Source: a virus. Taken from it: 36,548 bases of DNA. The notes under the pieces are model-generated. The model made no database searches. It was not told where the DNA came from and was given only the letters and a program-made list of their open reading frames with translations. The position numbers were made by a program, and so were the translations under genes. This document shows, piece by piece, positions 1 to 36,548 of the stretch. The stretch lies in IMG/VR virus record IMGVR_UViG_3300028025_005791, positions 1 to 36,548 of that record; one strand, written 5' to 3'. Each line of letters starts with the position of its first letter. The stretch's first letter is position 1.

Positions 1-2
1 GG

Positions 3-569
3 CTTGATGTAACCGACCATGCGCGTACCAAGCCGGCCGTCATCACGGTGACCGGCTTCATGTCCGACGCGCCGTTGACTCTGGCCTCGTCGGTGCAAGG
101 TCTGTTTACAGCGGCGGGCGTGAATGCCGGTGGAAGGCTAGCTAGCGGCTTTGGCCCACAAGTAGGGGCGCTGGTAGGGAGCACGGCCGGCAAGCTTGGA
201 GCGCGCCTCCTGAGTCAGTCAGCCGATCCTTCCCAGACCGCTTATCAGATCCTCCAGGACATCTTCTCGGCCAAGCAGCAGGTGCAGGTCGTGACCAAGC
301 GCAAGGCCTACAACAACATGATCATGATCAACCTAAGCACTCCCCGAAGCGCGGGCGAGGGTACGGGACTTAAGTTTGTTGCGACCTTCAAAGAGATCCG
401 CATCGTGATCGGGCAGACCGTGCTGCTCAAAAACCTGGAGAGGTCGGCCGCATCCGGGGCCGCGGCCAAGGCGAAGCTTGGCACTCAGACCTCTACGCCG
501 TCCGGTGACAAGATCCAAGAGAAGGGCTCCGTCCTTTGGAAGCTAGCGCAGAGTGCATACCCGAGGTAG
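3..569 (+). CDS. Dit-like baseplate/distal tail protein, 5' truncated by window edge
   Basis: The reading frame is already open at the first bases of the window, so the gene starts upstream; the GTG at 48 is only an internal codon. The visible N-terminal stretch reads LDVTDHARTKPAVITVTGF followed by MSDAPL. This 'D-H-x-R-x-K-P ... G-x-x-S-D-x-P-L' pattern is typical of the N-terminal domain of Dit-like phage baseplate proteins, which sit at the end of the tail tube and connect it to the hub. The middle is Ala/Gly-rich, and the part after about residue 100 (NNMIMINLSTPRS) looks like a beta-rich tail-protein fold. It is followed after 3 bases by the plug gene and then the hub gene, the usual baseplate order. 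Family assignment rests on pattern and context. Confidence 0.7.
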   Translation, partial: LDVTDHARTKPAVITVTGFMSDAPLTLASSVQGLFTAAGVNAGGRLASGFGPQVGALVGSTAGKLGARLLSQSADPSQTAYQILQDIFSAKQQVQVVTKRKAYNNMIMINLSTPRSAGEGTGLKFVATFKEIRIVIGQTVLLKNLERSAASGAAAKAKLGTQTSTPSGDKIQEKGSVLWKLAQSAYPR

Positions 570-572
570 AAA

Positions 573-893
573 ATGGCGTTTGAAACATTACCCGTTAGGT
601 CAGACCTCCCCTCATACAACTTCCAGATAACGCTAGATGGCGTGATCTATGGACTAAGCTTCAACTGGAGCAGACGGGCCGGTTTATGGACGATGGATAT
701 TGCGGACGAGATTGGCACTCCGATGCTCATGGGCATCCGGCTCTTCCAAGGCTTCCCGCTCATCTCGCGCTTCTTTAAGCCCGGCCTTCCCCCTAGGGAA
801 TTCTTCTGCATCGACACGGCCAACCAGGGGAAAGACCCGGGTGAGGATGACCTAGGGGCGAGGGTGCTGCTTATCTATGGGGACGACTCATGA
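573..893 (+). CDS. Baseplate plug protein (Pam3 gp18-like)
   Basis: A 106-residue protein opening MAFETLPVRSDLPSYNFQIT, with LDGVIYGLSFNWSRRAGLWTM and then a D-x-x-G-x-P-M-x-x-G motif. This is characteristic of the small baseplate 'plug' family described for the simple contractile-tail phage Pam3, which closes the central hub channel. Length and gene position (between the Dit-like protein and the hub) fit that family. Its stop codon overlaps the start of the hub gene as ATGA, so translation is probably coupled. Identification is from the motif and synteny. Confidence 0.75.
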   Translation: MAFETLPVRSDLPSYNFQITLDGVIYGLSFNWSRRAGLWTMDIADEIGTPMLMGIRLFQGFPLISRFFKPGLPPREFFCIDTANQGKDPGEDDLGARVLLIYGDDS

Positions 894-1696
894 GTCAGGC
901 CCTATACGACCGGAAGGCGGTCATCATTTTTGGTGAGAAGGGCAAGGCGGGCAAGCGCCTTGATGGCCTTAGGGTTTCATTTGAGATCGAGAAGACTCCC
1001 GAGGCGTACGTCAATCGCGCCAAGGTCGCGGTCTATAACCTCTCCCGTGAGTCCCGTGCGGATGTTGAAAAGAAGGATATTTATTTAGTCTTGTCGGCCG
1101 GGTATGGAACGCAGCTTGGTGACCTCTTCAAGGGAGACATCACGCGCGGATGGACCGAGCAGTCGGGGGCCGACTTCATAACCAACTTTGAAGTGGGCGA
1201 CGGCCAGAAGGCATACCAGGAGAGCAACATCAACGTTACCTTCTCCGAGGGAACGTCTCTCAAGGATGTCTTCACAAGCATGGCCGCCACGTTTGGCAAG
1301 ACGATCAAAGACCTCTCTGCCATTGACCCGGGGTCTATCCTCAACGGCCTGACTCTTTCAGGTCTCTCACGCGCGCACATGGATGAGCTCACTAAGAAGG
1401 CCGGACTTGAATGGAGCATTCAGGACGACGCAATCCAGATTGTTAAGGCCGGCGGGGCGACTAGGGAAGAGGCCGTTTTCTTAAGCCAAAACACCGGGCT
1501 CCTTCGCATCCCAAAGAAGAAAGAAAAGGGCATCGAGTTTGATTGCCTGCTCCAGCCAAAGATCGCCCCGGGGAAGCGGGTGATCATTGAGAGCCGAACT
1601 ATCTCTGGCATCTTCGTTGCTCAGCGAGTGGTCCACAAGGGCGACAACTTCGACAAAGACTTTATGACTTCAGTGGAGGCGATACCTTATGTCTAA
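890..1696 (+). CDS. Baseplate hub protein (gp27/GpD-like)
   Basis: A 268-residue protein beginning MSQALYDRKAVIIFGEKG. It contains a beta-rich N-terminal domain (about 1-110, with YVNRAKVAVYNLS, the 'N-x-A-x-V-x-V-Y-N-L' signature of hub proteins), a middle domain with the GTSLKDVFTSMAATFGKTI pattern, and a C-terminal LLQPKIAPGKRVIIESR motif. Hub proteins form the trimeric collar that carries the spike and connects it to the tail tube. It overlaps the upstream gene by 4 bases and the spike gene by 8 bases, which indicates coupled translation of plug, hub and spike. Confidence 0.8.
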   Translation: MSQALYDRKAVIIFGEKGKAGKRLDGLRVSFEIEKTPEAYVNRAKVAVYNLSRESRADVEKKDIYLVLSAGYGTQLGDLFKGDITRGWTEQSGADFITNFEVGDGQKAYQESNINVTFSEGTSLKDVFTSMAATFGKTIKDLSAIDPGSILNGLTLSGLSRAHMDELTKKAGLEWSIQDDAIQIVKAGGATREEAVFLSQNTGLLRIPKKKEKGIEFDCLLQPKIAPGKRVIIESRTISGIFVAQRVVHKGDNFDKDFMTSVEAIPYV

Positions 1697-2333
1697 CAGT
1701 ACGCCGACCTTCGCCGAAGTGATCATGGCGGCCATCAACTCCCGCCTTCTTGATCTTCACGTTTCGATGCCGGCCGTGGTTGAGGCCTATGATAAGGCCA
1801 CTAACTCGGTCACCGTAAAACCATCCCTTAAGCGGAAGTATGAGGGGACATCAAGCGCCGTAGATCTTCCTGTCATCGTGAAGGTGCCAGTGGCCTTCCC
1901 GCGCGGGGGCAAGACCTCCATGACCTGGCCGCTCGAGAAGGGCGACAGCGTGATGCTTGTCTTCTCTGAGCGATCTCTGGACGTTTGGAAGGCCCGGGGC
2001 GGCGTTGTTGATCCGGCCGACCCTCGCAAGTTTCACCTGACCGACGCCTGGGCAATCCCCGGCGGGTACGATCTTGCCCACGCTTCGCCTGAAGCAACAT
2101 CCGACAGGCTCCGTCTCCAGAATGGAACTACCCGGATCGATCTTTTCGACGGCGGAAAGTTTCGCTTCGAGAAGGTTGGCGGCGACGAACTGCTAACCTT
2201 GATGATCGAACTAGTCCAGCTTCTCATTGACGCGGAAGTTTTCACCGCGCTTGGGCCGCAGCACTTTATTGCCAACTACCTTATCCAGTTCAACCTACTC
2301 AAGACTAAGTTTCAAAACCTGAAAGGGACCTAA
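1689..2333 (+). CDS. Baseplate spike / central puncturing protein (Gp138 N-terminal domain)
   Basis: A 214-residue protein with an OB-fold-like N-terminal domain. Key elements are MPAVVEAYDKATNSVTVKPSL at residues 28-48, DLPVIVKVPVAFPRGG at about 58-74, and WPLEKGDSVMLVFSERSLD at about 79-97. These match the Gp138/GpV-type spike domain that binds the hub. After about residue 130 (RLRLQNGTTRIDLFDGGKF) the sequence looks like the start of a beta-helix spike shaft, followed by a helical tail. The start codon lies inside the hub gene (8-base overlap). Role: membrane-puncturing tip of the contractile tail. Confidence 0.8.
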   Translation: MSNSTPTFAEVIMAAINSRLLDLHVSMPAVVEAYDKATNSVTVKPSLKRKYEGTSSAVDLPVIVKVPVAFPRGGKTSMTWPLEKGDSVMLVFSERSLDVWKARGGVVDPADPRKFHLTDAWAIPGGYDLAHASPEATSDRLRLQNGTTRIDLFDGGKFRFEKVGGDELLTLMIELVQLLIDAEVFTALGPQHFIANYLIQFNLLKTKFQNLKGT

Positions 2334-2334
2334 T

Positions 2335-2616
2335 ATGGCAATGAATAAGGACAGGCTTGCAACGGCCATCGTCACGGCAATCCAGGGACTAAGTCCAAGT
2401 TGGGGATTGCTCACTCCAGGAGAGCAGGCGATTGCGCTCACCTACTGGAAGGCGATTGCGAACGAGATCATTAACGAGATCAAGGATCACGCCGACATCG
2501 AACTGATGGCCAGCGACATCTCGATCCTGCCAGGGACTTTCGAGGACTCGCTGAATGCCCCCATCACAGGCCTGGGCGAAAACGATGCAGTCATCCTAAC
2601 GGAGAAAATTAAATGA
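2335..2616 (+). CDS. Small conserved baseplate-cluster protein, function unknown
   Basis: A 93-residue, mostly helical protein starting one base after the spike stop codon and overlapping the next gene by 4 bases (ATGA). It contains LLTPGEQAIALTYWKAIANEIINEIKDHADIE, given here only as a region (residues about 22-53), then a Gly-rich C-terminus. Small genes of this type are common between spike and gp25-like genes in simple myoviruses and probably encode a structural accessory of the spike. I do not recognise a named family, and the function is inferred from position only. Confidence 0.6.
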   Translation: MAMNKDRLATAIVTAIQGLSPSWGLLTPGEQAIALTYWKAIANEIINEIKDHADIELMASDISILPGTFEDSLNAPITGLGENDAVILTEKIK

Positions 2617-2978
2617 GCGACCTAAAGCTTAATGAGCAGACCGGGGATCTCGTCATCGCGAACGGGGATCTATCGCTGACGACTGGAGCGGACGCGACCA
2701 AGCAGCGCCTGTCGCAGAGGCTTAAGGCATTCGTCGGGGAGTGGTTTCTCGACCTCTCAGATGGCACGCCCTACTTCCAGCAGATCCTTGGGCAGAAGAT
2801 TGCCAACCTCAACGACATCGAGGCGATCTTCATTGAGCGCATCTCAAACACGCCGGGCGTTATCGAGGTCTTGTCCTTTGAGATGAGCTACGACCGGCAA
2901 GATCGGGCACTTATTGTTTCAGGGGAAGTGAGATCAATCGAAGGTAACGTAGAATTTAACGAGACACTGGGAGTTTAA
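2613..2978 (+). CDS. Baseplate sheath initiator / gp25-W-like protein
   Basis: A 121-residue protein beginning MSDLKLNEQTGDLVIANGDL. The N-terminal repeat of 'D-L-x-x-x-x-G-D-L' turns is followed by the gp25-like core QRLSQRLKAFVGEWFLDLSD, G-x-P-Y, and a C-terminal beta pair around VIEVLSFEMSYDRQDRALIV. Members of this family (DUF2634/gp25) nucleate sheath assembly at the inner baseplate and contact the J-like wedge protein. That protein is encoded immediately downstream. Length is normal for the family. Confidence 0.85.
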   Translation: MSDLKLNEQTGDLVIANGDLSLTTGADATKQRLSQRLKAFVGEWFLDLSDGTPYFQQILGQKIANLNDIEAIFIERISNTPGVIEVLSFEMSYDRQDRALIVSGEVRSIEGNVEFNETLGV

Positions 2979-2979
2979 T

Positions 2980-4476
2980 ATGGCGTTTGGCGTAACAGAT
3001 CAGGGCTTTGTCAGGAAGAGGCTTGCGGACATCAAGACGGAGATGGAAAACGCACTAAGGACGACCCTTGGTGCGAGCATCAACCTTCTGCCAGAGTCGG
3101 TCTTCGCTCAACTTGTGGGCCTCCAGGCCGACCGCGAAGCCGACCTCTGGGAACTGGCCGAGGACGTTTACAACTCGCAGTATCCTGACTCGTCCGAGGG
3201 CGTGTCCCTGGACAACATCGCCGCCATCTCGGGACTAACTAGGCTCGGGGCCAAGGCTTCACTTCTTCGAGACGTTCACCTGTTCGGGACTTCGGGCGAA
3301 GTGATCCCTGCGGGCACGGTCGCTTCGGTAGCGGGTGACTCCTCTTCCCGCTTCGCAACGTTGTCCGCTGTCATCCTTGCGGTGGGCGTAAACGAGATCC
3401 AAGAGATTAGCTTCTCCCTGACACCGGACTCTGGGCAGTTTCGGTTGTCGTTCGGCGGCATACTGACCGACGTGATCAACTTCGACGACTCGGCCGCAGA
3501 GATCTTGGCCATCCTTGATGAGCATCCACTGCTCAACAAACTGCCATCTCTGGGCGTGACCGGATCTTTCGGGGCCGGCTTCCTTGTTAATCTCGGCAAG
3601 GTGGATATCCCGCTCATGGTCTCGGCCAACAACACTCTGACCAACATGTCCAACCCCGTGACCATAACAATCTCTCAGGATCAGGCCGGCGTACCTCAAG
3701 GCACGGTTGACTGTGAGGCCGAGCAGACAGGCCCAACCTCCGCCCCGGCCTTCTCCTTGACCGAAATTGAAACCCCTGTAACAGGCCTAGACAGCGTCCT
3801 GAATATTGAAGAAGCGATCCTCGGTCGCAATACCGAGACTGACGGAGACTTCAGGGTCCGCCGTATTCAGTCCCTTCAAAGAGCGGGGAGTGCAACGGTT
3901 GAGGCCATCCGCGCGCGACTCCTCGAGGTCTTGGATGTCGAGCAGGTGATCGTGTTTGAAAACGTCACCGACCTAGTGGACGGGAACGGTCTAGACCCGC
4001 ACTCATTCAAGTGCTTTGTCCAAGGCGGCGACAATCAGGACATTGGTGATGCTCTTTGGCTCAACAAACCGGCCGGCATCAAGACCATGGGGGACATTGC
4101 CGTCAGCGTGACGGACTCCCAAGGCGTAGTCCAGACCGTCAACTTCTCAAGGCCCGACGAGATCGAGGTCTACATCACGGTAGAGATAACCAAGGACACT
4201 TCGCCTACATCCGAGTGGCCTGCCACGGGGGATGATCTAGTCCGAACGGCCATGGCCGACTTCGTTAACGGCCTAAGAATTGGCCAAAGTGTTATCGTCT
4301 ATCCGAAGCTTATTGCTTCCATAAACTCAATACCAGGGATCGAGGACGTGCGCATCGGCATCGACACAACTCCCGCGCCTCCGCTGGACGACGATGATAA
4401 CGTCGTCATCTCGATCAACGAGGTCGCGCGCATCTCTGACCCAGACACTCAGATTGTCGTGACGGTGATCCCGTGA
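2980..4476 (+). CDS. Baseplate J-like wedge protein
   Basis: A 498-residue protein with the family start F-V-R-K-R-L-A-D-I-K-T-E-M-E-N and the segment 'L-Q-A-D-R-E-A-D-L-W-E-L-A-E-D-V-Y-N-S-Q-Y-P' at about residues 48-70. A later helical part contains RNTETDGDFRVRRIQSLQR (about 280-298), a hallmark of GpJ/gp6-type wedge proteins. These proteins form the ring that links the inner baseplate to the fibre network. The stop codon overlaps a GTG start of the next gene. Typical J-like proteins in simple myoviruses are 350-500 residues, so this is full length. Confidence 0.85.
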   Translation: MAFGVTDQGFVRKRLADIKTEMENALRTTLGASINLLPESVFAQLVGLQADREADLWELAEDVYNSQYPDSSEGVSLDNIAAISGLTRLGAKASLLRDVHLFGTSGEVIPAGTVASVAGDSSSRFATLSAVILAVGVNEIQEISFSLTPDSGQFRLSFGGILTDVINFDDSAAEILAILDEHPLLNKLPSLGVTGSFGAGFLVNLGKVDIPLMVSANNTLTNMSNPVTITISQDQAGVPQGTVDCEAEQTGPTSAPAFSLTEIETPVTGLDSVLNIEEAILGRNTETDGDFRVRRIQSLQRAGSATVEAIRARLLEVLDVEQVIVFENVTDLVDGNGLDPHSFKCFVQGGDNQDIGDALWLNKPAGIKTMGDIAVSVTDSQGVVQTVNFSRPDEIEVYITVEITKDTSPTSEWPATGDDLVRTAMADFVNGLRIGQSVIVYPKLIASINSIPGIEDVRIGIDTTPAPPLDDDDNVVISINEVARISDPDTQIVVTVIP

Positions 4477-5057
4477 ATGTAACCGAGATAAGCAATCATA
4501 AGGAAGTCGCACTGGCCCGCCTCAGGGAGCAGTACAAAGACCTGCCCAACCTTGAGGCGCTTCTAGTCCCGATGCTTATCCAGATCCAAGAGCTCGAGAC
4601 GGTCTTCATTGACCTTCGGGACAAGCGTTCTATTTACGACTCGGTCGGGGCCCAACTGGATGCATGGGGCGTCGTCTTAAACAGGGCCCGAAACGGATTG
4701 TCAGACAGCGATTATCGTCTAGTTCTTCTTGGAGAGGTCGCCGTAAACGTTTCCAAGGGTACGCCCGAGGACATGATCCAAGTCTTCCGCATCTTTACTC
4801 AGCCGACCTATGTATCCCTCAATGAGATCTTCCCTGCGAAGTTACAGCTAACCTCGGTTGGCGGCGTTCCCATTGGCAGCGTTGACGACATCAAGGATGC
4901 CGTCCGCAGGGCGTGCCCGGCCGGCGTGGCGATTGACCTTTTCACTACGGCCCCCGGAAACCCATTCGTCTTCCTGGGCGATCCTGACCCAAACGGGCGG
5001 GGCTTTGGCGACGCCAATGATCCAAGCGTAGGCGGATTTTTAGTCTCAATATTCTAA
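4473..5057 (+). CDS. DUF2612-type baseplate / tail protein I-like
   Basis: A 194-residue protein starting at a GTG that overlaps the J-gene stop (GTGA). The segment LETVFIDLRDKRSIYDSVGAQLD-x-W-G (about residues 43-66) is typical of DUF2612 proteins, which follow the J-like gene and correspond functionally to P2 gpI. This protein is thought to tether fibres to the wedge ring. A glycine/asparagine-rich C-terminal tail (DPDPNGRGFGDANDPSVGG) ends the protein. Genes for fibre-like proteins follow directly. Confidence 0.8.
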   Translation: MNVTEISNHKEVALARLREQYKDLPNLEALLVPMLIQIQELETVFIDLRDKRSIYDSVGAQLDAWGVVLNRARNGLSDSDYRLVLLGEVAVNVSKGTPEDMIQVFRIFTQPTYVSLNEIFPAKLQLTSVGGVPIGSVDDIKDAVRRACPAGVAIDLFTTAPGNPFVFLGDPDPNGRGFGDANDPSVGGFLVSIF

Positions 5058-5122
5058 GGAAAATCATATGGGCATCATAAGAAAATTCTTACGCATATCA
5101 TAAGGAGAAGCATATATGGCAT
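5056..5122 (+). repeat. Imperfect tandem copy of a ribosome-binding/start region with an 11-codon micro-ORF
   Basis: The sequence AAGGAAAATCATATGGGCAT at 5056-5075 resembles AAGGAGAAGCATATATGGCA at 5102-5121, where the second copy is the real RBS and start of the fibre gene at 5116. The first copy has its own ATG at 5068, opening an 11-codon frame (MGIIRKFLRIS) that ends at 5103, inside the second Shine-Dalgarno. The likely explanation is a small duplication of the start region. A leader peptide that couples translation is possible but unproven. Confidence 0.4.
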
Positions 5123-5730
5123 GGCTAACTAAACCAGTAGAGAAACCTGAGTGGGCAACGGGCGGAGGTGCCGACGTTCTCACTCCCAGTGTCGGCAAGC
5201 AGGCCGTTGGATGGATTGCTGAAAAGCCTCCCTACCAGTGGTTTAACTGGCTTCACAAGTGGACTTATCTTTGGATCGCCTACTTCGAAAACAGAGTGGA
5301 CGGCCTCAACGGAATAACCGACGCGGTGATAGGGGCAACGTCCGGCTCATCCCATGCCAGCTTCGCCGCCCTTCTTGCCGATGGTAACGTGGCGAACATC
5401 AAGAACATCTGGGTCATCTCCCCCATCGTCCTGACCGCTGACATCGTCTTGCCCAATACATTCAACGGCAAGATCATAAACTTTAAACCGCAAGCAACGA
5501 TCACCAAGGGCGGATCGGCCACAAAGGGCCTAGTGATTGAGGGCCAAAACGTTAGGGTGTACAATCCTACTTTCATTGGATTTAGCGGCGGCGGTGACAA
5601 GGCTTTGGAATTCGCAGTCGGGTCTAAAAACAATATGGTCTTTGGACTGTACGCAAGCAATAGCGGGACCGATCCGGTGTCAATGCTCGGGACCAATAAC
5701 AACGAAGTATCGACCATCATTGAGGAGTAA
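5116..5730 (+). CDS. Short tail fibre / tailspike-like protein
   Basis: A 204-residue protein. Its N-terminus (WLTKPVEKPEWATGGG, then G-W-I-A-E-K-P-P-Y-Q-W-F-N-W-L at about 35-50) is a recurring start of phage fibre proteins that attach to the baseplate. From about residue 100 on, short beta repeats (IVLTADIVLPNTFNGKIINF, then V-R-V-Y-N-P-T-F-I-G-F) suggest the beginning of a right-handed beta-helix. The protein is short for a complete tailspike, so it may be an adaptor or a truncated spike. RBS: GGAG at 5104-5107, 8 bases before the ATG. It is followed after 3 bases by the large fibre-like gene. Confidence 0.7.
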   Translation: MAWLTKPVEKPEWATGGGADVLTPSVGKQAVGWIAEKPPYQWFNWLHKWTYLWIAYFENRVDGLNGITDAVIGATSGSSHASFAALLADGNVANIKNIWVISPIVLTADIVLPNTFNGKIINFKPQATITKGGSATKGLVIEGQNVRVYNPTFIGFSGGGDKALEFAVGSKNNMVFGLYASNSGTDPVSMLGTNNNEVSTIIEE

Positions 5731-5733
5731 AAT

Positions 5734-8094
5734 ATGACAAGGCAAGTAACAGCGATCTTGCTCACGCTTCTGCTTCACACGCAGGCGTGGGCCCTAGTAG
5801 AAAACACCGACGCGTCAACGTTTGGGCGCGCTAGCACCACGGCCGCGAAGCAGCTTATCTTTAACACCGGGGACGGTGCCGGGAATAAGCGTTTCAGCAT
5901 GGACGCAGTAACCAACCTCATGACGTGGAATAGTGACCTCACAGTCACCGGCGACCTCGAGGCGGACGACTTCCATCTCTTGGACGATGCAGATATCGAC
6001 GGGGATCTCAACGTCGATGGCGTCCTGGGAGTTACGGGGAATTCTTCTCTTAAGGGAAACAGCATTTTCTTCGGTGACAATGCCAACTCTGACAAGACCT
6101 TCTTTGGGAACAGGTCAGGCGTAACTGACCCCTACCTTCAATGGGATGAGGCCAAGCTGGCATGGGTCTTCTCCAATGACGGCGTTAATGAATTCGAAAT
6201 GGGGTCTGGGTCAGGAGGAGGCGACGCAAGGAACTACGTCGAAAACTTCAACTTTGAGATTGATGCTTCGGGCGTGACCGCCTATGCGGACGCGGCCGGC
6301 GTGGCCCCGGTGGACGCATCGGGCGGAGCTCCAACCCTCACCTGTACGCGAAATACCAGTGCTCCCATATACGACACAGCGGACTTGATCATCACCAAGG
6401 ACGCTGCCAACCGACAAGGTGAAGGGTGCGCCATTGATCTTATCCAGTTCCAACCGGGCGACAGTCTCGGGAACGTGATGACTGTTCGCTTTATTTTGAA
6501 GTCTTCAACGGCCTTTGCCTTGGGTGATATTCGCGCTTATCTGATCAATGAAGACACCGGCGAAGTCATCGAGCCCGTTCCAACTCAGGTCACCGCAGGC
6601 ATCAATGCGCATCAAAAACCAATTGAGTTTCAAACCTCTCCCACTGGAAATGACTACAAGCTGGCCTTCCACGTAGCAAGCACAAGTGCCTTGGCCTACA
6701 CGTACCAGATTGATGAGGTCAAAGTTTCCAAGGCATCAACAACCTCGGGCGCAATCCAAACTGCGACCCTGGCGCTTCCGGGAGTAACAACAAACTGGAC
6801 TAACACAGCAGTCACGGCCTTCTATACTAGGCACGGAGACCTTGCGGATGTTGACATCCTTCTAACCAACACAGGGACTCCCGCAGGAAGCTCATTGCAG
6901 GTAACCCTTCCATTCTCCGTTGATACATCAAAGATCTCTTATACAGGCCCGAACGCCTCAAACTTTAGAGGCTTCGCCGCATCAAGGGACGAGGGTTCAT
7001 CCAATACAAACGTTGGGGCTGTCTCGTTCAATAGTGGTGGGTCCTTCGATATCCTCTATAACAATGGGACTTCAACTTCTGCACCGATAACTCCAACCGC
7101 TCCATATAGCTTCGACGCAACCGATAAGATCAGCATCCGCCTTTACAACATCCCTATCAGTGGATGGTCTCCGACCACGGCCATGGCATCCGAGGCCGGC
7201 TTTGGCCAGGTGGGCGCGCGCTGGACACTCTCTGCCAACCAAAGCATTGGAACTGCCAGCGCGGTATTCGTCTCCCTGGACAGCGCCACTGTCGAAAGTG
7301 CATTCGTTCAAGGGATGGAATGCGATCCCGTCTTGTACCGATGCACGGCTACCGAGTCAGGCATCTATAACGTTGGCGGATCTGTTACCGTATTCAACGT
7401 TACTCCCGGTGAAGTAGTAGACGCGTACGTTTACAAGAACGGAGTGATCATTTCCCAAGGCGAAATTACCATCCCGGGATCTGGCCTTGGCTTTGTGGGG
7501 ATACCATCGACTAGCATCCCCATGAAGAAGGGGGACTATCTCGAGGTCGCAATCGACTCGACAGTGGACGCAAGCTATCTTGTGGTCTCTGGAGTAGGGA
7601 CCTACCTGACCGCTATCAAAACAGCAGACCATCAAGCGTTGGCTGCAAGTCGCGTTGTCTCAGCATCCTATGGGACTGCTTCAGGTCAGGTTATCCCTAC
7701 CAGCACGTTAACGGTCATTGATTTTGAGAGCAAGATTTACGATGACCATGGCGCTGTTACGACCGGGTCGGGATGGGTTTTCACTGCTCCGATGGCCGGG
7801 AAGTATTCCATGTCTTGCATGATGACGATAACGCAGTCATCTGATTTCGCTGCAGGTGAGGGAATTCAAGCATACATCCGGAAGAATGGATCAAACGTTG
7901 CTCAAAATGTTTTTATTTTTACAAGCACTGGGATCAATTCAAGAGAGCAATCGGTCCCGATCTTCACTGAAGAGAGTCTAGTGACGGGGGACACCTTGCA
8001 GCTTGTCGGATTTCAAGACTCTGGAGTCAATCAAAACATTTCATTACCGGCGGCCAATAGGTGCTCAATTCACAGGATCGGAGGCATTGATTAG
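5734..8094 (+). CDS. Large fibre-like protein with Sec signal peptide and C1q-like domains
   Basis: A 786-residue protein. Residues 1-20 form a classical signal peptide (positive start, hydrophobic AILLTLLLHTQAW, cleavage after AWA). Next comes a fibre-like segment with short D-G/V-x-G repeats (about 68-108: LTVTGDLEADDF, then DIDGDLNVDGVLGVTGN). A Ser/Gly linker around 157-164 leads into a jelly-roll-like domain (about 167-335). The C-terminal part holds two C1q/TNF-like beta sandwiches, recognised by 'S-G-I-Y-N-V-G-G-S-V-T-V' with 'A-Y-V-Y-K-N-G' and by 'A-G-K-Y-S-M-S-C-M-M-T-I' with 'A-Y-I-R-K-N-G'. Such domains trimerise and bind ligands in phage fibres and surface adhesins. A signal peptide is unexpected for a virion protein assembled in the cytoplasm. 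It could be an exported adhesin acquired from a host. Position right after the fibre gene favours a fibre origin. Confidence 0.7.
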   Translation: MTRQVTAILLTLLLHTQAWALVENTDASTFGRASTTAAKQLIFNTGDGAGNKRFSMDAVTNLMTWNSDLTVTGDLEADDFHLLDDADIDGDLNVDGVLGVTGNSSLKGNSIFFGDNANSDKTFFGNRSGVTDPYLQWDEAKLAWVFSNDGVNEFEMGSGSGGGDARNYVENFNFEIDASGVTAYADAAGVAPVDASGGAPTLTCTRNTSAPIYDTADLIITKDAANRQGEGCAIDLIQFQPGDSLGNVMTVRFILKSSTAFALGDIRAYLINEDTGEVIEPVPTQVTAGINAHQKPIEFQTSPTGNDYKLAFHVASTSALAYTYQIDEVKVSKASTTSGAIQTATLALPGVTTNWTNTAVTAFYTRHGDLADVDILLTNTGTPAGSSLQVTLPFSVDTSKISYTGPNASNFRGFAASRDEGSSNTNVGAVSFNSGGSFDILYNNGTSTSAPITPTAPYSFDATDKISIRLYNIPISGWSPTTAMASEAGFGQVGARWTLSANQSIGTASAVFVSLDSATVESAFVQGMECDPVLYRCTATESGIYNVGGSVTVFNVTPGEVVDAYVYKNGVIISQGEITIPGSGLGFVGIPSTSIPMKKGDYLEVAIDSTVDASYLVVSGVGTYLTAIKTADHQALAASRVVSASYGTASGQVIPTSTLTVIDFESKIYDDHGAVTTGSGWVFTAPMAGKYSMSCMMTITQSSDFAAGEGIQAYIRKNGSNVAQNVFIFTSTGINSREQSVPIFTEESLVTGDTLQLVGFQDSGVNQNISLPAANRCSIHRIGGID

Positions 8095-8096
8095 TT

Positions 8097-9821
8097 ATGA
8101 GAAAATTAAAAGAGTTATTTAAGCTAGCTAAATTCTGGGTCAAGAGAAACGTCTTCAAGTCCTCGGCGATATCGCTTGTGGCCTTGGCGCTTCCCATCTT
8201 CATTTACGCAAGCGCGGCTGGCACTTATAAAGTCGCAGTCGTCGGCGATATGGGGACGGGCGGATCTCAGCAGATGGCCGTCGCGAAGACTCTCCAGGGC
8301 CAAGGACTGGATGAGGTCGCCTTCACGGGTGACCTCGTTTACGAGTACGGCCTAAAAAATGAAGATGACCCAAAGTTTCTCTCCCACTTTTACAACGTGT
8401 ACTCAACTCTAGGCATCCCACTTTCCCCGGCGCTTGGAAACCACGACTGGTTACAAGACGCGGGCGCGTGGCGCAAGATCCACAAGTCCGGGAAGTACAA
8501 GCACCTAAACTCTCCTGACCTGTACTGGGCAGATCTTCGCGGGCAGTTGTGCCAGATCTTCCTGGATACCGATCCGATCGTCAGGGGTTATGAGGACTAC
8601 GCCAACACTCAGGCCGCATGGATCAAGGCCAGGGTTTCGGAATGCCGCACTAATGGCGCATTGATGATTGTTGCTTATGGCCACCATCCCTACATGTCCA
8701 GCGGCGAGCACCGTAACGCCCAAGGCATGATGAAAGACTTCCTTGAGCAAAACATCCTGGGCGTTGTGGACATCTACTTTTCAGGACACGACCACAACCT
8801 AGAAGACCTTGGCCAGGTTGACGGTACACAATTGGTCGTCAGCGGGGCCGGCGGCAAGGGGCGTGACTTCGACGTAGACCCGCCCATCTTTGGCTCGACC
8901 GAGCCGGGCTATGTTGTGATGACCTACTCCAAAGGCGGGACTGCAGAGATAGTCTTTAAGGCGGTCAGGAAAGGCGTGGCCGTTGATATTCACACGGTCA
9001 AAGTCGTTGCGAGAAAAGTTGAAGTACGTCCGACCAAGCCTGAAGAACCTGCACCTATTCCAACTCCTGGCCCGGTAGAGCCGCCGGTCACATCGTATTG
9101 GAAGCCCGGCCCTGCGAAATCGTTCCAGATCCTTCACTACGGTGACATCAAGACGCTTAAGAAAAACCTTCGCAAGGTGGACATTGTCACCATGGAGCTC
9201 GAAGAGTTTTGGACTAATGAGAACGGGCCCCAAAACGGGAAAGAGGCCGTTGCTTACGCCCACTCTCTTGGTGCCAAAGTCGTGTGCTACACGTCAGTGG
9301 GATGGGCAGTCTATCAAGAGGACGCCGATCAGTTTCCACGGGATGCCATGGGTAAGGTGATGGAAGACTGGCCAGATGAGCGTTGGGGAGATCCTCGCAA
9401 GCCGTCCCTTAAGGCGTTCCTGGGCAAGAGGATGGAGGCCTGCAGATCCTTCGGAGCGGACGCCGTTGAGCTAGACAACATGGACACCGAGAGCAACAAG
9501 GAAGAGAACGGCATCAAGATCACCAAGCAGGAGAACATCGAGGCCATGATCGAGCTAGCACAGATGGCCCACGATAGAGGCCTGGCCATCATGCAGAAAA
9601 ACTCAGGCGAGATGGCCAAGGAATTGGAGCCGTTCTTTGACGGGATCTATATCGAGTCCTGCAATCACTATCGCTACAAGGAATGCGGAATGTACATGGA
9701 CGCGTACGGCGGAAAGGGCAAGCCAATCATTATGCTGGAGTATCCCAAAAACTTGAGCAAGTGCTACTCGGCCCCGGGCGTTGCATGCCAGTTGAAGCGT
9801 GGATATTTTAAAGAGCTATAA
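8097..9821 (+). CDS. Exported fusion of calcineurin-like phosphoesterase and GH114-type glycosidase
   Basis: A 574-residue two-domain protein. Residues 1-40 are a basic n-region and a hydrophobic stretch (AISLVALALPIFIYASA) that can act as signal peptide (cleavage after ASA) or anchor. Residues 44-300 carry the full calcineurin-like metallophosphoesterase set: GDMG at 50-53, GDL at 78-80, GNHD at 114-117, GHH at 195-197 and GHDH at 230-233. A proline-rich linker (about 311-340) leads into a TM1410/GH114-type barrel (about 342-550). That barrel has YTSVG, DAVELDNMD at 455-463 with candidate acidic catalytic residues, and FDGIYIES ending in E520/S521. GH114 enzymes cleave alpha-1,4-linked galactosamine polymers in exopolysaccharide. 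Activity on host envelope or capsule polymers is inferred. It starts 2 bases after the preceding stop and lies between fibre and small membrane-protein genes. Confidence 0.8.
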   Translation: MRKLKELFKLAKFWVKRNVFKSSAISLVALALPIFIYASAAGTYKVAVVGDMGTGGSQQMAVAKTLQGQGLDEVAFTGDLVYEYGLKNEDDPKFLSHFYNVYSTLGIPLSPALGNHDWLQDAGAWRKIHKSGKYKHLNSPDLYWADLRGQLCQIFLDTDPIVRGYEDYANTQAAWIKARVSECRTNGALMIVAYGHHPYMSSGEHRNAQGMMKDFLEQNILGVVDIYFSGHDHNLEDLGQVDGTQLVVSGAGGKGRDFDVDPPIFGSTEPGYVVMTYSKGGTAEIVFKAVRKGVAVDIHTVKVVARKVEVRPTKPEEPAPIPTPGPVEPPVTSYWKPGPAKSFQILHYGDIKTLKKNLRKVDIVTMELEEFWTNENGPQNGKEAVAYAHSLGAKVVCYTSVGWAVYQEDADQFPRDAMGKVMEDWPDERWGDPRKPSLKAFLGKRMEACRSFGADAVELDNMDTESNKEENGIKITKQENIEAMIELAQMAHDRGLAIMQKNSGEMAKELEPFFDGIYIESCNHYRYKECGMYMDAYGGKGKPIIMLEYPKNLSKCYSAPGVACQLKRGYFKEL

Positions 9822-9844
9822 CCTAAAGGGCCATGGAGGGCTTG

Positions 9845-10021
9845 ATGGGAGAAGTCGGATGCAAGGATGCCAGCTTTATTTTGGAGGCCGTCAAAACGGT
9901 CGGCTTCCCAATCGTCGCCTACCTCCTGCTCTTCGCAGACAAGTGGTACGCCGACAAGCGCCGATGGGACAGGATCTTAAAGGTCTTGGAGGATGGCGCG
10001 GTGACAAATAAGGAGCCTTAA
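9845..10021 (+). CDS. Small single-span membrane protein, holin candidate
   Basis: A 58-residue protein if started at ATG 9845, which has GGAGG at 9835-9839. An in-frame ATG at 9833 is the alternative (62 residues). It has one hydrophobic stretch (TVGFPIVAYLLLFA) followed by a highly charged cytosolic tail (DKWYADKRRWDRILKVLED). One-span proteins with a charged C-terminus resemble BhlA-type or class III holins, but I see no diagnostic motif. Its place after the fibre and glycosidase genes, ahead of another one-span protein, fits a lysis role only by context. Confidence 0.6.
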   Translation: MGEVGCKDASFILEAVKTVGFPIVAYLLLFADKWYADKRRWDRILKVLEDGAVTNKEP

Positions 10022-10022
10022 A

Positions 10023-10169
10023 ATGGAACACCTGGTTTTGTTACTTGCTTTGACGGTTGTCATATTCACGCACCGGATTTTCAGTGAGAAGCGTTTCGAT
10101 AAGCGGCTAGACAAGTGTGCAGGAAGGTCCAAGGAATGCCGTCTGGACTCAAGATCAAACAAGACCTAA
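10023..10169 (+). CDS. 48-residue single-span membrane protein
   Basis: Starts at ATG 10023, one base after the preceding stop, with a strong AAGGAG at 10011-10016. The product begins MEHLVLLLALTVVIFTHRIF, a hydrophobic N-terminal segment, and continues with a very basic tail (EKRFDKRLDKCAGRSKECR) containing two cysteines. It is too short for most gene callers. The RBS, tight spacing and composition argue that it is real. It could be a second lysis-associated membrane protein; function unknown. Confidence 0.55.
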   Translation: MEHLVLLLALTVVIFTHRIFSEKRFDKRLDKCAGRSKECRLDSRSNKT

Positions 10170-10207
10170 ACTTTGTACTCATTAATTTTTTGTCCAAGGA
10201 GGACATC

Positions 10208-10459
10208 ATGACCGATCTGAAAGAAGCATACGACGTCAAAAAACTAGTCGCTAAATTCGAGGCCGAAGGCATCCCCATGCTGGAGAAGGACTGCGAAAAG
10301 GCGACCAACATCGTCTTAGACTTCCTGGCAGATGCCGCCGCCGCAAGCGATGAGGGCGTGCTTGGTCAGATCGATGACTTCGTGGCCGGCTTTATCCCTA
10401 AGGCCAAGCTTCTCCTTGCTAAGGTCTTTGACTTCAACAAAGACGGCAAGGTCGGTTAA
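10208..10459 (+). CDS. Small helical protein with EF-hand-like C-terminus, unknown function
   Basis: An 83-residue protein; ATG 10208 is chosen because AAGGAGG lies at 10196-10202. Longer in-frame starts upstream would overlap the preceding gene without an RBS. The protein is acidic and helical (LKEAYDVKKLVAKFEAEG onward) and ends in FDFNKDGKVG. The D-x-N-x-D-G-K pattern is the first part of an EF-hand calcium loop, but the loop is incomplete because the protein stops. A strong terminator follows at 10493-10524, so this gene probably ends a transcription unit. Confidence 0.65.
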   Translation: MTDLKEAYDVKKLVAKFEAEGIPMLEKDCEKATNIVLDFLADAAAASDEGVLGQIDDFVAGFIPKAKLLLAKVFDFNKDGKVG

Positions 10460-10492
10460 TCCACTCAGGACCGGCGGGTCTGTCACGCACTG

Positions 10493-10524
10493 GGGCCGGG
10501 CGTGAGTCCGGCCCTTTTTATTTT
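10493..10524 (+). terminator. Rho-independent terminator
   Basis: Perfect 7-bp stem GGGCCGG (10493-10499) with CCGGCCC (10508-10514), an 8-base loop, then TTTTTATTTT. It separates the EF-hand-like gene from the lipoprotein gene, which begins only 13 bases later. Confidence 0.85.
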
Positions 10525-10537
10525 CAAGGAGCCAATC

Positions 10538-11317
10538 ATGACCAATCTTAAAAACTTTACTGCATCAATTCTCTTCTTCGCCTGCTTCTTATTCATGCTT
10601 TCACTGCAAGCATGCCAGTCAACAAGCGCGCCCACGTCGGCGGTACGGGACGAGATCTATCGCCACGACATGGTCGTAAAGATCGACGGCCAGACAATCC
10701 CAGGGGTGGGAATTGTAAACACGATGGGGGGCGAGGGAAAACCAAAGGACGTTTTCAAGATCCACGTCTATGCCCCTGGAGACCTAGACTATTTTAGCTT
10801 TAGCAATTGTCACCGGGATGAGCCTACTAAGGATGCCTTCGACAACGATGACATGGCCGTCAAGGAAACCAGAAGAGTGCTCGGGATATTCAAGCGCAAG
10901 ATCGTGAAGAAGAGAGAGATCGAATTCGAGTACCGACCAAACCGCTTGGAGAAGTCCGAGTGTCCACTCATATTCGAAGGCGGCAACAAGGGCGGAGTTA
11001 ACTCCTGGGCGTACGTGGATCTCAAAGAGCCTTGGCTCAAGCTTGCCGCCGAGCTCTTGTGCTCAGGCGACGTGCTCCCGTCCTACGGGTCATCAATCTG
11101 CCAGGCCAAGGTCGGAACTACCCAGGAAATTAAATTCCTGGAGAGCGTAAAAATATCACCTACCGAAAATTGCCCACTCGGAAGCCCGGGAGAAAAGGAA
11201 GGAGAAGTCTTCCAGTTCCCAGTGGCGAGTGGCCGCTGCATTTATTATTTCAAAGCAGCGAGTGGAAGTGTGCATCGTTTGACCATGATCGGTTACGATA
11301 AAGTAAATCTAAAGTAG
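10538..11317 (+). CDS. Putative lipoprotein, unknown function
   Basis: A 259-residue protein starting at ATG 10538 (AAGGAG at 10527-10532). The N-terminus has a hydrophobic signal (SILFFACFLFMLSLQAC) ending in a lipobox L-Q-A-C, so the mature protein should be lipid-anchored at Cys27 or nearby. The rest is mixed, with several cysteines (SNCHRDE, SECPLIF, LLCSGD, SSICQ, ENCPLG, SGRCIYY) that could form disulfides outside the cytoplasm. I recognise no named domain. Phage lipoproteins placed after a terminator are often lysogenic-conversion or superinfection-exclusion genes; here that is inference from the layout. Confidence 0.75.
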   Translation: MTNLKNFTASILFFACFLFMLSLQACQSTSAPTSAVRDEIYRHDMVVKIDGQTIPGVGIVNTMGGEGKPKDVFKIHVYAPGDLDYFSFSNCHRDEPTKDAFDNDDMAVKETRRVLGIFKRKIVKKREIEFEYRPNRLEKSECPLIFEGGNKGGVNSWAYVDLKEPWLKLAAELLCSGDVLPSYGSSICQAKVGTTQEIKFLESVKISPTENCPLGSPGEKEGEVFQFPVASGRCIYYFKAASGSVHRLTMIGYDKVNLK

Positions 11318-11325
11318 GAGGCCGC

Positions 11326-11565
11326 ATGGTCACTTCAATTCTGACAATGATCCTCGGATGGATCGGTAGCGAGGCCGCGATGAAACTAGCAATCCACTGG
11401 ATTGGGAAATACATCGCGAGCGACAAGGCCAGCGAAGAAGAGAGACAGGCATGGGCCGCATGGCTTAAGGCCGCGGAGTCTAGGCCAAGTGTCTCGACCG
11501 GGCTTAGGGCCTCCATGCAGGAGCAGCGTGCACGGCTCGGTATCCCCGACCCGACAATTCACTAG
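11326..11565 (+). CDS. Small protein with amphipathic/hydrophobic N-terminus
   Basis: A 79-residue protein with TAGGAGG just upstream of ATG 11326, 8 bases after the lipoprotein stop. Residues 1-31 (VTSILTMILGWIGSEAAM, then KLAIHWIGKYIAS) could form one or two short membrane or amphipathic helices. The remainder is charged and ends in RLGIPDPTIH. A membrane-active role is possible, but no family is recognised. Confidence 0.6.
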   Translation: MVTSILTMILGWIGSEAAMKLAIHWIGKYIASDKASEEERQAWAAWLKAAESRPSVSTGLRASMQEQRARLGIPDPTIH

Positions 11566-11594
11566 CATCTATCATCACGGCCAAGGAGGGCCCC

Positions 11595-12152
11595 ATGAGC
11601 AAGGTATCTGACGATGAAGCGGCGGCCATGATCGTGCGCCTTAGGGCGAGCCCTCACAAGAAGGGCGTTGATCCAAAGGACTGGGTGAGCGTTCGGCGAA
11701 ACCTCCTACCTATATGCTGCAGCTACCTAGACTTCGCTGCTGCGCGCGAGCTTCCTGTTCTTTGGACGCGCATCTTGTCTAAACGAATTAAGGGCGTGTC
11801 GGCGACAGATATTCACGCCGACGAAGACCTGAAGCGTGGCGCGGCGGATGCCTCGGTCGTCGGATGGACGACGGATGACGTGGATGATTGCTTGATCGAC
11901 ATCAACAAAGAGCACGCCGTCCTAAGGGGCGCATTCGCTCTCAGTGACAAGAAGCCTAGGGCGATCATCTTTGAGCACGCGGGAGACTGTCTGACAGTCC
12001 AGGAGGCGCACGATAAGGGCATTGTGGACTTCGATTCGCTCCCCGTTAGACCACTTGTCCAGGGCGGCGCATGCGGGATTCCCGATGACTCTTCTGACTT
12101 TACGCGCGAGAACGGTGCGGTAGCGCACTTGCACATGCAAGGTCGTCTTTGA
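11595..12152 (+). CDS. Hypothetical protein, last gene before the terminator
   Basis: A 185-residue protein with AAGGAGGG 5-12 bases before ATG 11595. It has a helical N-terminal half (DDEAAAMIVRLRASPHKKG; WVSVRRNLLPICCSYLDFA) and an acidic middle (WTTDDVDDCLIDIN). It carries no signal peptide and no recognised motif, and ends in a His-containing tail (VAHLHMQGRL). It is the last gene of the leftmost plus-strand block, 53 bases before a bidirectional terminator. Function unknown. Confidence 0.6.
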   Translation: MSKVSDDEAAAMIVRLRASPHKKGVDPKDWVSVRRNLLPICCSYLDFAAARELPVLWTRILSKRIKGVSATDIHADEDLKRGAADASVVGWTTDDVDDCLIDINKEHAVLRGAFALSDKKPRAIIFEHAGDCLTVQEAHDKGIVDFDSLPVRPLVQGGACGIPDDSSDFTRENGAVAHLHMQGRL

Positions 12153-12205
12153 CGTCGCGTAGGCCGATTAATTTTGTTGCTTGATTGAGATGCAGCCTTA
12201 AAAAT

Positions 12206-12249
12206 AAAAACCCCTCACCAAGGTCCGCCAAGACACGTGAGGGGTTTTT
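12206..12249. terminator. Bidirectional intrinsic terminator
   Basis: Perfect 13-bp inverted repeat AAAAACCCCTCAC (12206-12218) and GTGAGGGGTTTTT (12237-12249) with an 18-base loop. The A-tract and T-tract make it functional on both strands. It would end plus-strand transcription of the late block and also any minus-strand transcription coming through from the early operon. Confidence 0.9.
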
Positions 12250-12764
12250 CTGAACGAGTGCCGAGACGGGCACGAGAAACATTGTCGGCCGCCGAAACAT
12301 TTTTGTCAAGGCCAGACCAACGGTGCCCCTTCTAACCCTGTCTATCCACCTATTCAAGAAAAAAATTTCCATCTTGGCGGGGACGCGTATTGAAGTGCTT
12401 GCAAGCCCTCGAACACAGGGCCTCTGCGAGTTTTGGGACCGTGAAAAAGAGTCGCCATGCGGGGAGAGCCCGCATGCAGACCCAGGACATCGTGATTGAG
12501 CACGGTGAGATGGAGGCCAAGTCTCCACCGGAAGGCCCACAATACGCCCTAATATAGGGACGCCGAAACAGAAGCAAGGAAGCTTCATTCAAGCGTAAGC
12601 CGCTTTTGACCGGCACTGTCGCGAGGACGGGGAAGGTCTTTCAAAAATCATGGTGGGTCCAGGAGAGGATCTTTTTTGTCTTGAAAATGTAGGTTACATG
12701 TCATGCCTCGCGCGCGCCCCTGCGGGCGCTTGCGGCCACGGGGCAAGAGTACTTGCTCCCGTGG

Positions 12765-12815
12765 TTATTCGAGGTCGGACTAGATGGCGAAAAATCGAAT
12801 AGAAGTAGTCCACCT
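12765..12815 (+). other. Pseudoknot-type (crossing) base pairing inside the candidate RNA
   Basis: Two helices interleave. TATTCGA (12766-12772) can pair with TCGAATA (12795-12801), extended by a T-G pair at 12765/12802. AGGT plus GGACTA (12772-12775 and 12777-12782) can pair with TAGTCC plus ACCT (12806-12815), with C12776 bulged. The order A-B-A'-B' is that of an H-type pseudoknot. Because the two 5' strands abut with no spacer, both full helices may not form together. They could instead be alternative states. Confidence 0.5.
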
Positions 12816-12955
12816 GAGAGGGGATTAAATCCAATGGCTTAGGAGTCAAGTGGGCTAAGCCCATTCGAGAGGCCGTTTTTTAGCCCAGTGTTGATAGGGA
12901 CTTGGGTCATGTAATAGTCATAGGGGCGGTGGGGTTTTGGTATTAAAATAGGTAC

Positions 12956-13061
12956 AGAGAGCGGGTGAAGTGATGTCGCACTTTGGGGCCAGCGTGAGGG
13001 ATTAATCGTCCTGAGCAATGGGGCAAAATTCGAAATGACTTCAACCGCTCTCTAGCTTTTT
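12956..13061 (+). other. 3' closing domain of the candidate RNA with terminator-like end
   Basis: AGAGAGCGGGTGAAGT (12956-12971) pairs with ACTTCAACCGCTCTCT (13038-13053) at 15 of 16 positions, enclosing 66 bases. AGC and then TTTTT (13057-13061) follow. The right arm overlaps the last two bases of the convergent minus-strand gene's stop codon (TAG at 13052-13054). The enclosed part contains smaller pairings such as AGGG with TCCT around a TTAATCG loop. Confidence 0.5.
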
Positions 13062-13306
13062 AAATCAAAAAGAAAATCATCTAGAACATCTTTGGTGAAT
13101 TTACTCTGCGGCCTTGGTGCCCTTGGTTTCGCCGACCAAAATATCCCCTTGTGGACAAGCTTGCGCTTATTGGCCAGCGCCTCAAGGTCCTCGCGCTTAA
13201 GACTGTTTCCCCTGTAGTCGTTTAGGAGCCATAGCAAGTAGCCGGGTGGGACTTGGGATAATTTCATTCCCTTGTACTTGCCGAACGTGAGGACTGGGTC
13301 ATTCAC
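13052..13306 (-). CDS. DUF3820-type small protein
   Basis: An 84-residue protein; the start is the GTG at 13306, overlapping the upstream stop (GTGA) and preceded by AAGGAG. It carries the family signature FGKYKGMKLSQVPPGYLLWL at residues 7-26 followed by LND, which defines DUF3820, a small protein family frequent in phages and bacteria and often near exonuclease or recombination genes. Biochemical role is not established. It is the last gene of the minus-strand operon. Confidence 0.8.
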   Translation of the reverse strand: MNDPVLTFGKYKGMKLSQVPPGYLLWLLNDYRGNSLKREDLEALANKRKLVHKGIFWSAKPRAPRPQSKFTKDVLDDFLFDLKS

Positions 13307-13569
13307 TGGTCGTGCTCCTTGTGCGCTTGGCGGCCGTGCATGTATCCATCCTTGTAGGCGATCATGACCAAGTCCTTCGTTGCGGTTGGGAAGTCTGCCC
13401 ACTCCGCCCGGATGTACGCCTGCGCTTGCTTGTGAAGATCGATTGCAAGCTGTTCATCTTCCGTTCGTGCGACCTCGGAGATCTTGATCTCAAGTTTCCC
13501 GGTCTCGTAGCATCTCCAGCATCCGACGCCCTCACCTTTGCAGCATGGGCATGGCTCGACGATCAGCAT
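13303..13569 (-). CDS. Small zinc-finger protein (DnaJ-type CxxCxGxG)
   Basis: An 88-residue protein from ATG 13569, chosen because AAGGAGAG lies just upstream. An N-terminal zinc-binding cluster, CPCCKGEGVGCWRCYETG at residues 6-23, resembles half of the DnaJ central zinc finger. The C-terminal part is helical (DEQLAIDLHKQAQAYIRAEW) and ends in HGRQAHKEHDQ. Likely a nucleic-acid or protein-binding phage early protein; the partner is unknown. Overlaps the DUF3820 gene by 4 bases. Confidence 0.7.
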   Translation of the reverse strand: MLIVEPCPCCKGEGVGCWRCYETGKLEIKISEVARTEDEQLAIDLHKQAQAYIRAEWADFPTATKDLVMIAYKDGYMHGRQAHKEHDQ

Positions 13570-13679
13570 AGACTCTCCTTTCGGATAATGTTTATTGGCG
13601 TTTTTTTTAATAAGCAATGCGGGTTAATCATGAGGGTTGAGAGTGACCGTGCTAAGAACTCCCAAACCCCACTTGATCT

Positions 13680-13700
13680 CCCTTGGCGACTTCCCAAGGG
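13680..13700. repeat. Inverted repeat CCCTTGG / CCAAGGG
   Basis: CCCTTGG (13680-13686) and CCAAGGG (13694-13700) form a perfect 7-bp dyad with a 7-base centre, in the 163-base gap between the RecU-like gene and the zinc-finger gene. There is no T-run on either strand, so it is not an obvious terminator. It may be an operator or an RNA-processing hairpin. The rest of the gap has an A8 run on the minus strand and no gene that I can support. Confidence 0.4.
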
Positions 13701-13732
13701 CCATCAGAAACTAAGACAATAAAATTATTCGG

Positions 13733-14209
13733 TCAAGACAGCAGAGGTAGAAGATCCATCTGCATGCTAGTCCCAAGTGCAAGTCCGTCCTCGGGTCTTA
13801 ATCCCTCTCCAGGGCGAAGGGATGCAAGCTTGGACGCCGACAGGAACGCGACCAATCCGCTTGCTCTAAAGCAGATGAGATAACCGGCGCGATTGCCTAC
13901 ACGCTCAAGTGGCAGTAGCTCGCTGATCTGAATTTGGTTGATGGCGCTAAAGGCGAAAGTGTTACCAGCCGTGGTCTTGGCGTCGAAGTAGATGGACACG
14001 GTGCACGTTGGCGCACGCTTGGAGATGACAAAGTCGAAAGGGTTTTTCTGCGGAATAATTTTTACACCTGATCCCGAGCGAACGTGCCGGCCGCCTGGAG
14101 GCATGTGGACAACGGCGAAGCCAAAGAAGAGGGCCTGGTATTCTACTCTGCATTCAAACGCTTCGCCCTCGGCCCTGGCATTCCTTCCGCCAATCCTCGT
14201 CATGCGCAT
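13733..14209 (-). CDS. RecU-like Holliday junction resolvase
   Basis: A 158-residue protein. It has G-x-x-A-E-G-E-A-F-E-C-R near residues 11-20, FDFVISKRAP near residues 58-67, FDAKTT (catalytic D-x-K) at about 74-79, and the conserved helix INQIQISELLPLE shortly after. This arrangement (E ... D-F ... D-A-K-T-T ... H/N-Q-I-Q) is that of RecU-type nucleases of the PD-(D/E)XK superfamily, which resolve recombination intermediates. The start codon is not well supported by an RBS; an internal ATG at codon 3 is possible. It is part of the recombination module with the ATPase and exonuclease genes upstream. Confidence 0.7.
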   Translation of the reverse strand: MRMTRIGGRNARAEGEAFECRVEYQALFFGFAVVHMPPGGRHVRSGSGVKIIPQKNPFDFVISKRAPTCTVSIYFDAKTTAGNTFAFSAINQIQISELLPLERVGNRAGYLICFRASGLVAFLSASKLASLRPGEGLRPEDGLALGTSMQMDLLPLLS

Positions 14210-14309
14210 CCCTGTGTTGATTGTGAGCGACCATAGGAATTAAAAAATAGTTGAGACAGATTTTTAAGTGACTTCAAAGAGAAGCTTCCCATGGCCGCTT
14301 GAAATTATC

Positions 14310-14654
14310 CTAGGACAAGTGGCATTTCCTGGCAACGTGTTGAATGGTTACCGGCTGCTCTAAAGAGCCAAACGCTTGCAGTCTATCCTCTCCTCGCTCA
14401 CTTATCATGTCGTCGATAACCTTGTGCTTGAATGGGCATAGCTTGCCTTCTCCAAATGCTGCACCTCCTTTGAGATGCCGAAGGTCCCGAACTGATACGC
14501 TTATGCTGACAAGATCCGCGCTCTCTTCGCTAGCTGTTACGACCATCTCTAGGCCAATCAGGTGAAGCAGTTGTCGGTTAATCTCCTGGAGCGCGCCCAT
14601 GTTGACGAATTCTTGTAGGGGTAACAGTTTGATAGGGGTAGTGCGCTCGATCAT
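14310..14654 (-). CDS. Conserved phage early protein, function unknown
   Basis: A 114-residue protein from ATG 14654 (AAGGAGAA upstream; ATGA overlap with the preceding gene). It includes FVNMGALQEINRQLLHLIGL at about residues 16-35, a motif I associate with a family of uncharacterised phage proteins with an L-Q-E-x-N-R-x-x-x-H-x-x-G-L core. The rest is mixed alpha/beta. No catalytic residues can be assigned. Confidence 0.65.
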   Translation of the reverse strand: MIERTTPIKLLPLQEFVNMGALQEINRQLLHLIGLEMVVTASEESADLVSISVSVRDLRHLKGGAAFGEGKLCPFKHKVIDDMISERGEDRLQAFGSLEQPVTIQHVARKCHLS

Positions 14655-14902
14655 GATCTTCTCCTTATTGTGAAGCCGCCCGGTGCATACCACTGGGCCC
14701 CGCATCCGTATCCTCGACAGCGCATGGCGTCCCCTGACTTCCAGGGCCCTTGTGCTAGATCCGAGTGGAACATGCCGACATTCGGTCGCTGTTTCAAAAA
14801 TGCTTTTTTAATAAAGACCGCGATCATCTCGCTGCACTTGGCGCACACTAGCGCGTCCCCTGGATTGGCCCAGGCGTCGCTATCCCTCTCAACGTCTCGC
14901 AT
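14651..14902 (-). CDS. Small zinc-ribbon protein
   Basis: An 83-residue protein with two cysteine pairs, C-A-K-C (about residues 20-23) and C-R-G-Y-G-C (about 62-67), separated by a helical, basic stretch. The spacing suggests a zinc ribbon. The start lies inside the 3' end of the upstream gene (14-base overlap) and the stop overlaps the next start (ATGA), so it is embedded in the operon. Function unknown. Confidence 0.6.
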   Translation of the reverse strand: MRDVERDSDAWANPGDALVCAKCSEMIAVFIKKAFLKQRPNVGMFHSDLAQGPWKSGDAMRCRGYGCGAQWYAPGGFTIRRRS

Positions 14903-15239
14903 GCTTCAGCCCATTATCACGTCTTGATTTAACAATCTGCCAGCAAGCATCGGTGAATTGCTTGGGCAACCATGTCCTGTTCATAAGCCATATTAGCTTG
15001 TCATTCTGAAGCGAGCTCAACTCCTGGCCCTCTTCTCTTAGTCCGAAGCCGGATATGACCCTTGGGGTTTTGTCCTTCGGTGGATCGGTTGGCCGTGAAG
15101 GTGCCACGACTAGGGCGCGCCGATGGCAGTGACATATAAAAACGCCGTCGCCAACATTCGCCAAGCAGGAAGGGCATCCGGGGCGGTGACACTGGGAGCA
15201 GTACAGAGGGTCATCCTTTTCGCATAGAGCGCAGGCCAT
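14889..15239 (-). CDS. Zinc-finger protein with clustered Cys/His
   Basis: A 116-residue protein from ATG 15239 with AAGGAGG upstream. Residues 2-38 contain C-A-L-C, C-S-Q-C, C-P-S-C and C-H-C-H. This gives enough ligands for two zinc ions in a B-box or treble-clef-like arrangement. The C-terminal half has a helical segment (SSLQNDKLIWLMNRTWLPKQ). Likely a protein- or nucleic-acid-binding early protein. No catalytic signature. Confidence 0.65.
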   Translation of the reverse strand: MACALCEKDDPLYCSQCHRPGCPSCLANVGDGVFICHCHRRALVVAPSRPTDPPKDKTPRVISGFGLREEGQELSSLQNDKLIWLMNRTWLPKQFTDACWQIVKSRRDNGLKHARR

Positions 15240-15252
15240 GAGGTCCTCCTTG

Positions 15253-15528
15253 TCATCTAGGATTCGCCTCGAGGTCTCGCCTGGAAAACGCATCCCGTAT
15301 TGAGTCAATTCTACCTTGAAGGATATCTAGGGCGGCAAGGCTTTCGATGACAATTATGACTTGGCTTTTTACGGGGATGTTCTGAGCAGAGAATCCGATA
15401 GGCCAAGGATGGGCCAGCTCGCTAAATACAAGGGCCGGGAACTCACCTGCTTTGGCGCTAGCGTCCTTGGTCATCTCGCAGCTAATACCGACGGCCCCCC
15501 TCCCTAGAACGATTACGACTTCAATCAT
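15253..15528 (-). CDS. Small hypothetical protein
   Basis: A 91-residue protein overlapping the upstream gene by ATGA. The N-terminal half is beta-rich (MIEVVIVLGRGAVGISC) and the C-terminal half is helical (ESLAALDILQGRIDSIRDAF). The G-rich turn is not a nucleotide-binding motif that I can defend. Function unknown; gene reality rests on coupling and the AGGGGCAGG RBS. Confidence 0.5.
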   Translation of the reverse strand: MIEVVIVLGRGAVGISCEMTKDASAKAGEFPALVFSELAHPWPIGFSAQNIPVKSQVIIVIESLAALDILQGRIDSIRDAFSRRDLEANPR

Positions 15529-15770
15529 TCCTGCCCCTCGTTTTTGGAGAAGTAAAATCTAACCCTGTCGTTCTCGTAAACGATAAGCTGAGAGAGTCCA
15601 GGGCGACGCTCGATCACGACCTTGGCAGAGCGTGTGGTTGACGTCCAGGTCTCTCTCATTAAACCTACCTCATGAGACCATTGCTCCTGGGCCCGTCCCG
15701 CCTTGTGTCCGGCCATAAAGACAGCCACAAGGAGAAGGACTCCAACTGCGGCGAGGTAGGCCCTAAGCAT
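15525..15770 (-). CDS. Single-span membrane protein, unknown
   Basis: An 81-residue protein starting at ATG 15770 inside the end of the ATPase gene (8-base overlap). Residues 3-19 (RAYLAAVGVLLLVAVFMAG) form one transmembrane helix, followed by a soluble tail rich in Arg and Thr. The topology resembles an inner-membrane spanin, but the tail is short and the location in the early operon argues against lysis. Function unknown. Confidence 0.55.
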   Translation of the reverse strand: MLRAYLAAVGVLLLVAVFMAGHKAGRAQEQWSHEVGLMRETWTSTTRSAKVVIERRPGLSQLIVYENDRVRFYFSKNEGQE

Positions 15771-17094
15771 CGATGCTGCTCCCGTCTTCGATGTAGACAA
15801 CGCCGCTCTCTGGGCCATCCATTACGCGCTCGATCCAAACCTGATAGTCATGGTGCTCGGCAAGCGACTTGATCGCCTCCAGGCCTTCCTTATCCAAGAG
15901 CGAGCCGTCCCGGATCAAGGCCACACGTAGTTTTGGATTGGTCGCCACGGCCATGGCGAACGACACGCGGATCTGTTCACTCTTGGCGAGCTGGCCGAAT
16001 GGGATGCCCTCATACAGCACGTCCTTCCCTGTCTCGGTGATCGACAATCCCTTAATGGGGAGCGGGGCATCTGCTATGGCCTTCGCTCGTCTTTCGACGG
16101 CTTCCTTGACCAACTCATCTTTGGCATCCTTGGTCATTGCCCAACTGTCGGCATTGGTTTTTACAGCGTGCTTCTGGATGGCGCGCTCGACGATCTTAAG
16201 TCGTGAGTGGTACTCGTCGATCTGCGCGTCAAAGGCTTTAAGGTCGATGGCTACATGAGACTTAACCCTGGCTTGCTCATGAGTAACGGTCGCAATAGTT
16301 TCGTCTAGGGCCTTGAGCTCGAGCACTTCCTTGCTCGCAAGATCCTTGATCTCATTTCGAATATTCTCAATCTTTATTTCGGCTTCTCTTATGGAGTGCT
16401 TGCGTGCCGTTATAGCTGACTGAATATGTGCGACACTCTGGGCCTGCTTAAACTGCCTGTTCTTCAGGTCACCAAGGATTGCCTTGACCGGATTGATCGA
16501 CTCGTTATGGGCGGCTGCTTTGTCTCTTTCGGCCCTAATCTCCTCGATGGGCATGCTGTCAGGTATGGAGTCGGGAACATCGTCGAAGGTTTTTAGGTGG
16601 GCGATAACGCGTGAGTATTCTTTATTGGCCTCTGTCCTGGACTCGTATGCTTCTCTGTAGGCGGCATCGAGGGCGTCGAAGTCAACGCCGGATAAGCGCC
16701 TCAAGATCTGTAGGCGCTTATCTGGAGGCATGAGGGTGTACTCAAGGGGATCGAAGGACAGGTCCCCCACAAGCCGATCCAAGACGGTCTGGGCGTTTCC
16801 TATCTTCGCGCCGTCCTTTCCTTCCAGCTTCAAGTAGGGCGTGGTTGGATTGGTCCAATGCTTTGTTACGATATAGTCGCCGAGGTCAATGCGGATCTCT
16901 GCGGTCTCTTCCCCATCTCTCACCGGCTTTTCAGGAGTGTGCTTGGCCCCGCCCAGGGCCATCACGATCGCGTCCAGAGTGCTGGACTTTCCGTTGGCGT
17001 TCTTCCCGCCAATGATAACAGTGTTGCCCTTGGGGTTTACATCGACGGCCTTAATGCGCTTGATGTTGTTTACGTGCATCTGAATTATCTTCAC
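15763..17094 (-). CDS. Rad50/SbcC-like ATPase with coiled coil (phage recombination ATPase)
   Basis: A 443-residue protein with GTG start at 17094, preceded by GAGGAGG. Walker A is GGKNANGKSS at residues 29-38. Residues about 170-320 form a charged coiled coil (DKAAAHNESINP onward; IKIENIRNEIKDLASKEV). The C-terminal lobe has KSEQIRVSFAMAVATNPKLR, a signature-like helix, followed by VALIRDGSLLDKEGL in the Walker B place, where the usual D-E is replaced by R-D-G-S. This form is seen in phage SMC-type ATPases near RecE/RecT-like genes. It probably assists the exonuclease or annealing protein encoded upstream. Overlaps that gene by 4 bases. Confidence 0.8.
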   Translation of the reverse strand: MKIIQMHVNNIKRIKAVDVNPKGNTVIIGGKNANGKSSTLDAIVMALGGAKHTPEKPVRDGEETAEIRIDLGDYIVTKHWTNPTTPYLKLEGKDGAKIGNAQTVLDRLVGDLSFDPLEYTLMPPDKRLQILRRLSGVDFDALDAAYREAYESRTEANKEYSRVIAHLKTFDDVPDSIPDSMPIEEIRAERDKAAAHNESINPVKAILGDLKNRQFKQAQSVAHIQSAITARKHSIREAEIKIENIRNEIKDLASKEVLELKALDETIATVTHEQARVKSHVAIDLKAFDAQIDEYHSRLKIVERAIQKHAVKTNADSWAMTKDAKDELVKEAVERRAKAIADAPLPIKGLSITETGKDVLYEGIPFGQLAKSEQIRVSFAMAVATNPKLRVALIRDGSLLDKEGLEAIKSLAEHHDYQVWIERVMDGPESGVVYIEDGSSIDA

Positions 17095-17981
17095 AGGGTC
17101 ACCTCCTCGACAGGGGGGGTATCGTCGGACAGATCCCCCTCAATGGTTTCTTCTGCGTAGGCTTCGGACATGGCGTCCGCCTTGGTCCCACGCTGAGTCT
17201 TCCCTACCGCAAACCAGTCGGAGACGCGAGTCATTCCATCCTTCAGGCTCTTCCCAATCCCGAGCATCTCGACGAGGTCGTCCTCGTTTAGGTTTTCGGC
17301 CGGCCGTCCAAAGTACTTCTCGACCATGGACTGAGTAACGCCGAACGCTTTGAAGCGTTGGATGACGATAACGATACGGTCGGCGAGGGATAGCGACTTG
17401 TCCTTCCCGGCCGCGAGTGTCTTTCGGCATGCCACGCGGACCTTCTCTTTGATGTCCGGCGGGATGATCTCCAGGATGACCGCGCGGACGCGCCGCTTGG
17501 CGATATTGGCAGCGTGATCACCTTGGTCGCGAGGGTCGGTGATTAGCTTGATCTGACTGTTGGCCGTCATTTTAAATTCGACCCAGAAGGTCCTGGATGA
17601 ACGCACACGGCGCTGCATGTCCCAGGCCCAGGCGCGGATCTCGACACGATCCTTTGTGCGCTCCATCTCGTCGTAGCCATAGGAGATGTTTGTCATCGTC
17701 AGGACAATGAGCTCCGCCATTCTGATGGACAGGTCACTGATCTCCTTGCCTCCCTTGGGAAACTTGTAGAAGGCCTCTTCTGCTACGTCGTAGCGTGCAC
17801 ACTGCTCCATGAGCTCGGCTTCAACGGCGACCATGCTTCTTGGAAACATAATAGCGGCCTGCATCTCGACAGCGACGGAACGGACTTCCTTGGCCATGAG
17901 CGCCTGGGCAGCGGCGGACATGAGGCCAAGAGAAGGAATGCTCTCGACAAGATCGGTTGGTTTCTCGTTACCCTTAGACAT
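17091..17981 (-). CDS. Candidate RecT/annealing-type recombination protein
   Basis: A 296-residue protein starting at ATG 17981 (AAGGAGA upstream; 8-base overlap with the exonuclease gene). Features are IRMAELIVLTMTNISYGYDE (about residues 93-112), then W-A-W-D-M-Q-R-R-V-R-S-S-R-T-F-W-V-E-F and the segment ITDPRDQGDHAANIAKRRVR. This pattern (W-x-x-D ... R-T-F ... L/I-T-D-P-R-D ... R-R-x-R-A) recurs in phage proteins next to RecE-like exonucleases. Position suggests a single-strand annealing protein, but it is not a standard RecT, Erf or Red-beta, so the role is inferred. The acidic C-terminus (EETIEGDLSDDTPPVEEV) resembles tails that bind partner proteins. Confidence 0.6.
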   Translation of the reverse strand: MSKGNEKPTDLVESIPSLGLMSAAAQALMAKEVRSVAVEMQAAIMFPRSMVAVEAELMEQCARYDVAEEAFYKFPKGGKEISDLSIRMAELIVLTMTNISYGYDEMERTKDRVEIRAWAWDMQRRVRSSRTFWVEFKMTANSQIKLITDPRDQGDHAANIAKRRVRAVILEIIPPDIKEKVRVACRKTLAAGKDKSLSLADRIVIVIQRFKAFGVTQSMVEKYFGRPAENLNEDDLVEMLGIGKSLKDGMTRVSDWFAVGKTQRGTKADAMSEAYAEETIEGDLSDDTPPVEEVTL

Positions 17982-18879
17982 TGGGGATCTCCTTCTGAAT
18001 AAACCAGGGCGGTAGGTGCATGGTCTCGTGATCCTCCTGTACGCCGGGCCATAGCTTCTTGTCCATGCACCTGGAAAGAGTCTCGATACCGGCCTGGAAT
18101 GTTTCAAGACCGTAGTCCAGGACGCTGTCATCAAAGGGGTAGACCGCAATGCAGTGGGGAGGCTTGCTCTCCATGACGATCGTCCCAACTATCTTGAGCT
18201 CAATGTCGAAGGCTTGCTCGATGGCCAGCTTGTACTTGGCCATCTGGACGTCATATCTAAAATCCACAATCTTGCTTTGAAACTTTTTATAGGAGACATC
18301 CGTCGTTGTCTTGAAGTCCCATAGGGCCAGGCGCTTGGGATCAAGGCATAACAAGTCAGGACGCACACGCCCGAGCACGTCGATCCCGGGCACCTTGTAG
18401 AATATGGATGACTCAAATAGACCGCCCGCCTCGAATATCCTTCGGGCGTCTTTGTGCTGGAGCATTCCTTCCACGCCTCGATTGAATAGCTCGAATTCGT
18501 CCTCGGTAACAATGACCGACCCGGGAGGTTGATCACCGATCCATCGGTCACGCTTGTCCCTGTTTGTGGATGACCTCATCGTTCCGAAGTCGGGGATCAC
18601 TTTGAAGGAAGCCTTGTAGCGTTCGGGCTCGAGGAGGGCAGCATGGGCGGCGCGACCAAAGCGCAGGGCGTGCTTCTCTTCCTTCTCCTGGCCTCCCTTC
18701 TGACGATCCACGGCCTCCTGAATGAAGTGGGCAGGGGACTTAAGGATCTTTCGAAACCAGCTTGAAGAAAGATGGTCATGCATACCGTGATAGGTATCGT
18801 CCGTCATGCCCTCGACAAGGTGAGGTTTAAAGTCGGGCGGGCATGGCCGTGGAAGGATAAGACCGCTTGGCAGTATCAT
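17974..18879 (-). CDS. RecE-like exonuclease (PD-(D/E)XK, exodeoxyribonuclease VIII type)
   Basis: A 301-residue protein. The N-terminus has YHGMHDHLSSSWFRKILKSP (30-49), the standard lead-in of RecE/DUF3799-type nucleases, and FGRAAHAALLEP at 74-85. The catalytic core is visible as R-P-D at 173-175, DFKTT at 188-192 (D-x-K) and YDVQMAKY at 209-216. These enzymes degrade one strand of duplex DNA 5' to 3' to feed annealing recombination. RBS GGAGG lies within a 12-bp inverted repeat at the start codon, which could control expression. Overlaps the downstream annealing-type gene by 8 bases. Confidence 0.85.
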   Translation of the reverse strand: MILPSGLILPRPCPPDFKPHLVEGMTDDTYHGMHDHLSSSWFRKILKSPAHFIQEAVDRQKGGQEKEEKHALRFGRAAHAALLEPERYKASFKVIPDFGTMRSSTNRDKRDRWIGDQPPGSVIVTEDEFELFNRGVEGMLQHKDARRIFEAGGLFESSIFYKVPGIDVLGRVRPDLLCLDPKRLALWDFKTTTDVSYKKFQSKIVDFRYDVQMAKYKLAIEQAFDIELKIVGTIVMESKPPHCIAVYPFDDSVLDYGLETFQAGIETLSRCMDKKLWPGVQEDHETMHLPPWFIQKEIPNV

Positions 18880-18915
18880 AGTATGCGCCTCCGTTTGAAT
18901 GAGGGCGCATACTAT
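18878..18915 (-). promoter_or_regulatory. 12-bp inverted repeat covering the RBS and start of the RecE-like gene
   Basis: ATAGTATGCGCC (18878-18889) and GGCGCATACTAT (18904-18915) are perfect complements with a 14-base centre. On the minus-strand transcript the 3' arm contains part of the start codon, and the Shine-Dalgarno GGAGG straddles the loop and that arm. A hairpin would mask initiation. Alternatively it is a DNA operator. It lacks a T-tract, so it is not a terminator. Confidence 0.55.
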
Positions 18916-18940
18916 TGCACCTTATTGGGAGTGGCAAACG

Positions 18941-19120
18941 CTAATCTTTGGCCCTTCTGCGCTTTGGGAACTTGTATCCAGCGCGAAGCATTAGCGCCTC
19001 AAGTCCGCGCGTAAACACGCCCGCTCGGTCCTGTTTGCAGATGAAGCGTTGTTGATGAGGGGATAGCATGGTGATCCGGCGTTGCTTTTTTACGTCGGGG
19101 TCAAGTTTGATATTGGCCAT
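18941..19120 (-). CDS. 59-residue basic protein, possible DNA-binding (ribbon-helix-helix-like)
   Basis: Starts at ATG 19120 with AAGGAG 6 bases upstream; stop TAG at 18941. It opens MANIKLDPDVKKQRRITMLS and ends GYKFPKRRRAKD, very basic overall. The short beta-like start (IKLDP) followed by helices (FTRGLEALMLRAG) is compatible with a small ribbon-helix-helix-like or other nucleic-acid-binding protein. It lies directly upstream of the inverted repeat at the RecE-like start, so it could act there; this is only inference. Confidence 0.55.
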   Translation of the reverse strand: MANIKLDPDVKKQRRITMLSPHQQRFICKQDRAGVFTRGLEALMLRAGYKFPKRRRAKD

Positions 19121-19139
19121 AGTGTACTCCTTTGGGCCT

Positions 19140-19526
19140 TTATTTTGACGCCTTCTTTTTTTTGGTCAAGGGTTTCTTCTTGCCGGCCGCTTTGGTTTTT
19201 TCCGAATTCTTCGAAGTAAACGCCTCTGCCCTTGCGGCATTTATCTTTTCACTGTTGGCCTTTCGAAGCTTTTCTTTAAAGCGTTTCTCACCGGCAAGAT
19301 ACATACTGCCAGCGTGGCGAACGAGGGCCGCAGAGTCCTTGGCATCCCACTCTCCGTCGTCCCTCTTGAATTGGAGGTAGATCTCAACGTTGAGCTCGGC
19401 AACGACCTCCTTGATCTGGGCAATGCTTAAGTTAATCTTGCCGCCTTCGCGGGTTGATATAGCCTGAGCGACCTTGTTTAGGTTGAGAGGTTTAATAATC
19501 GTGCGATCATCTGCAGTCAAAGACAT
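19140..19526 (-). CDS. Small protein with lysine/alanine-rich tail, unknown
   Basis: A 128-residue protein from ATG 19526 (AAAGGAG upstream). Residues 12-50 form a conserved-looking part (LNLNKVAQAISTREGGKINL, then SIAQIKEVVAEL). The C-terminal 45 residues are extremely basic (KAAGKKKPLTKKKKASK at the end), like histone H1-type or nucleoid-associated tails, suggesting binding to DNA or RNA. No named family recognised with certainty. Confidence 0.6.
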   Translation of the reverse strand: MSLTADDRTIIKPLNLNKVAQAISTREGGKINLSIAQIKEVVAELNVEIYLQFKRDDGEWDAKDSAALVRHAGSMYLAGEKRFKEKLRKANSEKINAARAEAFTSKNSEKTKAAGKKKPLTKKKKASK

Positions 19527-19537
19527 AGGTACTCCTT

Positions 19538-19771
19538 TCAATTCCAGCCTAGGCATCCGCAGTAGTAGCGGTCCTTAGGACGTTGTGGTTGATGCATAAA
19601 GAAGGCTAGGTTGGGAGAACTGGGTCTCTCGGCTTTACAGTCCGGGCACTCTGCGAAACGGCCAGGCTCAATGACGGTCTTGACGGTCTCGGGCCCGGCA
19701 AGGTGGATCGGGCATCCGCCGATGTACGTCGCCCGGGAGCATCCGCAGATATAAGTCTCGACTTCGATCAT
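19538..19771 (-). CDS. Small cysteine-rich, probably zinc-binding protein
   Basis: A 77-residue protein from ATG 19771, overlapping the upstream stop (ATGA). Cysteines occur as C-G-C (9-11), a single C near 20, C-P-D-C (about 42-45) and C-G-C near the C-terminus, a set that can hold zinc. Ends RPKDRYYCGCLGWN. Function unknown. Confidence 0.55.
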   Translation of the reverse strand: MIEVETYICGCSRATYIGGCPIHLAGPETVKTVIEPGRFAECPDCKAERPSSPNLAFFMHQPQRPKDRYYCGCLGWN

Positions 19772-20121
19772 TTTGCGTCCGGGGTTTTGAGGGCATCGAT
19801 CTTGTTTAGTGCGATGTTGGCGCGCGTGCAGGCGTCGAGCCTCCATTTTTGAAGGGCCTCTATAAAGCGGCTAGGGGTTTTGTCGTCCAGGGGCGTGTAC
19901 CTTATGCCTTTAAGGGCCGTTACGGCCACGTCCAGCTGAGCGTTTAAAGATCGGATGCTGGCATGGAGGCAATGGCCGCAAGCCTCTTCACCGTTCTCGC
20001 CCAAGTAAAGGAAGATGTGGCCAGCGCAATCAAGGCATCCGTGGTCGGTCTCTCCCTTCTCTTCGCTTAAGATCTTCTTGCAAAACTGACAGCGGTGGGT
20101 TTCCAATTCTTCTCTACTCAC
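19768..20121 (-). CDS. Zinc-finger protein, unknown function
   Basis: A 117-residue protein with GTG start at 20121 (GGAG 8 bases upstream), overlapping the previous stop. Ligand pairs are C-Q-F-C (11-14), C-L-D-C (29-32) and C-G-H-C (48-51), followed by a helical half (SIRSLNAQLDVAVTALKGI). The arrangement suggests one or two structural zincs. Likely an adaptor or nucleic-acid-binding protein. Confidence 0.6.
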   Translation of the reverse strand: MSREELETHRCQFCKKILSEEKGETDHGCLDCAGHIFLYLGENGEEACGHCLHASIRSLNAQLDVAVTALKGIRYTPLDDKTPSRFIEALQKWRLDACTRANIALNKIDALKTPDAK

Positions 20122-20408
20122 TAGATGAGCTCCGTTTGTTTCTCGGTCGGCGCAGGAGTGCCCCCGGTGGGGATGCCTGACTTGTTTTTAACCGCGTCGA
20201 AGAATGATCCAACATAGAAAATGGCAACGTCTAAGTGCTGCTGGCATACGCGGTACTCGACGTCTTCGCTTCGAAGAATGTTGAATTCCATAATGATGAA
20301 ATGGTCGGCGCTTGCGTCGCATGCGAAGCACAGTCGCTTCTCGCCGGGCGCTAGATAAGGTAGCCGCCCGCTAGAATTGATCCGAGGGTACTTGGGAGGC
20401 TTGCTCAC
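20121..20408 (-). CDS. Small hypothetical protein with Cys pair
   Basis: A 95-residue protein starting at GTG 20408 (GTGA overlap with the upstream stop). A C-F-A-C motif at about 27-30 and C-Q-Q-H near 55-58 could bind zinc (CCCH). Beta-rich centre (FIIMEFNILRSEDVEYRV). The C-terminus is Pro/Thr-rich. Function unknown. Confidence 0.55.
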   Translation of the reverse strand: MSKPPKYPRINSSGRLPYLAPGEKRLCFACDASADHFIIMEFNILRSEDVEYRVCQQHLDVAIFYVGSFFDAVKNKSGIPTGGTPAPTEKQTELI

Positions 20409-20614
20409 GCTTTACCAATGCCGTTGCGAGCTATGGTCTCTCTCTGGGCATCCCATGCATCACATGCTTCTTGGTAGACGACATCTGGAGTAGCCGCAGG
20501 AGTCAACTGATCGACCGACTCGAAGGCGTACTCATCAATGGCGCCAATGACCTTCTTGCCCAGGTGTTGCTCCATGATCGCTTCCATCTCTGCGGCGGTG
20601 AGTATGTAACGCAT
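20405..20614 (-). CDS. Small hypothetical acidic protein
   Basis: A 69-residue protein with ATG at 20614 and AGGGATC just upstream. Helical prediction by eye (LTAAEMEAIMEQHLGKKVIG; YQEACDAWDAQRETIARNG). No cysteines, no motif. Reality supported by coupling to the next gene (GTGA overlap). Confidence 0.5.
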   Translation of the reverse strand: MRYILTAAEMEAIMEQHLGKKVIGAIDEYAFESVDQLTPAATPDVVYQEACDAWDAQRETIARNGIGKA

Positions 20615-20623
20615 GAATGATCC

Positions 20624-20809
20624 CTATGCTTCGTTGGATGAAGCAAGGTTGATAAACTTTTTCCCGCCCTCAACGACGATCTCGACATCATCAAGCGAAT
20701 ACCATCCAGCAGCAGGGTCGTAGTCCACAATGACTTCCATGTCGCCCATGTCGTTGATCGTATCGGTTAGCTTATTGACTAGCTTATTGATTAACTCGGA
20801 AGCGTTCAT
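20624..20809 (-). CDS. First gene of the minus-strand operon, small acidic protein
   Basis: A 61-residue protein with GGAGA upstream of ATG 20809. It combines a helical N-terminus (ASELINKLVNKLTDTINDMG) with a short beta part (MEVIVDYDPAAGWYSLDDVE). Similar small proteins open early phage operons, but no family is named here. Its promoter should lie in the 20810-20900 region. Confidence 0.55.
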   Translation of the reverse strand: MNASELINKLVNKLTDTINDMGDMEVIVDYDPAAGWYSLDDVEIVVEGGKKFINLASSNEA

Positions 20810-20877
20810 AGGTGAGTCTCCTGGCCGTTATCTGTCCCAAACAGGGGCAACGTGTTGCTACTCTTTATGCCAACGGA

Positions 20878-20904
20878 TTGCCAAGTCACTCTTGGCCATA
20901 TAGC
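20878..20904 (+). promoter_or_regulatory. Weak candidate plus-strand promoter with internal dyad
   Basis: TTGCCA (20878-20883) and TATAGC (20899-20904) lie 15 bases apart, a short spacing. Between them GCCAAG (20880-20885) and CTTGGC (20891-20896) form a dyad with a 5-base centre, an operator-like placement. Transcription would begin about 20911 and meet the hairpin at 20923-20958 at once. Evidence is motif-level only. Confidence 0.3.
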
Positions 20905-20922
20905 CTTATCGGCGTGTGTTCG

Positions 20923-20970
20923 GGCCTGGAGTGATTGCGTTCGCTTGATCTCCAGGCCATTTTTATTTTT
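20923..20970 (+). terminator. Plus-strand intrinsic terminator upstream of the late-type operon
   Basis: Perfect 9-bp stem GGCCTGGAG (20923-20931) with CTCCAGGCC (20950-20958), an 18-base loop, then ATTTTTATTTTT. It points into the plus-strand operon although no plus-strand gene lies between it and the divergent minus genes. It therefore looks like a leader terminator or the end of a very short RNA. Confidence 0.8.
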
Positions 20971-21034
20971 GCGCTTGCCAGCTTAAAACGCGCGGCCGAC
21001 ACTTATCCCATTCAAAAACAAACGCTTGCGGTTT

Positions 21035-21052
21035 TGACCAAGGACTTGGTCA
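21035..21052. promoter_or_regulatory. Palindromic operator-like site TGACCAAG-GA-CTTGGTCA
   Basis: Perfect 8-bp half sites with a 2-base centre, ending 19 bases before the ATG at 21071. It shares the CCAAG/CTTGG half-site core with the dyad at 20880-20896, so one dimeric repressor or activator might read both. No regulator binding is shown. Confidence 0.5.
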
Positions 21053-21070
21053 TTGGATTGGAGGGACTCT

Positions 21071-21469
21071 ATGGCGACGAGAGGTCGAGTTAGTCGAGCG
21101 CAGCAGATCATCTTCACCATAGATGCCCTCATCGAGGCCATTGCCAGATCCAAGGTCGAAGAGCGTTTCACCGAAGCCTCTTCTGCGATTGAATACCTGC
21201 AGAAGGCCCGAGACCTTGTCCCCAAGTGCATTCCGCTTCAACTGCTCGAGGACATGGGACTACCTCCCTACGGTCATTGGTGGGTCCACAAGGAGAACGT
21301 CCCAGGTGAAGGCGCGACCGAGGCCAACATCAAGGGCGAGGTCTTCGCGACCGCCATGCAACTAGCCATGGAGCGCGCAGTCCAAGAGGGCATTGCATCG
21401 ATCGGATCAACCCATCTCATTAGGCCGTGCAAGGGGTGCCTTCTGTGCAAGGTGGCCCGCAATGGCTAG
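21071..21469 (+). CDS. Hypothetical protein, first gene of plus-strand operon
   Basis: A 132-residue protein; ATG 21071 is chosen because GGAGGG lies at 21060-21065. It is helical (AQQIIFTIDALIEAIARSKV; AMQLAMERAVQEGIAS) with a central W-W motif (YGHWWVHKENVPG) and a C-terminal C-K-G-C-L-L-C that may hold a metal. No family recognised. Lies directly behind the palindrome at 21035-21052, hence probably the first gene controlled by it. Confidence 0.6.
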   Translation: MATRGRVSRAQQIIFTIDALIEAIARSKVEERFTEASSAIEYLQKARDLVPKCIPLQLLEDMGLPPYGHWWVHKENVPGEGATEANIKGEVFATAMQLAMERAVQEGIASIGSTHLIRPCKGCLLCKVARNG

Positions 21470-21722
21470 CACGCTACATCTCACCATGGACGCCGACATT
21501 GCCGAGGCCGCGGCCATCGCGATCAACGCGCTCGACTTCTATGCCAAGGCCAAAGTTACGGCCGAGCTCATAGTCCCCTTTGATGACGGCCACGGGGACT
21601 GCTCTTGCGAGTTAGTGAAGGACGATGGCTCTTTGGCCAAAGATGCAATGACCTCGGTCATGAAGAAGCTTGGCGTTAAAGTACAAGAAGCGGGCATGAC
21701 GCCCACTCAAAAAGGAGTTTGA
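21462..21722 (+). CDS. Hypothetical protein
   Basis: An 86-residue protein starting at ATG 21462 inside the previous gene (8-base overlap). It has a helical N-terminus (DADIAEAAAIAINALDFYAK), an acidic centre with C-S-C, and a basic C-terminus. Longer upstream starts lie wholly inside the previous gene and lack an RBS. Function unknown. Confidence 0.55.
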   Translation: MASTLHLTMDADIAEAAAIAINALDFYAKAKVTAELIVPFDDGHGDCSCELVKDDGSLAKDAMTSVMKKLGVKVQEAGMTPTQKGV

Positions 21723-21723
21723 T

Positions 21724-22152
21724 ATGCTGAAGACAAAGGTCACCAAGACCCAAGAGTTAACCATCCCCGACGAGTCCACACTCGAGCTCAACCTTGAGCA
21801 GGCCAGCCTAGTGGTCACCTTTCCAGAAGTGGCCAACGGGACGGAAGTGGAAGCGCCCGTCCTCAATATTGAATTCCCCCATTTCGGTTACCTCGTATCC
21901 CTTGCCGGCCTGGCCATGGGTATCGATCCCAACGAGGCCATCTTCTCCCCCGGCATGACCATGAAGATGCTTGGCCTGACCTACTCCAAGCTGAACGGCC
22001 ATAGCGTTCGCGGCGAAATTGCCTCGGAGAAGATTGAGAGCAAGGGAGGCATTTCGGACTTCAAACGCGCCTACTCTCTGGCCGAGATCATGCGCTTTAA
22101 GACCTACGGGCCCAACGAGGTCGAAGCCGTTGATCAGTCTCCCGAGGAATGA
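21724..22152 (+). CDS. Hypothetical protein
   Basis: A 142-residue protein with AAAAAGGAG upstream of ATG 21724. Beta-rich N-terminal half (TLELNLEQASLVVTFPEVAN) followed by a helical part (MTMKMLGLTYSKLNG; LAEIMRFKTYG). No membrane segment, no catalytic motif, no family recognised. Coupled to the next gene by ATGA. Confidence 0.6.
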   Translation: MLKTKVTKTQELTIPDESTLELNLEQASLVVTFPEVANGTEVEAPVLNIEFPHFGYLVSLAGLAMGIDPNEAIFSPGMTMKMLGLTYSKLNGHSVRGEIASEKIESKGGISDFKRAYSLAEIMRFKTYGPNEVEAVDQSPEE

Positions 22153-22343
22153 GAATGACGCAATACGAAGCAACGGCATGGTTGAGCGTCTACTGCTCTA
22201 TGTTGGGCAATCTCTCGATCTTTCTGCTCCTGGCCCTTTGGTGCGGGAAGCACTTATCCAGGGACGATCTCAGGCACGCGATCAGGATTAGCTTATTGGC
22301 GACGCTTGGAATGTGGGGACTATTGGCCTACCGGCTAACTTGA
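22149..22343 (+). CDS. Small two-span membrane protein
   Basis: A 64-residue protein with two hydrophobic helices (VYCSMLGNLSIFLLLALWCG and ISLLATLGMWGLLAY) joined by a charged loop (KHLSRDDLRHAIR). Starts within the previous gene (ATGA; second ATG at 22155). The topology is holin-like, but similar genes also act as membrane-bound inhibitors. Function unknown. Confidence 0.55.
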   Translation: MRMTQYEATAWLSVYCSMLGNLSIFLLLALWCGKHLSRDDLRHAIRISLLATLGMWGLLAYRLT

Positions 22344-22353
22344 GGATGGAATA

Positions 22354-22560
22354 ATGGAACAGTCGATACCGTATAGGCGCTTGTATGAGAACGGGTGGGA
22401 AAACCCATTGAGGCATTCCCGCCTTCGCAATCTTCCATGCCCGTGCCAGTCGGGAAAGAAGGCCAAGAAGTGTTGCGGTCGTCCCGAGCTAGCGATCCTT
22501 AACCAGGAAAACCTTCAAAGGACAGTTGAGGCGGTGCGCCGCATGTGGGCGCGCAAATGA
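22354..22560 (+). CDS. SEC-C motif zinc protein
   Basis: A 68-residue protein carrying C-P-C-Q-S-G-K-K-A-K-K-C-C-G at about residues 29-42. This is the SEC-C zinc motif (C-x-C-x8-C-[C/H]) known from the SecA C-terminus and many small adaptor proteins. The remainder is helical and basic. Phage SEC-C proteins are common as free-standing small genes; the partner is unknown. The stop overlaps the next start (ATGA). Confidence 0.7.
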   Translation: MEQSIPYRRLYENGWENPLRHSRLRNLPCPCQSGKKAKKCCGRPELAILNQENLQRTVEAVRRMWARK

Positions 22561-22679
22561 TCAGCGTGTCTAATTTTTTCTTCCTAACCGTGATCATTGG
22601 ATGGGTGCTTGTTGGCGGGGTGGCGATCTGTCTCCTCATCGACATCGCTCACACGGTATTGCGATGGCCTCCAAGGTAG
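22557..22679 (+). CDS. 40-residue single-span membrane protein
   Basis: Begins at ATG 22557 overlapping the SEC-C gene stop (ATGA) and ends with TAG at 22677-22679. Hydrophobic core FFFLTVIIGWVLVGGVAICL followed by LIDIAHTV and a basic end (RWPPR). Too short for routine calling; supported by translational coupling and a clear membrane profile. Function unknown. Confidence 0.45.
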   Translation: MISVSNFFFLTVIIGWVLVGGVAICLLIDIAHTVLRWPPR

Positions 22680-22739
22680 TTATCCAAAAAGATGTTTTGA
22701 AGCGGTGGATTGGATACAGCGCCGCATATTCCTGCGCGG

Positions 22740-22765
22740 TGCTATAATAAAGCAGGCACCGGTGC
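22740..22765 (+). promoter_or_regulatory. Extended -10 promoter with overlapping palindrome
   Basis: TGC followed by a perfect TATAAT (22743-22748) makes an extended -10 element; no good -35 is seen, as expected for that class. GCACCGGTGC, a perfect 10-bp palindrome at about 22756-22765, sits at the predicted start of transcription and could be an operator. A second GCACC at 22770-22774 can form a hairpin with GGTGC. Drives the regulator and packaging genes if active. Confidence 0.5.
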
Positions 22766-22823
22766 TCACGCACCTTGCCCGCGTCGGACGTGCTTAAGAA
22801 TTTTTTAAGGACGGGGAAACCAG

Positions 22824-23369
22824 ATGATTGAGATGCCCCTTCGGACGATCCCAGACTTCAGGGTCTACGCTCGCACCAAGGCGAAGGATCTTGCCAGGCC
22901 AGAGCGACAGGCATTCCTGGACTCGATCAACTGGGCGCGGGAGCAATCCGCTTGCAGGCTACTGCTTGCTTGCCTCGAGGACGTGGAAGAAGAGGTCGCC
23001 GAGGCCTGGAGGGTGCGAGACGTTGAGCACTCGCTCCTTGAGGGCCTAACCAAGATCCGGGACATGAAGCCAACCATGTTCTCAATGCATCCTAAGCTTG
23101 ATGCCCGTCCAACCGTCGGAGGCCAGCTAGAACTATTCCCAGACTTCCCTGCGGGCCCAGATCGCCCCTTCGAGCTGAAGATCAACCGCTGGCCCAAGAG
23201 CAATGCTGCGAATGTTTTCTTTGCTGAGTTTCTCAGAGAGGCGCTTGCTCATACGGGAGGCAATAGGACAAAGGCGGCCAAGCTTGCGGGCATATCAGTT
23301 AGGACAATGCGCAATTGGCTCACTCGCGCCAAACAGGATTGCCCAGAAGAGATGGACCTACTCACCTGA
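22824..23369 (+). CDS. Fis-type helix-turn-helix regulator
   Basis: A 181-residue protein. The C-terminal part (about residues 138-170) reads LREALAHTGGNRTKAAKLAG followed by ISVRTMRNWL, the standard HTH_8/Fis-family domain also found at the end of NtrC-type activators. The N-terminal part is helical with an acidic segment (LEDVEEEVAEAWRV) and lacks an AAA+ module. Probably a DNA-binding regulator of the packaging/head operon. It is the first gene behind the promoter at 22740-22748. Confidence 0.75.
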   Translation: MIEMPLRTIPDFRVYARTKAKDLARPERQAFLDSINWAREQSACRLLLACLEDVEEEVAEAWRVRDVEHSLLEGLTKIRDMKPTMFSMHPKLDARPTVGGQLELFPDFPAGPDRPFELKINRWPKSNAANVFFAEFLREALAHTGGNRTKAAKLAGISVRTMRNWLTRAKQDCPEEMDLLT

Positions 23370-23428
23370 CCACCAATGCTCACGCCTGCATTGCGTGGCA
23401 CAATTAAGACATGCCCATGGAGGGACTT

Positions 23429-24214
23429 ATGAGCGAAGAAACCGAGACGGCGAAACCCAAGAAGCGCAAGCCTAGACCAAAGGCGGAGAAGAAGACCAAA
23501 GCAGGCATCAAGGCGAACGCGATGCAGGAACTATTCTGCCAGCAGTACATAGTTGATCGCAACGCTACCGCAGCGGCAATCAGGGCAGGCTATAGTCGAA
23601 AGAATGCCTCTTCCATCGGCTGGCAATTGCTCCAGAAAACTACAGTCAAAGAGCGTGTCGCGGTGCTAGCAGCGAACGTTGCCGCCAAAGTTGAGTTGAC
23701 CGCTCAGATGGTTTTGGATGAGCTCCGCCTCCTCGCCTTCTCTGATCCGGGTGAGGCGTATGGACCCGACGGGAAGCTGCTCCCCATGGACGCGATGCCC
23801 GCCCATGTGCGTCGGACAATTTCCGGGTACGAGGTCAAGGAGAGTCGAAACAAAAAGGGGTCGTCATCCACCAATGTGAAGCTGAAGTACTGGGACAAGG
23901 GGGAGATGCTCATCGGTCTCGCCAAGCACTTTAGGCTTATGACCTTCAACGTAAACCTGGCAGGAGCGGAGGGAGGAGCGATCCCGATCGAGGTCAAGAC
24001 ATCCTCGAGCGCCCCGCAGATCGATCTCTCAAAGCTGACCGTCGAGGAGCTCAGGTCTCTCCAGGTGATCATGGCGAAGGGTCAACCTGTCGCGGAGACC
24101 GGCCAACTGGAATATCCGGCCGCATCCGAGGCCAGCGTCACTCCGCCTGTCGAGGCCCTAGATGAGGCTATCGTGACGAGGTTTCCAGACACAGAAGGGA
24201 GCGACCTGGAATGA
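23429..24214 (+). CDS. Terminase small subunit (Terminase_2 type)
   Basis: A 261-residue protein from ATG 23429 (GGAGGG upstream). After a lysine-rich start comes the diagnostic region MQELFCQQYIVDRNATAAAI followed by RAGYSRKNASSIGWQLL (about 32-68), the DNA-recognition HTH of Terminase_2 proteins. It then continues with V-A-x-K-V-E-L-T-A-Q-M-V-L-D-E-L. The acidic C-terminus (DEAIVTRFPDTEGSDLE) probably contacts the large subunit. Role: recognition of the packaging site. Overlaps the large-subunit gene by ATGA. Confidence 0.85.
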   Translation: MSEETETAKPKKRKPRPKAEKKTKAGIKANAMQELFCQQYIVDRNATAAAIRAGYSRKNASSIGWQLLQKTTVKERVAVLAANVAAKVELTAQMVLDELRLLAFSDPGEAYGPDGKLLPMDAMPAHVRRTISGYEVKESRNKKGSSSTNVKLKYWDKGEMLIGLAKHFRLMTFNVNLAGAEGGAIPIEVKTSSSAPQIDLSKLTVEELRSLQVIMAKGQPVAETGQLEYPAASEASVTPPVEALDEAIVTRFPDTEGSDLE

Positions 24215-25680
24215 TCAACGTCCCGGCGATCCCGATTGATCTCATCGATGACGAGCTGGCCAGGCGAAGCCTTAAGGAATTCGTCCGGGTGACCCATCAA
24301 GGCTTCGACTTCAATTGGCACCACGACCTACTGTGCGACGTTCTCCAGGACGTCATCGAGGGACGCAAGAAGCGCGTGATCATCTCTCTCCCTCCCAGGC
24401 ACGGGAAGACTGAGATCGCGTCCAAGAAGGCCCCGGCCTGGGCGTTTGGGAGGTTTCCCAATATCCGTTTCCTGGCCGCATCCTACTCGGCGGACTTGTC
24501 CCAGATGATCAACCGGGACGTGCAGAAGATCATGGACTCGTCCAGGTATCAGCGGATCTTCCCGGCCACTACTCTAAACGGCTCCAGCGTGAGATCGAGC
24601 GCCGAGGGCAAGGCCCTGCGGAATTCTGACATCTTCGAGATTGTCGGGCACAAGGGCATGTATCGCTCTGCGGGCGTCGGGGGCGGGATCACCGGGATGG
24701 GGGGTGACATCCTCTTGGTGGATGACCCATTCAAGAACATCGAAGAGGCGGAGAGCAAGACGATTAGGGATGCTGTAGATGAGTGGTATCGTACGACCTT
24801 CTACACGCGCCAAGAGAAGGACGCGGCCATAATAATTATCATGACTCGATGGCATGAGGACGATCTCGTCGGTCGCTTGCTCCAGCGGGAGCGCTCTCCA
24901 GAGGATGGCGTCGAGCCGGAAGGATGGGAGGTCATAGAGATCCCCGGCATTGCCCATGAGGACGAGTCGATCGAACTAAACCCACGCGACCCAAGACAGC
25001 GGGGCGATGCCCTATGGTCCAACAAGTATCCCATCAAGAAGCTGCGACAGATCAAGGGGGCGCTTGGGGCCCGTCACTTCAGTGCGCTCTACCAGCAGCG
25101 ACCAACGGTGCCGGACGGGTCGATCTTCAAGCGGTCTCACTTTAAGTTTTACAAGGAGCTCCCCCAAAGATTGGACATCGAGATCTTGTCACTCGACTGC
25201 GCTTTTAAGGACTCCAAGGACAGCGACTACGTGTGCATTGGGCACATGGCCCAGAAGGGGGCAGACTTCTACCTGACTGACGTCGTGAGAAAAAAGCTTG
25301 GCTTCACCGAAACCCAAAGCGTGGTCAAGACCATGTCGGGCAAGCATCCCAACGCATTCACCAAGGTGGTCGAGGACAAGGCCAACGGCCCTGCGATCAT
25401 CGAGAGCCTTAAGCGCGATATCCCTGGACTCGTCGCCTACGATCCCAAGACCAACAAGTCCGCGCGCGCATGGGCAGTGTCCGGCGTTTTCGAGAGCGGC
25501 AATTTTTGGCTACCAGATCCAACCATGTTTGACGTCCCTTGGGTCCATGCTTTCATAGAGGAGATGGTTTCATTCGGCCCAGGTTGTGCCCACGATGACC
25601 AAGTGGACATGGTGACGCAGGCGCTCCTAAGATTGAGGGGCAGCGGCACAGACCTACTTAAAAATATGACCAAGATGTAA
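24211..25680 (+). CDS. Terminase large subunit
   Basis: A 489-residue protein. ATPase: Walker A PPRHGKTE at residues 61-68, Walker B DILLVDDP at 166-173, and coupling motif IIIIMTRWHEDD at about 207-218. The nuclease domain follows: LSLDCAFKDSKDSD at about 327-340 with catalytic Asp, VVEDKANGPAII at about 390-401, and H-D-D-Q-V-D-M near 463-469. Full length for a headful or cos-type terminase. Powers DNA translocation into the prohead and cuts the concatemer. Lies between small terminase and portal. Confidence 0.92.
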   Translation: MINVPAIPIDLIDDELARRSLKEFVRVTHQGFDFNWHHDLLCDVLQDVIEGRKKRVIISLPPRHGKTEIASKKAPAWAFGRFPNIRFLAASYSADLSQMINRDVQKIMDSSRYQRIFPATTLNGSSVRSSAEGKALRNSDIFEIVGHKGMYRSAGVGGGITGMGGDILLVDDPFKNIEEAESKTIRDAVDEWYRTTFYTRQEKDAAIIIIMTRWHEDDLVGRLLQRERSPEDGVEPEGWEVIEIPGIAHEDESIELNPRDPRQRGDALWSNKYPIKKLRQIKGALGARHFSALYQQRPTVPDGSIFKRSHFKFYKELPQRLDIEILSLDCAFKDSKDSDYVCIGHMAQKGADFYLTDVVRKKLGFTETQSVVKTMSGKHPNAFTKVVEDKANGPAIIESLKRDIPGLVAYDPKTNKSARAWAVSGVFESGNFWLPDPTMFDVPWVHAFIEEMVSFGPGCAHDDQVDMVTQALLRLRGSGTDLLKNMTKM

Positions 25681-25699
25681 ATCACGGGAGATTTTCTAT

Positions 25700-27418
25700 A
25701 TGTCCAAAACCAACAAGAAGTCCTCGCGGGAGCCGACCGCCGAAGAGAAGCGACTAGCTCGAGCGGTCAAGCTTGATGGATGGTCCAACGTCATCACGGG
25801 CCTAGGCGTTGCCGGGAAAGACAAGCGCATGGGCGCTACCGTCGAGTGGCAGAAGCCGCAAGAGCAGGCGCTCGAGGCGTTCTATGCTGGCAGCAAGATG
25901 GCCCGCAAGATCTGCGACCGTCCAATAGACGACGCGCTTAAGAAGGGATGGAAGCTTGTGGGCCTTGAGCCCGATCAGATAAAGCTTCTGACTGATCGCT
26001 TGGAGGTCATGGAATTCCCGGCCAGGATCGCCAAGGCCAAGCAGTGGTCTAGGCTTTACGGCGGCGCTGCGGTCTTCGCCATGACCGACGGTGGATTGGT
26101 CGCCGATCCTTATCGCCCCGGTCAGCGCATCCTGTCCTTCGTCACGCTTCACCGTTTCGAGCTCTACCCGATGTACGAGGATCTTCAGAAGGACATCCTG
26201 CAGCCGAACTATGAGAAGGCCCTGGCCTATACATTCTTCCCCCGCTTCGCTACCGGCAACGCCATGACCAAGATCCACGCAAGCCGCTTGCTTATCTTTG
26301 ATGGCCTCCCGTTGCCCAAACGGCTCTGGGTCCAAAACCAGTATTGGGGTGACAGCGTCTTGTCCTCCATGACCGAGAGCATCCGAGACTATGAGGTCAG
26401 CAACTCCTCTTGCGCCAACATGATCACCGACTTCTCAGTGGCCGTATTCAAGATCAAAAACCTCGCGCAGCAGATTGGTGCCGACCAAGATGACTCGGTC
26501 TTAAAACGCATGGAGATCGTCAACCTAACAAGAAGCATCGCCCGCGCGATCATGCTCGATGCCGACGGTGAGGAGTACAAGAACGAAGGACGCCCCGTAA
26601 CCGGGATCAGCGAGCTCTTGGACAAGGTCGAGACCCGCCTCGTTGCGGAGAGTGAATTCCCACACACTGTCCTTTTCGGTGACTCTCCTGAAGGTATGGG
26701 CGGATCTGGGCGACATGAGCAGGACTACTGGTATGACTACCTCGAGTCCATCCAAGAGCACGGCCTGAAGCCGCAGATCCTCAAGGGGGCGCGCATGGTC
26801 GCCGCCGAGATGGGCATGGATGTTGCGAAACTAGATGTTGAGTTTGAGCCGCTCTACCAACTGGACATGAAGGAAGAGGTTGAGGCGCGCGAGAAGCAGT
26901 CCGCCACTGACCAACGCTATTGGGAAATGGGCGTCATGTCCTCCAGTCAGATCGCCAAAAACCGCTTCGGCGGAAAGAAGTATTCCATCGAAGGGCAGCT
27001 TAGCGCCGAGGATCTTGAGCTAGTGCAGGACGTCCCCGCGCCTGCGCCTTTCGATCCATCCCAGGGCGGCTTCGATAGCACTCGCACCGACTCCCTTGAG
27101 GGCGTGATTGCTCCCGCCAAGGCCAGATCCAATGCACAGATGGGATTAGATCTTCGCGCGCGCTACGGGCGCGGGGGCAACGAGAGCTCCGTCCTGATCG
27201 CTCGCGCCATCGCCGAGGGAAGGGACATGACCAAGAGAGAGCTCGAGGCAATGGTCAAGGCCGCCAAGTCCGTCGCCCGATCCGACAGTACTAAGACCGA
27301 CAAGGACAAGGGGCCGGCATCCGCCCATATCAGCGCGCTCCTATGGGGCGGATCTGAAGGCGTCGCTTGGGCCAAGGAAGAACTGAGCAAGATTAGCGAC
27401 AAGTCCAGGGAGGGCTAG
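25700..27418 (+). CDS. Portal protein (DUF1073 / Phage_portal_3-like) with C-terminal extension
   Basis: A 572-residue protein. The core (about 20-420) has the DUF1073 pattern: Y-A-G-S-K-M-A-R-K-I-C-D-R-P-I-D-D, A-K-Q-W-S-R-L-Y-G-G-A-A-V-F, and LFGDSPEGMGGSGRHEQDYW. This is typical of ring-forming portals that follow the large terminase. Beyond about 480, LRARYGRGGNESSVLIARAI and later ALLWGGSEGVAWAKEEL form a small helical domain seen appended to various phage head proteins. RBS GGGAGA 10 bases upstream. The protein would form the dodecameric DNA gate. Confidence 0.85.
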   Translation: MSKTNKKSSREPTAEEKRLARAVKLDGWSNVITGLGVAGKDKRMGATVEWQKPQEQALEAFYAGSKMARKICDRPIDDALKKGWKLVGLEPDQIKLLTDRLEVMEFPARIAKAKQWSRLYGGAAVFAMTDGGLVADPYRPGQRILSFVTLHRFELYPMYEDLQKDILQPNYEKALAYTFFPRFATGNAMTKIHASRLLIFDGLPLPKRLWVQNQYWGDSVLSSMTESIRDYEVSNSSCANMITDFSVAVFKIKNLAQQIGADQDDSVLKRMEIVNLTRSIARAIMLDADGEEYKNEGRPVTGISELLDKVETRLVAESEFPHTVLFGDSPEGMGGSGRHEQDYWYDYLESIQEHGLKPQILKGARMVAAEMGMDVAKLDVEFEPLYQLDMKEEVEAREKQSATDQRYWEMGVMSSSQIAKNRFGGKKYSIEGQLSAEDLELVQDVPAPAPFDPSQGGFDSTRTDSLEGVIAPAKARSNAQMGLDLRARYGRGGNESSVLIARAIAEGRDMTKRELEAMVKAAKSVARSDSTKTDKDKGPASAHISALLWGGSEGVAWAKEELSKISDKSREG

Positions 27419-27419
27419 G

Positions 27420-29252
27420 GTGAAGGTGACTCTGAAAAACGGTGACTGTTTAAAAGTCCTGAGCGGCATGGCCGATAACTCAATCGATGCAGTCGTTACC
27501 GATCCTCCCTATGGCATCTCTTTCATGGGAAAGAAGTGGGACTACCAGATACCGAGCGTCGATGTTTGGAAGGAGTGCCTTCGCGTCCTTAAGCCCGGCG
27601 GGCATGCCCTTATTGCCTGCGGGACACGCACTCAGCACAGGATGGCTGTTAACATCGAGGACGCTGGTTTCGAGATCCGCGACGTGGTCACTTGGCTGTA
27701 CGGATCGGGCTTCCCCAAGTCCATGGACGTTAGCAAGGCGATTGATAAGGCGGCGGGTGCCGAGCGCGAGGTCGTTGGGCGGGAGGTTTATCGAAAAAAT
27801 GATTCCAATCACGCACAGAATGGTCTCTACCATAATGGGCTTATCCAGGATGGGAAAATGTCTAGATCTTGGGATATTACAACCCCCGCCACCGACTCCG
27901 CTAAGCAATGGCAAGGATGGGGCACCGCCCTTAAGCCGGCAACCGAGCACATGACTTTAGCTCGCAAAAACGGTATAGAACTCACAATCTTTAACGACGT
28001 GAGTGAGTTGCTATGCCTGTATCTGTCGATTGTCTTAGCTGCGGAAAACAATTCAACGTTAAGCCAAAAAGGGTCCGCCGAGGCGTCAAGTATTGCTCAA
28101 TGGATTGCCGAAAGCGGCACCAATACACTGGGCGCTTTGAGCGGTCGGATGGATATATTGCGATCCGCATTGGCAAAGACTACGTTCTTGAGCACCGCCG
28201 AATTATGGAAAACCATATTGGACGACGTCTCAAAAAACATGAGCACGTTCACCACGTTAATGGCGTCAAGTCTGACAATAGAATTGAAAATCTTGAAGTG
28301 CTTTCTGTTGCGGACCATACAAAGGAGCACGCCCCAATCAGGGACAGATCCAGGTGGATTACTGTCCGCTGCACCTATTGTCGAAAGCCTTTTAGCAAGC
28401 GCAAGCGTCAAGCTGAGCTGCATTCTAAGCACAGATGCGGAATACGATGTCCTGCGCGATTCGGGCTCACTTACCGACAAGCTAAACGTAAATTCTGACT
28501 TCTGGACCCTCGCCCGCAAGCCTCTTGAGAAGGGGCTAACCGTCGCCCAGAACGTACAGAAGTGGGGCACGGGGGCGATCAATGTGGACGGGTGCCGGGT
28601 CGAGACCAATCTTGAAGCTCAGGATATGTCGCGCGGTCGAAAATCTAATGGAAAGATGGGCTATCAGGGGAACGAAGGCGTTGAAATTCACATGGCCCCA
28701 AGTCCTCTAGGTCGCTGGCCCGCCAACCTAATCCTAGACGAGGAAGCCGCGGCGGCGCTGGATGAGCAGAGCGGGACGCTTAAGAGCGGAACCGGGAACA
28801 AAAATAAATCTAATAAAGAGAACGGAAAAACCCTAGGAAGCGGACTAGGTAAAGGGAATGGCGACGGCGTCGGGGGCGACTCCGGCGGTGCCTCCCGCTT
28901 TTTTTACGTCGCCAAGGCGAGCAAGTCCGAGCGCAATGCGGGACTTGAAGGGATGCCAGAAAAACTTGTCGAGATTGGGGATGAGCGTCCAAGTGGAAAC
29001 TCTTGGGAACGAAGAGACAAGAGGCAAACCGCCACGCGCGCCAATCACCATCCCACTGTGAAACCCGTCAAACTCATGTCCTACCTTTGCCGCCTGATCA
29101 CGCCCACGGGCGGAACGGTGCTCGACCCATTTATGGGAAGCGGATCAACCGGCGTTGGCGCAAAAAAAGAAGGCTTCTGCTTTATAGGTATCGAGCTAGA
29201 TAAAGAATATTTCGAAATTTCAAAAGTCCGCATCAAAGGGAGGTCCAAGTGA
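27420..29252 (+). CDS. DNA adenine/cytosine-N4 methyltransferase interrupted in frame by an HNH-gene insertion
   Basis: A 610-codon frame from GTG 27420. The N-terminal part has NGDCLKVLSGM and the catalytic motif TDPPYGISFMGKKWD (motif IV, about residues 28-42). The C-terminal part has HHPTVKPVKLMSYL and LDPFMGSGSTGVGAKK, ending FIGIELDKEYFEIS (motifs X and I). The order IV-TRD-X-I is that of beta-class N6/N4 enzymes. Codons 184-362 do not resemble the family. They coincide with an HNH endonuclease gene in another frame (28013-28498) and are flanked by TLARK at 179-183 and 363-367. Without the 184 codons the protein would be 426 residues, normal for the family. Whether the long product is active is unknown. 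The insert falls just before the target-recognition region. Confidence 0.8.
   Translation: MKVTLKNGDCLKVLSGMADNSIDAVVTDPPYGISFMGKKWDYQIPSVDVWKECLRVLKPGGHALIACGTRTQHRMAVNIEDAGFEIRDVVTWLYGSGFPKSMDVSKAIDKAAGAEREVVGREVYRKNDSNHAQNGLYHNGLIQDGKMSRSWDITTPATDSAKQWQGWGTALKPATEHMTLARKNGIELTIFNDVSELLCLYLSIVLAAENNSTLSQKGSAEASSIAQWIAESGTNTLGALSGRMDILRSALAKTTFLSTAELWKTILDDVSKNMSTFTTLMASSLTIELKILKCFLLRTIQRSTPQSGTDPGGLLSAAPIVESLLASASVKLSCILSTDAEYDVLRDSGSLTDKLNVNSDFWTLARKPLEKGLTVAQNVQKWGTGAINVDGCRVETNLEAQDMSRGRKSNGKMGYQGNEGVEIHMAPSPLGRWPANLILDEEAAAALDEQSGTLKSGTGNKNKSNKENGKTLGSGLGKGNGDGVGGDSGGASRFFYVAKASKSERNAGLEGMPEKLVEIGDERPSGNSWERRDKRQTATRANHHPTVKPVKLMSYLCRLITPTGGTVLDPFMGSGSTGVGAKKEGFCFIGIELDKEYFEISKVRIKGRSK
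27969..28505 (+). mobile_element. Homing-endonuclease-type insertion inside the methyltransferase gene
   Basis: The segment between the two TLARK codon blocks (27954-27968 and 28506-28520) is AT-richer than the neighbouring gene. It consists almost entirely of the HNH gene plus 44 bases before and 7 bases after it. The period from one TLARK block to the other is 552 bases, a multiple of three. There is no room for a group I or II intron, and the HNH product is out of frame with the host gene, so it is not an intein. Exact borders are uncertain by a few codons. Confidence 0.65.
28013..28498 (+). CDS. HNH homing endonuclease with two zinc fingers
   Basis: A 161-residue protein in frame +2 relative to the methyltransferase. 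An in-frame TGA at 28004-28006 fixes ATG 28013 as the first start. Domains: N-terminal zinc finger C-L-S-C ... Y-C-S-M-D-C (7-32); a region FERSDGYIAIRIGKDYVLEH and R-R-I-M-E-N; the HNH core H-V-H-H-V-N-G-V-K-S-D-N-R-I-E-N-L-E (about 78-95) with catalytic His pair and Asn; and a C-terminal zinc finger C-T-Y-C ... C-G-I-R-C. This is the layout of free-standing phage homing endonucleases. The RBS is weak (GAG-type). It probably spreads by cutting intruder-free methyltransferase genes, inferred from family behaviour. Confidence 0.85.
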   Translation: MPVSVDCLSCGKQFNVKPKRVRRGVKYCSMDCRKRHQYTGRFERSDGYIAIRIGKDYVLEHRRIMENHIGRRLKKHEHVHHVNGVKSDNRIENLEVLSVADHTKEHAPIRDRSRWITVRCTYCRKPFSKRKRQAELHSKHRCGIRCPARFGLTYRQAKRKF

Positions 29253-29467
29253 TGCCTTTACTTCGTGCACTCCTGGCAGTGCTCGCCATCGCCGCACTCA
29301 TCCCCAAGGGCCACTCGTTCGAAGACCCAGAATGCATCGACGCTCTCGGCGAGTGTTACGATGAGTCCGAGCTCGAGGAGGAGATCTCGAACGCCAAAGA
29401 TGAGAAGTGTGAAGACGTTGATTTAGAAGAAGAAGAGATCATGGTTGATAGTAGCGTCGAACTATAA
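29249..29467 (+). CDS. Small exported acidic protein
   Basis: A 72-residue protein; GTG 29249 or ATG 29252, with GGGAGG at 29238-29243. The N-terminus (LLRALLAVLAIAALIPKGHS) is a signal peptide. The mature part is strongly acidic (ELEEEISNAKDEKCEDVDLE) with three cysteines and could bind cations. Overlaps the methyltransferase stop. Function unknown; could act in the periplasm. Confidence 0.55.
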   Translation: MMPLLRALLAVLAIAALIPKGHSFEDPECIDALGECYDESELEEEISNAKDEKCEDVDLEEEEIMVDSSVEL

Positions 29468-29483
29468 ACTCATGGAGTGAGAA

Positions 29484-29612
29484 GTGGTCAAGCTGATTAA
29501 GGACATAATTCCTATCGCCATGGCCCTAGCGTTTTTCCACTACTGCGTTCCGCCCGCCCGTGCGCGGATGGCCTTGGTCCCATCGTGCTGCTTTAAGAAT
29601 GTTTCTAATTAA
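29484..29612 (+). CDS. 42-residue small membrane/exported protein
   Basis: GTG 29484 with GGAG 7 bases upstream; stop TAA at 29610-29612. It opens VKLIKDIIPIAMALAFFHYC, a short hydrophobic helix, and ends with VPSCCFKNVSN. Below usual calling size and without homology that I can name, so it is tentative. It fills an otherwise empty 159-base gap and follows another exported protein. Confidence 0.35.
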   Translation: MVKLIKDIIPIAMALAFFHYCVPPARARMALVPSCCFKNVSN

Positions 29613-29626
29613 GAGGAGAGAGCTAT

Positions 29627-29941
29627 ATGAACTATCCAGTAAAGATCATCAAGGGCGAAGACAAGGTGCTTCTATTTTTGCACCAACTGTCGGACGGTCG
29701 TGCGCTTGACCTCACCGGAAAGACGGTCAACTTCAAACTCAAAATAAACTCAGTACTCACGACGATCGCGGCCACGGTGACTTCGGCCGCTGCGGGTGAG
29801 GCAACGTTGGCGCTGACAGATGCTCAAACACTACTGCTCGCAAGCGGGGTTTTGAATATCGACTCCTACGTGGCCGACGGTGCAGACCTGACCATCGTCC
29901 AGTTCTATAACCAGATCCAAGTGGCCGAGGCAATCGTATGA
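29627..29941 (+). CDS. BppU/Ig-like N-terminal fibre domain protein
   Basis: A 104-residue protein with AAGAGGAGAG upstream of ATG 29627. The pattern 'F-L-H-Q-L-S-D-G-R-A-L-D-L-T-G-K-T-V-N-F-K-L' followed by A-x-A-G-E-A-T-L-A-L-T and Y-N-Q-I-Q-V is that of the BppU-type beta-sandwich domain that joins receptor-binding proteins to the virion. It overlaps the collagen-like fibre gene (ATGA). The two may form one appendage. Confidence 0.65.
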   Translation: MNYPVKIIKGEDKVLLFLHQLSDGRALDLTGKTVNFKLKINSVLTTIAATVTSAAAGEATLALTDAQTLLLASGVLNIDSYVADGADLTIVQFYNQIQVAEAIV

Positions 29942-31860
29942 CGTGCGTACTCAAGGGCATTGTCAGGACTCTACAAGACGGCACCTTGCTAGATGGCCCA
30001 TTGACCGGAAAGGTCTTCGCCCCCTTGTCTTATGCTTCAATAGGGCCGCCGGGGGCAGATGGCGAGGACGGTGCTGACGGTGCAGATGGCGCTCCAGGAA
30101 GCCTTATCCTAACAGGATCGGGCGCTCCTTCTTCAGGCGCTGGCATCATCGGTGATCTCTATATTGACGTGGCCAGTTCCAATCAGAGCTACTACCGCAA
30201 AAACGGCGTATCCACTTGGCTTTTCATTGCGGATCTTAAGGGTCTGCAAGGGGTGCCAGGAAGCGACGGTGCGGATGGCCTAGATGGGATCGATGGCGCA
30301 GACGGTGCTCCCGGACTGGATGGAGATGACGGGGCCCCGGGCGCTACGTGGTTTCGCACGGCGGGAGTACCGAGCTCAGGCCTCGGCGCGAATAATGATT
30401 TTGCCATTGATACTGACTCCTCGCTCTTCAACGTCTACTTCAAAATGGGCGGTAGCTGGAATTTAATCGGTAACCTCAAGGAACTGACCGGCCCGGCCGG
30501 TGGAGAGTTGACGGGCACCTTCCCTAACCCCGCTCTTTCCACCGCCATCAAAACGTTTCTTCTTGCGCGCGCTAACCATACCGGCGTCCAACTTGCCAGT
30601 ACCATTTCGGACTTCACGACGGCCGCTCAGTCCGCCGCCGTCCAGAATGACTTGTCTAGTTCGGCCGTAAAGGCCCCGGCTGCGGATGCTGTGAATACCG
30701 CGCTGGCCGGCAAGATGACCGATCCTATGACTACCAACGGCGACTTGATCACACGGGCCGCAGGCGTTCCTGCAAGGCTCGGTATCGGAGCGCCCGATGC
30801 CATTCTTCGCGTGGTGGGCGGTGCCCCGGCATGGGAAGAAGAAAACCTCATGCAGGATATTGGGGACGGGTCGGATGGAAACCTAACTTTGTCCGGGGCG
30901 CTGACGGCACCGGACATTCTTTACTATGACACTCTAACCCTCAATTCCATCGCGGCACTCAATCCGGATGGCTACATCATTTACGCCAAGACCTTAGACC
31001 TTTCGAACGCTCCCGCCGGTGCTATTTCCAGGAATGGAAACAACGGCGCTCTAAGCAGTAGCAATAGCAGCGCAGCGGGAGGTGCGGCGTTCACGGCCAG
31101 GGTGCTCGCGACCAATGCGGCCGGCGGTGCAGGTGCGGCCGGTGTAACCAATAACGGTGTCCAAGGCGCAGCGGGCGGGGCCGTGACAATCGGAAACGGC
31201 GGAAACGGCGGGGCCAGTGGTGCATCGGGCGCAGGGGGATCAGGCCTTGCAGCGGCGGCAATTGCCGGTGGTGCGGTCGCGACGACAATTCACTTCGGGC
31301 GCTTTGAATATCAATTCCTACGTGGTGCTACTCAGGTGTCAGGCGGTGCAGGTGGCCGTGGCGGTAACTCAGGAGGTGGCGACGGTGCCAACTCTTCTCG
31401 AGGCGGAGGAGGCGGCGGCGCAGGTGGGGCCGTTCTCGTTCTTTACGTGGGCGAGATCATAACCTCTCCTTCGACTCCTGCGGGCGCGATCACTGCCATT
31501 GGCGGGATTGGTGGACGACAAAACAATCCACCGGCCGCTGGAAACGTGGGCGGCGCGGGCGGCGCGGGCGGCGGCGGTGGTGGATACATCTACATTGCGT
31601 ACGTTAAAAAGACGGGCCCAGTTATTGCTGACCTTATCGATGCATCCGGCGGAAACGGCGGCAACGGGTCGAACGGGCTTGGGACCGGGATTGGAGGCAA
31701 CGGCGGGGCAGGCGGAAACGGTGGAAGAATTCAACTCTTCAACGTGACCACCGGCCTGGGGACACTAACAGTTGGCGCGGCCGGATCTGCAGGCACGGTT
31801 GGCTCTGGAGTCACCGGCGGCGTCGGCGGCCAGGGCGGATCTTGCAAGGTTTCACTTTAG
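29938..31860 (+). CDS. Collagen-like and glycine-rich fibre/adhesin
   Basis: A 640-residue protein. Residues about 36-54 and 102-135 are uninterrupted G-x-y triplets (start GPPGADGEDGADGADGAPG), that is, collagen-like trimerising segments. Each is followed by a similar 40-residue unit (GAPSSGAGIIGDLYIDVASS versus GVPSSGLGANNDFAIDTDSS), an internal duplication. After a helical stretch (about 190-260) and a knob, residues about 370-640 are extremely glycine-rich (GGNGGASGASGAGG, GGRGGNSGGGDGANSSRGGG). These resemble polyglycine-II sandwich adhesins such as the S16 gp38 tip. Likely a trimeric receptor-binding fibre. It is unusual that the gene sits between portal and MuF genes rather than with the tail genes. 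Confidence 0.75.
   Translation: MTCVLKGIVRTLQDGTLLDGPLTGKVFAPLSYASIGPPGADGEDGADGADGAPGSLILTGSGAPSSGAGIIGDLYIDVASSNQSYYRKNGVSTWLFIADLKGLQGVPGSDGADGLDGIDGADGAPGLDGDDGAPGATWFRTAGVPSSGLGANNDFAIDTDSSLFNVYFKMGGSWNLIGNLKELTGPAGGELTGTFPNPALSTAIKTFLLARANHTGVQLASTISDFTTAAQSAAVQNDLSSSAVKAPAADAVNTALAGKMTDPMTTNGDLITRAAGVPARLGIGAPDAILRVVGGAPAWEEENLMQDIGDGSDGNLTLSGALTAPDILYYDTLTLNSIAALNPDGYIIYAKTLDLSNAPAGAISRNGNNGALSSSNSSAAGGAAFTARVLATNAAGGAGAAGVTNNGVQGAAGGAVTIGNGGNGGASGASGAGGSGLAAAAIAGGAVATTIHFGRFEYQFLRGATQVSGGAGGRGGNSGGGDGANSSRGGGGGGAGGAVLVLYVGEIITSPSTPAGAITAIGGIGGRQNNPPAAGNVGGAGGAGGGGGGYIYIAYVKKTGPVIADLIDASGGNGGNGSNGLGTGIGGNGGAGGNGGRIQLFNVTTGLGTLTVGAAGSAGTVGSGVTGGVGGQGGSCKVSL
30043..30342 (+). repeat. 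Two collagen-like G-x-y coding tracts with duplicated spacer
   Basis: Triplet-repeat coding DNA at about 30043-30099 and 30241-30342, built from GAYGG-type units (GATGGC, GACGGT, GCAGAT). Spacer units after each tract are related at protein level, which suggests duplication of a tract-plus-domain module. Confidence 0.6.
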
Positions 31861-31867
31861 GAGATTT

Positions 31868-32458
31868 ATGGAAACTCGAAATATTCTCAACTACCTTGGA
31901 GATGTCATTGGCTCTTTGACTCTCCCAGACTCTACCAGCGAAGAAGTGTGGGAAGAGAAGCTCTTAAAATATGCTTCCGCGCCTGCTGGTGACGAGTCTT
32001 TCTACCAACCATCTTTTGCGGTGGACAAGGATGGCGTTGATCAACTGATTGAAGACGAAGAGTGGGCGGTCATCTCTGGCCCAAATGTTCTTTGGGACAC
32101 GCAGTCTAATTACGATATCTCCAACGATGACTTTATTGTCGGGGTCCAAGGCATCTATCTATTCGACGGGCAGTTTAAAATTACCGACATGGAAAATGTG
32201 GCGACGATCGAAATCGCCATTTTTAAAAGAGAAGATCCTGAGGACGACTACTGGTTTATTCTCAATAAGCGAAACGTTGTGGCGAGCTCTGGAGAGACCC
32301 AGATGAGTGGCATGACCTCGCTGGATTTTAGAGCGAACGAGAAGTACACGGTCAAAATCAAGGTGACCAAGTCACATCCCATGCTTTCCATAAGTGCCAA
32401 AATATCTGGCAGCGACGACTACACGGCATGGGGTTACAACTTCATTCGGAAGCTGTAG
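31868..32458 (+). CDS. Fibre-associated protein with C1q-like C-terminal domain
   Basis: A 196-residue protein from ATG 31868 (AGGAG just upstream); frames that start earlier overlap the adhesin gene. The C-terminal half (about 85-196) has the C1q-like rhythm G-I-Y-L-F-D-G-Q-F-K-I-T-D, then I-F-K-R-E-D, and F-R-A-N-E-K-Y-T-V-K-I-K-V. The same fold type ends the large fibre-like gene at 5734. The N-terminal part is acidic and helical. Probably a component or cap of the fibre encoded upstream. Confidence 0.6.
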   Translation: METRNILNYLGDVIGSLTLPDSTSEEVWEEKLLKYASAPAGDESFYQPSFAVDKDGVDQLIEDEEWAVISGPNVLWDTQSNYDISNDDFIVGVQGIYLFDGQFKITDMENVATIEIAIFKREDPEDDYWFILNKRNVVASSGETQMSGMTSLDFRANEKYTVKIKVTKSHPMLSISAKISGSDDYTAWGYNFIRKL

Positions 32459-33328
32459 GTGAGTCAGTTCAACCAAAAACTATTCCGCAAGGGCCTCGCG
32501 CGCAAGCGCAAGGTCCCTCGCGCGGGAAGCGTTGGCGCATCCTTGGCAGCGCAGCGTGAGTACTTCAAGGACATTAAGAAGGTCATTGTGGGCCTCGCCG
32601 AGATCTACCGGACTCGCCTGCTCCAGGAGTTACCCGAACTGCAGACAAAGGTCGTCGAAGATCTTCCGCTGGTTAGAACTGACGCCGCCCATGACGACAC
32701 CTTCAAGATCCTTGACGGCATTCGGATCACGCTCTCTCAGCGGTATTCAAAGGAAGAGCTCAGGAAGATCATCGAGCGCAATGGCCGTAGCGCCGCCAAC
32801 TTCAACCGCAAGGCGACCGAGAAGCAATTCGAGCGCGTCGCAGGGGTGGACCTTTTCTTGGGAAACCAAGAACTGGGCGCGACCATGTCCCTCTTCACCG
32901 AAAACAATGTGGCCCTAATAAAGTCCCTTGTTGATGACTCTGTCAAAAAGGTCGAGGACGTGGTCTTCAATTCCTTCAGGACCGGTCGGCGATGGGAAGA
33001 GACGGTCAAAGAGATTGAGGACTACATCAATCCAGAGCGAGGAACGGTCCTTAGCCGGGCCAAGTTTATTGCTCGGGATCAGATGGCGAAACTCAATGGG
33101 CAGTTGACCGAGGCCCGACAAAGATCGCTAGGCATTAAGGGATACATCTGGAGAGGCACGCTTGACGGTCGCGAACGCGACTCTCATCGAGAGAAGGAAG
33201 GGAACTACTACGCCTGGAATGATCCCCCTGCAGATACTGGGCATCCAGGTGAGGACTATCAGTGTCGCTGCACGGCCGAGCCATACCTCGGCGACATCTT
33301 GCCAGGCATTCAGGATCAGGAAGAATAG
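32459..33328 (+). CDS. MuF-like minor head protein
   Basis: A 289-residue protein starting at GTG 32459 directly after the previous TAG. The C-terminal third has SRAKFIARDQMAKLNGQLTE, then YIWRGTLDGRERDSHREKEG, and finally GHPGEDYQCRC. This is the Mu gpF-type domain with its Cys/His ligands. MuF proteins associate with the portal inside the head and can be ejected with DNA. The N-terminal half is helical. Order portal - MuF - protease - capsid is standard. Confidence 0.85.
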   Translation: MSQFNQKLFRKGLARKRKVPRAGSVGASLAAQREYFKDIKKVIVGLAEIYRTRLLQELPELQTKVVEDLPLVRTDAAHDDTFKILDGIRITLSQRYSKEELRKIIERNGRSAANFNRKATEKQFERVAGVDLFLGNQELGATMSLFTENNVALIKSLVDDSVKKVEDVVFNSFRTGRRWEETVKEIEDYINPERGTVLSRAKFIARDQMAKLNGQLTEARQRSLGIKGYIWRGTLDGRERDSHREKEGNYYAWNDPPADTGHPGEDYQCRCTAEPYLGDILPGIQDQEE

Positions 33329-33361
33329 TGGTCTCTTGCAAAAAAAATAAATTCTGTGACC

Positions 33362-34546
33362 ATGGTTACTATGCGTAGAGTAAACAGATTTGACCAAGGC
33401 TCCATGGGGGAAGTCAGGATCACGCCGCAAGGCTTCCTGCTTGTGCCCGCTCGGATCACAAAGACCGGCGTCTTTAAGTACAAGCGCCCGGACGGGAAGA
33501 TCATGATCGAGCTCAGGCATCCCGAGGATGTCTTTGACAGTGCATCGATGGCGACCCTTCGAGGAGTCCCTACCACGCTCGAGCATCCCAAGGTTGATGG
33601 CGGACTATTGTCCCCCGAGACGGTTAAGGCCCACATGCGCGGCTACCTTTCGGGTGAGGTCATCCGGGATGGTGAATATCTGGCATCCGAGCTCCAGATC
33701 ATGGACGAAGAGGCCATTGCGGCGGCCAAGAATGGCAAGGCCGTGGAAGTCTCTTGCGGCTATAGCTGCGACCTAGAAGAGAGTGAAGGCGAGTACGAGG
33801 GGCAGAAGTACACGCACCGACAGCGCAACATTGTTTACAACCATGTTGCTCAAACCAGGGCCGGACGTCTTGGACCCGACGTTCGCATCCTGCGCACTGA
33901 TAGTGATGACGCGATCAACGTGACCGATAACCAACAAGGAGATCCAGAAATGAAAAAAATTATGATCGACGGCAAGGAGTTTGACTGCTCGCCCGAACTG
34001 GCCGCGGCCTACGAGGCACAACAAAGCAAGATGCAAGCTGACGCCAAGGTCGCCCTGGATGCCGCCGCTGAAAAGCAGAAGGCCGCCGAGGGAAAGGTAC
34101 TGGAGACCGAAAAAAAAATGGACAGCGTGACCGCCGAACTGGACGAGACCAAGGAGAAGTTGGCCGCCGAGAAAAAAGCACGTACCGACTCCCAAGATCT
34201 CGCCGTTTCCCAGGCCGCCGTTGATGAGCGCATTCGCGTTCTCTCCGTTGCCAAGCATGTGATCACCGACTCCAAGGAAGAGGATCTCAAGAAGAAGTCC
34301 AACGCCGAGTTGATCAAGGACGTTGTTAAAAAGCGTTCTTCCGTTGACGTCGAAGGCAAGTCTGAGCACTACCTGGCCGCTCGCTTTGACTCGATCTCTG
34401 AGACCATCGAAGAAGAGATCAAGGAGCAAGCAGAAGTGCGCAAGGCCTTTGGCAATCGCTTCGACTCTAAAGATGGCGTGAGTGACTCTAAAGAAGCATT
34501 CAAGCGTCAACAAGAGCGCACTAAAAATGGCGGAGCTAGCAAGTAA
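33362..34546 (+). CDS. DUF2213-type prohead protease fused to scaffold domain
   Basis: Start uncertain: GTG 33356, ATG 33362 and ATG 33371 are all in frame and none has a good RBS. The N-terminal part (about residues 1-190) has FDQGSMGEVRITPQGFLLVP, then G-V-P-T-T-L-E-H-P, and A-V-E-V-S-C-G-Y-S-C-D-L. These features are typical of DUF2213 capsid maturation proteases, in which the His, Ser and adjacent acidic residues are likely catalytic. From about residue 197 the protein turns into a charged coiled coil (KVLETEKKMDSVTAELDETK), a scaffold. The fusion allows self-release of scaffold. Upstream an A8 run (33340-33347) separates it from MuF. Confidence 0.8.
   Translation: MVTMRRVNRFDQGSMGEVRITPQGFLLVPARITKTGVFKYKRPDGKIMIELRHPEDVFDSASMATLRGVPTTLEHPKVDGGLLSPETVKAHMRGYLSGEVIRDGEYLASELQIMDEEAIAAAKNGKAVEVSCGYSCDLEESEGEYEGQKYTHRQRNIVYNHVAQTRAGRLGPDVRILRTDSDDAINVTDNQQGDPEMKKIMIDGKEFDCSPELAAAYEAQQSKMQADAKVALDAAAEKQKAAEGKVLETEKKMDSVTAELDETKEKLAAEKKARTDSQDLAVSQAAVDERIRVLSVAKHVITDSKEEDLKKKSNAELIKDVVKKRSSVDVEGKSEHYLAARFDSISETIEEEIKEQAEVRKAFGNRFDSKDGVSDSKEAFKRQQERTKNGGASK
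33950..34546 (+). CDS. Nested in-frame scaffold protein (internal start)
   Basis: An internal ATG at 33950 is preceded by AAGGAG 8 bases upstream and is in frame with the protease gene. It would give a 198-residue scaffold beginning MKKIMIDGKEFDCSPEL with long coiled coil and charged tail (SKEAFKRQQERTKNGGASK). The arrangement is that of lambda C/Nu3. The RBS is much better than that of the parent gene. Confidence 0.6.
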   Translation: MKKIMIDGKEFDCSPELAAAYEAQQSKMQADAKVALDAAAEKQKAAEGKVLETEKKMDSVTAELDETKEKLAAEKKARTDSQDLAVSQAAVDERIRVLSVAKHVITDSKEEDLKKKSNAELIKDVVKKRSSVDVEGKSEHYLAARFDSISETIEEEIKEQAEVRKAFGNRFDSKDGVSDSKEAFKRQQERTKNGGASK

Positions 34547-34586
34547 TTTAAACGTTGAATATAAACAGTCCCCAAGGAGGAACTAG

Positions 34587-35075
34587 ATGCAGACTTCATA
34601 CAGTGTTAAACAGGCCGCTTCTTTCGCTGGATTGATCGCGGACACCTATCAAGGCAAGGACATCGTAACTAAGGTTAATGAGGATGGCGTGATCTACATC
34701 GGCCGCCTTGTTTCCTTTGACGATGGTGACTTGACCGCCAAGCATCCCGCCGCCGCCGCTGACATCACCGGCAAGGCAATTGGCGTTGTTGCCCACTCGC
34801 ACAACAACCAATCTAAAAACGACGGCCTTGATCCTAACTATGAGATCAAGAAACCTTTCGACGTCATGAAGAAAGGCCGCATCTGGGTGAAGTCCGAAGA
34901 CGCAGTCACCGCCTACAATTCCACTGTTAACGTTCGCTACGTTGCAGGCTCGGGCGTGGTTGGCGGCTTCTTGGGCGCTGCTGTTTCTATGGAAACCGCT
35001 GTCCTCCCCAACGCACGTTGGATCACTTCTTGCGGCGCTGGAGAACTGGCCGTGTTGGAAGTCAACCTCGTCTAA
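34587..35075 (+). CDS. Capsid cement/decoration protein
   Basis: A 162-residue protein with AAGGAGG upstream of ATG 34587. It is beta-rich, with G-x-I-A-D-T-Y-Q-G-K-D-I at 14-25, G-R-L-V-S-F-D-D-G-D around 42-51, and the typical cement-protein stretch G-K-A-I-G-V-V-A-H-S. It lies between scaffold and major capsid, as expected of proteins that stabilise capsid three-fold positions. A weak TATAAA lies at 34560-34565 upstream of the RBS. Confidence 0.7.
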   Translation: MQTSYSVKQAASFAGLIADTYQGKDIVTKVNEDGVIYIGRLVSFDDGDLTAKHPAAAADITGKAIGVVAHSHNNQSKNDGLDPNYEIKKPFDVMKKGRIWVKSEDAVTAYNSTVNVRYVAGSGVVGGFLGAAVSMETAVLPNARWITSCGAGELAVLEVNLV

Positions 35076-35130
35076 GGTCGAGCAGGAAGCAACGGATCTT
35101 AAATAGTTTTTAAACAAAGGAATGATTGAA

Positions 35131-36057
35131 ATGACTAAGAAATACATCAACCTCGATAGCCAAGAGTCGATCTTCTTCGACCGCGAACTGGAAGCGACCA
35201 AGTCCGAAACATACGACATCGAATACCCCGAGCTCGAGGCCCGCAACATCCTCCCAGTGTCCATGGATGTTGATCCCGGTGCGGAATTCATTCGCTATGA
35301 GCAATACGACCAAGTCGGTATGGCCATCGTGATCTCTTCCTACAACACCGCCCTTCCCCGCGCGGACGTTAAAGGGAAAGAATTCATCTCCCCCATCCGC
35401 TCACTGGGCGCTTCCTACGGTTACAACATCCAAGAGATCCGAAACGCCAAGTATGCTGGCAAGCCTCTTGAGCGCAAGAAGGCCGACGCTGCCAAACGCG
35501 CTGTCCGCCAGAAGGAAAATGACGTCTTCTTGTTTGGTGACTCCGCTCACAAGCTGAACGGTTTCATTAACCATCCCAACATCTCTACCACCACCTTCCC
35601 CGCTGACGGCACCGGATCAAGCATCTTGTGGTCTACCAAGACCCCGTTGCTGATCTTGCGCGACCTCAATAAATTGGTGAACTACATCCCCGAGAACACC
35701 AAGAAGGTTGAGGCCGCTGACTCTTTGGTCATGCCATTGACCGCCTTCAACTTCCTGAAGGCAACTCCTATCGGCGACAACGCTGACAAGTCTATCTGGA
35801 CACGCTTCCAGCAAGACCATCCTGAGATCAAGAACGTGTACACCTTGACCGAATTGGAGACCGCAGGATCGGGCGGAACTCGCCGCATGCTGGCCTACAA
35901 GAAGGACAAGAAGAAGCTGACCGCCGAAGTGCCCCAAGACTTCGAGCAGCTTGATGTACAGCCCAAGGGTCTTGAGTTTGAAGTCCCTTGCCACGCCCGC
36001 AACGGCGGCGTGATCGTGTACTACCCTCTTTCCGTCGCTTATGCTGACGGCTTTTAA
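35131..36057 (+). CDS. Major capsid protein (DUF2184-type, HK97 fold)
   Basis: Start at ATG 35131 is preferred (AAAGGA 9 bases upstream); ATG 35122 is too close to that RBS. The product is 308 residues: N-terminus TKKYINLDSQESIFFDRELE, then RYEQYDQVGMAIVISSYNTA and RSLGASYGYNIQEIRNAKYA (the E-loop/spine region of DUF2184 capsids). C-terminal part VPCHARNGGVIVYYPLSVAYADG. The length and placement after scaffold and cement fit a major capsid protein. Codon choice is more uniform than in neighbouring genes, consistent with high expression. A strong terminator follows. Confidence 0.88.
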   Translation: MTKKYINLDSQESIFFDRELEATKSETYDIEYPELEARNILPVSMDVDPGAEFIRYEQYDQVGMAIVISSYNTALPRADVKGKEFISPIRSLGASYGYNIQEIRNAKYAGKPLERKKADAAKRAVRQKENDVFLFGDSAHKLNGFINHPNISTTTFPADGTGSSILWSTKTPLLILRDLNKLVNYIPENTKKVEAADSLVMPLTAFNFLKATPIGDNADKSIWTRFQQDHPEIKNVYTLTELETAGSGGTRRMLAYKKDKKKLTAEVPQDFEQLDVQPKGLEFEVPCHARNGGVIVYYPLSVAYADGF

Positions 36058-36071
36058 GGTCTAATTAGACC
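36058..36071. repeat. Perfect 14-bp palindrome GGTCTAATTAGACC
   Basis: Begins at the base after the capsid stop codon and precedes the terminator by 18 bases. The palindrome has no loop, so as RNA it is a weak hairpin. It could be a protein-binding site or a 3'-end stabiliser. Confidence 0.5.
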
Positions 36072-36089
36072 TAGGGTTATGCCCAGACT

Positions 36090-36123
36090 GGCCCCGGAAG
36101 CCTTGCGCCTCCGGGGCCTTTTT
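36090..36123 (+). terminator. Rho-independent terminator after the capsid gene
   Basis: 9-bp perfect stem GGCCCCGGA (36090-36098) with TCCGGGGCC (36110-36118), an 11-base loop and TTTTT (36119-36123). It probably attenuates transcription between capsid and downstream head genes. Confidence 0.92.
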
Positions 36124-36171
36124 GTTTCAATAGTGGCTAATCCTGTTTCACCTATTTAAGGAGCACTCACC

Positions 36172-36548
36172 GTGAGCAAGAACGACCAATCGAACGCTAC
36201 TGACAAAGCTATGCAGACCGCCCCCAAGGCCGAATGGGAGAAGGTAGACGCTTCCGTCATGACCCTGGTTAACTACGCCCGCCCTTCCACCATGGAGCAC
36301 GATGGCGTAAAGCTTATCCCCGGCCCCAACAAGGTCTCCCTTCGCTGGTGGGCCAAGGCCATCTCTACCCACAAGATCATCCAAACCCTCGTTGACGAAG
36401 GCACCTTGTCCGAGATCGAGACTGGCAGGGGTGACACTTCCGTGGCCTTGAAAGATCTTCCCCCGGCCGCCGCCAAGTCCATGATCCTTGAGACCACTAA
36501 CAAAGAACTGCTCGAGCAGTGGAAGGAGAGAACGCGAATGCGCTCATC
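36172..36548 (+). CDS. Head gene downstream of capsid, 3' truncated by window edge
   Basis: GTG 36172 with AAGGAG 8 bases upstream; the frame stays open to the end of the window (125 codons visible). Product begins SKNDQSNATDKAMQTAPKAE and contains KLIPGPNKVSLRWWAKAIST, then IQTLVDEGTLSEIE, near the visible end. It is placed where head-completion or connector genes lie in related phages; no family is recognised from this part. It is clearly a real gene by RBS and composition. Confidence 0.7.
   Translation, partial: MSKNDQSNATDKAMQTAPKAEWEKVDASVMTLVNYARPSTMEHDGVKLIPGPNKVSLRWWAKAISTHKIIQTLVDEGTLSEIETGRGDTSVALKDLPPAAAKSMILETTNKELLEQWKERTRMRS

Follow-up and report, generated by a model that had tools for sequence, protein, structure and literature searches.

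A phage gene for a predicted exported purple acid phosphatase–GH114 fusion protein, and the recurrence of predicted exported GH114 enzymes on other phages

Exopolysaccharide depolymerases of phages are mostly known as virion tailspikes. The GH32 levan fructotransferase of Bacillus phages SP10, phiNIT1 and SPG24 is predicted to be a soluble enzyme of bacterial origin that cuts a matrix polysaccharide, and is described in the relevant part of PMC4595243 as having no signal peptide. Phosphoesterases, too, have precedents on phages: gp26 of Microbacterium phage Rowlf is like a purple acid phosphatase (PAP), having been matched to a plant PAP, and the section of PMC12352085 that deals with it mentions no fusion to a glycoside hydrolase (GH), while a metallophosphoesterase of another phage disrupts the DNA of its host (PMC12287305). 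Among cellular enzymes, the closest described systems are the TRAP/ACP5-type PAPs (1ute, 1war, 1qhw) and Ega3, the GH114 endo-alpha-1,4-galactosaminidase of the fungus Aspergillus fumigatus (6oj1; PMC12054363). GH114 is listed in a table of a vinegar virome (PMC9602057), and the portions of the literature that we covered reported neither an exported GH114 on a phage nor a PAP-GH114 fusion. What is new here is such a fusion on a phage, together with the finding that predicted exported GH114 enzymes recur among phages.

The fusion gene lies in IMG/VR record IMGVR_UViG_3300028025_005791, whose 36,548 bases were analyzed in full and are referred to here as the window. The original prediction, made from the letters alone, had placed a signal or anchor, a metallophosphoesterase, a proline-rich linker and a GH114 domain in this order in one open reading frame of a phage, and translation, Pfam and the surrounding phage genes agree with it on every element (Table 1). 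The Pfam search found Metallophos (PF00149) at residues 45–234 (E 7.7e-9, 36.7 bits against a curated cut-off of 21.5) and Glyco_hydro_114 (PF03537) at residues 354–557 (E 5.4e-43, 147.3 bits against 27), both far beyond chance. These were the only two families above the cut-off, a peptidoglycan-cleaving (endolysin) domain being absent, and the protein matched no family in NCBIfam or PHROGs. No close relative of the whole protein was found in viral contigs or among 22 pattern matches in genome contigs. Its N-terminus has a basic n-region, a hydrophobic core and small residues at about positions 38–40. We examined such N-termini with a home-made Sec rule, which was passed by 4 of the 47 window genes and by 62 of 2350 shuffled N-termini used as a control; three of the four are late genes on the plus strand, starting at 5734, 8097 and 10538. 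What had been called a signal or anchor is thus read here as a predicted Sec signal, and on this sequence basis export of the fusion protein is predicted with high confidence.

The phage context of the gene is real. It stands in a run of plus-strand late genes, 2 bases after a fibre gene and 11 bases before the next gene, with fibre genes on one side and genes for small membrane proteins and a lipoprotein on the other. Genes for Dit-like, baseplate hub, wedge and J proteins occupy 1–5 kb of the window, and those for terminase, portal, head protease, cement and major capsid proteins 23–36 kb. Genes for sheath, tube and tape-measure proteins were not recognized in the window ORFs that were tested. 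The record is therefore probably incomplete, and what is missing would probably link the two window ends, from the capsid gene at 36 kb to the Dit-like gene at 1. Scans based on the portal and on the fibre returned no sister phages. Within the cluster of head genes, the methyltransferase and head morphogenesis genes flank a second fibre-like pair (29938–31860 and 31772–32458), which is collagen-like and has a weak C1q match.

Table 1. Features of the fusion gene and its late-gene neighbors in the window
Feature	Position	Strand	Basis or remark
Tail fibre protein	5116..5730	+	PHROG 2282 match, limited to the N-terminal part
Exported fibre-like protein, 786 aa	5734..8094	+	Signal peptide; two C1q-like C-terminal repeats by eye
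Predicted exported PAP-GH114 fusion gene	8097..9821	+	ATG start, 574 aa
Signal peptide, residues 1–40, predicted cut ~38–40	8097..8216	+	Hydropathy; home-made rule with shuffled control
PAP (TRAP/ACP5)-type domain, residues 45–310	8229..9026	+	Pfam, PDB matches; AF2 confidence low here
Pro-rich linker, residues ~311–336	9027..9104	+	Read off the translation
GH114 (beta/alpha)8 domain, residues 337–574	9105..9818	+	Pfam, alignment, AF2, structure comparison
Small protein, one hydrophobic stretch, holin-like by eye	9833..10021	+	Without family match
Lipoprotein (LQA|C lipobox)	10538..11317	+	Without family match (searched from GTG at 10502)
Weak holin/anti-holin match	11326..11565	+	PHROG 126, E 0.029

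We then assigned the phosphoesterase half to a type. Small TRAP-type PAPs carry the motifs GDxG, GDxxY, GNHD, xxxH and GHxH, with the Tyr among the metal ligands. Nine metallophosphoesterase residues are in place in the phage protein: D51, D79, Y82, N115, H196, H231 and H233 as the seven metal ligands, and H116 and H205 as the catalytic histidines, roles that we take over from uteroferrin. When the half was compared with PDB sequences by phmmer, TRAP purple acid phosphatases came first (1ute, E 4.2e-14), and six of the seven sequences at E<=1e-5 were TRAP/PAP, the seventh being GAP50. A profile built from eight relatives matched human PAP at 1e-56, and in the tree the half fell, on a long branch, within the starred clade that also holds TRAP-like PAPs. 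The motifs and catalytic His of 1ute, 1war and 1qhw align with those of the window protein, which differs in being fused to a glycoside hydrolase and whose likeness to them is known at the level of sequence. An AF2 model of residues 41–310, built without alignment depth, gave pLDDT blocks of 27–69, low because no relatives were available to it. By sequence, then, this half is of the purple-acid-phosphatase (TRAP) type, a refinement of the calcineurin-like motifs first noted, and it is very probably active. Two routes through viral contigs, both using narrow patterns, gave no match to it. Among named phages only two matches were found, both unannotated gut "phage" records (MT835841 and MT835888) with TRAP-like PAPs in which His replaces the Tyr ligand; a scan built on these two PAPs gave no relative in IMG/VR.

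For the GH114 half, the AF2 model was built from an alignment with 44 relatives and is confident, with pLDDT mostly above 90 over residues ~381–550. VIA-align found Ega3 (6oj1) as the closest solved structure (Z 26.1, rmsd 2.3 A over 227 aligned residues), followed by the F. solani GH114 (FsGH114)/9ep6 at Z 23.5, GH191 at Z 22.1 and 20.9, and the PelA hydrolase domain at Z 17.9; GH114, GH191 and the PelA hydrolase-domain families are treated as galactosaminidases in the part of PMC12054363 that concerns them. In the phmmer alignment D460 and E520 correspond to Asp189 and Glu247 of Ega3 at the expected spacing (58), and the loop tryptophan W425 to Trp154, again at the expected spacing (35; Ega3 numbering from PMC12054363). 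The nucleophile D460 and the acid/base E520 are invariant in all 45 alignment rows, and the conserved cysteines are retained except the last, which 43 of the 44 relatives have. Other positions have changed: the fusion has A404 and Q407 where all 44 relatives have E and R, F452 where all have K, E367 where 41 have D and E369 where 43 have D, and it has lost the WQWQL start typical of the 44 relatives. The Ega3 chain compared, which has no PAP domain, keeps E and R at the positions of A404 and Q407. The predicted GH114-type barrel has thus held up, and catalysis by this half is plausible from its sequence, activity being likely overall; the changes E404A, R407Q, D367E and D369E and the loss of WQWQL leave room for another specificity or for a loss of activity. 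Read from sequence, the active site appears intact in both halves, although for the PAP half the structure model is of the low confidence given above.

We next looked for GH114 on other phages. Of two alignment scans of IMG/VR viral contigs, one yielded 2 GH114 relatives from 9 pattern matches and the next, from 56, those 2 again and 4 more, so that six other phage contigs (L089, L090 and L179 to L182) carry the family. All six proteins exceed the Pfam cut-off and, like the window protein, pass the signal rule, each from some in-frame start. Unlike it, they appear without the phosphatase: no PAP profile match was found in L089 or L090, and L179 to L182 were seen as single-domain GH114 ORFs. 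The original prediction had considered an exported enzyme, rather than a virion tailspike, unusual for a phage; the exported form is supported, but six counterparts argue against its rarity. The GH114 half found nothing above chance in named phages (best E 2), nothing in 50 terminase-related virus records (50 of 80), and no clear GH114-like viral protein by Foldseek against BFVD (best TMq 0.26), where absence is weakly informative. An AU test on 29 sequences, comprising five phage GH114 (L180, near-identical to L179, was left out) and the window, rejected a single clade for the window and the other phage enzymes (p=0.0006). In the tree, L179 grouped with Pseudomonas and Chitinimonas (100/98), L181 with L182 (100/98), and L089 and L090 with one Polyangiaceae and one Actinomycetes sequence (87/98), on branches other than that of the window GH114, which was long and had no resolved placement. 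These results suggest that phages have taken up, more than once, enzymes of their hosts with a possible role in dissolving the slime around infected cells.

As to what the GH114 half might cut, its barrel and catalytic pair are in keeping with the cleavage of a galactosamine polymer that had been proposed for it, while the loss of invariant residues and the two Asp-to-Glu changes make that specificity only a lead. In Pseudoalteromonas THAF3 a GH114 gene adjoins the pel cluster, and 21 of the 80 genome loci, but none of 7 others examined, had a PelF-like GT4; queries with PelG, PelD and PelA-like sequences gave no hits in these 87 loci. Since the latter are absent and GT4 enzymes are common, the link to Pel is weak, and a true Pel-like galactosamine polymer is conceivable as the substrate but somewhat doubtful. 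For the further idea that the target polymer is phosphorylated, the fusion itself is the sole evidence, and we do not uphold it as a result.

Our preferred reading, to which we give about an even chance, is that the gene encodes a late, Sec-exported bifunctional hydrolase directed against host exopolysaccharide around the lysing cell, and not a virion tailspike. The signal peptide would carry the protein across the inner membrane during morphogenesis, and the protein would build up in the periplasm or outside, to be freed at lysis. The GH114 barrel, working through a retaining mechanism with its Asp and Glu, would then endo-cleave a host exopolysaccharide of alpha-linked amino sugars, and the PAP-type domain would hydrolyze phosphate monoesters that belong to this matrix or have come off it. 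With the matrix around the lysing cell loosened, progeny could escape and reach new cells. The sequences themselves show the two domains with their catalytic residues, a rule-based export signal, the place in the operon and the presence of predicted exported GH114 on further phages; that the fusion protein is exported by its actual host, is active, has this substrate and timing and benefits the phage is inferred.

The order of the late genes also suits a role in lysis itself, in which the exported enzyme would weaken an envelope-bound amino-sugar polymer, not free matrix, and help the holin and the lipoprotein to breach the envelope at the end of infection; the host might be one with a phosphate-bearing galactosamine polymer in its envelope. 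The fusion gene precedes the small membrane proteins and the lipoprotein, a GH24 lysozyme and a lipoprotein lie close to GH114 in L179, and no peptidoglycan hydrolase was recognized among the window ORFs tested. GH114, however, is not known to act on peptidoglycan, and an endolysin may be encoded in the missing part of the record. Other GH114 phages, moreover, have a separate cell-wall hydrolase: when neighboring ORFs were scanned with Pfam in five loci (all but L180), such an enzyme or a relative was found in three, namely GH24 in L179 (with a CHAP match below the cut-off further up), GH25 in L181 and an Rv2525c-like protein in L182, whereas those of L089 and L090 gave no match. We regard a lysis accessory as unlikely.

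We also examined cellular genomes. In the best 80 GH114 loci from GTDB species genomes no PAP was fused to GH114, and two (L122 and L120) had a separate PAP-like ORF on the opposite strand; by eye, the cellular GH114 relatives commonly start with a signal or lipoprotein sequence. Full-protein searches covered 235, 199, 201, 299 and 246 genomes of five phyla, presumed from records within them to be Myxococcota, Acidobacteriota, Chloroflexota, Pseudomonadota and Actinomycetota, at E cut-offs of 1e-8, 1e-22, 1e-22, 1e-20 and 1e-20, respectively (the first listed to ~2e-12). Among the matches listed, one spans both halves: L188, in one of the 235 presumed Myxococcota genomes (G280, of the phylum of a Nannocystaceae MAG). 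It encodes 624 aa with the same order of signal, Metallophos (1.2e-10) and GH114 (5e-85), and its neighbors, a SpoU methylase and a PEGA protein, are chromosomal, with no phage gene beside it. One of the two findings named with the original prediction as speaking against it, a bacterial gene with the same fusion and no phage link, thus occurs once in this sample, which shows that the architecture is not phage-specific but does not make the window gene non-phage. Fourteen further stretches, most picked for long open frames, held no other fusion, one of them (L210) being the same gene again. L188 differs from the window protein in its lipoprotein-type signal and in having GDHD/GDDH where the window has GNHD/GHDH; its phosphoesterase fell outside the clade of the window PAP, and its GH114 grouped with Alloalcanivorax and Cupriavidus. 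A clade of the two GH114 halves was formally not rejected (p 0.069), and the two fusions are probably, though not provably, independent by sequence.

The same searches gave 63 matches to the PAP half at E<=1e-20 in the presumed Myxococcota sample (42 at 1e-22) and none in the other four, a difference that, within the five phyla sampled, hints at a Myxococcota-like source. Relatives so common in one phylum, and PAP-like phage genes such as that of Rowlf, would fit auxiliary cargo for nutrient scavenging, with the PAP freeing phosphate outside the cell during infection and GH114 as a passenger or a matrix-targeting part. The six other phage GH114 were seen without PAP, however, so GH114 is the recurring part, and the late-operon position suits release better than uptake; we therefore hold scavenging to be rather improbable.

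A position directly behind the fibre genes could also mean that the protein sits on the tail beside the fibres as a virion depolymerase, its N-terminal hydrophobic stretch being an anchor and not an export signal. Against this, neither a virion-anchoring domain nor a PHROG match was found in the fusion protein, whose N-terminus, like that of the preceding fibre, fits an export signal by the rule, and the homologues in cells and on other phages are exported single enzymes, leaving little probability for this option. If the gene were decayed cargo, taken from a host and with its GH114 part out of function, this would account for the long branches of both halves (2.24 and 2.34) and the lost invariant residues, but it is very improbable given a full-length open frame that keeps the catalytic residues of both halves and, bar the last, the conserved Cys.

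If the matrix-directed hydrolase is the right reading, a Sec-exported, two-domain, operon-embedded enzyme and six single-domain counterparts of more than one origin point to a second strategy beside the tailspike, in which the matrix is digested from the infected cell and not from the particle. The Bacillus phage GH32 enzymes would resemble it in being soluble and of bacterial origin, while belonging to another family. Phage GH114 may also serve as tools against galactosamine-rich biofilms: bacterial GH114 are hard to produce, those chosen in the work reported in PMC12054363 having given no well-folded protein, so phage versions may be useful. More tentatively, exported GH114 may form a recurring, unnamed "matrix-release" class of phage enzymes, captured from hosts several times and often near lysis genes. 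The window would then hold a fused form, in which the changed GH114 residues and the added PAP make a hydrolase dedicated to a matrix of phosphorylated amino sugars. The host making this matrix would be uncultured and perhaps Myxococcota-like, and the C1q-type fibre, exported as well, would be delivered along with the enzyme.

That fibre (5734–8094) has its sole named-phage relative in a podovirus from Manatee Spring (L178, 35733–38483; 26% over residues 126–766). By eye, a stretch resembling a signal peptide follows an internal Met of this relative, whose gene precedes those for a small membrane protein and a lysozyme-like protein. Exported phage fibres recall the MAT fibres of Bdellovibrio described in PMC10769870, and kinship of the window fibre with MAT proteins is an idea suggested by architecture. 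In the record of L182 (G058), a stretch at 1501–2007 (L184) matches the window fibre in its C1q-like C-terminal part at E 4.4e-9.

Follow-up and report, generated by a model that had tools for sequence, protein, structure and literature searches.

One stretch of DNA in an uncultured tailed phage appears to make two proteins. A putative HNH homing endonuclease gene is inserted out of frame between the two halves of a beta-class DNA methyltransferase (MT) gene, and the MT frame stays open across it. The element is very likely an out-of-frame HNH homing gene of the type known as the ShiLan domain, in which the host gene is read straight through to give an enlarged MT and the HNH is made from an internal start. 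The window (the whole stretch analysed, 36,548 nucleotides) is a 36.5 kb phage record with terminase, portal, head protease and major head genes, and the 610-codon MT frame (27420-29252) lies directly 3' of the portal gene. Elsewhere in the window, positions 29938-31860 encode a protein with collagen-like GPPGADGEDGADGADGAPG repeats and a Gly-rich C-terminal half, which is probably a tail fibre. The parts of the MT gene and its insert are as follows.

27420 to 29252, + strand: beta-class MT reading frame, 610 residues, GTG start, a single uninterrupted frame read through the insert
27501 to 27512, + strand: catalytic motif IV, DPPY, MT residues 28-31, near-invariant in 51 MTs
27945 to 28496, + strand: the insert, 552 bases or 184 codons, defined by the spacing of two copies of a strand and missing from uninterrupted homologues
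27945 to 27968, + strand: first of the two strand copies, EHMTLARK (MT residues 176-183), located at the element's 5' end; the duplication is found in all nested copies listed
28013 to 28498, + strand: HNH endonuclease, 161 residues, ATG start, frame +2 relative to the MT, matching HNH_3 (E = 1e-10) and PHROG HNH families
28497 to 28523, + strand: second (original) copy of the strand, DFWTLARKP, residues 360-368, from the junction alignment
29124 to 29147, + strand: AdoMet-binding motif I, DPFMGSGS, from motif comparison of MTs

The MT frame matches N6_N4_Mtase (E = 1.3e-33), both of its ends match PHROG DNA methyltransferases, and its structural matches are TTHA0409, CcrM, M.BceJIV and RsrI. 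The insert separates the catalytic half from the target-recognition and AdoMet half, and the MT motifs are intact, including those beyond its far side. The sequence-only reading had proposed a 552-base insertion with both frames open. This is borne out by the two open reading frames and by the strand copies (E176-K183 and D360-P368), which are spaced exactly 184 codons (552 bases) apart. The comparison with uninterrupted homologues agrees: the MTs of Mycobacterium phage Kanye (409 residues) and Pontimonas phage phiPsal1 (424 residues), as well as 77 uninterrupted MTs from IMG/VR, are without the 184 codons.

The residues that open the insert are similar to those that follow it (EHMTLARK and DFWTLARKP), and the HNH stop codon TGA (28496-28498) overlaps the first codon of the second strand copy. 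Because of the duplicated strand, the exact ends of the insert are ambiguous by a few codons. Aligned junctions, with phage ShiLan included, place the insertion point at a conserved TALKP/xxEP site of one MT family, and the nested copies share the pattern TALKPxxExxxxAxKPL, insert, xxEPIxxARKPLxGTV. Therefore, the element appears to enter between TALKP and xxEP, bringing its own copy of the strand that follows. In an AlphaFold model of the window MT, the first strand copy (residues 175-183) forms the strand, and the insert is a helical lobe of low confidence (pLDDT mostly 35-65, with most of the MT core at 80-97). According to this model, the insert probably adds a largely helical lobe of 184 residues to the MT and leaves its core able to fold. 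We propose that, with an insert length that is a multiple of three and a strand copy of its own, the MT would be read through as one protein; the ribosome would continue straight across the insert and yield an MT of 610 residues that carries a tolerated lobe.

The claim that another frame encodes a complete zinc-finger HNH also holds, given the HNH_3 and PHROG matches and the intact catalytic and cysteine residues, which are invariant in relatives. Four-cysteine zinc sites flank the intact HNH core on both sides. The structure model of the HNH has a pLDDT of 86, and its closest solved fold is I-HmuI, a weak match; when the HNH sequence was searched against solved structures, nothing was found.

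The ShiLan domain was described first as an insert with a patchy distribution among mycobacteriophage methylases (Gosselin 2023, PMC9957025) and was later shown to contain an HNH in another frame (Arsenault 2025, PMC11855218); there is one further announcement (PMC12613952). The window element is, on sequence grounds, a new, diverged homologue of this published domain. The two share a homologous MT, the same insertion site, a third-frame HNH with flanking zinc sites, an MT frame free of stops, duplicated residues at the start of the insert, and a negative search for an intron or intein. They differ in that the window comes from an uncultured phage, is at most 42% identical to the mycobacteriophage copies (the HNH is 41% identical to that of ShiLan), and has an insert of 184 codons rather than about 202; in addition, the window HNH starts at an ATG about 69 bases into the insert, whereas the published ShiLan start is a GTG at 18. 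The ShiLan insert itself is 99.8% identical to that of Pollywog. The hidden HNH in gp60 of Mycobacterium phage Pacc40 (PMC11855218) is also an out-of-frame endonuclease-like reading frame within an open methylase frame, but it differs from the window element in MT family, position and endonuclease family. In the accessible parts of the literature on the ShiLan element, we found no account of selection on both frames, of Shine-Dalgarno starts, or of a wide distribution outside mycobacteriophages, and likewise none of HNHs lying out of frame elsewhere in MTs, at several sites and in three cases within intein-like inserts.

Could the MT frame be open by chance? Such an explanation would hold that the insertion is recent, that the MT is dead or dispensable, and that luck and GC content have left the frame open. 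The window by itself is ambiguous and only suggestive on this point. Its MT frame through the insert has no stop codon, and the other alternative frame over the same HNH has 14-15. The MT frame is the easier one to keep open, as a stop arises only from xTA-R or xTG-A in the HNH codons. Synonymous resampling with the codon usage of the HNH itself predicts about 2.7 stops, with a probability of about 0.06 that the frame is open, a value that leaves some room for chance; with the codon usage of the MT exons, 4.3 stops are expected (P = 0.007). Thus, openness in the window alone is only modestly unlikely.

The comparison across relatives is, at the level of sequence, decisive for stop avoidance. 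HNH relatives were collected and each was checked for nesting in the same MT. Once HNHs sharing over 80% identity had been removed, the set nested at the insertion site of the window element comprised 53 non-redundant copies (49 complete, one with a broken N-terminal half and three on cut contigs). These copies span 31-67% GC and contain no MT-frame stop, against about 127 expected from synonymous resampling, a procedure that ignores phylogeny although nested copies share ancestry. Stop avoidance is seen in each of the GC bins covering 31-67%. Among the 49 complete copies, the third frame carries 526 stops where 515 are expected; in 43 free-standing HNH relatives, the equivalent frame carries 241 where 233 are expected and is open in none of them. 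Both the free-standing control and the GC spread argue against shared ancestry as the cause. The HNH protein sequence itself is affected by the MT frame, since a methionine is followed by a residue that forces an MT-frame stop in 0 of 119 cases in nested HNHs and in 17 of 97 in free-standing ones. The two MT halves lie in one frame in nearly all nested copies.

With all 53 copies open over this GC range, the controls closed and the MT motifs intact, an MT frame open by luck is extremely improbable. Chance openness in AT-poor DNA, taken separately, was ruled out by the GC-binned family counts and the free-standing controls. The shuffling check that the sequence-only reading had named thus divides: an open frame of this length is almost common for the window alone, and is clearly not so for the family. 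The suggestion that selection keeps the MT translatable is supported by the family counts. In a few copies (L011 and L013), the MT N-terminal half is broken or missing. In one of these (L013:2400-4366, 31% GC), an apparent cytosine methyltransferase gene upstream replaces the N-terminal half, and the MT frame still runs unbroken across the HNH and on into the C-terminal half.

Constraint also extends to the residues of the MT-frame peptide. The wobble base of an HNH codon is the second base of an MT codon, and therefore synonymous resampling of the HNH gives an expected level of conservation for the MT-frame residues. Of 149 MT-frame columns in nested copies, 40 are more conserved than in all 300 simulations; in free-standing copies, none of 108 columns is. 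With the nested set reduced to sequences no more than 60% identical (21 in all), nine columns still exceed all 500 simulations, and at 50% identity (9 sequences) none does, so that the signal in the residues weakens once only 9-12 very diverged sequences are left. For pairs 40-50% identical, the third bases of fourfold codons common to both members agree 1.27 times as often as expected in nested copies and 1.08 times as often in free-standing ones. A specific example is Leu94 of the HNH, whose wobble base is T in 51 of 53 copies (Leu in the MT frame) and G in the remainder (Trp); C, which would give Ser, is avoided even in GC-rich phages. The composition of the peptide is shifted as well: Asp and Glu make up 9.8%, compared with 4.4% expected from host codon usage, Arg makes up 3.5% compared with 7.8%, and Gly is also below expectation. 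These shifts are stronger in nested copies than in the free-standing control. The MT-frame consensus includes ...SLNIVsSW..IL...STSTT.T...lTTDLKTLnSlLS.ITPesII... As far as sequence comparison can tell, the relatives settle that the MT frame through the insert is under selection, both in its openness and in its own amino acids.

An MT frame kept open for the sake of the HNH rather than for MT activity, with passing ribosomes opening the HNH start site or preventing transcription termination, could account for stop avoidance alone, and a hairpin does lie over the HNH start in the window. The residue conservation and composition bias of the MT-frame peptide, together with MT motifs that are still intact beyond the insert, make this explanation unlikely.

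Mobile endonuclease genes within phage genes and without an intron are known from Aeh1 nrdA/mobE and T4 gene 60/mobA. In those systems, the host gene is split into two reading frames or bypassed, whereas the window MT is one open frame. A split gene of the Aeh1 nrdA type was rejected, as the MT halves lie in one reading frame and are not separately terminated and started. The sequence-only reading had raised, as an alternative, a bypass or processing step like those of T4 gene 60 and mobA. In a bypass, as in T4 gene 60 or the mitochondrial byps, the ribosome would leave at the first strand copy and land at the second, giving an MT of normal length, and the duplicated strand flanking the insert could supply the matching take-off and landing codons. 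However, a skipped sequence needs neither an open frame nor conserved MT-frame residues, and both are present; moreover, many copies show little conservation of the repeat in their DNA. We consider bypass highly improbable, and this part of the earlier proposal is not supported.

Removal of the insert by self-splicing, either of the RNA as an intron or of the protein as an unrecognised intein, would fit the homing-like distribution, and the duplication at the 5' end resembles a feature that PMC11855218 discusses for group I introns. An intron, however, would not need an open, residue-constrained MT frame. No Rfam match was found in the window or in 12 nested loci except an unrelated RNA, the folding z score of -1.83 is not notable, and only about 66 bases of the insert lie outside the HNH. 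No intein match was found in the window MT, and none at the insert. Self-splicing is accordingly very doubtful. Among specific candidates, a group I or group II intron or other RNA element was rejected on the negative Rfam and folding results and the small amount of non-coding sequence, and an intein at this site was rejected for want of a splicing-domain match in the host frame; the view that the insert is neither intein nor intron was thus sound. The window element resembles an intein with a homing endonuclease in that a homing element is translated with the host protein, but it is without splicing blocks and its endonuclease lies in another frame.

In the preferred explanation, read-through with a second product, the HNH would be translated from the same mRNA, probably by internal initiation, as the start-site sequences suggest. 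A Shine-Dalgarno sequence of at least 5 nt at proper spacing precedes 26 of 53 nested HNH starts; of 211 control starts that share this relative frame, only 5 have one. The accessible text of PMC11855218, on phages reported to infect Mycobacterium, states that no ribosome-binding site was found and proposes leaderless initiation; we found no stop-avoidance test in it. In ShiLan and its close relatives, GGAGG lies four bases before the GTG homologous to the ATG of other copies, and leaderless initiation is therefore not needed. In several close relatives of ShiLan, Pollywog among them, a stop in the HNH frame precedes this homologous position, which means that the upstream start as published cannot apply generally. 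The GTG at 18 bases is not common to the ShiLan-type family and was not treated as defining. In the window, the HNH start is the ATG at 28013, about 69 bases into the insert, and not the published GTG at 18. It has a weak Shine-Dalgarno sequence, GTGA, 10 nt away and within a hairpin:

27972 to 28017, + strand: hairpin over the HNH start codon, -17.8 kcal/mol, from folding

It is possible that this hairpin couples HNH translation to MT translation in the window copy. As a general coupling mechanism it was rejected, since accessibility in the family is 0.43, compared with 0.47 in free-standing copies.

The patchy distribution of the family and its transfer between diverged MTs point to mobility. 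Pairs of HNHs 92-99% identical sit in MTs only 42-73% identical, which indicates that, at the level of the family, the element moves. We propose that the HNH would cut MT alleles without the insert and spread by repair. Searches for relatives found no close relative of the window's own copy; a search with the C-terminal half of the window MT returned only four loci at 42-50% identity and no empty-site copy of this allele. Prokaryote genomes hold 25 HNH relatives, few of them close.

Eight more out-of-frame HNHs lie within genes of this MT family, at sites other than that of the window element, and the MT frame is open over each. Five of the eight use the other frame, which is harder to keep open, and together the eight have no host-frame stops, against about 50 expected. 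They include the following:

L008:1905-2570, L015:2133-2585 and L101:1785-2360: HNHs inside intein-like inserts at GSGFPKS, in the harder frame
L003:1453-3315 (Escherichia phage BUCT618): an HNH of a different family at a different MT site, after KSANVSKQID, with the host frame open over 200 codons and a partial duplication of the site
L106:2104-2469, L114:3807-4310, L149:2877-3248 and L160:4168-4530: second nested HNHs at four further MT sites, host frame open

The three in intein-like inserts have no host-frame stops, with 14.9, 8.4 and 10.3 expected for L008, L015 and L101; their identification as inteins rests mainly on splice-block motifs read by eye, with a weak Pfam match in L101 only (E = 0.0017). 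Separately, three loci (L088:608-2932, L092:277-2601 and L093:274-1947) carry an in-frame LAGLIDADG-like insert in the MT N-terminal half, without recognisable splicing blocks. This insert is reported as a second homing endonuclease in PMC9957025.

With several sites of one MT family, both alternative frames and three cases in intein-like inserts, we think it reasonably likely that dual coding is a third way, besides introns and inteins, in which homing genes are tolerated in protein genes: the selfish gene would evolve so that the host frame encodes an acceptable, selected domain. The results correct the idea that the hidden HNH is without a ribosome-binding site. They turn a mycobacteriophage curiosity into a widespread phage phenomenon with statistical evidence for host-frame selection. 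With about 150 codons, 53 diverged copies and a free-standing control, this ranks among the clearer examples in nature of extended double coding on a single strand, and it provides a direct test of the coexistence between selfish genes and the gene they invade.
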